A stretch of 37,531 nucleotides of DNA, from NCBI GenBank assembly GCA_021324685.1, contig JAJPIQ010000053.1, forward strand, positions 1 through 37,531, in the 5' to 3' direction. Positions 1 to 37,531 of the stretch are shown piece by piece. Both the position numbers and the translations under genes were made by a program. The stretch's first letter is position 1, and the number at the start of each line of letters is the position of its first letter. The DNA comes from Bacteroidota bacterium. Its GTDB lineage: Bacteria > Bacteroidota > Ignavibacteria > Palsa-1295. The notes under the pieces were generated by a model that saw only the letters and a list, made by a program, of their open reading frames with translations, had not been told where the DNA came from and made no database searches.

Positions 1-357
1 CGCCATGTTGTCATGGAAAATGCACGAACGCTGGCCGCCGCCGATGCACTTCGGAGCGGAAATTTCGAGCAGTTGGGAGCCCTCTTTTATGATTCCCATC
101 AATCGCTTAAAATCGATTACGAGGTAAGCGCGCCGGAACTCGATCTGTTAGTGGACGCCTCACGCACCGTTCCGGGGGTGTTCGGGACGCGGATGACGGG
201 CGGCGGATTTGGAGGATGCACCGTGAGTTTCGTTGCACGGGGACGCACCGAAGAATTCTCGGAGCGCATGCAGGCGATGTACCGGTGGAAGGCCGGAAGG
301 GAACTGAAAATTTATAATGTCGATATTGTCGGTGGCGCCGAAGAGGTCCACGAATAA
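1..357 (+). CDS. galK: galactokinase, C-terminal part (5' end outside window)
   Basis: This is the last 118 or so residues of a GHMP-family kinase that phosphorylates galactose to galactose-1-phosphate in the cytoplasm (Leloir pathway). The reading frame is open from base 1, and the first residues (RHVVMENART) match the conserved helix of galactokinases, so the ATG at 13 is internal and not the start. The GHMP motif 3 is seen as RMTGGGFGGC near residue 70 of the fragment, which in the family helps close the active site. The gene ends 41 bases before the NRAMP-like gene, so the two may be co-transcribed. Identification rests on the C-terminal domain only; another sugar GHMP kinase is possible but less likely. 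Confidence 0.88.
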   Translation, partial: RHVVMENARTLAAADALRSGNFEQLGALFYDSHQSLKIDYEVSAPELDLLVDASRTVPGVFGTRMTGGGFGGCTVSFVARGRTEEFSERMQAMYRWKAGRELKIYNVDIVGGAEEVHE

Positions 358-398
358 CCGCCAGAAATTATAGTTCTCCACCACTCTGTTCCCCTTCC

Positions 399-1691
399 AT
401 GATGGACCGCTCTTCATCGCCCCACGTCCCCAATGAACAACAGGAAGAACGTTCGTTCTGGAGTTCGATCGGTCCCGGAATGGTCACGGGCGCCGCAGAC
501 GACGACCCCAGTGGCATTGCAACGTATTCCCAGGCGGGCGCGCAAATCGGGTCTTCCATTCTCTGGACGATGTTGGTCTTGTGGCCGCTGATGAGTGCCC
601 TGCAAATGATCAGTTCCCAGATCGGTCGCGTGACCGGACGCGGACTTGCCGCGAATATGCGAAAATATTATGGCGCCAAAATTACGCTCCCGCTCGTCAT
701 TTTACTCCTGGTTTCGAATATCTTTAATTTAGGAGCGGATATCAGTGCGATGGGCTCTGCCGCGACGCTGGTTATCGGCGGTCCCATGCGGTTTTATGCC
801 GTTGGCTTTACGGCCGTCTCGATCCTCCTTCAAGTGTTTGTTCCCTATCATCGCTATTCCAATATCCTCAAGTGGCTGACGTTCGTCATTCTCGCCTATA
901 TCGGCGTGGTCTTTTTTGTCCGAATTCCGTGGCGGGATGTTGTTTATGGAACATTTCTACCCACGCTCTCCTGGAATACCAACTATGTAACCACGTTCGT
1001 GGCCGTACTGGGGACAACGATCAGTCCCTATCTTTTTTTCTGGCAATCGTCGCAGGAGGTAGAAGAAGTTCGAACGCACCGCCGCGAACACTCCTTACTT
1101 CATCGGCCGGAAGAAGCACCCCGGGTTCTCCGATGGATTCGTCGCGATACGTTGCTCGGCATGGCCGCTTCGAATATCGTGGGGTATTTTATTATCCTTG
1201 CGACGGCGGCGACGCTGCATGCAAAAGGAATTACACAGATCGAAACCGCAGGGCAGGCGGCCGAAGCGCTCCGACCGATCGCCGGCCAGTGGTGCGCACT
1301 GTTGTTTTCAATAGGAATTATTGGGACCGGGCTGCTCGCCGTGCCCGTATTAGCGGGTTCGGCAGCGTTTGCCGTTGGTGAAGCGTTGCATTTCCGCGCG
1401 AGCCTTGAAATGAAGCCGATCAAGGCCTGGCGTTTTTACGGCGTGCTGGTCTTTGCCACGGGGCTGGGAGTGTTGCTCCTCTATCTTCATTTGAATCCGA
1501 TCCGAGCGCTGTACTGGTCGGCCGTCATCAATGGGATCATATCGACTCCGATCATGATCGTGATCATGCACATGGCCTCGCGGCGCCGGATCATGGGGGA
1601 ATTTACGATTTCAAGAACGTGGCGGTGGCTCGGCTGGACCGCAACGGCGTTTATGCTGGCTGCGGTGGTTTTGTTTTTTGCGACGTTGTAG
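399..1691 (+). CDS. NRAMP-related divalent metal transporter
   Basis: A 430-residue polytopic membrane protein with about 11 hydrophobic helices and the NRAMP fold signature in the first helix. There the canonical DPGN is replaced by DDDPSG (residues 34-39). In the sixth helix, where classical Mn/Fe NRAMPs carry M-P-H, this protein has S-P-Y (about residues 209-211), so the soft methionine ligand for Mn/Fe is absent. Such replacements are known in NRAMP-related magnesium transporters and other divergent clades, so the substrate should not be assumed to be Mn or Fe. A charged loop rich in Arg and Glu follows helix 6 (about residues 217-250). No Shine-Dalgarno is seen before the tandem ATG ATG start. 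The 3' end overlaps the convergent mscS-like gene by 41 bases. Confidence 0.85.
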   Translation: MMDRSSSPHVPNEQQEERSFWSSIGPGMVTGAADDDPSGIATYSQAGAQIGSSILWTMLVLWPLMSALQMISSQIGRVTGRGLAANMRKYYGAKITLPLVILLLVSNIFNLGADISAMGSAATLVIGGPMRFYAVGFTAVSILLQVFVPYHRYSNILKWLTFVILAYIGVVFFVRIPWRDVVYGTFLPTLSWNTNYVTTFVAVLGTTISPYLFFWQSSQEVEEVRTHRREHSLLHRPEEAPRVLRWIRRDTLLGMAASNIVGYFIILATAATLHAKGITQIETAGQAAEALRPIAGQWCALLFSIGIIGTGLLAVPVLAGSAAFAVGEALHFRASLEMKPIKAWRFYGVLVFATGLGVLLLYLHLNPIRALYWSAVINGIISTPIMIVIMHMASRRRIMGEFTISRTWRWLGWTATAFMLAAVVLFFATL

Positions 1692-2703
1692 TATCCATTG
1701 TAGCGTCCGCTGTAGCGTCCGTGGTAGTGGGATGCTCGCTTCGATAGATCCGCTCTATGATTTCGTGACGCACATCGTTTTGTTTCGAGAAGTCGGAGAG
1801 TGCGATAGAAAGCTGGAGGGTCACCCCGGTCGTGCTCAGGGCCGTGTACTGGAGTTTTGGTTCACCGGTAACGACCTCCGGCATCTTCGATTTTACTTCC
1901 TGCGCGGCTTCGAGCGCCGTGCGTTCGAAAGCGCGAGCCGGTTTGGTCGCATCGATCGGTAGTTCGATCGTGAGTTCCATCGAGCGATGGGGACGATTGA
2001 AATTGGTGATAATGCTCGTTGAAAATTTCGAGTTGGGAATAATAATAAGCGTTTGGGACGGCGTTTCGAGCGTGGTCACGCGCCAGGCGATGTCCCGAAT
2101 GGTCCCTTCCTGGCCGCTATCGAGCTTCACATAATCTCCGGGATCGATATATTTCGAACTAATGATATAAATGCCTGCAAAAAAGTTACCAAGCGTATCC
2201 TGCAGTGCAAGTGCGACCGCCAGGCCGCCGACCCCGAGCGCCGCGAGCAGGGGGGTGATCGCAATTCCATAGGCATGGAGAATGGCGAGGATCGCCAGGG
2301 CATAAACGATCGCGCGAACGATATTTTCAATGAGCGAAACGGACCGAACCGCGCCCTCGTGCGCGCTCGAAAACGTTCGAATGAAGGCGACGATCGTCCG
2401 CGCGATCAGGACCGCAAAGGCGAGAATGAATAAAGCCGAGATCGTTTGTTCGATCGCCGGCAGTGCACTCGCTTTGAGCGGGAATTCATGGAGTTCTGCT
2501 CGGACGGCCGCCAATCCGAACCAGGTCGTAACAATCCCACTGAATGCTGTTACTAACCGGCGGCCAATCGTCCAGCCTCGGCGTTCGAAAAATTTACTCG
2601 CGACGCCGATAACAACTCGTTCGACGATCAAACCGAGTACGATTGCAGCGGCAACAATTCCCAGCGGTACAGCGAGATCGTTCCAATACGTGTTAATCGA
2701 CAT
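1651..2703 (-). CDS. MscS-family small-conductance mechanosensitive channel
   Basis: A 350-residue inner-membrane channel that would open under membrane tension to release solutes during hypo-osmotic shock. Three or four N-terminal hydrophobic helices are followed by the pore-lining helix, seen as the Gly/Ala-rich LLAALGVGGLAVALALQDT. Then comes the beta domain with the family signature (DYVKLDSGQEGTIRDIAWR, then TLIIIPNSKFSTSIITNF). The C-terminus ends in a low-complexity Thr/Asp/Ala tail encoded by short repeats (TGTAGCGTCCG on the plus strand). This tail overlaps the end of the NRAMP gene. An MscS domain is clear; the physiological role is inferred from the family. A TACAAT element lies upstream but is not a convincing promoter. 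Confidence 0.9.
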   Translation of the reverse strand: MSINTYWNDLAVPLGIVAAAIVLGLIVERVVIGVASKFFERRGWTIGRRLVTAFSGIVTTWFGLAAVRAELHEFPLKASALPAIEQTISALFILAFAVLIARTIVAFIRTFSSAHEGAVRSVSLIENIVRAIVYALAILAILHAYGIAITPLLAALGVGGLAVALALQDTLGNFFAGIYIISSKYIDPGDYVKLDSGQEGTIRDIAWRVTTLETPSQTLIIIPNSKFSTSIITNFNRPHRSMELTIELPIDATKPARAFERTALEAAQEVKSKMPEVVTGEPKLQYTALSTTGVTLQLSIALSDFSKQNDVRHEIIERIYRSEHPTTTDATADATMDTTTSQKTKPPQPA

Positions 2704-2834
2704 CGTTCTAAAAGAAAACTACCTTTCAGTATTGTATCTTAACGGCACTTCCAGCGCGCTGGTTTGCTTTTATTCGCCGAACTTTTCAGCGTTCGACAAA
2801 GGTTCAAACCCCATTATTCACCAGCGAAAGACCT

Positions 2835-3068
2835 ATGATACGTCCTGACTCGTCCCGTGATCGTTATTTCGGAGTCCATAGTGTTATCTTCGAGACAGCG
2901 CATAGCGGACCCGAACTTGCGAGTTGCGTGCCGCAATCTGGTTTAGCGCAGGATCTTGCGCAAGCTCTATTAACCGACCATTTTGATCTTCCCTCCTTCG
3001 AGATGCAGCCGCTCCGCTCGTTTGGCGGTTTTGCGGATGTCGAAGTGATTTCCCTTCGCCGGCCATAA
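2835..3068 (+). CDS. small ORF of unknown function (77 aa), doubtful
   Basis: This ORF sits in a 460-base gap between two genes. No family is recognised, no membrane segment is visible, and there is no good ribosome binding site before the ATG. The support is positional: a strong intrinsic terminator facing the same way begins 33 bases after its stop codon, so something on the plus strand is probably transcribed and ended here. A competing small frame lies on the opposite strand (2970-3071) and its translation looks at least as protein-like. At most one of the two is likely to be real. Confidence 0.3.
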   Translation: MIRPDSSRDRYFGVHSVIFETAHSGPELASCVPQSGLAQDLAQALLTDHFDLPSFEMQPLRSFGGFADVEVISLRRP

Positions 3069-3071
3069 CAC
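2970..3071 (-). CDS. alternative 33-aa basic small ORF, doubtful
   Basis: Read on the minus strand from a GTG, this frame gives a 33-residue basic peptide starting MLWPAKGNHFDIRKTAK and ending GGKIKMVG. Its codons show the G/C-rich third positions of genes in this window, and the Lys/Arg/Glu-rich helix looks like a real polypeptide. No ribosome binding site at normal distance is seen (a purine run AAAAAAGGGG lies about 14-23 bases upstream), and no homolog is recognised. It is antisense to the 77-residue frame. Confidence 0.22.
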   Translation of the reverse strand: MLWPAKGNHFDIRKTAKRAERLHLEGGKIKMVG

Positions 3072-3100
3072 ATCGATTTTGTAATTGCACCCCTTTTTTC

Positions 3101-3136
3101 AAACCAGCCTTTGTCAAAAGGCTGGTTTTTGTTTTA
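3101..3136 (+). terminator. intrinsic terminator
   Basis: A perfect 12-base stem (AAACCAGCCTTT / AAAGGCTGGTTT) with a GTCA loop is followed by TTGTTTT. The opposite direction lacks a U-tract, so it works on plus-strand transcripts. Its T-tract also supplies the -33 box of the dapB promoter, so the two elements are packed together. Confidence 0.85.
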
Positions 3137-3160
3137 AATTCGATCGCGAGCGTATTTTTG
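3128..3160 (+). promoter_or_regulatory. Bacteroidota-type promoter of dapB-dapA, leaderless
   Basis: A TTTG at 3128-3131 and a perfect TAnnTTTG box (TATTTTTG, 3153-3160) are separated by 21 bases, close to the known -33/-7 spacing. The -7 box ends only four bases before the dapB ATG at 3165. The predicted transcript start therefore falls at or next to the start codon, and no Shine-Dalgarno is present. Confidence 0.65.
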
Positions 3161-3164
3161 TAGA

Positions 3165-3905
3165 ATGAAGATCGCGCTGTTGGGCTATGGGAAAATGGGT
3201 CATGAGATCGAATCCGTTGCATTGGACGCAGGGCATACGATCGTTGGCGCATTCGATATCAACCAACGCGCGACACTCGATGCCTTGCGCGAATCGGGTG
3301 CGGTTGTCGCCATCGATTTCAGTCAGGCGAGCGCCGTCGAAACGAACGTACGCCTGTGTGGTAAGGCGGGCATTCCCATTGTGATCGGAACGACCGGCTG
3401 GGACGCATCGCAGGAAAAGGTACGCCGGATGGTGAGCGAAGCAGGCATTGGCTGCGTGGCCGGATCGAATTTTTCGATCGGAGTGAATCTCTTTCTGCAG
3501 ATCGTACGCTCGGCTTCGCGATTGCTCAGCACCGCCGGATACGATGCCTATATCCTGGAAGCACATCATCGTGGCAAAAAAGATTTTCCGAGCGGAACGG
3601 CATTGCGTTTAAGCGAAGCAGTGCTCTCCGGGCTCAAATCGAAATCGAAAACCGCGAGCGAACTTCGGCCGGGGGAATCGATTCCCAAGGATACTCTGCT
3701 CATCAGCTCCATTCGCGCGGGCGCGATCACGGGAACCCATACGGTCGGGTTCGAATCGGAAGACGATGCGATCGAATTAACGCATCGAGCCCGCAGCCGG
3801 CGTGGGTTCGCCACCGGTGCGGTCGATTCGGCGGAATGGATCGTCGGCCGAAAGGGATATTACCGGTTCGAGGAACACATTGCGGAAATTCTGGAAAGAA
3901 CCTAA
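3165..3905 (+). CDS. dapB: 4-hydroxy-tetrahydrodipicolinate reductase
   Basis: A 246-residue cytoplasmic enzyme that reduces hydroxy-tetrahydrodipicolinate with NAD(P)H in the diaminopimelate/lysine pathway. The N-terminal Rossmann motif is ALLGYGKMG (residues 4-12). The family signature EAHHRGKKDFPSGTAL contains the catalytic histidine (H134) and the substrate-binding lysine (K138). The length is slightly shorter than the E. coli protein, as in many Bacteroidota. It starts immediately after a TAnnTTTG promoter, suggesting leaderless translation, and is followed 11 bases later by dapA, forming a two-gene operon for consecutive steps in reverse order. Confidence 0.95.
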   Translation: MKIALLGYGKMGHEIESVALDAGHTIVGAFDINQRATLDALRESGAVVAIDFSQASAVETNVRLCGKAGIPIVIGTTGWDASQEKVRRMVSEAGIGCVAGSNFSIGVNLFLQIVRSASRLLSTAGYDAYILEAHHRGKKDFPSGTALRLSEAVLSGLKSKSKTASELRPGESIPKDTLLISSIRAGAITGTHTVGFESEDDAIELTHRARSRRGFATGAVDSAEWIVGRKGYYRFEEHIAEILERT

Positions 3906-3916
3906 AAATTACGACC

Positions 3917-4816
3917 ATGCATAAACTACTTCGCGGAACGGGGACCGCCCTGGCAACGCCCTTCCATGCCGACGGAACGATCGACTTCGAATCGTTTGCG
4001 CGGCTGATCGATTATCAGTTGGAGGGTGGCGTCGAGATGCTCGTCCCGCTCGGCTCGACGGGTGAAAACCCGACCATTACACGGACGGAACGCACCGAAA
4101 TATTTCGATGGATCGTTGAATACGTCAATCGCCGCGCGATCGTTATTGCGGGAACCGGAACGAACGATACAAGGAGTTCGATCGAGTATACCGAGGAAGC
4201 CATGGCGCTGGGTGCCGATGCGGCGCTCATTGTTACGCCGTATTATAATAAACCGACCCCTCATGGCCTTTTCGAACACTTCCGCGCTGTGGCCGATGTC
4301 GGGTTACCGGTGGTCATGTATAACGTGCCCGGGCGCACCGGGCTTAATATGACAGCGGAGACGACGTTGCGATGTGCCGAGATCGAAAACATTGTGGCGA
4401 TCAAGGAAGCCAGTGCCGATTTCTCGCAGTGCATGGAAATTATTCGTAACGCCCCGGCGGGGTTCAACCTGCTTTCGGGCGAAGACAACATTACCGTGCC
4501 ACTGATTTCCGTCGGTGCGAAAGGTGTCGTGAGTGTGGCCGCGAATGTCGTCCCCACCGAATTTTCGCGGATGGTGCGCTTTGCGTTGGAAGGAAAATTC
4601 GAGGAAGCGCGTGCGCTCCATTACGAGTTGCTCGATCTCATGAGGGTAAATTTTATCGAATCCAATCCGGGTCCCGTCAAAGCGGCGCTTGCAATGCGTG
4701 GAATCATTCAGGAATACCTGCGGCTGCCGCTGGTGCCAGTGAAAGCGGAAAGCCGAAAAAAGATACGGGAGGTATTGGAGCGGTTAGACAGTATCTTTAT
4801 CGAAGAGATGGCGTAA
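3917..4816 (+). CDS. dapA: 4-hydroxy-tetrahydrodipicolinate synthase
   Basis: A 299-residue TIM-barrel lyase that condenses pyruvate with aspartate semialdehyde, the first committed step to diaminopimelate and lysine. The Schiff-base lysine is K163 in VAIKEAS, the catalytic tyrosine is Y135 in MYNVPGRTG, and the PLGSTGE loop (about residues 44-50) binds pyruvate. An ATG 81 bases upstream in the same frame would overlap dapB and add a tail unlike the family, so the start at 3917 (MHKLLRGTGTALATPF) is chosen. It is co-transcribed with dapB and convergent with the GlmU-like gene, with 16 bases between them. Confidence 0.95.
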   Translation: MHKLLRGTGTALATPFHADGTIDFESFARLIDYQLEGGVEMLVPLGSTGENPTITRTERTEIFRWIVEYVNRRAIVIAGTGTNDTRSSIEYTEEAMALGADAALIVTPYYNKPTPHGLFEHFRAVADVGLPVVMYNVPGRTGLNMTAETTLRCAEIENIVAIKEASADFSQCMEIIRNAPAGFNLLSGEDNITVPLISVGAKGVVSVAANVVPTEFSRMVRFALEGKFEEARALHYELLDLMRVNFIESNPGPVKAALAMRGIIQEYLRLPLVPVKAESRKKIREVLERLDSIFIEEMA

Positions 4817-4832
4817 GAACGTTCACGGCCGT

Positions 4833-6017
4833 TCACACACGGATGGTCTGCGTTTTACGATAGAGTTGCATGAGTAGCGCTTTTTCTTCTTCTGTCAGTT
4901 CAATATTCCGTCGCTGCATCACGGCTCGTGCAACCTGAACCGCTTTTTCGAAGCGGTAATTCGTCATGTCCTGCGCTCCGCCCCAGGAAAAACTTGGGAT
5001 CCATTTGGGAGGAAATCCGGAACCGAATATATTACAGCTGACACCAACTACCGTTCCCGTATTGAACTGCGTCCCGATCGCCGATTTGGAATGGTCTCCC
5101 ATAAGGAGTCCAACGAACATCGAGTTTGTCTGGAACTCTTCGCCTTCGATCGTCACTCGGACCGGCGAGTAATCGTTCTTGAGGTCGCTGGTATTCGTTC
5201 CAGCGCCGAGATTCACCCATTCGCCTACAACGCTATGGCCGAGATATCCATCGTGCTGCTTATTGGAGTAGCCCTGCACGATCGAGTTTTCGACCTCGCC
5301 CCCAATTTTGGAGACGGGCCCGATCGAAGTCCCGCCGTAGATTTTCGCTCCAATTTTTATCATCGACTGTTTACCGATATACGCCGGGCCGATGATCGTC
5401 GCCTGGGGCATGATATGGGCCGCCTCGTCGATAATGATCTCGCCAAGGGAACAATCGAGTACGACGCCCGCATCAATTCGTACGTTGGGATGGACGAGGA
5501 GATTTTCCGGTTTAAGGATCGTGCAGTTTGGGAACTTCGGGTGTTCGACGGTGCGCGCCGTCATCGGCCAGAGCTCGGCATCGAGCGTTAAGGCCATGGC
5601 ATTGGCATGGACGATCTCCCACAACGCTGTCGGGGCGTCCTCCCGGATCGCTTCCGGAGGCTCGATGACCTCACCAGTCATCAGCCGTTCCGAGATGTCC
5701 GGGGGCAATTCCGGATACACATGCCAGTGATTATTGGGATTGAAGGCGAGGGCTTCGCGTGCATTGAGAAGCAGCGTGCTACCGGCGGGAACTTGATTTA
5801 CGGGTAGTCCATACCGGGCCGCGATGACGGCCTGTAATTCCGGACGAGCGTGAAGATGGATGCGAGCCTCGCCAAAGACGGCTCGAATGCGTTCTATGGC
5901 CGTAAATGCTCCGGACCGGAGTTCGGTGACCGACCGCGTATAGCACAAGGGGAGGAACTTCCTGCTCCGTGCAAGCGCATCCTCATAGATCAGGACGTTG
6001 GTGAACGCATTAGCCAC
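4833..6017 (-). CDS. alternative bacterial GlmU-like sugar-1-phosphate nucleotidylyltransferase
   Basis: This protein resembles the alternative GlmU family of Bacteroidota, proposed to act as N-acetylglucosamine-1-phosphate uridyltransferase and glucosamine-1-phosphate acetyltransferase for peptidoglycan and LPS precursors. The N-terminal part (IYEDALARSRKFLPLCYTR) matches the divergent nucleotidyltransferase domain. The second half is a left-handed beta helix of hexapeptide repeats (for example IIGPAYIGKQSMIKIGAKIY) with a GAGTNTSDLKNDY stretch typical of acyltransferases. A longer frame begins with ATG at 6104, but that codon lies inside the rpmE terminator hairpin and the extra 29 residues do not fit the family, so the GTG at 6017 (394 residues) is preferred. 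No Shine-Dalgarno is visible. The exact substrate is not proven. Confidence 0.8.
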   Translation of the reverse strand: MANAFTNVLIYEDALARSRKFLPLCYTRSVTELRSGAFTAIERIRAVFGEARIHLHARPELQAVIAARYGLPVNQVPAGSTLLLNAREALAFNPNNHWHVYPELPPDISERLMTGEVIEPPEAIREDAPTALWEIVHANAMALTLDAELWPMTARTVEHPKFPNCTILKPENLLVHPNVRIDAGVVLDCSLGEIIIDEAAHIMPQATIIGPAYIGKQSMIKIGAKIYGGTSIGPVSKIGGEVENSIVQGYSNKQHDGYLGHSVVGEWVNLGAGTNTSDLKNDYSPVRVTIEGEEFQTNSMFVGLLMGDHSKSAIGTQFNTGTVVGVSCNIFGSGFPPKWIPSFSWGGAQDMTNYRFEKAVQVARAVMQRRNIELTEEEKALLMQLYRKTQTIRV

Positions 6018-6074
6018 GCTGCGATGATAGAATGAAGTCGAATTAAGAATATTTCCCCGGTAAAAATTCCTTCT

Positions 6075-6105
6075 GAAACGAAAATGGGGACGTAGCGTCC
6101 CCATT
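6075..6105 (-). terminator. probable intrinsic terminator of rpmE
   Basis: A 10-base perfect inverted repeat (AATGGGGACG / CGTCCCCATT, 6083-6092 and 6096-6105) with a three-base loop is followed, on the minus strand, by TTCGTTT. The U-tract is short and interrupted, so some read-through into the GlmU-like gene is possible. Confidence 0.55.
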
Positions 6106-6131
6106 CGTAATTCCTCGTTTGAAATTCGTAA

Positions 6132-6380
<249 letters not shown>

Positions 6381-6449
6381 GTTTTTCTCCTTTTGGCGGA
6401 CGATCGGTCATCGCGATGACTCTCTCATCGGAGATGACTGCTCATCCGC
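6381..6449 (-). promoter_or_regulatory. candidate structured leader of rpmE
   Basis: This 5' leader is dense with complementary segments. They are a perfect 14-base palindrome GTCATCGCGATGAC (6407-6420), GATGACTCTCTCATC (6415-6429) and GATGACTGCTCATC (6433-6446), all enclosed by a five-base stem GCGGA/TCCGC (6396-6400 with 6445-6449) close to the Shine-Dalgarno. The repeats overlap, so alternative folds compete. L31 leaders with autoregulatory roles are known in other phyla; function here is inference. Confidence 0.45.
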
Positions 6450-6519
6450 TCGGCGCTGACGGATTTGGCCGTACGCCTGTGTTTTTGTAATTGGACGGGC
6501 GCTAACAGCGCCTATAGTT

Positions 6520-7284
6520 CTAACGTTTCGCAGTTCCATGCCCGAGGTTGTATCTGAGAAATGCGTCATAAATCTCCCTCAGTTTTGGGTCCAGCGATTT
6601 TAACGCTTTGCGGTGCTTTTCGATCGTTTTAAGGTCTTTTCGCTGGATTGGTCCTGTAAGCACGGAATGGCTTGCATTCGCAAGCGCATTGTCGAGCGCC
6701 TTTTCGGACAGCGGCCGCAGGGCAGTTTTTATTCGCTTGGGGTTCTGGCCAAGCGCTGTACTGATTTCTTCCACCGCGGAGAAAAGGATCGTTATAAAAT
6801 TTGCACTGAAAACGGTCATCGCATGATACAGGGGAAGGTCTTCTGGCTCAAGCGGGATCGTTGATTTTCCGCTGATTTCCGCTACAAAACGACGAGCCCA
6901 GTGTTGGGCTACCGTGCTTTTGGAGCAAGCCATCCAGAAAATCCCACGGAGGAGTTGCGGATCGGCCTTTGCAAAGGACTGGATCGGATGAAGCGTGAGC
7001 CGGTCCATACCCGATCTTTCGGGCAAAATGGTGGGCGGAAGCGACCCTGCAAGGTGGACTAAAATATGTGGCGGCTTTAATGCCGAAGCGAGCGCCTTTT
7101 TTGCCACAAGTTCGATGGCATCGTCTTTTGTCGCGATAATCACGACGTCCGATTGGATAACGGGAAATCGCTCCGAGCGGGCCGAAATAATGCCCGAGAA
7201 TTTATATCGCCCGCCCGCCCGAATGGCTTCGGCAAGCGACGAGCCGGTCTTACTTTTTCCTATAATGAGAATAGATTCGGCCAT
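6520..7284 (-). CDS. DUF2520/Rossmann-like domain protein
   Basis: A 254-residue cytoplasmic protein resembling the two-domain dehydrogenases (Rossmann-like N-terminus plus DUF2520) often annotated as F420-dependent or pyrroline-carboxylate-reductase-like. The nucleotide loop reads IIGKSKTGSSLA instead of GxGxxG, so cofactor binding may differ. Conserved family stretches LHPIQSFA and LPLYHAMTVFSANF are present in order, the second in the helical C-terminal domain. The biochemical role is unknown. It lies upstream of rpmE on the same strand and is divergent from the T9SS cargo gene. Confidence 0.75.
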   Translation of the reverse strand: MAESILIIGKSKTGSSLAEAIRAGGRYKFSGIISARSERFPVIQSDVVIIATKDDAIELVAKKALASALKPPHILVHLAGSLPPTILPERSGMDRLTLHPIQSFAKADPQLLRGIFWMACSKSTVAQHWARRFVAEISGKSTIPLEPEDLPLYHAMTVFSANFITILFSAVEEISTALGQNPKRIKTALRPLSEKALDNALANASHSVLTGPIQRKDLKTIEKHRKALKSLDPKLREIYDAFLRYNLGHGTAKR

Positions 7285-7354
7285 ATTCCGGTTTTAGAAC
7301 AGCTTCCGAGTGTGATTATCGCCTTTAAGAAGCGTTCTTTTTCCAAAAAAGACT

Positions 7355-9229
7355 ATGAAATTTGTCACTGTCTCCACAATTGCAGTCGTTTCAATTTTTG
7401 CGACTCAAAGCTGCCCGGCACAAACGCTCGGCTCCTGCAAGATATTTCCATCGAACAATCCCTGGAATGTGCGCGTCGATTCTTTACCGGTGGACCAGGT
7501 TCATTCGGCGGCCTACATTAATTCGGTCGGAGGCACGATCCATATCCATCCGGATTTCGGAAGCGATACGGATTATGGCATTCCATGGGAAGCTGTAAAC
7601 GGTTCCCAACCGTTCGTTGCGATCAATGATAGCAATGGCTATCCGGATGAAAGCGATCCCGGACCGATGCCGATCCCCCCGAACGCTCGCATCGAGCACG
7701 ATGGCGATTCGCACGTACTCGTGGTCGATACGAGCAATCATCAGCTCTATGAACTGTATCAGGGGGCGCCGGAGGTGGCAAATCATGGCTGGTCTGCGAC
7801 TTCGACTGCGATTTTCGCGCTCGACTCGAACAACTATCGTCCGGATGGCTGGACGTCCTGCGATGCGGCAGGACTTCCGATCTTTCCAGGACTGGTGCGC
7901 CTCGATGAGTGCAAAGCCGGTGCGATCCACCATGCGCTGCGATTTACAGTCCCGAAAAGCCAACAAGCATGGATCTTCCCGGCGCGACATCACGCCGGTG
8001 CGCAGACCGATACGAACCATATGCCGATGGGAACCCGGTTGCGGCTCAAGGCGTCGTATGATGACTCGAAGTTTACGGGTTACGCGAAAGTGATTTCGAC
8101 CGCGTTAAAACAATACGGTATCATCCTTGCCGATAATGGCTCCTCGTGGTATATCACGGGAGAATGGAACCCGAACTGGCCCGACGATGACATTGCACAA
8201 CTGAAGGCGATCACAGGGAATGATTTTGAGGTCGTGAATACCGGATATCCGATCGAAACCAGTTCGAAGATGTACCCGACTCCGGTCATTCCACTACCGA
8301 GTGGCAATGAAGCGCCGTCGCTCGTCGTTGCGTCAACAGTGTACGACACCTCTCTCGTCGCCAGCAGTAATGCCGCGGTGCTTCCGATCGGTAATGGGGG
8401 CGGTGGAACGCTAACGATCGGTCGTTATTGGTTGAAATATGGGACCGTGTTCCAGATCGCCGATAGTGCAGCCCATTCGCTGGACGCCGGTAAAAATTCC
8501 ACGGTTACGATCAATTTTCTACCGGAGGCCCATGGCCTTGCAACCGATACACTCTTTATTGCCTCGAACGACTCGGCTAGTCCGATTCATCGTGTTACAC
8601 TTATCGGATGGGGAACGGAGGGCCATTTTAAGCTCTCGGCCAACCCGGTCGATTTTGGGACGGTCGCCATCGGTGATGTCGATTCCATGCGAGTCGTGCT
8701 GAACAACGCCGGCGATGGGATGCTCAGTGTGTATGCAAACGATCCGAGCGGCTCGAACCCAGCCGATTTTACACTGCTTAGAGTGGGACCTTCTCCGACA
8801 CCCCCATTTTATCTTTTCCCCGGCGATACGGAGTTCGCCGAATTTGCATTTCATCCGAGCATTGTTGGTCCCGACACGTCGACATTTTCGATATCCTTTC
8901 AGCCGGATGGTTCTGGACAGGTTGATACGGTCCTTATTCTTACTGGCAAGGGACTGCCTGAGAATGCGGTCACGAGATCGCCGGAAGCTCCGTTCGATTT
9001 CACGGTGTTTCCAAATCCAAGTTCTGGACAATCGCTGCTATCGGTTCAAGGTGCTTCAGGCCCTTGTCAACTTCAGATCACAGATCCCACCGGGCGAATG
9101 CTTTCCCGGACCATCGTCACCGCCGGCAAGAACGAACTCGATCTGACGCGGCTTTCGAGCGGTCCGTACTTCATACGGCTCTCCTCGCCGGAATGGAGTA
9201 AAACCAAGCTCATCGAAGTCCTCCGGTAA
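7355..9229 (+). CDS. secreted protein with conserved N-terminal domain and T9SS-type C-terminus
   Basis: A 624-residue exported protein. A signal peptide (residues 1-23, ending PAQ) precedes a domain of about 270 residues with conserved-looking blocks such as GWTSCDAAGLPIFPGLVRLD, HHALRFTV, PMGTRLRLKASYD and ILADNGSSWYI. I know this block pattern from uncharacterised secreted proteins but cannot give it a function. Two beta-sandwich repeats of the HYDIN/choice-of-anchor-D type follow (about 320-540; phrases such as NPVDFGTVAIGD). The last 80 residues, starting FTVFPNPSSGQ and ending in a Lys-containing strand, resemble a type A T9SS sorting domain, so the mature protein is probably exported across the outer membrane and anchored or released there. 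No T9SS machinery lies in the window. Confidence 0.8.
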   Translation: MKFVTVSTIAVVSIFATQSCPAQTLGSCKIFPSNNPWNVRVDSLPVDQVHSAAYINSVGGTIHIHPDFGSDTDYGIPWEAVNGSQPFVAINDSNGYPDESDPGPMPIPPNARIEHDGDSHVLVVDTSNHQLYELYQGAPEVANHGWSATSTAIFALDSNNYRPDGWTSCDAAGLPIFPGLVRLDECKAGAIHHALRFTVPKSQQAWIFPARHHAGAQTDTNHMPMGTRLRLKASYDDSKFTGYAKVISTALKQYGIILADNGSSWYITGEWNPNWPDDDIAQLKAITGNDFEVVNTGYPIETSSKMYPTPVIPLPSGNEAPSLVVASTVYDTSLVASSNAAVLPIGNGGGGTLTIGRYWLKYGTVFQIADSAAHSLDAGKNSTVTINFLPEAHGLATDTLFIASNDSASPIHRVTLIGWGTEGHFKLSANPVDFGTVAIGDVDSMRVVLNNAGDGMLSVYANDPSGSNPADFTLLRVGPSPTPPFYLFPGDTEFAEFAFHPSIVGPDTSTFSISFQPDGSGQVDTVLILTGKGLPENAVTRSPEAPFDFTVFPNPSSGQSLLSVQGASGPCQLQITDPTGRMLSRTIVTAGKNELDLTRLSSGPYFIRLSSPEWSKTKLIEVLR

Positions 9230-9236
9230 CAGGCCG

Positions 9237-11816
<2,580 letters not shown>

Positions 11817-11922
11817 CGAGATAAGAAAAAGTCTTCCTGCTTATGCCTTAGCAGGGCCGAAACGAGGTTAAGAGGAGGCCTGTTCCAATTGGTGCACACT
11901 TCATAACGCCGCCGCTACCTGC

Positions 11923-14346
11923 TTGGAACGTTATCTTGTCAAACGCGGACTCAACCGCATTATTATCCTGCCGATTGTACTTTCGGTTTTATATGCCGCA
12001 GTGTTGATATGGCAGATCGATCGAATGCTGTCCGCGGACGACTGGGTCCAACATACCGAACGGGTCCTTGCCCTTGCGAGCGATGCACAGCGGCATATTC
12101 AAATCCAGGAAAGCTCCCTTCGTGGATATTTGCTTACTCCGTTGCCGTTTTTCGTCACGCGATTTCATAACGCAGAAGGGGTGACCGACACGCTTTTTCA
12201 GGAGTTACATGTCCTCATTATCGATAATCCGGCGCAAACGCTCCGGCTCGATACAATCATGCAGACGTACTGGACCTGGCAGGCGTCCGCAAGGCAATCG
12301 CTGGCCAGCGCGCTGGGAACTTCCAGGGAAACGATGTCGAGAGCGGCCCAGGACTCGAGCCTGCTCTACCGCGCCGGCCTCGCGTTGGCTGTTCAAACCG
12401 AGTTCCAACGGCTGAACGCCGAAGAAAATCGCCTCTATGACCAACGCTCCACTCGCTTTCGAAATGGAACGACGTATTTGCTCCTTATTATTACCGGTGC
12501 CAGTCTTATATTGGGAATTATCGTTGGTCTGAATGCGCGGCGTCAGACCAAACAGTTTGTCGATCGCTTCAGCCAGGCGATCGACGAAACGACACGCAAC
12601 CGCGACCTCCTCGAAACGACGTTGCTTTCGATCACGGATGCCATCATCGTCACCGATACGGAAGAACGCATTACGCTTATGAATGGCCGGGCGGAGGAAC
12701 TCACAGGGTGGACGCAAAGCGAAGCTCAGGGCCGCTTTCTTCCGGATGTGCTTCGTGTTCTCGACGAGGAGGACCGAACCCTTCGCGGCAGTCCTGTTCG
12801 GGAAGTTCTTCGGGAAAGACATGCCATTACCGCTCCGGGACGGTTGCGTTTGCTTTCAAGACTGGGGGTGGACTATCCCATCGAACAAACCGCCGCGCCG
12901 GTGCACGACAGCTTGCATCGGATGGTGAGCGTTGTGATCGTGTTCCGGGATATTACCGACCTTCGTGAGAACGAGCGTCAGGCCGAGCAAAGAGAGCGAG
13001 AGTTTCGCGCACTCATCGAAAATGCTCCGGACGTGATTATTCGATATGCTCGTGATCTTCGAATCGTCTATGCAAACCCTGCGGTCGAGCAACTCCTTGG
13101 CATTGGTCCGCAGGCACTGATCGGACGGCGCTTCAAGGACGTCGGAATTCCGGAGCCCGTTTATTTGGCGTGGGAACAAAGTGTCTCTCAAGTCTTCGAG
13201 ACCGGCCGCGGCGCTTCGACGGAACTGCAATACCGGACGGTACGCGGTGTCCGGAGCTATCACACCCGGTTAGTGCCCGAGGGGACCGACGGCGAAAGTG
13301 TCATCTCTATTGCGCGCGATATTACCGAACTAAAACAAACCGAGCAGCGGCTCCGCGAAAGCGAGCGCCGTTTTCGCAGCATCGTCGAAAACAGCCCGGA
13401 TGCGTTTTCGATGCTACGCGCAGTCCGCGAAACGCAGAACGGCGAGTCGAAGATCGTCGACTTCGTGTTCGAGCACATGAACCGCCGTTCGGCGGACTTG
13501 CTTACCCTTCCGGTAACGGAAGTCGTCGGGCGGCGTCTTTCGGAAGCACTTCCCGGCGAGCGTCCCCGACAGTTCATTGAAAAGTATGCCCGCGTCGTAG
13601 AAAGTGGAACGCCCGCTCAGGAGGACTATAATGTAGAGACGCCCTATATAAAAAAAGCACGATGGCTCCATTCGCAATATGTTCCCATTGGCGACCTGCT
13701 CGCGGTTATTACGACCGATATTACATCGCGTATGCAGACAGTACGTGCGCTTCAGCGTTCCGAAGAACGATACCGCCGTCTTGTGGAACATGCCTCCGAA
13801 GCTATTTTCAGTACCGACCGGGAAGGCCGTTTTACGTACGCGAATCCGTACATTCGGGAACTGGGTGGTTATGCCAATGAGGACATTACAAAATTCGTTT
13901 TCACCGACCTTGTTTCGGACGAACATCGCGAGCGTGTCAAACGGCATTTCTTTCGTCAATTCATTTCGCGCACACCTTACTCCCATATCGAAGCGCCGTT
14001 CACAACAAAGACACGGAAAGAAATCTGGCTTGCGATCACGACCTCGCTCGATATCCATGGCGATGAGCTGGCCGGCTTTGATTGCGTCGCGACGGACATT
14101 ACCGAACGCCGGCAGATGGAGCAGGAACTCAAGGATGTGCGCTCACACGAGGCCAGCCGGATTCAGGAGGAGTCGGAACGATTGCGGGCTGCACTGCGGC
14201 AACCGATCGAGCGCATGCGCGCGGCAAGCCAGTCCCTCTCGGAGCAAACGGCATCGACGGGATCGGCGTCTATGATCGAGCACATTGCACGGGAAATATC
14301 CCTGGAAGTCGAGCGGGTGCTCACCGCGCTCAACGGCAAAAAATAG
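11923..14346 (+). CDS. membrane PAS sensor with CHASE3-like domain and degenerate histidine-kinase dimerisation helices
   Basis: An 807-residue protein starting at TTG (an in-frame stop lies upstream). Transmembrane helices at about 12-30 and 184-204 flank an extracytoplasmic helical domain like CHASE3 (motif SSLRGYLLTP). Four PAS domains follow (about 228-348, 358-470, 480-603, 612-730), each ending in the DIT linker motif typical of PAS. The last 60 residues form two helices resembling a histidine-kinase DHp domain: RAALRQPIERM aligns with the usual SHELRTPLNAI, so the phospho-accepting His and following Glu are both Ala, and no ATPase domain follows. It is therefore a sensor without visible catalytic output, perhaps acting through another kinase by heterodimerisation. 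It is convergent with the tlpA-like gene. Confidence 0.8.
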   Translation: MERYLVKRGLNRIIILPIVLSVLYAAVLIWQIDRMLSADDWVQHTERVLALASDAQRHIQIQESSLRGYLLTPLPFFVTRFHNAEGVTDTLFQELHVLIIDNPAQTLRLDTIMQTYWTWQASARQSLASALGTSRETMSRAAQDSSLLYRAGLALAVQTEFQRLNAEENRLYDQRSTRFRNGTTYLLLIITGASLILGIIVGLNARRQTKQFVDRFSQAIDETTRNRDLLETTLLSITDAIIVTDTEERITLMNGRAEELTGWTQSEAQGRFLPDVLRVLDEEDRTLRGSPVREVLRERHAITAPGRLRLLSRLGVDYPIEQTAAPVHDSLHRMVSVVIVFRDITDLRENERQAEQREREFRALIENAPDVIIRYARDLRIVYANPAVEQLLGIGPQALIGRRFKDVGIPEPVYLAWEQSVSQVFETGRGASTELQYRTVRGVRSYHTRLVPEGTDGESVISIARDITELKQTEQRLRESERRFRSIVENSPDAFSMLRAVRETQNGESKIVDFVFEHMNRRSADLLTLPVTEVVGRRLSEALPGERPRQFIEKYARVVESGTPAQEDYNVETPYIKKARWLHSQYVPIGDLLAVITTDITSRMQTVRALQRSEERYRRLVEHASEAIFSTDREGRFTYANPYIRELGGYANEDITKFVFTDLVSDEHRERVKRHFFRQFISRTPYSHIEAPFTTKTRKEIWLAITTSLDIHGDELAGFDCVATDITERRQMEQELKDVRSHEASRIQEESERLRAALRQPIERMRAASQSLSEQTASTGSASMIEHIAREISLEVERVLTALNGKK

Positions 14347-14898
14347 TTACCCTTTGCTCTTTAGCAAGGCGATCAGGTCGAGGAGTTCTTTCTCCGTCTC
14401 TTTTTCATCGCCGGCGGTATAGCCGATGTGCTTGCGATAGACGGTGCCGTCCGGCATGAGGATGAGGCTGTACGGGAGCGATTCCATCGAAAAGATATCG
14501 CGAGCAATGTCCCCGTCGGGATCGAGCAGGATCGGAAAATCGATCCCTTGTGTGGCCACATACGCCCGAACTTTCGCGACCGAGCGCACCTGATCGGTAT
14601 TGACCGCCACCATTGTAACCCCTTCCGCCTTGAACTTTTCCGTAAGCGCCTTGAAGGCTTTCATCTCCTGCTTGCAGGGCTCGCACCAGAGCGCCCAAAA
14701 GTTCACGAGCAGCGGCCCTTTGCCGAGAAAGTCCTGGAAGTTCACTTCTTCGCCCTTGACCGTTTTGACGGTGAACTTCAGATTATCGAGGACGTGAACG
14801 GAGTCCACTTTTGGAGGTGGAGTCTGCGCCGTTTGGGAAAACGCGTAGGAAGGCGCCAAAAGGAAAACCGAAAAAAGAAACGATCGAAAAGTTGCCAT
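14347..14898 (-). CDS. TlpA-like periplasmic thioredoxin-fold protein
   Basis: A 183-residue exported redox protein. The start at ATG 14898 gives a typical signal peptide (MATFRSFLFSVFLLAP...AFSQ); a TTG 24 bases upstream would give an odd tail. The AhpC/TSA/thioredoxin domain carries the active-site WCEPC in NFWALWCEPCKQEM and the cis-proline loop SLPYSLIL. TlpA/ResA relatives reduce disulfides for cytochrome c maturation or protect envelope proteins, but the partner here is unknown. It lies 35 bases downstream of the small membrane protein gene on the same strand. Confidence 0.87.
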   Translation of the reverse strand: MATFRSFLFSVFLLAPSYAFSQTAQTPPPKVDSVHVLDNLKFTVKTVKGEEVNFQDFLGKGPLLVNFWALWCEPCKQEMKAFKALTEKFKAEGVTMVAVNTDQVRSVAKVRAYVATQGIDFPILLDPDGDIARDIFSMESLPYSLILMPDGTVYRKHIGYTAGDEKETEKELLDLIALLKSKG

Positions 14899-14933
14899 AG
14901 ATAAATCGGAGAGTAGTGGCAAACTGGAAACAT

Positions 14934-15179
14934 TCAGGTCTTAATTCCCTGGCCCGCTTCGACTTTCCGTTTGACCGAAACGAGCACTTTAAAGACACCG
15001 AAGGCGAGCCATGCCAGAACCCATAGGGCCGCCAGATCGCCGCGGCGAATGAGGCCAACCCCAAGCAGCGTTACAAAAAAGATAAAGATCGTACGGGCCG
15101 GTAATTTTGCAAGGCTGGCACGCCGTGCCGCCATTCGCGCTTCCCGATTACCTTGCACCGATTCCTGATTCCCTTTCAT
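14934..15179 (-). CDS. small two-helix membrane protein, unknown
   Basis: An 81-residue protein with a basic, Arg/Ala-rich N-terminus followed by two hydrophobic helices (about TIFIFFVTLLGVGLI and LAALWVLAWLAFGVFKVLV) separated by a short Arg/Arg/Gly/Asp turn. No known family is recognised. ATG 15179 is chosen over an upstream TTG. It precedes the TlpA-like gene closely, suggesting co-transcription and an envelope role. Confidence 0.6.
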   Translation of the reverse strand: MKGNQESVQGNREARMAARRASLAKLPARTIFIFFVTLLGVGLIRRGDLAALWVLAWLAFGVFKVLVSVKRKVEAGQGIKT

Positions 15180-15331
15180 CCCGCGCGCTAAGCAGGATTC
15201 CAATTAAAAGGTTCGCCGGTTTTTATTACTTTGCACTCCGATTTTTTCGTATATTTAAAGTATTGAGGTGCCAGTTTTTCATTTAGGAAGAATTGGCTTT
15301 TGTTTTTCATTTTTTTAAGGAGATTGTGTAT

Positions 15332-16021
15332 ATGAGTATTCGAAAAATGGCCGCGCAGGCGGCGATCCTGCAGGCGCTATTTCTTATCGCGACCGTTGTG
15401 ATCTACATGGCCGTGTTGCCTTCGATGGGCATGCAAATGAGCGATTGGAATGACCCGAATAAAATGGCTCAGTTCTATATCGCCCATAAAAGCGTGTTTA
15501 TATGTTATTATTTCTTCGACTGGGTCTTCGGAATTACGACGTTCGTGCTTGCCGCGGCCTTTACACAACGGTTTTCGCGGCGGCAGCCCTGGCTTGGGAT
15601 TATGCTGGGCGGATGGGGCGTCATGAGCGCCGCGCTCTTTCTTCTTGCGGGGACCGCCGGCGTATTAGGAACCCCCGCGGCCATCCATGACTACACGGCA
15701 CACCAAAGTGTGGCCTTCGCGATGACATTGCAGCAGATCCAGTTTATTGTCGAAAGTACCGCTATCGGTGCCGTGGGCGTTGTCGTCTTTTGTGCGGCAC
15801 TGGCTTCGGCGCGGACGAAAGCATTCGGAGCGTTCCTTAACTGGTGCGGTTATCTTACGGGAATTTTTTATGTTGCGAGCGTTGTGCTTTCGGCGATCAG
15901 CATGTCGCTCGGTTTTATCGGGTTCCTTGGCGTCATCACGGCGATTGTGTTCAATGTCGGTGTCGCGATGCACTTCATCAAGCAGCCGAATCCGGAACTG
16001 CAACTTGCGCCTCAGGCGTAA
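15332..16021 (+). CDS. integral membrane protein, possibly DUF4386-like
   Basis: A 229-residue protein with about six transmembrane helices and short loops. ATG 15332 is preferred over an upstream in-frame TTG because a good Shine-Dalgarno (AAGGAG, 15317-15322) is ten bases before it. The layout (helix, a loop with WNDPNKMAQFY, then five further helices) recalls DUF4386 or similar small integral proteins of unknown role. A TATATTTA element (15250-15257) upstream resembles the TAnnTTTG box with one mismatch, but its distance to TTTG is short. Function unknown. Confidence 0.7.
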   Translation: MSIRKMAAQAAILQALFLIATVVIYMAVLPSMGMQMSDWNDPNKMAQFYIAHKSVFICYYFFDWVFGITTFVLAAAFTQRFSRRQPWLGIMLGGWGVMSAALFLLAGTAGVLGTPAAIHDYTAHQSVAFAMTLQQIQFIVESTAIGAVGVVVFCAALASARTKAFGAFLNWCGYLTGIFYVASVVLSAISMSLGFIGFLGVITAIVFNVGVAMHFIKQPNPELQLAPQA

Positions 16022-16056
16022 CTTGCCCTCAGACGTAATTCCGCCTCTGTTGCAAT

Positions 16057-16623
16057 TTATCGTTCTTTCTGGAGCGGCCAACCGATTGACGCGACGGTGG
16101 GCCGCTCCCCTTCAAAGGCGACGCGCGCATTGCCGATCTCTTCCCGCGCCTGCTTTGCATCGATCCACGACCCTAAACGGACTTCCTTTTTTTCGAGCAC
16201 TTTATACGTTGTAAAGAACTGCTCGATCTCGCTCCTGCGCATCGAAGGAAGTTCTGTATATTCACGGATCTGATTGACATTGGGATCGAATGCCGCGACG
16301 GCGACGATCTTCAGGTCGTTCCCTTTATCGTCTTCCAGTTCGAGCGCGCCGATCGGATGGACATCGAGTACAAGACCCGTCGCCAACGGCTCATCGGTGA
16401 GCACGAGCACGTCGAGCGGATCGCCATCGTGCCACATCGTACTCGGAATAAACCCATAGGCAACCGGATAATGAACAGCCGAATAAAGGATGCGGTCGAG
16501 CTTGAAAACTTCGAGTTCGGTATCGTACTCGATCTTCGTGCGCGCGCCTTTCGGAATTTCGATCACGGCATGGACCATTTCGGGCGCCCCGGACCCGATC
16601 GGTAAGTGCTTGAGGTTTGGCAT
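16057..16623 (-). CDS. ppa: inorganic pyrophosphatase
   Basis: A 188-residue family I soluble pyrophosphatase that hydrolyses pyrophosphate released by biosynthetic reactions. Key active-site residues are seen in order: the IEIPKGARTKIEYD segment (Lys, Arg, Glu), YPVAYGFIPST, and the metal-binding signature DGDPLDVLVL. The later AVAAFDP metal loop is also present. Length is as expected for bacterial enzymes. Confidence 0.96.
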   Translation of the reverse strand: MPNLKHLPIGSGAPEMVHAVIEIPKGARTKIEYDTELEVFKLDRILYSAVHYPVAYGFIPSTMWHDGDPLDVLVLTDEPLATGLVLDVHPIGALELEDDKGNDLKIVAVAAFDPNVNQIREYTELPSMRRSEIEQFFTTYKVLEKKEVRLGSWIDAKQAREEIGNARVAFEGERPTVASIGWPLQKER

Positions 16624-16653
16624 CGGCCGGTTGGATGGAAGCTCTGTGCCGAA

Positions 16654-18297
16654 TTATCGAAATACGGAAAACATTTTTGTCGCGATATTTCCCTTCGATT
16701 CGATGCGAAGGAAATAATTTCCCGCTGGAAGTCCCACCGTTGGAATATCGAACGAGCCATTTAAAATGGGTTGACTCGTCCAGAGTAGGTGTCCCAGTTC
16801 ATCGAGCACGCTTGCATTCGTCCAGTCGCGGCCGTTGAGCGTAACGTGCAATACATCGCCCTGAACAGGATTGGGGTAAATTTGAATGTTCGAGGAAGTT
16901 GCCCATTCGTCGACAGCAGCGGTCGGCTGAACGCCGGTCAGGAACAAGCTATCGACCGCCGTACCACCACTGAAAATATAAGCTGTTGCGGTTCGGAATG
17001 AAGCCGTCGTAAAGAGATTCGGACGGAACGAAATTTCGAGGAGGTACGATTCGCCCGCGCTAAAATTTTTGTGGAAAAAGGGATTCTGTATAACGAAGTC
17101 CGTCGCGAACGCCCCGCCAACGTGAATGCTGTCTCCCATTTTGGGAACCACCGCCGTATTGACGACCTGGAACGTGAGCGTGTCGGCCGTGCCGCCGGCA
17201 GGATCGTAATAGCCGGAAATATCGCTCCAGTGCAGTCCGCCGGCCGAAGAAATTCCCACGAGATGAGTAATATCCTTTGCTCCATGTGGATATTGCGCCG
17301 GTTCGTTCGTGAGCCATACGATCAGGTCGCTATCACGGCCATATTTCTGGGGTGTGTAGCACACCATGAAATACTGAAACTTGCCGGCCGCGATGGTATC
17401 CGGAAACATCGCGTTATAAATTCGAAACGGAGCGGAAGGACCTTGCGGAGCTAAAATAAGTGGTGCGGTTCCGCGATTATAGACAACGATTGCGCCACAC
17501 GCGGTAACGCCGGTATCGATGCCGTTAAAAACTTCGTCGGCAGCGTCGATCATCGGAGCCAGGCCGCGACCGCTGATCGGAACCGGTATTCTATAACATC
17601 CGGCATCGATATATATCGTGTCCTCGACACTCTCGGTATCGATTGGCGAGAAGCAGACGTTTACGGTAAACGATTTTGAAGGTCCAAGGGCACCGCTCGT
17701 GATATCGGAATGGACGTTTAAGTGAGCGTCGGCAGGAATTTCAACGTTTGCGATCGGGAGCAGGGAATCGCCCAAATTTGTGAAGGAAAAACTGGTACAG
17801 GAGTCGTTCGCGCCGACCAGAACTGAAAAATTCAGGCTGTCGACAGAACGGCTCATCTTTGGTGGGCTATAATGCCATTGGTAAACAGCCGTATCTGCGG
17901 CATGGCCCACCGCATAGATCGCGGCATAGGCCGGTTTTAGCGGATCGATGACTTTTATGCCGAAGGTTGTAACGAGTTCGTAAGTATAGACGCTTTGGTC
18001 CGGTATCGGACCGTCATAGGCGACATTATAGCTTACAAGCGGCGGCCCAATGACACCAAGTGTATCCCAAAGAATCTCGACGTCAGAGAGCCCCTGATCG
18101 GCCGCGGTCGAGTCCGAAACGGTCACGATCATCGATTGACAACTATTCGGCGTAAGATAAATATTGGGTTTGCCGAAGTTTGTGGGATGAGCCAAAAGAA
18201 CAGCCGGAGTGGCAAAAAAAGACAGGACGAGCAGACAACGCGAGAAATGGAACGTCATAAAAACAAAGAAATTAGACCGAATCGAAAAATCCAACAT
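16654..18297 (-). CDS. secreted T9SS-type cargo protein with HYDIN/choice-of-anchor-D repeats
   Basis: A 547-residue exported protein. The first ATG (18297) has AGGAG three bases upstream of it; a second ATG at 18258 gives a shorter signal peptide but has no Shine-Dalgarno. After the hydrophobic leader (CLLVLSFFATPAVLLAHP), the body has beta-sandwich repeats typical of choice-of-anchor-D proteins (phrases such as ITSGALGPSKSFTVNVCFSP and SISGRG-like strands). The end, from IQIYPNPVQGD to a Lys-containing final strand, resembles a T9SS type A sorting domain. No catalytic motif is visible; a structural or adhesive surface role is likely. It shares its architecture with the larger cargo at 7355. 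Confidence 0.78.
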   Translation of the reverse strand: MLDFSIRSNFFVFMTFHFSRCLLVLSFFATPAVLLAHPTNFGKPNIYLTPNSCQSMIVTVSDSTAADQGLSDVEILWDTLGVIGPPLVSYNVAYDGPIPDQSVYTYELVTTFGIKVIDPLKPAYAAIYAVGHAADTAVYQWHYSPPKMSRSVDSLNFSVLVGANDSCTSFSFTNLGDSLLPIANVEIPADAHLNVHSDITSGALGPSKSFTVNVCFSPIDTESVEDTIYIDAGCYRIPVPISGRGLAPMIDAADEVFNGIDTGVTACGAIVVYNRGTAPLILAPQGPSAPFRIYNAMFPDTIAAGKFQYFMVCYTPQKYGRDSDLIVWLTNEPAQYPHGAKDITHLVGISSAGGLHWSDISGYYDPAGGTADTLTFQVVNTAVVPKMGDSIHVGGAFATDFVIQNPFFHKNFSAGESYLLEISFRPNLFTTASFRTATAYIFSGGTAVDSLFLTGVQPTAAVDEWATSSNIQIYPNPVQGDVLHVTLNGRDWTNASVLDELGHLLWTSQPILNGSFDIPTVGLPAGNYFLRIESKGNIATKMFSVFR

Positions 18298-18396
18298 TGG
18301 CTCCTGGTGAATGAATTCGACGGAACTCTCATTGCCTAAAGAACATTTTCAGCGGCCAAGCCCGGAAAGAAAGACCGGGGCGTAAGACCATAGCGA

Positions 18397-18469
18397 GCGC
18401 CTGTAGCTCATCTGGTAGAGCGCGTCGTTCGCAACGACGAGGTAAGGGGTTCGAGTCCCCTCAGGTCCA
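18397..18469 (+). tRNA. tRNA-Ala (anticodon CGC)
   Basis: A 73-base cloverleaf: D-stem GCTC/GAGC, anticodon stem CGTCG/CGACG around loop TTCGCAA (anticodon CGC, reading GCG), T-arm AGGGG-TTCGAGT-CCCCT and discriminator A. The acceptor stem GCGCCTG/CAGGTCC has the G3-U70 wobble that marks alanine tRNAs, but a C2-C71 mismatch. The CCA end is not encoded. It lies nine bases before def. Confidence 0.9.
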
Positions 18470-18478
18470 CACCATCTC

Positions 18479-19072
18479 ATGCCGATTTTACCGATCTATA
18501 CCTTCGATCACCCGGTCCTGCGGCAGGAGACGTCGCAGATCGAGCAAGATTCGGCTGAACTGCAGAAATTGATCAAGAACCTGATCCTGACGATGCGCAA
18601 TGCCGAGGGCCTTGGCCTCGCGGCAAACCAGGTCGGAAAATCGCTCGCGCTCACCGTGATCGATCTGAAGCACGTCCCCGGCATGGAAGAACGCGGTGAA
18701 CTGGTGCTGATCAATCCGGCTCTGACCGGAACCGAAGGCGAATCGGTCTTCGAAGAAGGCTGCCTTAGTCTGCCCGGCATTCGCGAAGAGATCGTGCGTC
18801 CGGAGAAGATTGGTGTGAAATTTCTCGACCGGAATCTAAAAGAGGTCGAGATCGAGGCCGAAAAGATACTGGCGCGTGTCATTCAGCACGAGATCGACCA
18901 TCTCCACGGTAAATACTTTATCGACTATCTTTCGCCGTTCAAACTTTCGTTATTAAAAACGAAGCTCTCGAAAATGATGCGGGGCGATGTCGAGACCGAA
19001 TATCCGCTCGCGCCGCCCTCCGGCCCACACCCCAAGCCCAAAGGAAAAGTCCGAAAGCTCGCAGGGATGTAA
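18479..19072 (+). CDS. def: peptide deformylase
   Basis: A 197-residue metalloenzyme that removes the formyl group from nascent proteins at the ribosome exit. All three family motifs are intact: GLGLAANQVG (44-53), EGCLSLPG with metal-ligand C95, and QHEIDHLHG with H137, E138 and H141. A Pro/Lys-rich C-terminal tail (PPSGPHPKPKGK) extends beyond the fold. The ATG is nine bases after tRNA-Ala. Confidence 0.96.
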   Translation: MPILPIYTFDHPVLRQETSQIEQDSAELQKLIKNLILTMRNAEGLGLAANQVGKSLALTVIDLKHVPGMEERGELVLINPALTGTEGESVFEEGCLSLPGIREEIVRPEKIGVKFLDRNLKEVEIEAEKILARVIQHEIDHLHGKYFIDYLSPFKLSLLKTKLSKMMRGDVETEYPLAPPSGPHPKPKGKVRKLAGM

Positions 19073-19074
19073 GG

Positions 19075-20748
19075 TTACGGCATTGGCGCCGTATTTACTG
19101 CGCGCGCTATATTCGTTTGCCGGACCTGGACTGCAAATTCGTTCGCCGCACGCGGAAGCGATGCGAGGTTCCACGCCAGCATAACGAGCAGCGCGGCATG
19201 GAGCGCACGGGAAGCCGAAAGGGGAAGGTTCGGATCGTCATCCGGTTCTTCGTGCAGCGAAAGTTCCATTCGTTTGCGTTCTTCTTCCGTGACATGTTGC
19301 GGCTGCTCACGTTTAAAGATCGGAATTCCGACATGCCGCAGACCGACAAGAAAGAGAAGGGCGGTAAAAAACAGCAGCAACCCCGAACTGAGCTCGGGAG
19401 AAAACATGGTAAACGGATGCTCGCCCGCGTCCAGCCATAGGCATCCGCATCCTGCGATCAAAAGGGAACCCGCCGTCGAGGCGACGAGCGATTTTATTTT
19501 GATCGTACGGAACAGTTCGTACCGCACGAGCGTCCGCACCGAAAGAATTCCGGCGAGCGAATAGATCGGAACGATAAAGTGGACTAGTCGGCTTTGAACG
19601 CCAAACGCGTCGGGGGTTCCCAGTACCAGCGCGCGGCCATAGGGGAATGCCACAAGGACTGTGACCAGCAATGCAAAGACTTCATCGGCCCGGTCGCGCC
19701 GGGGGAGCGCACGTCGCAGGCGTGCGGCAATAGCCAGTACGATGGTAATAAGGAACACCGGATTTTCCTGTACATAGACCGTACGAATCATACGCCATAG
19801 GCCACCAAAGCTGGCGAGCGTTCGCGCCGCGGCTTCGGCGGTCTTGCCGTACCATAAGAGCCGAACGAACGACTCGTTCCCAATGACATTTCGAAATGCC
19901 ACAGGAACGATAGAACCGCTGATTGCAAAATTCGTGATCGCGACGGGCGTAAGGATAACGATAAAGGCCAGGGCCATAAACGCCGCACGGTGTATGCCCT
20001 TCGAACAAAAAAAGATTTGCCACACGAGCACGATAAGAAATACGAGCGTGATCTCTGGCCGCGTGAGCGCTGCGAGGGCGAAAATCGCTCCCGTCATGAG
20101 TGCCTGCACGCCGCGCGACTCGTGTTCCGGACGCGCAAAGTGCCACCAGAACGCGCCGAGGAGTATCGAGGTCGAAAGAGTGGATTCCAATCCGGAAAGC
20201 TCCGACCATCCGAGTAGGGCACTGGTGACGATCAGGATCCCGCCCAGGAGCGCGGTCGCATAATCCATCTCGATCGCACGCATCAGGCGAAAGCTATAAT
20301 ATCCGGTAAGGAATAAGAAAATCGCTCCTAACAGCTTTGCCGCTAAGATCCCGTCGTGGAACACATTCGCGGCGAGCGACAGAATGACGATCCAGAACGG
20401 CGAAGTCGGCCCCGTCGATTGCGCCCCTGGATATTCGAAGATAAGACGTGGAAAGAAATTCCGAGCGAAGACTTGCCGAACCCACGATTCTGCATCCGGA
20501 AAGCCGAGTTTCCCGGCAATGACAAGTTCATGCAGCAGAAAAAAAACGGCTATTGCCGCAGAAAGCAGGACGAACAGGGTCGAAGGCGCCATCCGTCGCC
20601 ACCATGGTTCATCGGGCCAGGGAGCAGAGCCTAAGATCACGAGTGGATCGCGCATGCCGATCGAAGGCATCGCTACGGCCTCGGTTGCAAATGGTTTGGA
20701 ATCGAGCGTTACGATGATCCCGGTATGCTCGAGTGTACTTTCGTGCAT
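19075..20748 (-). CDS. polytopic GT-C-like membrane glycosyltransferase or homolog
   Basis: A 557-residue protein with about 11 transmembrane helices. The loop after the first helix holds FPDAESWVR, in the position of the acidic catalytic motif of GT-C lipid-linked sugar transferases. It is followed by STGPTSPFWIVIL, a pattern common in that fold. A charged cytoplasmic stretch (EEERKRMELSLHEEPDDDP) lies near the C-terminus. The donor and acceptor are unknown. The first ATG has no Shine-Dalgarno, while a second at 20670 (MPSIGMRDP) follows GAGG at good distance, so the protein may begin there. It is divergent from the GT4-like gene. Confidence 0.65.
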   Translation of the reverse strand: MHESTLEHTGIIVTLDSKPFATEAVAMPSIGMRDPLVILGSAPWPDEPWWRRMAPSTLFVLLSAAIAVFFLLHELVIAGKLGFPDAESWVRQVFARNFFPRLIFEYPGAQSTGPTSPFWIVILSLAANVFHDGILAAKLLGAIFLFLTGYYSFRLMRAIEMDYATALLGGILIVTSALLGWSELSGLESTLSTSILLGAFWWHFARPEHESRGVQALMTGAIFALAALTRPEITLVFLIVLVWQIFFCSKGIHRAAFMALAFIVILTPVAITNFAISGSIVPVAFRNVIGNESFVRLLWYGKTAEAAARTLASFGGLWRMIRTVYVQENPVFLITIVLAIAARLRRALPRRDRADEVFALLVTVLVAFPYGRALVLGTPDAFGVQSRLVHFIVPIYSLAGILSVRTLVRYELFRTIKIKSLVASTAGSLLIAGCGCLWLDAGEHPFTMFSPELSSGLLLFFTALLFLVGLRHVGIPIFKREQPQHVTEEERKRMELSLHEEPDDDPNLPLSASRALHAALLVMLAWNLASLPRAANEFAVQVRQTNIARAVNTAPMP

Positions 20749-20824
20749 CGTAATGTTAACCGTGAGAGCCGGGCTGTTGTTCGGCGGGGGAATGACAACA
20801 ACTCCGTGTGTGTATTAAGGCCTT

Positions 20825-22165
20825 GTGGCTGACAAAAAATACGTTCTTTTCATTACCTATTACTTCCCGCCGGCTGGCGGGCCCGGGGTGCAGCGTGTTC
20901 TCAAATTCCTGAAATACCTTCGCGATTTTGGCTGGACGCCGATCGTGCTCGTGCCGAAGGATGCCGATTATCAGGCACGAGATGAATCCCTTGTCAAAGA
21001 ATTGCCGGAAGACCTGATCGTTCGTCGCGCACCGATCTTCGAGCCGTACGATCTATACCGAAAATTTACGGGTAAGCAAAAAGGCGTTTCTCTCGATGTG
21101 AACGTCATCAAGGAAGAAGGTGCGAAGCTTTCTATGAGCGAACGTGTGGCGGAGTTCATCCGCGCCACGCTTTTTATCCCTGACGCTCGCATTGGCTGGC
21201 TGTTGAATGCCGTCAAAGAGGGACGCGGGATCTTACGCGAGTATCCCGTACGCGCGATCTATTCTTCTTCGCCGCCGTATACTCCCGCGCTCGTCGCCCG
21301 GCGGCTGCACCGGCTCTCGAAGGTCCCATGGATCGCGGGGTTTCGAGATCCCTGGACGGGCTTCCACAACACTCCCGACCGCTGGATGCTGCCGAGAGCG
21401 ATCGACCGCTCCCTTGAACGCTCGGTTTTTAAGGAAGCCAATATCGTCGAAGTAGCCTGGAAGGGAATTGCGAACGATGCGCTTGGCAAGTATCCTGAAA
21501 TTCCCCGAGAAAAATTCGTTCATATTCCGAACGGGTTCGACAGCGCCGACTTTCCGGAACCCGACATCCGAAAGCGTGGCGAGCGGCCGCACAACAGAAA
21601 ATGTACGATCACGTATTCCGGCTCGCTCTATGGCCCCAGAAATCCGCTCAGTTTTTTAAAAGCGATCGAACGGCTCATCGAGCGTAAAGAAATCGATCCC
21701 GAGAACATCAAGCTTCGGTTCATGGGACGCTTTGGGGCAGAAATCCACGAAATGCTGGACCGGCCGCTCATCCGGGCGATGGTCGAGAAAATAGATTACG
21801 TTCCACACGCTCGCGCCGTGGAATTATTGCTCGAAAGCGATGCACTGCTGCTCATCGTCGATGAAGTTCCTACGGTCGCGGAGATCGTCCCTGGAAAAGT
21901 GTATGAGTACTTGGGCGCGATGCGGCCACTCATCGCAATTGCGCCGCCGGAAGGCGCGATCGGCGATCTCCTGCGAGAAACGGAGGCCGGTGAGGCCGTG
22001 CGACAGTCCGATATCGAAGGCCAGGCGCGGTTGATCAAGTGTATTTATGACGATTGGCGCGAAGGTCGTTCGAGCTTCGCGATGCGACCCGAGATCATTT
22101 CTCGCTATGAGCGCCGGGAAGCGACGCGCGCGCTTACAGAGTTGTTCGACCGCGTTTCCGCATGA
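20825..22165 (+). CDS. GT-B glycosyltransferase (GT4-like)
   Basis: A 446-residue cytoplasmic or membrane-associated sugar transferase. The N-terminus shows the typical FPPAGGPGVQR loop of the acceptor domain. The C-terminal domain has ITYSGSLYGPRNP and the EIVPGKVYEYLGAMRPLIAI stretch that in GT4 enzymes binds the nucleotide sugar. GTG start preceded by AAGG. It overlaps prmC by four bases (ATGA), so the two are translationally coupled. A role in cell-surface polysaccharide is likely but the linkage is unknown. Confidence 0.82.
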   Translation: MADKKYVLFITYYFPPAGGPGVQRVLKFLKYLRDFGWTPIVLVPKDADYQARDESLVKELPEDLIVRRAPIFEPYDLYRKFTGKQKGVSLDVNVIKEEGAKLSMSERVAEFIRATLFIPDARIGWLLNAVKEGRGILREYPVRAIYSSSPPYTPALVARRLHRLSKVPWIAGFRDPWTGFHNTPDRWMLPRAIDRSLERSVFKEANIVEVAWKGIANDALGKYPEIPREKFVHIPNGFDSADFPEPDIRKRGERPHNRKCTITYSGSLYGPRNPLSFLKAIERLIERKEIDPENIKLRFMGRFGAEIHEMLDRPLIRAMVEKIDYVPHARAVELLLESDALLLIVDEVPTVAEIVPGKVYEYLGAMRPLIAIAPPEGAIGDLLRETEAGEAVRQSDIEGQARLIKCIYDDWREGRSSFAMRPEIISRYERREATRALTELFDRVSA

Positions 22166-23040
22166 CCTGGCGCGCGGCGATCGATCAGGCTGTCGCCCGG
22201 CTCACAACGGCCGGCGTGGAGGACGCTGCATTAAATGCAGAATATTTATCGGCGCACGTGCTCTCTCTTGAGCGGCGGACCGGAATCCGATCTTTTTTAG
22301 ATGTGGAAATCTCTTCCGGAAACGAAACTGCTTTTTTCGAACTCGTTCGGCGCAGGATTTTACGCGAACCCCTCCAGTATATTCTTGGCGAGTGGGAATT
22401 TTATGGGCTTCCAATCGAAATAGATTCGAGCGCCCTCATTCCACGACCGGAAACCGAGCTTCTGGTCGAACAGACGATCGAAGCTGCGCAGAAAAGATCG
22501 AAAAATATTTCGATCCTCGATATCGGTACCGGTTCCGGCGCGATTGCGCTGGCCCTGGCAAAACATTTACCGGATGCCCATATCGTTGGGATCGACTCAA
22601 GCGAACGAGCTTTGCGTTTAGCAAGGAAGAATGCCGAATCCTTACAACTCGGAACTGTGCGCTTTCTCCAAAGCGATATCTTTTCCGAGTCATGGCAATC
22701 TCCGGAAAATAAATTTGAGGAATCCCCGGAAAAGAAATTTGATCTCGTCGTTTCGAATCCTCCTTATATATCGCTTGAGGAATTCGAGACGCTTGCACCG
22801 GAACTACGCCACTTCGAACCGCGAAACGCATTGACCGATGAAGGCGATGGTCTTCGATTTTATCGACGCATTGCTGAACTTGCACCCGCCATCCTTCGTC
22901 CTGAAGGTCGTCTTCTCGTCGAACTTGGATATGGTATGGCCGAAGCTGTTTCTCGTATCATGCAGGAGGCCGGAATCGAATGCCTCGATGTTATCGATGA
23001 TCTTTCCGGGGTCCCGCGAGTTTTAATCGCAAGACTTTAG
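22162..23040 (+). CDS. prmC: release factor glutamine methyltransferase
   Basis: A 292-residue SAM-dependent methylase that modifies the GGQ glutamine of peptide chain release factors. The N-terminal helical domain is followed by IPRPETELLVE, the SAM-binding loop DIGTGSGAIAL and the catalytic NPPY (in VVSNPPYISL). Just before that strand is a short in-frame near-duplication (SPENKFEE then SPEKKFD, encoded by 22699-22743), which lengthens a surface loop. Translation is coupled to the preceding glycosyltransferase. Confidence 0.94.
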   Translation: MTWRAAIDQAVARLTTAGVEDAALNAEYLSAHVLSLERRTGIRSFLDVEISSGNETAFFELVRRRILREPLQYILGEWEFYGLPIEIDSSALIPRPETELLVEQTIEAAQKRSKNISILDIGTGSGAIALALAKHLPDAHIVGIDSSERALRLARKNAESLQLGTVRFLQSDIFSESWQSPENKFEESPEKKFDLVVSNPPYISLEEFETLAPELRHFEPRNALTDEGDGLRFYRRIAELAPAILRPEGRLLVELGYGMAEAVSRIMQEAGIECLDVIDDLSGVPRVLIARL

Positions 23041-23169
23041 TTGCCGGACCTGTGAATTCAAGCAAAACGTCATTAGATGGATCGAGTATCGATTTACCTG
23101 ATGATCCAAACTTTTTTTCGAACTTCGCCTCGATAAATCCTCAATAATTAATCTGTTTCATTTTCGGAT

Positions 23170-23200
23170 TTTTGTCGAAAAACGGCGAAATTCGACAAAA
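23170..23200. repeat. 10-base inverted repeat upstream of rpoN
   Basis: TTTTGTCGAA (23170-23179) and its perfect complement TTCGACAAAA (23191-23200) are separated by 11 bases. The repeat sits just upstream of the predicted sigma-54 promoter. It could be an operator for a dimeric regulator or a small hairpin; no regulator family is recognised. Confidence 0.5.
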
Positions 23201-23208
23201 TTACATTG

Positions 23209-23226
23209 TTGGCATGGAATTAGCTA
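23209..23226 (+). promoter_or_regulatory. sigma-54 (-24/-12) promoter of rpoN
   Basis: TTGGCATGGAATTAGCTA keeps the invariant GG (23211-23212) and GC (23223-23224) at the required 10-base separation. It matches 10 of the 12 fixed positions of the TGGCACG-N4-TTGCW consensus. The start site would be near 23236, leaving a leader of about 46 bases before rpoN. Confidence 0.55.
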
Positions 23227-23281
23227 TTGTTAACGGCATTCGCAGGAATTCTAATCTAAGTTCGGGGATTTACCAAGCAAG

Positions 23282-24877
23282 ATGTTACAACTTCGCCAGA
23301 ATCAATCGCTCCAGCAACGCCTTACGCCGCAGCAGGTCCAGTACCTGAAGCTGTTGCAGTTGCCCATTCTGGCGCTCGAACAGCGGATCAAATCCGAGAT
23401 CGAGGAAAACCCGATGCTCGAAGAGACCGCGGACGAAGAAGAGCGGGAAGAGCAGGCGGCTGGGGAATCGGTTACGGAAGCGGTCGATGCCGAAGAACCG
23501 GCGATGGAACTCGCGACCGTCGAAGCCAACGGCGAACCCGCTACGCTCGAACAGAACCAGGCCGAACTTCAACGCTCGCGCGAGGAACGTGCAGAGCGAG
23601 AGGAGCGCACCGAATCTTCGAACGAATACTCGTTCGAAGATTATATGAACGACGATACCGAGGGTTTCAAATCGCCGACGTCGCATTCGGTCGATGACGA
23701 CCGCGACGAAACTCCGCATGCAGCGGCCGAATCGTTCTTGGAATCGCTCTATAATCAGATTGCTCTGCTCAATCTTCCGGACCGTTACCGCGCACTTGCT
23801 GAAGAGATTGTCGGTTCGATCGATGAGGACGGCTATCTTCGTGTGCCTCTCGAACAGATTGCGCACGATGCCGGCGTTTTCTATGGCGACGAATACACCG
23901 TCCAGGAAGCCGAAGCGGTCCTCCGGAAAGTGCAGAAGCTCGATCCACCGGGCGTGGCGGCGCGCGACCTTCGGGAGTGCCTGTCGGTCCAACTCGAAGT
24001 GATGCCGAACCATAATCCCTCCCGCGAAATCGCGAAGCGGATTCTGCGCGACCGGTTCGACGATTTTGTCAACAAGCGTTTCACCGCGCTTTCACGCCAC
24101 CTCGGCATGGACGTCCAGGGGCTCAAGCCGGCCATCGAACTCATTCAGCATTTAAATCCCAAACCGGGAGCTTCCTCGGGCGACCTTTCCGAAAGCACGA
24201 AATATATTACCGCCGATTTTTATATCGAAAAAACGGCCGACGGAAAAGATTTTATCATTACGCTGAACGAACGCGGCGTTCCGCCGTTGCGCGTCAACGC
24301 GGCGTATAAAGACCTTATTCGCAAGCAGACGCCCGAACACGGAAAGACGCTTACGCCCGAGGCGAAAGATTTTATCAAGAAGAAATTCGAAGCCGCGAAG
24401 TTCTTCATCATGGCGATCTATCAGCGCCGTGAGACCATGATGCGCGTCATGCAATCGATCGTGAACCATCAACGCCTCTTTTTCGAGAACGGCGAGAAGT
24501 TCCTAAAGCCGCTGATCTACAAGACGATCGCGGAGGACATCGGCATGGACATTTCGACCATCTGCCGCGTCGTGAACGGAAAGTATTGCCAGACCGATTT
24601 CGGCGTTTTCGAGCTCAAATACTTTTTCTCGGAGGCGATCCCCACCCATGCGGGTTCGGGCGGAGAGAACAGCGAAGGGGAAGCGGTCGCGAATAAAGTA
24701 GTCAAGTCCCGGATCAAGGATATTATCGATGCCGAGTCGGGGAGCGAGCCGCTCTCGGACGAGAAGATCGTCCAGCTTCTGAATGCCGAAGGTTTCGACG
24801 TCGCCCGCCGCACCGTCGCGAAATATCGCGAGCAGATGAATATACCGGTCGCCCGGCTGCGGAAGAAGCTCGTATAA
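23282..24877 (+). CDS. rpoN: RNA polymerase sigma-54 factor
   Basis: A 531-residue sigma factor that directs RNA polymerase to -24/-12 promoters and needs AAA+ activators. Region I is Gln/Leu-rich (LRQNQSLQQRLTPQQVQYLK). An acidic region II spans about 45-150. Core-binding and HTH regions follow, and the RpoN box is intact (ARRTVAKYRE, about 508-517). Length is normal. No enhancer-binding activator gene lies in this window. A near-consensus sigma-54 promoter upstream suggests self-activation. Confidence 0.96.
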   Translation: MLQLRQNQSLQQRLTPQQVQYLKLLQLPILALEQRIKSEIEENPMLEETADEEEREEQAAGESVTEAVDAEEPAMELATVEANGEPATLEQNQAELQRSREERAEREERTESSNEYSFEDYMNDDTEGFKSPTSHSVDDDRDETPHAAAESFLESLYNQIALLNLPDRYRALAEEIVGSIDEDGYLRVPLEQIAHDAGVFYGDEYTVQEAEAVLRKVQKLDPPGVAARDLRECLSVQLEVMPNHNPSREIAKRILRDRFDDFVNKRFTALSRHLGMDVQGLKPAIELIQHLNPKPGASSGDLSESTKYITADFYIEKTADGKDFIITLNERGVPPLRVNAAYKDLIRKQTPEHGKTLTPEAKDFIKKKFEAAKFFIMAIYQRRETMMRVMQSIVNHQRLFFENGEKFLKPLIYKTIAEDIGMDISTICRVVNGKYCQTDFGVFELKYFFSEAIPTHAGSGGENSEGEAVANKVVKSRIKDIIDAESGSEPLSDEKIVQLLNAEGFDVARRTVAKYREQMNIPVARLRKKLV

Positions 24878-24899
24878 CGCGGACAGCGGAAGAAACTCG

Positions 24900-27866
24900 T
24901 TATAATTTCTCTTTCAACTCCACGATCGCCTGCTCACAGTGTGAGCGGACAAGATCGAATTTTTCGCGGACCTGGGTGGGATCTTTTTGTTCCGCGCAGA
25001 GCTGCTCGATCGATTCTGCAAAACCGGCCGCGGCGGTCATCCCCATGAACTTCAGATGCGGCTTCATCGCATGGACGCGCTTCCGGGCGCTATCGAAATC
25101 GTTCTCCTGAATGGCCGCAGCGACCGAAGCGAGCTGTCCGGGAACACCGTCCAGGAAGATCTTGATATATTTTTTCAGTTGCTCGTCGCTTCCGCCGGTG
25201 ATCTCGCGTAGCGCCGAGAGGTTCGTGACCGGTTCGTTCGAAGCCGGTCCCGTCGTGCGTGCCGATGAAGAAGACTCGCCGTTCGTTGACATGGGAATTC
25301 GTTCCGGAGTTGCCGGGGTCGCTTTGTGCGTGCCTTTATAATATTTTCCGATTACGCGAAAAAGTTCGTCCTGTTTGAACGGCTTCGGCACGTAATCGTT
25401 CATCCCGGCCGCAAAGCAGCGGTCGATCTCCACCTTGATGACGCTTGCCGTCAGCGCGATGATCGGCACGTCCCGCTTGCCGCGCGGGAGGTGCGTGCGA
25501 ATATGCTTCGTCGCTTCGATGCCGTCCATTTCCGGCATCTGGACATCCATGAGCACCAGGTCGAAGGCAAAATTCTGCAGGAGCGTAATTGCTTCGCGCC
25601 CGTTCGAAGCGATTTCGAGGGCGACTTCCGGAATCATATTCCGTAGCGTATCGGCCAATACGATCTGGTTATACTCGTTATCCTCGACTAAGAGCACGTG
25701 CATGCCGCGAAGGGCCGAGGCATCGATGGGGACGGTCTCTTCCTCCTCGGCCAGCGCCTGTTCGCTGGTTACTTCGTATGGAATAATAAAGGAGAACTCA
25801 GAACCCTTCCCCGGCTCGCTCTGGACTTCTATATGGCCGCCCTGAAGTTCGACGAGGGTGCGAGAGATCGTAAGGCCAAGCCCCGTGCCTCCATACTTCC
25901 GCGAGGTCTCCGCATCGGCTTGCGAAAATGAATCGAAGATCGAATTTAATTTTTCTGCCGGAATGCCGATCCCCGTATCGCGCACGGCCATGCGGACGTT
26001 CATCGTCCGTTCGAGCGATGCCGTGCCTTCCATCGAAATTGTCACCGAACCTCGTTCCGTGAACTTCACGGCATTGCTAAGCAAGTTCATAATGACCTGG
26101 CTAAGCCGAGCCGGATCGCCAATGACGACTTCGGGAGCCGATTCCGAAATGTTCGTCACCAGCGCAATCCCTTTTGCTTCCGCTTTGAGGCGGATGATCT
26201 CGATGGCATGATCGATCACGTCACGCATCCGAAACGGAATTCGCTCGAACTCCATCTTACCGGCCTGTAATTTCGATAGGTCGAGAATGTCGTTAATCAC
26301 GACGAGCAGGTTGTCGGCAGAGGACTGCACGGCCTCGAGATACTCGCGTTGTTTCTGCGACAGTTCCGTATCGAGGAGCAGGGTGGTCATGCCGAGTACC
26401 GCGTTCATTGGCGTGCGAATTTCATGACTCATGTTGGCCAGGAACTGATGTTCGAGCCGCTCGCTCGCTTCGGCGCGTTCTTTCGCGGCAGCCAGTTCCA
26501 GATTCGTGCGTCGCAGTTCGCGTTCCTTGCGGTAGATCACGACCGCTACCAGGCACAGGACGATCGCGATTCCGAGCACCGCATACATGACGACACGTTC
26601 ACGCGTGAGCTCTTCGTTCTGCGTCGCAATTTCGCGTTCCCGTTTACTCGTCTGGTATTTCGCATCCATGTCGGCCAGGATGCGGCTTTTTTCTACGTTA
26701 TAGATGGAGTCGTGCAGTGTGCTCGCTTTCGTCAGGAACTCATAGGCCTGCTTATAATCACCCGTCGCGGCGTAGGCATTCGCGAGGCTGAAATAGCGAT
26801 CGACGAGATCGCGCCGCGCGCCGGTCCGCTCGTCGATCGTACGCGCGAGTTCCAAATAATGAAAGGCGCTGTCCGTTTGATGCAGCCGCAAAAATAAATT
26901 CCCGAGCTGGGCGTAGGCCCCGGCGGCATAGGTGGAATTAAATCCTACGGCATCGTGCAGCGCTACCGAAGCACGGTCGTAATAGAGCGTGCTATCGAGC
27001 ACTCCTTTCTTTTCAAAGATACTTCCGATGTTGGCAAGGACGCGGGCGCGCTGATAGCGTTCGTCATGCGAGCGGTAGAGGTCCTCACTGTGCCGGAAAT
27101 AGGCGAGCGCGCTGTCCAGTCGGGCATCGAACGAAAACGCCCGCATGGGTCCATTGAAGGCAAGGCCGATATTATTATAGATCGCAGCGCGGGCGAGCTC
27201 GTCCGGCGTATGGTTTACCGCGGCGAGCGCAAGCCGAAGGTATTTCAGGGCGCTCTCGGGTTCCTGTTGATCGAGATACAAACAACCGATATTGTCATAC
27301 GCATTCGAAATCCCGGCGGTGTCGCGGTCGTGCTGAACCATCTCCAGCTCGCTCAAAAAGTAATCGAGCGCTTCGTCGTAGCTCGCAATTTCGAGATCGT
27401 TCCAACCCAACTGGCTGTAGGCCTTTTGCAATAGCTCCGAGTCTTTCAGTACTTCGGCTGTATGTACGGTTTCCAGCAGCTTGACCCGAGCACTGTCGTA
27501 CAGGCCGGCGTTCGAATATTCGCGTGCCTGGAACAGGGAGAAGCGGGCCGCTCGGCGTGCGTCATGGGCATGTTCGGCGAGCATGTGCGCCTCGAGTGCA
27601 TAGCTCATGGCCGTCGCCGTGTCCGCATCTTCGAGCGCTGTGGCGAGCTTCATGAGGATATCGCTGCGCTCGGTGTCCTCCGTCGCATACGCGTAGGCGG
27701 CGTGAAGACTATCGTAATAACGTTGGCTTTGCGCGAGAAGAAGGCCAGCGGGACAAAAAAGGAGCAGGGAAATAAGGACAAGGCCGAATGTTCGGTCCTG
27801 CGATGCCCGCTTTAGCCCGCGACATGCAGGGAAAGAGTTCCAAACCTTGTAAACGGTCCGTTTCAT
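24900..27866 (-). CDS. TPR-containing hybrid histidine kinase with REC and HPt domains
   Basis: A 988-residue membrane sensor kinase. A signal peptide-like start (to about residue 45) precedes an extracytoplasmic region of TPR-like helices (about 50-400) and a transmembrane helix (425-446). HisKA carries H481 in NMSHEIRTP. The ATPase domain has N box MNLLSNAVKFT and G boxes DTGIGIP and GGTGLGL. The receiver has D774 (LVLMDVQMP) and K828, and the final HPt has H932 (VHAMKPH). It can thus run a full His-Asp-His relay and should pass phosphate to a separate receiver. The adjacent gene, 36 bases upstream on the same strand, encodes just such a receiver, tethered to the membrane. Confidence 0.93.
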   Translation of the reverse strand: MKRTVYKVWNSFPACRGLKRASQDRTFGLVLISLLLFCPAGLLLAQSQRYYDSLHAAYAYATEDTERSDILMKLATALEDADTATAMSYALEAHMLAEHAHDARRAARFSLFQAREYSNAGLYDSARVKLLETVHTAEVLKDSELLQKAYSQLGWNDLEIASYDEALDYFLSELEMVQHDRDTAGISNAYDNIGCLYLDQQEPESALKYLRLALAAVNHTPDELARAAIYNNIGLAFNGPMRAFSFDARLDSALAYFRHSEDLYRSHDERYQRARVLANIGSIFEKKGVLDSTLYYDRASVALHDAVGFNSTYAAGAYAQLGNLFLRLHQTDSAFHYLELARTIDERTGARRDLVDRYFSLANAYAATGDYKQAYEFLTKASTLHDSIYNVEKSRILADMDAKYQTSKREREIATQNEELTRERVVMYAVLGIAIVLCLVAVVIYRKERELRRTNLELAAAKERAEASERLEHQFLANMSHEIRTPMNAVLGMTTLLLDTELSQKQREYLEAVQSSADNLLVVINDILDLSKLQAGKMEFERIPFRMRDVIDHAIEIIRLKAEAKGIALVTNISESAPEVVIGDPARLSQVIMNLLSNAVKFTERGSVTISMEGTASLERTMNVRMAVRDTGIGIPAEKLNSIFDSFSQADAETSRKYGGTGLGLTISRTLVELQGGHIEVQSEPGKGSEFSFIIPYEVTSEQALAEEEETVPIDASALRGMHVLLVEDNEYNQIVLADTLRNMIPEVALEIASNGREAITLLQNFAFDLVLMDVQMPEMDGIEATKHIRTHLPRGKRDVPIIALTASVIKVEIDRCFAAGMNDYVPKPFKQDELFRVIGKYYKGTHKATPATPERIPMSTNGESSSSARTTGPASNEPVTNLSALREITGGSDEQLKKYIKIFLDGVPGQLASVAAAIQENDFDSARKRVHAMKPHLKFMGMTAAAGFAESIEQLCAEQKDPTQVREKFDLVRSHCEQAIVELKEKL

Positions 27867-27902
27867 GGTGCTATCAGGATCGCGTGCTGCTCGTCGGAAA
27901 CC

Positions 27903-28400
27903 TCAGTGCATGCGAAGGTAAATCACATATCCGATCAGCCCGAGCGCCAGCGCCCAGAAGACCCAGTTCATCGCTTTTTGGAACCCATTCGATTTTTTGA
28001 GGGTCCGCAGGTTCGCGAGCTGCGTGAGTGCAAGTTCCAATTTATGAAATGCCGTTTCGTTCTTTACGATGTAATCGTATGCTCCGTATTTAATCGTATT
28101 CGAAGCGACTTCAATCCTGTCCTGACCGGTCAGGAAGACGACCGGAAGATTGGGATAGCGCTCTTTTAGCTTCGAAAGGATCTGGATCCCATTCATCGCG
28201 TCGGCTTTGACGGAATCCAGCTGGTAATCGAGCACGGCCACGTCGGGCTCGGCGGTCATCCGAGCGAGCGCGTCTTCACCTGTATTGAACACGGCCACCT
28301 CAGAACCGGGGAATTTTTTTTCGATCGTGTCACGGACCATTTCGCAGATCGCGAGGTCGTCATCGACGATCAGCACCGAAAGCTGGATGTCAGGGCTCAT
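27903..28400 (-). CDS. receiver-domain protein with C-terminal membrane anchor
   Basis: A 165-residue response regulator with no DNA-binding or enzymatic output. The receiver is complete: acidic pocket D13-D15, phospho-acceptor D58 (AVLDYQL), T91 (VFLTGQ) and K113 (YIVKNE). After a linker of about 20 residues it ends in one hydrophobic helix (about 143-162, WVFWALALGLIGYVIYL) followed by Arg, Met and His, the shape of a tail anchor. It is co-directional with, and 36 bases upstream of, the HPt hybrid kinase, making it the likely end of that relay. It may act as a phosphate sink or recruit a partner at the membrane; this is inference. Confidence 0.88.
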   Translation of the reverse strand: MSPDIQLSVLIVDDDLAICEMVRDTIEKKFPGSEVAVFNTGEDALARMTAEPDVAVLDYQLDSVKADAMNGIQILSKLKERYPNLPVVFLTGQDRIEVASNTIKYGAYDYIVKNETAFHKLELALTQLANLRTLKKSNGFQKAMNWVFWALALGLIGYVIYLRMH

Positions 28401-28496
28401 AAAAACCGGGGAAAAGGGATAAAAAGGTATCTCCGCCGTATAAAAGGAAAAAAACAGGCAGAAAGTTTAACCCCATCGTCCCCGAAAGACCCCGGG

Positions 28497-31400
28497 CTAT
28501 TCGCCGTTCATCAGTACTTCGACGGCCTTTTCGAGTTGGAGATCGCGGCCTTCGGCGAGCGAAGCCGGATCGTTCTCGACGACATAGTCGGGGACGAGTT
28601 CCTGACCCTCCAGATACTTTCCGTTCCCATCCAGAATGCCGACCTGCGGAATGCCGAAATAGAGCGAATTGTCCTGCAGCGTTTCCCACCAAACGGCGGT
28701 GGCCGTCCCGGGTACGGGCATGCCGATGATCTTCCCGATTCCTAAGGCCCGGTAAGCATAGGGAAAAAACGACGCATCGCTGTAATTGCTTTCCCCTACG
28801 AGGACGACCGACGGCTTGGTCCATTTGTTCGTCGGTTCCACGCCCAGGTCCTGGTGCCGCGGATAAAAATGTACGTACGGTTTGCCGCTGAGGAGCGTGG
28901 CCAGTTCGTCGTGCAGCCAGCCGCCTCCATTGAACCGCGTATCGACGATCACCGCCTTTTTGGCGTATTCGCGACCTAAAAGTTCCGAATAGACTTTTCG
29001 GTAGCTGGCATCGCCCATGCTGCGGACGTCCACATACCCAATCGTTCCATGCGAAAGGCTGTCCACCTCTTCGCGCCGCGTTTTGACCCAGCGATCGTAG
29101 AGCAGTTCCTGGAGCGCGTCCTGGGCGATCGGCTTCACGGTCTCTTCCCACGTCGAATCGTTTCGAGGATTGTGGATCGTTAGCAGCGTCGGCACGCCGG
29201 CCTTGCGATTCAAGTATTCATGATAATCGATAGCCGGCGTGATCGTGCTATCGTCGATTTTCAGAATAAGATCGCCCGCACGGATTTTCGATTTCGAGAC
29301 GTCGAGCGGACCGCGCTCGATCACTTCTGCCACACGAAGGCCGTTCCCATCGTAGGTCCGGTCGAAAAATGCACCGAGCGAAGCCGTGGCGTTGTTTTCG
29401 GGATTCGGAATCCGGTAACCCGAGCCCGTATGCGACGCGTCGAGTTCCCCCAGCATTTCGCTTAGCATCTCTGCAAAGTCGTAATTGTTATTGATATCGG
29501 GGAGGAACCGTTCGTAGTTCTTTTTATAATAATTCCAATCGACGCCATTGAGATTTTCGACATAGAACTTTTTCAGCACCTGCCGCCAGACGTGTTCGAA
29601 CATCGCTGCGCGCTCGGCGGGCCGATCGATCTCCATTTCCGCTTTGTATGAAATCGGGGTTTCTTTGCCGGACGACGTATCGATGCGCGTAATGGCGCCG
29701 TTGTCCAGCACATACAGATTCTTTCCCTGATGGTCCAGCACGAGCTGGCCGCCGGGCGCGGGAAGGTTCGTGAGCAGTTTCGTGGTCCCGTCGCGAAAGA
29801 TATGGACCCAGACCGCGCTGCCCTTCGGATAACTGGTAAGATAATAGAGCCGGTCGCCCTCGCGCGAAAGGACGGCGTCCGACATCCGGGAAGAGTTGAT
29901 CGTAAGGCGTGCCGTACGGTCCTCGAGATTATTCAAATCGATCGTGATCGGCGGGATCGGTTTGATCGTTGTGAGGGAATCGTTCCGCAATCGTTTCGGC
30001 GTATTTTCGTTCTCGTTCGTATCGCGATCGGTACTCGATTCTTTCGCCACCTGCTCGGCAATGGCCAGCTCCTCCGGAGTCAGCCGAAAGCGGTCGTAGG
30101 CGGCTTGCGTGAAGAACATTCCAAAGACGTCCGACTCCCCGTAGGCATTGCCTTCATTGTGCAGGCCTTCGCGGTCGCTGAACCAATACATCATTTTCCC
30201 ATCGGCCGACCACATCGGATGGGAATTATCGTAGCCGCTCTTCGTAAGATCCACGATTGTTCCCTTGCCGTCGGCCGGCACGAGCCCGACCTCTCCCGAC
30301 CAGCGGTGATGGTCCATGAACTGCACGAGGAACCATTTTCCGTCGGGCGACCACTGGTACCATTGGTCGCCGTCGGTGTAGGAATAATTGTGGGTCGAGT
30401 CCATGATCATACGGACCTGTTTTGTTTTGAGGTCGATGACCTCGAGGTTCGTCCGTTCGTCGAGAAACGCGACCTCTTTGCCGTTCGGCGAATAATGGGG
30501 CTGAAAGGTTTCCTGGTCCGTTGCCACGATCGGCTCTTCCTTAAGCGTCGTCGCCGCATAGAAATAGGGCTCGTTCTTATGCTCGATCGTCGTCTGGTAA
30601 ATTTTCCAGCTATGGCCACGTTCACTTGCATAAATCAGCGAGCGGCCATCGGGACTAAAACTGACACTTCGCTCTTCTTCGGGGGTATTCGTGATCTGTT
30701 TGGTCACGCCATAATCGACGGAGGCCACAAAAATGTCGCCGCGGACGACGAAGGCGAATTCCTTCCCGTTCGGCGAGATCGCGAATTCGGTCGCGCCTTT
30801 CGTAAGCGTTTGGAAGGTGGTCTCGTTGGAACGGTCGGTTGGAACGATCGAAATAGGAACTTTCGATGGGCTCGCACTTCCCGCGGGAAGCGTGTAGACT
30901 TCGCCGTTGAACCCGAAGGCGAGCGTGCCATTGCGCGCGATGGAAAGGAACCGGACCGGATGCTTTTCAAACGAGGTCACCTGCACGGCCAGCGAAGGAT
31001 CCGAAAGTGGGAACTTCCAGACGTTGAACGAGCCGTTCTTTTCGCTTAAATAATAGACGCTCGATTCGTCCGCGCTCCAGACCGGATTGCGGTCCTCACC
31101 CGGGAAGGTCGTGAGCTTGGTAAACTTCCGGTGTACGAGGTCATACATCCAGACGTCCCGAGCGATCGAAGCCACTTCGTGCTTGCGCCACTGGTTTTCG
31201 TAACCTTTCAGGTTCTCATAGAGCATCCGGTTCCCCTCGCGGTTCAACTGGGCGTGCATGGCCGGAGTAGTAAGCACCTGTCGCACCAGGCCTCCCTGGA
31301 CCGAAACTTCATAGAGCTGGGGTTGGGCGGGCGTTGGGAACTGGGCGTCGCGGACGTCCGGCATCCGGTCCGCCGTAAAGAGCACCGAATCCCCGTTCGG

Positions 31401-31790
31401 CGTAAAGCAGGCTGGAATTTCATTCGCCGAGTGGACCGTAAGCTGGCGCGAAACGCCACCCGCCGATGGAACGATGAAGACGTCGAAGTTCCCATTCCGG
31501 TCGCTGGCAAAGGCGATCCATTTCCCGTCCGGCGACCAGACCGGGCTGAAATCGTACGCTTCATGGGTCACGATCGGGGTGGCTCGTCCGCCGGTCACAG
31601 GCACGGTATAAATATCGCCCTGGTATTCGAAGGCGATCGTCTGGCCATCGGGCGAGATCGCGGGATACCGGATCCAAAGGGGAGTATTCACCGAGATGGA
31701 CGGCGGTGTCCCAGCGGACTGTGCATAAAGACCTGCGTTAAACGCAACGAAGAAAAATAAACCAACGAACGAAAGAAATAACCGGCGCAT
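28497..31790 (-). CDS. tricorn-type S41 protease with PD40/WD40-like propeller and PDZ domain
   Basis: A 1097-residue exported protease (signal peptide ending LYAQ at about residue 24). The N-terminal half is built of beta-propeller repeats with SPDG motifs (for example PAISPDGQ, PVWSPDGK, SFSPDG), followed by an Asp/Asn-rich linker. The C-terminal half has a tricorn C1-like helical domain, a PDZ domain (about 805-880) and an S41 core. Candidate catalytic residues by alignment from memory: S913-H914 (SLSHGTIGYVDV), S1004-D1005 (NYSDASFFP) and E1061. Tricorn homologs degrade peptides; here the signal peptide puts it in the periplasm. It lies 96 bases before the receiver gene on the same strand. 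Confidence 0.88.
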   Translation of the reverse strand: MRRLFLSFVGLFFFVAFNAGLYAQSAGTPPSISVNTPLWIRYPAISPDGQTIAFEYQGDIYTVPVTGGRATPIVTHEAYDFSPVWSPDGKWIAFASDRNGNFDVFIVPSAGGVSRQLTVHSANEIPACFTPNGDSVLFTADRMPDVRDAQFPTPAQPQLYEVSVQGGLVRQVLTTPAMHAQLNREGNRMLYENLKGYENQWRKHEVASIARDVWMYDLVHRKFTKLTTFPGEDRNPVWSADESSVYYLSEKNGSFNVWKFPLSDPSLAVQVTSFEKHPVRFLSIARNGTLAFGFNGEVYTLPAGSASPSKVPISIVPTDRSNETTFQTLTKGATEFAISPNGKEFAFVVRGDIFVASVDYGVTKQITNTPEEERSVSFSPDGRSLIYASERGHSWKIYQTTIEHKNEPYFYAATTLKEEPIVATDQETFQPHYSPNGKEVAFLDERTNLEVIDLKTKQVRMIMDSTHNYSYTDGDQWYQWSPDGKWFLVQFMDHHRWSGEVGLVPADGKGTIVDLTKSGYDNSHPMWSADGKMMYWFSDREGLHNEGNAYGESDVFGMFFTQAAYDRFRLTPEELAIAEQVAKESSTDRDTNENENTPKRLRNDSLTTIKPIPPITIDLNNLEDRTARLTINSSRMSDAVLSREGDRLYYLTSYPKGSAVWVHIFRDGTTKLLTNLPAPGGQLVLDHQGKNLYVLDNGAITRIDTSSGKETPISYKAEMEIDRPAERAAMFEHVWRQVLKKFYVENLNGVDWNYYKKNYERFLPDINNNYDFAEMLSEMLGELDASHTGSGYRIPNPENNATASLGAFFDRTYDGNGLRVAEVIERGPLDVSKSKIRAGDLILKIDDSTITPAIDYHEYLNRKAGVPTLLTIHNPRNDSTWEETVKPIAQDALQELLYDRWVKTRREEVDSLSHGTIGYVDVRSMGDASYRKVYSELLGREYAKKAVIVDTRFNGGGWLHDELATLLSGKPYVHFYPRHQDLGVEPTNKWTKPSVVLVGESNYSDASFFPYAYRALGIGKIIGMPVPGTATAVWWETLQDNSLYFGIPQVGILDGNGKYLEGQELVPDYVVENDPASLAEGRDLQLEKAVEVLMNGE

Positions 31791-31939
31791 AATTCAGAGA
31801 AAAAATTCGTCTTTTACAGGCAAACCGGCGAAAGAAGGTTTCCCGCGGCTCGGAATTGGATTTCGTCCCGGGGTGAGCGCATAGAGAATATTTACAAACT
31901 GAAGAACATTTCTTGGTTTTTGCAGTATAATGAGTTTCC

Positions 31940-33277
31940 TTGGAAGAGTCCGTCAATATCAGTCATGAGCCTGGCGAAGGCAATTACCTCCTCGGAGTTA
32001 GCCGGCGCATTCATTTTACACGAGCGGCAGCCGTCGGGCTGATGGCCGGGGCGACCGTCGTCGCGTTTTCGCTTTCGTATCAATCGGCCGAGTTCGGAAG
32101 GATTTCACTTCTGCATTGGCTGCATCAGTACCCGTGGTGGGGATGGGCGGTGCTGCCCGTGATCGCGGCCAGTTGCGGAGGCCTTGCGGGATATCTCGTG
32201 GAACGATTCGCGCCGGCCGCTTCCGGTGGTGGCGTGGCGCATATCCGGGCGGTCTTGGCCGGAAAACGGACGCTCAACTGGAAGCAGATCCTGCCCGTGA
32301 AGTTTATCGGTTCCGTCCTCACGCTCGGATCGGGCTTTTCCGTTGGGAACGAAGGTCCGAGCGTCCATATGGCGGCCTGCGCCGGAGAAGCATTTACGGA
32401 CTGGAGCAAACTCGAAGGCCATTCGAAGCGCAGCCTCATGGCTTCGGCGGCCGGTGCCGGCCTCGGCGCGGCATTCAACGCTCCCCTCGCGGGATTTATT
32501 TTTACGATCGAAGAGCTGCAGCGCGATCTCTCTCCACTCACGATCGTTTCGGCGCTGATCGCTTCGGTCGTTTCCGTCGCGCTGAGCCGGGTGCTTACAG
32601 GCCAACTGCCATCGTTTCACATTCGCGATTATCCGCTCCCGCCGCTTACGGCGCTGCCACTCTTTGCCGTCATGGGAATTTTTGCTGGCTATGCCGGCGT
32701 CGCGTACAATCGCGGACTGATCTGGTCGGTAAAATTTTCACGCAGGACTGGCCTCCCGATCTGGAAAAAAGGGGCGATCGCAGGGGCGATCATGGGACTT
32801 GCCGGCTGGTGGCTTCCGGATGCGCTTGGCAGCGGCCACCGCATCGCAGAAAGCGTTTTACGCGGCGACTACACATCGGGAAATATCGTCGGATTTCTTG
32901 TTATTCTTCTCGTGGGGAAATACGTGCTTACGATGATCGGGTATTCTTCCGGCGTTCCCGCCGGCATTTTTGCACCGCTGCTGGTCCTTGGTGCGATCAT
33001 CGGTCAGCTGTTCGGGCATGTAAGTGCACTTATGTTTCCATCTATCGGTACGACTCCAGCGGCGTATGCCGTGGTCTGCATGGCGGCGATGTTTACGGCG
33101 ATTGTCCGTGCGCCGCTGACGGGGATCGTCCTCATTCTTGAAATGACCGGCAACCAGGAACAGCTTTTCGCGCTAATTTTAAGCTGTCTTGTGGCGTATC
33201 TCGTAGCAGAACATGCCAGGTGCGAGCCGATTTATGATAGTTTGCTCAATTTGGAGCTTAAACGCGACCAGGAATGA
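31940..33277 (+). CDS. ClC-family chloride channel or Cl-/H+ antiporter
   Basis: A 445-residue polytopic transporter of the ClC family. The gating motif is seen as GNEGPS (136-141, with E138), and the second, proton-transferring glutamate is present as E192 in FTIEELQRD, favouring a Cl-/H+ antiporter. The first selectivity loop is divergent (ASGGGVAH instead of GSGIP), while the later GVPAGIFAPLL is standard. No cytoplasmic CBS domains follow. No ATG fits the frame near the start; TTG 31940 is used. A TATAAT (31926-31931) lies immediately upstream, so the leader may be very short. It is divergent from the tricorn gene. Confidence 0.9.
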   Translation: MEESVNISHEPGEGNYLLGVSRRIHFTRAAAVGLMAGATVVAFSLSYQSAEFGRISLLHWLHQYPWWGWAVLPVIAASCGGLAGYLVERFAPAASGGGVAHIRAVLAGKRTLNWKQILPVKFIGSVLTLGSGFSVGNEGPSVHMAACAGEAFTDWSKLEGHSKRSLMASAAGAGLGAAFNAPLAGFIFTIEELQRDLSPLTIVSALIASVVSVALSRVLTGQLPSFHIRDYPLPPLTALPLFAVMGIFAGYAGVAYNRGLIWSVKFSRRTGLPIWKKGAIAGAIMGLAGWWLPDALGSGHRIAESVLRGDYTSGNIVGFLVILLVGKYVLTMIGYSSGVPAGIFAPLLVLGAIIGQLFGHVSALMFPSIGTTPAAYAVVCMAAMFTAIVRAPLTGIVLILEMTGNQEQLFALILSCLVAYLVAEHARCEPIYDSLLNLELKRDQE

Positions 33278-33313
33278 ATTCTTGACAGAAAACTATTTTT
33301 TTACGCCTGGGCA

Positions 33314-33345
33314 CTTGCTTTTTTGAAAAAAAAGTTGTATCTTTG
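33314..33345 (+). promoter_or_regulatory. Bacteroidota-type promoter for leader and micropeptide
   Basis: CTTG (33314-33317) and a perfect TAnnTTTG box (TATCTTTG, 33338-33345) are 20 bases apart. Transcription would start near 33352, just after the ClC gene, and run into the leader and the 32-residue ORF. Confidence 0.7.
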
Positions 33346-33351
33346 TGTCAC

Positions 33352-33497
33352 GATGCGGTCGAAGGTGCCACTTCGATTGTGTCTTAGTAGATAGTTTAGT
33401 GCCAAAATCATTTAGTTTTGCCGGGTTTCGACCCTAACGAGGACTGTCCGTCCCCTGGAGTTATCCCGCAAAAGTTTGCCAAAACCAAGGAGTAATT
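33352..33497 (+). promoter_or_regulatory. candidate structured 5' leader, possibly a switch
   Basis: This leader of about 146 bases holds three hairpins: TCGAAG-GTGCCA-CTTCGA (33359-33376), CAAAA/TTTTG (33403-33420) and GGGT-TTCG-ACCC (33423-33434). A mutually exclusive pairing exists: TTTTGC(C)GGG (33416-33425) can bind CCCGCAAAA (33465-33473), which would break the second and third hairpins and bring structure close to the Shine-Dalgarno at 33487. No known riboswitch class is recognised. Confidence 0.5.
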
Positions 33498-33596
33498 ATG
33501 TTTGGAAGACCCGAGGTTTCCACCGGACGCCTTTTCGTGGAAATTGCTTCGTTGCTCTCCGTAATCGTCGCTCTGTCAGCGATCGTCTTACGGTAA
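33498..33596 (+). CDS. 32-residue single-pass membrane micropeptide
   Basis: A 32-residue ORF that starts MFGRPEVSTGRLFVEIASLL and continues SVIVALSAIVLR. It has a soluble 11-residue head and a single hydrophobic helix ending in Arg. It is preceded by an excellent Shine-Dalgarno (AAGGAG, 33487-33492, five bases before ATG), a structured leader and a strong TAnnTTTG promoter, which together argue that it is expressed. No family is recognised. Its position downstream of the ClC gene suggests a membrane partner or regulator, but that is only positional. Confidence 0.65.
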   Translation: MFGRPEVSTGRLFVEIASLLSVIVALSAIVLR

Positions 33597-33637
33597 GCGC
33601 CCTACAACTGTTTTTATAAGTTCAAAACGACCCTATT

Positions 33638-34690
<1,053 letters not shown>

Positions 34691-34729
34691 TGCTCTGAAG
34701 AAATGATTGAATCGAGAGCAGCGATAAAA

Positions 34730-35590
34730 TCAATTCTCATGCTTTATGCGGTCCCAGATGGCGTCTAAATCTGCGAGGGAGTATTCGGAAAACGGGCGGC
34801 CGGAGCGCTCGACTTCCGTTTCGACCTTTCGAAATCGCCGGTCGAATTTATGAATCGCATAGCGCAAAGCGCCTTCCGGGTCGATCGATTCATGACGGGC
34901 TAAATTGACAAGAGAAAACAGAAGGTCGCCGAATTCTTCTTCTTTGCGGTGCTCGCTTTTCCCACGCTCATTTTCGAACTCCACCATCTCTTCCCGTATC
35001 TTTTTCCAGACACCTTCCGGAGCACCGTCGGCGCTGCCGGAGTTCGGCCAGTCAAAGCCGACTTTGCTGGCCCGCTCCTGGATCCGTGCTGCTCTTTGAA
35101 GGGCAGGAAGCGAGGACGGGACGCCATCCAAAACACTGTTTCTGCCCTTTTCGCGCCGTTTTAACTGTTCCCAGTTCCGAGAGACATGCTCCGCGCCCTC
35201 CACTTTGACGTCGGAAAATACGTGCGGATGGCGATAAATTAACTTTTCACATTCGGCCCGAATGACATCTTCGAGGGTAAAATGGCCCTCTTCGCGGGCT
35301 AAATCGGAGTGGAATAGGATATGTAGAAGTAAGTCTCCGAGTTCTTTTTTTAGTTCAGTGTAGTCTCCTGTATCTACTGCATGGTCGATGGCTTCGACGG
35401 TTTCGTAAGCCTCTTCGATCAGCATCGGCCGGAGCGAAGCGTGGGTCTGTTCGCGGTCCCACGGGCACTCCCGCCGAAGTCGGCGGACGATCTGAACGAA
35501 CTCGTGAAGCTCGCCGAAGGGAGCAATAGAAGCTCCGTTCTTCGAGTGCTCGGAAAGCGCCCCCTCGTCCTGACTGGAATGATCGTTCAT
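34730..35590 (-). CDS. mazG: nucleoside triphosphate pyrophosphohydrolase MazG
   Basis: A 286-residue all-alpha NTP pyrophosphatase that cleans up non-canonical or stress nucleotides. Two MazG repeats are visible. The first carries the metal-binding EEAYE and ELGDLLLHILFH motifs and the CPWDREQTH start; the second has REEMVEFENER and EEEFGDLLFSLVNLA. The ATG at 35590 is preferred; an in-frame GTG at 35599 is possible. No clear Shine-Dalgarno. It lies on the same strand 99 bases upstream of obgE. Confidence 0.93.
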   Translation of the reverse strand: MNDHSSQDEGALSEHSKNGASIAPFGELHEFVQIVRRLRRECPWDREQTHASLRPMLIEEAYETVEAIDHAVDTGDYTELKKELGDLLLHILFHSDLAREEGHFTLEDVIRAECEKLIYRHPHVFSDVKVEGAEHVSRNWEQLKRREKGRNSVLDGVPSSLPALQRAARIQERASKVGFDWPNSGSADGAPEGVWKKIREEMVEFENERGKSEHRKEEEFGDLLFSLVNLARHESIDPEGALRYAIHKFDRRFRKVETEVERSGRPFSEYSLADLDAIWDRIKHEN

Positions 35591-35681
35591 TGAGGTCACA
35601 ACAGCCGGCGAGCGGAACCAGTGTCGTTTTTCGGCAAAGCAGGCGCGTATAAATGCGCTGCTCGAACAAAATGTAAATCAT

Positions 35682-35719
35682 CCGGCGGGAAACGCCGGGT
35701 CCTTTTTGAAAAAAAGGGA
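35682..35719 (+). other. hairpins upstream of orphan membrane gene
   Basis: CCGGCG-GGAAA-CGCCGG (35682-35698) is followed by TCCTTTTT and its near complement AAAAAAAGGGA. The first hairpin plus U-run resembles a terminator or attenuator; nothing translated precedes it on this strand except a seven-codon frame at about 35653. Confidence 0.35.
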
Positions 35720-35755
35720 AGTAACGAAACAAGCAAATCGAGAAAGTAGATAGCA

Positions 35756-36763
35756 ATGCCAACTTCAGACGCAGCAACCGCCCGCCTTGGGGAGCGGCCA
35801 CGTATGAGCGAATCCAAAGCCGCAAAACCGCCTGCCAGCCGTAAAACCAAGAAACCGAGCTTTACGCCGGTGCTCTTAGTGACGCTTGTCGGCGTTCTGT
35901 TTTTCCATTTATTATTCTGCCTGGCGCTGCAGAACCTGGGGGACGAAATTCAATGGACGCCGTTCGCCCTCATGGCGAAAGTCCGCTTCGGCGAAGCACA
36001 GTTCATCGTTAATCCGGTGCTGAGCTTTATTCCGTTCGAAGTGCTCTTCGGCTTTGCCATTGCCGTCATGGTCGGCTTCATCGTCCGCCTGCCGTTCTTC
36101 CGCGACCGTGTGTATCACACCGTGGTCGATCTCAAAAAGCGGCTTCAGCTCCAGCTTTCTGCTTCGGCCGAAGAAGTGGAATCGATCCTTCGGAACGATC
36201 CCGAAAACAATGCACGGCTCCTTGCACGCCGCGAAGATATCAATCTCGATAGCGTCCAGGCCGAAATCAATGCCATTAACAATGCGCAGGCCTACTTAAG
36301 CGGTAAAGGCCGCTGGAGTTCCGGCATGTCCACGTATATGCGCTTCCACTTTACGGAAGAATATTCCAACACCGTAACGGGTCTTGCCTACGGCGGCGCG
36401 GCATTCCTTATCTTCGTCGTCGGTATTCGCGGTCTCAAATTTATTTCGCCGGAAAAGCCGTCGTTCGTGCTCTTTGCGCTCGGCGTCGAATTTACGATGC
36501 TGTGCCTCCTGGCTATTACGATGATCTTTACGGTCGAAGAAGAGCGGACAGACCGGATCCTGAAGCAGATGGTCGATGCCGTCAAAGGCGGGAAGAAGCA
36601 TGCGCTTCCGGAACCGGAACCCGAGCCGGCGCTCCAGCTCACTCGTGGCGACTACGAGCGGATGGTCCGCGAGCAGATGGACAAGAAGATCATGCAGGTC
36701 ATGTCCGACAAGGACGACGATGCGCTTCGGCGGATCGCACTCGACCTCGTAAGCAAAGCCTAA
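35756..36763 (+). CDS. membrane protein of unknown function, four helices with cytoplasmic coil
   Basis: A 335-residue protein not recognised as any family. Basic N-terminus (about 1-36, Lys/Pro-rich), transmembrane helices at about 37-58, 90-111, 207-225 and 236-258, a charged helical linker between helices 2 and 3 (about 120-195, with LKKRLQLQLSASAEEVESIL), and a soluble tail with an acidic Pro/Glu stretch (LPEPEPEPALQ) and terminal helices. An alternative start at 35804 has a better Shine-Dalgarno (GGGGAG, nine bases away). It is followed by a strong bidirectional terminator. Role unknown. Confidence 0.8.
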   Translation: MPTSDAATARLGERPRMSESKAAKPPASRKTKKPSFTPVLLVTLVGVLFFHLLFCLALQNLGDEIQWTPFALMAKVRFGEAQFIVNPVLSFIPFEVLFGFAIAVMVGFIVRLPFFRDRVYHTVVDLKKRLQLQLSASAEEVESILRNDPENNARLLARREDINLDSVQAEINAINNAQAYLSGKGRWSSGMSTYMRFHFTEEYSNTVTGLAYGGAAFLIFVVGIRGLKFISPEKPSFVLFALGVEFTMLCLLAITMIFTVEEERTDRILKQMVDAVKGGKKHALPEPEPEPALQLTRGDYERMVREQMDKKIMQVMSDKDDDALRRIALDLVSKA

Positions 36764-36780
36764 CACACATAGTCTTTTAT

Positions 36781-36810
36781 AAAAAAGCCCGCCATTTGGC
36801 GGGCTTTTTT
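36781..36810. terminator. strong bidirectional intrinsic terminator
   Basis: AAAAAAGCCCGCC - ATTT - GGCGGGCTTTTTT, a perfect 13-base stem with A/T tails on both sides. It ends the orphan membrane gene and could also stop transcripts coming from the XRE gene. Confidence 0.93.
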
Positions 36811-36873
36811 GCATTTTCTTATTTGTTTTTGATTTTCATTTTATAAGTTCCATTCATAAGAAGGCTGTTCACG

Positions 36874-36887
36874 ATTTCCCGGGAAAT
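36874..36887. repeat. 14-base perfect palindrome abutting the xre stop codon
   Basis: ATTTCCCGGGAAAT lies directly beside the XRE stop codon (36888-36890). It is too short in loop to be a good hairpin, so it may be a protein-binding site or chance. Confidence 0.4.
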
Positions 36888-37115
36888 TTATTTTACCTCC
36901 CGATACGATTCCGGCTCCAAAAGCTGGCTCGGTTTTACACGAAGGGCTTTGGCAATTTTTTCAAGGCTAATAATAGTGGGAGATTTTTGACCTCTTTCGA
37001 TATCGCCAATAAAAGTTTTGCTCATTTTAGTTTTGATTGAAAGATCTTCCTGGGTCCATCCCCTTTTTTCGCGAATAAATCTAATATTATCCCCAACGAT
37101 TTGCTTGATTCCCAC
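36888..37115 (-). CDS. XRE-family HTH transcriptional regulator (75 aa)
   Basis: A minimal Cro/CI-type repressor with one helix-turn-helix (about residues 7-62): TQEDLSIKTKMSKTFIGDIERGQKSP is the usual XRE core, followed by ISLEKIAKALRVKPSQLL. No effector domain. The gene is clearly richer in A/T than its neighbours, which may mean transfer. GTG is the only start, because a TGA lies two codons upstream in frame. No Shine-Dalgarno; a TAAGTTTG promoter box ends four bases before GTG, so it is probably leaderless. Two palindromes between it and the divergent secreted-protein gene are its likely operators. Confidence 0.88.
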   Translation of the reverse strand: MGIKQIVGDNIRFIREKRGWTQEDLSIKTKMSKTFIGDIERGQKSPTIISLEKIAKALRVKPSQLLEPESYREVK

Positions 37116-37119
37116 GCAT

Positions 37120-37127
37120 CAAACTTA
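37120..37127 (-). promoter_or_regulatory. -7 box of xre, leaderless promoter
   Basis: TAAGTTTG (minus strand) matches TAnnTTTG exactly and ends four bases before the GTG start at 37115, the same spacing as for dapB. The -33 region is weak (CTGG at 37150-37147), which fits a regulated promoter. Confidence 0.6.
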
Positions 37128-37151
37128 GTAGGGAGTATGAATTTTGCCAGT

Positions 37152-37183
37152 CCTCAATTGAGGATATAATTCCTCTATTGAGG
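37152..37183. promoter_or_regulatory. two palindromic operators for the XRE regulator
   Basis: CCTCAATTGAGG (37152-37163, perfect) and CCTCTATTGAGG (37172-37183, one mismatch) are centred 20 bases apart, about two helical turns, on the same DNA face. Site 1 borders the xre -33 region; site 2 contains the ATTG that serves as -33 of the rightward promoter. Confidence 0.75.
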
Positions 37184-37206
37184 CCCAAAAAATTGTCGTA
37201 TATTTG
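37178..37206 (+). promoter_or_regulatory. rightward promoter of secreted-protein gene
   Basis: TTG (37178-37180) inside operator 2 and a perfect -7 box TATATTTG (37199-37206) with an 18-base gap. Transcription should start near 37213. Binding of the XRE protein at site 2 would cover the -33 element. Confidence 0.68.
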
Positions 37207-37288
37207 CCCCGTCTCAAAAAAAATCGTGGGACATGTAACAATCACCGATTTCCGAGGTTATTCTCGGGACCCTATTTAGGAGGAATAA

Positions 37289-37531
37289 ATGATGTCTTTC
37301 AAACGTCTCGTGCGGGCAGCCCTCGCGGCCTGCGTTGTTTTATGTGTTTCGCTTTTACCTGTTTCAGGTTCCCTTCGTGCCCAAACGTCCGTGCTCGTGC
37401 CGGCTCCCTGGCCGACGACATGGGGTGGCTGCAGCTTCGGGCCTACGATCTACGATGGCTTTCAGATCCTTTTCGATTCGATCGCCACGCCAAACTGTAA
37501 TCTCCCCGATGCCGCGCTCCGCATTTCGATC
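37289..37531 (+). CDS. secreted protein, N-terminal part (continues beyond window)
   Basis: The first 81 residues of a reading frame that is open to the last base. Start ATG ATG with an ideal Shine-Dalgarno (AGGAGG, 37278-37283, five bases before). A basic start (MMSFKRLVR) and a hydrophobic stretch give a signal peptide ending near LRAQ, as in other exported proteins of this window. The mature part begins TSVLVPAPWPTTWGG and has cysteines. The rest lies outside, so the family is unknown; a T9SS cargo is possible. The upstream leader (about 37213-37288) has a small CCGAG/CTCGG hairpin. Confidence 0.8.
   Translation, partial: MMSFKRLVRAALAACVVLCVSLLPVSGSLRAQTSVLVPAPWPTTWGGCSFGPTIYDGFQILFDSIATPNCNLPDAALRISI

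Follow-up and report, generated by a model that had tools for sequence, protein, structure and literature searches.

The window (the whole stretch of DNA analysed, 37,531 nt; contig 85 of a 3.47-Mb genome) carries between a ClC gene and the gene of the GTPase Obg a short gene for a 32-residue peptide (MFGRPEVSTGRLFVEIASLLSVIVALSAIVLR), which is preceded by a promoter of its own and by a long leader; the coordinates of these elements, and of a candidate small RNA gene on another contig, are compiled in Table 1. The peptide gene is convergent with obg in all seven genomes of the genus, the gap between the two usually amounting to 8-44 nt (about 146 nt in G003). This convergent pair (33498-34630 in the window) is kept in 7/7 genomes and the outer genes differ on both sides: according to the flanks compared, ClC lies upstream of the peptide gene only in the window and in G006, and MazG adjoins obg only in the window. 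Given its own promoter, the convergent obg and a ClC neighbour limited to two genomes, the peptide gene does not belong to an operon with a membrane complex.

Table 1. Features of the micropeptide locus (positions in the window) and of the candidate small RNA gene (positions as genome:contig and as locus).
Feature	Positions	Strand	Remarks
ClC gene	31940-33277		upstream neighbour of the micropeptide promoter
CTATTTT box	33293-33299	+	upstream of the promoter; spacing to the -33 TTG nearly fixed in seven genomes
Promoter TTG-N20-TATCTTTG	33315-33345	+	sigma-ABfr type; same elements in 7/7 genomes
5'-terminal leader hairpin	33352-33383	+	13 bp in the window; first 45 nt beat shuffles
Candidate sRNA pairing site 1, UAGUUUAGU-GCCAAA	33392-33406	+	complementary to the 5' seed; duplex position in the co-fold
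Candidate sRNA pairing site 2 (imperfect), UUUAGUUUUGCC	33411-33422	+	8-nt perfect seed match, GCC after one extra U
Candidate sRNA pairing site 3, AGUUUGCCAAA	33473-33483	+	11-nt perfect seed complement; ends 3 nt before AAGGAG
Shine-Dalgarno-like AAGGAG	33487-33492	+	5 nt before ATG 33498
32-codon gene, predicted single-helix membrane peptide	33498-33596	+	found in 7/7 genomes; pN 0.17 vs pS 0.65; predicted helix 9-31
obg GTPase gene	33638-34630	-	Pfam GTP1_OBG and MMR_HSR1; convergent neighbour in 7/7 genomes
sRNA-like gene, ~85 nt	G000:C15:26784-26886 (L159:1501-1603)	+	covariance model R1; other loci L158, L160-L165

A search with a profile of five sequences matched the peptide in all seven congeneric genomes (E 2e-16 to 1e-21), where its gene is present in single copy; the relatives are 72-84% identical to the window copy, and the residues M1, F2, G3, R4, E6, S8, F13, E15, L19, L20, L26, S27 and L31 are invariant. 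There was no match in six other genomes of the family or in the remaining genomes of a 149-genome sample of the class, and no convincing homologue appeared among 395 genomes of the phylum; a match in G376 (E 0.001) was rejected as a homologue, being partial and interrupted by a stop. Within the genus, synonymous changes prevail (mean pS 0.65 versus pN 0.17 in the seven genomes), with third positions varying in 29 of the 32 codons and second positions in 10 of 32. Judged by this coding pattern, the open reading frame evolves under purifying selection and is a real, genus-conserved gene. The AlphaFold2 model consists of one helix (residues 9-31, mean pLDDT 87) and the hydropathy maximum is 2.4; with fewer than 60 residues and a predicted membrane helix the peptide has the size and the helix expected of a type I toxin. 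It would insert into the membrane. The peptide belongs to no Pfam, NCBIfam or PHROGs family and has no PDB relative. A preliminary description of this DNA had pointed out a short open reading frame with one membrane helix, which the 32 codons, the coding substitutions, the predicted helix and the presence in 7/7 genomes bear out; that neither peptide nor leader might be conserved, which it had named as speaking against its proposal, was checked as well, and conservation was found.

The promoter, called perfect in the same description, was confirmed in the window, and its elements and exact spacing recur in 7/7 genomes: the TTG at 33315-33317 is followed by a 20-nt spacer and by TATCTTTG at 33338-33345, and the distance from TTG to the -7 box is exactly 20 nt in every one of the congeneric genomes (consensus TTG-N20-TATnTT[T/A]G), which fits the sigma-ABfr consensus of Bacteroidota quoted in PMC6847099. 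This promoter type, together with the nearest named matches of the window (a Bacteroidetes MAG and a Candidatus Kapaibacterium MAG), indicates a Bacteroidota of the Kapabacteria type. The box farther upstream reads CTATTT in six genomes and CTGTTT in G001. On the antisense strand of the locus no promoter-like site was detected in 7/7 genomes; a cis-antisense RNA was rejected on these grounds.

The leader comprises 146 nt in the window (33352-33497) and ranges from 108 to 191 nt across the genomes, counted from the end of the -7 box. As a consequence of this variation whole-leader alignments by MAFFT were unreliable, and the conclusions on the leader therefore rest on per-genome tests. An excess of folding over dinucleotide shuffles is limited to the first 45 nt (Stouffer z over 7 genomes -5.3, window z -4.1), where it is driven by three genomes (the window, G006 and G004); the whole window leader shows no such excess (z about -0.9), and the part beyond the 5' hairpin is at chance level (Stouffer z over 7 genomes -1.2, window z +0.4). 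The preliminary description was thus right about a leader of about 146 nt; mutually exclusive pairings within it are not supported because only the first 45 nt exceed the shuffles; likewise, its textbook AAGGAG is present in the window and is missing in G005 and G006. That the leader acts in cis as a riboswitch, a thermometer or a bistable switch, as had been proposed there, is consistent with a genuine 5' hairpin that persists despite sequence changes; however, the leader has no match in Rfam at gathering score, its length and internal sequence vary, and folding past the hairpin does not rise above that of shuffles, so that this explanation is very improbable.

What is conserved in the leaders is unpaired sequence: UAGUUUAGU(U) follows the 5' hairpin, and UUUGCC/UUGCCA occurs further down, with one copy near the ribosome-binding site. 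TTTGCC/TTGCCA was observed 18 times in the seven leaders versus about 1.2 expected. Genome-wide, neither TAGTTTAGTT nor TAGTTTGCC was more frequent in leaders than the reversed patterns that served as controls, and among the k-mers of 191 upstream regions none showed a conspicuous strand bias (background statistics drawn from about 0.38 Mb of genome sequence).

A search of the genus for TAGTTTAGTT exposed a conserved intergenic element whose other strand has the anatomy of a small RNA: UUGGCAAACUAAACUAGAGACUCACC is followed by a hairpin (GAAGCU...AGCUUC), by the terminator GCRCCGGGAGGGCAAACCCGGYGC and by a U-rich stretch. The predicted 5' end is the invariant UUGGCAAACUAAACUA; UGGCAAACUAAACUA is invariant in seven genomes and unpaired in the consensus structure. 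One pair of the terminator stem is compensatory (G-C/A-U, split 3:3), and a U-run lies 3' of the hairpin on this strand only (CTTTTTT in G004, TATTTTTTTTT in G006, CATTTTTTTT in G009); a GC hairpin with a compensatory pair and a U-run on the same strand characterizes it as an intrinsic terminator. The covariance model matched all seven genomes of the genus and, outside it, G009, a member of another genus of the same family; the class sample gave no further matches. Rfam gave no match at gathering score (the best was FinP with 24.1 bits versus a gathering score of 45), and tRNA or tmRNA identity was rejected after negative results with ARAGORN and Rfam. In 7/8 loci a conserved open reading frame of the same direction precedes the element by about 130-145 nt; upstream of the element no TTG-N20-TAnnTTTG match was read off, and a direct repeat of TTGGCA, conserved and 27 nt apart, is present. 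In every genome it lies on a different contig from the peptide gene (e.g. C8 and C15 of about 20 in G005). Based on the comparison of conservation, architecture and strand, the ~85-nt RNA is an undescribed sRNA-like gene. About 1 kb from the G001 locus, a SAM riboswitch (RF00162, 59.9 bits) is present at L098:2617-2749.

Both conserved leader sequences, UAGUUUAGU(U) and UUGCCA, are complementary to one and the same 5' end of this RNA, UUGGCAAACUAAACUA. The RNA was found post hoc by means of the leader motif; its discovery did not draw on the UUGCCA half of the seed match. In 7/7 genomes the seed paired in silico with its own leader better than with 98.5-99.9% of shuffled leaders (each p<=0.015) and likewise against shuffled seeds (each p<=0.014; Stouffer z -8.2 over six genomes for the seed-leader pairing), the p-values not being independent as the genomes are related. 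The antisense strand of the leader paired more weakly with the seed in every genome; the G000 leader ranked ahead of 138 other sampled upstream regions, and its pairing energy was reached by 8 of 4000 random genomic stretches. In windows along the RNA, the longest leader match averaged 11 nt within the first 18 nt and about 5 in the rest, apart from a slight rise to about 7 at the loop of the terminator, GGGCAAAC: leader complementarity is confined to the seed. When the window leader and the 5' half of the RNA were co-folded, the duplex formed at 33392-33406 and the 5' hairpin was kept. The UUGCCA near pairing site 3 is conserved in the relatives. Instead of a pairing site, the shared motif might be a DNA operator, i.e. 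a transcription factor might recognize TAGTTTAGTTTGCCA both within the transcribed leader and where the sRNA gene begins, since the motif overlaps the possible promoter region of that gene with its TTGGCA direct repeat. In the leader, however, the motif is split, UAGUUUAGUU and UUUGCCA standing at separate places, all parts are oriented complementary to the RNA, and the complementarity tracks the unpaired seed of the RNA, which makes an operator unlikely in our estimate.

Because conserved leader sites match the tip of the RNA, the peptide is probably switched by the latter. We therefore propose, with fair though not full confidence, a single-span micropeptide under translational control by an sRNA that is encoded in trans and probably also targets genes of exported proteins. 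The peptide mRNA would be transcribed from its own housekeeping-type promoter with a long 5' leader, and the unpaired 5' seed (UUGGCAAACUAAACUA...) would base-pair with the leader at two to three sites: one directly 3' of the 5' hairpin, in a standby-like position, and another beside the ribosome-binding site in most genomes. Pairing at the standby-like and/or the adjacent site would most likely block ribosome access and thus repress the peptide. Of the two suggestions in the preliminary description, the riboregulated micropeptide is supported in so far as a conserved coding peptide has leader sites complementary to a conserved trans-encoded RNA, and is not supported with regard to alternative leader pairings; the idea of an sRNA that also codes finds no support, since the proposed regulator is a separate gene on another contig. 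If correct, our proposal turns a stretch left blank in the annotation into a testable gene-regulator pair in a Bacteroidota lineage for which the literature searched held no micropeptide work, and offers a new sRNA for which the seed is exactly defined and the target sites are specified, along with a few more genes that may be its targets; moreover, it indicates that regulation in trans can show through conserved unpaired leader motifs rather than through leader folding.

The further candidate targets are of two kinds. An exported-protein gene orthologous in G001 and G002 (L103 and L089, around 1500) has a leader with TAGTTTAGTTTGCCGG and further TTTGCC copies that is predicted to pair with the RNA at -27 and -30 kcal/mol, and is likely a second target by sequence. 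A second exported-protein family (motif PR-ISYQG-L, about 50% identical) has leaders with TAGTTTGCCA or TAGTTTAGTT behind promoter-like sites; the pairing p-values for L135 (G000), L088 (G004) and L092 (G001), all around 1500, were 0.024, 0.17 and 0.004. Hence the RNA, which would act on these leaders as well, is probably not dedicated to the micropeptide, and the matches speak for an envelope-type sRNA regulon rather than for a dedicated type I antitoxin; a toxic peptide is still compatible with them.

By analogy, the pair might be of the type I toxin-antitoxin kind, with a membrane-depolarising peptide in the manner of TisB or HokB and with the RNA as an unlinked antitoxin; the neighbouring obg would echo the link of Obg and HokB in E. 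coli persistence (PMC5349102). The short single-helix peptide, the long leader with a 5' structure and a subsequent unpaired, sRNA-matching stretch as in tisB/IstR-1 (PMC11264685), and the in silico complementarity of seed and leader in 7/7 genomes agree with this. On the other hand, the RNA is encoded neither at nor opposite the peptide locus in any genome, the antisense strand is devoid of a promoter-like site, other targets are likely, the RNA is present in G009, where the peptide was not found (this genome is 67% complete), and single copy and fixed synteny are unlike many type I loci. We consider a dedicated toxin-antitoxin pair rather unlikely; that one unlinked sRNA is both a surface-protein regulator and the "antitoxin" of a TisB-like membrane effector beside obg in this Kapabacteria-type lineage is a speculative combination to which we give somewhat less credit still. 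As to the peptide's own role within the proposed sRNA control, we lean towards an accessory or stress-response membrane protein.

With tisB/IstR-1 of E. coli (PMC11264685) the locus shares a single-helix peptide of about 30 residues, a long leader with 5' structure and unpaired stretch, and an sRNA match upstream of the ribosome-binding site; according to the title of Romilly et al. 2019 (cited in PMC11264685), the tisB standby site consists of a 5' structure element and a single-stranded region. Unlike in that system, the candidate sRNA is encoded at an unlinked locus and probably acts on further targets, the micropeptide leader also has a site adjacent to the ribosome-binding site, and neither sequence similarity nor LexA-type control of the micropeptide is known. 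The aapA1/IsoA1 and aapA3/IsoA3 pairs of Helicobacter (PMC6733600) likewise combine a membrane peptide of about 30 residues and a regulated leader with control at the RNA level (here predicted); there, however, an antisense RNA overlapping in cis serves as antitoxin and the Shine-Dalgarno sequence is masked by metastable hairpins, whereas at the present locus neither an antisense promoter-like site nor excess folding near the ribosome-binding site was found. The RNA resembles the FopS/GibS sRNAs of Bacteroides (PMC11697453) in its occurrence in Bacteroidota, a single-stranded 5' seed, an intrinsic terminator and surface or exported-protein targets (here predicted), but differs from that multicopy family by its single copy, another seed and sequence, an added internal hairpin and the missing Rfam match. 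CydX, KdpF and AcrZ (PMC4325964, PMC7267776) are also short single-span membrane proteins under purifying selection; in contrast to these, the micropeptide is genus-restricted, shows no sequence similarity to them and is not in an operon with a membrane complex.

Copies of the motif were also encountered elsewhere. In L120 / L147 (G000:C83, about 40008-40039) the leader of a small open reading frame (MTPNEIAQKVIARA...) contains two TAGTTTGCC copies at a distance of 23 nt. The leader of a gene starting MRLRKL... has, in four genomes (L077, L085, L090 and L093, around 1500), AACTAAACTA just before the ATG, which is the seed itself and not its complement. In L105 (G004, around 1500), TAGTTTAGTTT is situated 41 nt upstream of a gene starting MNIRIQVRHEAAREAIQKYI..., which may be that of a ribosome hibernation factor.
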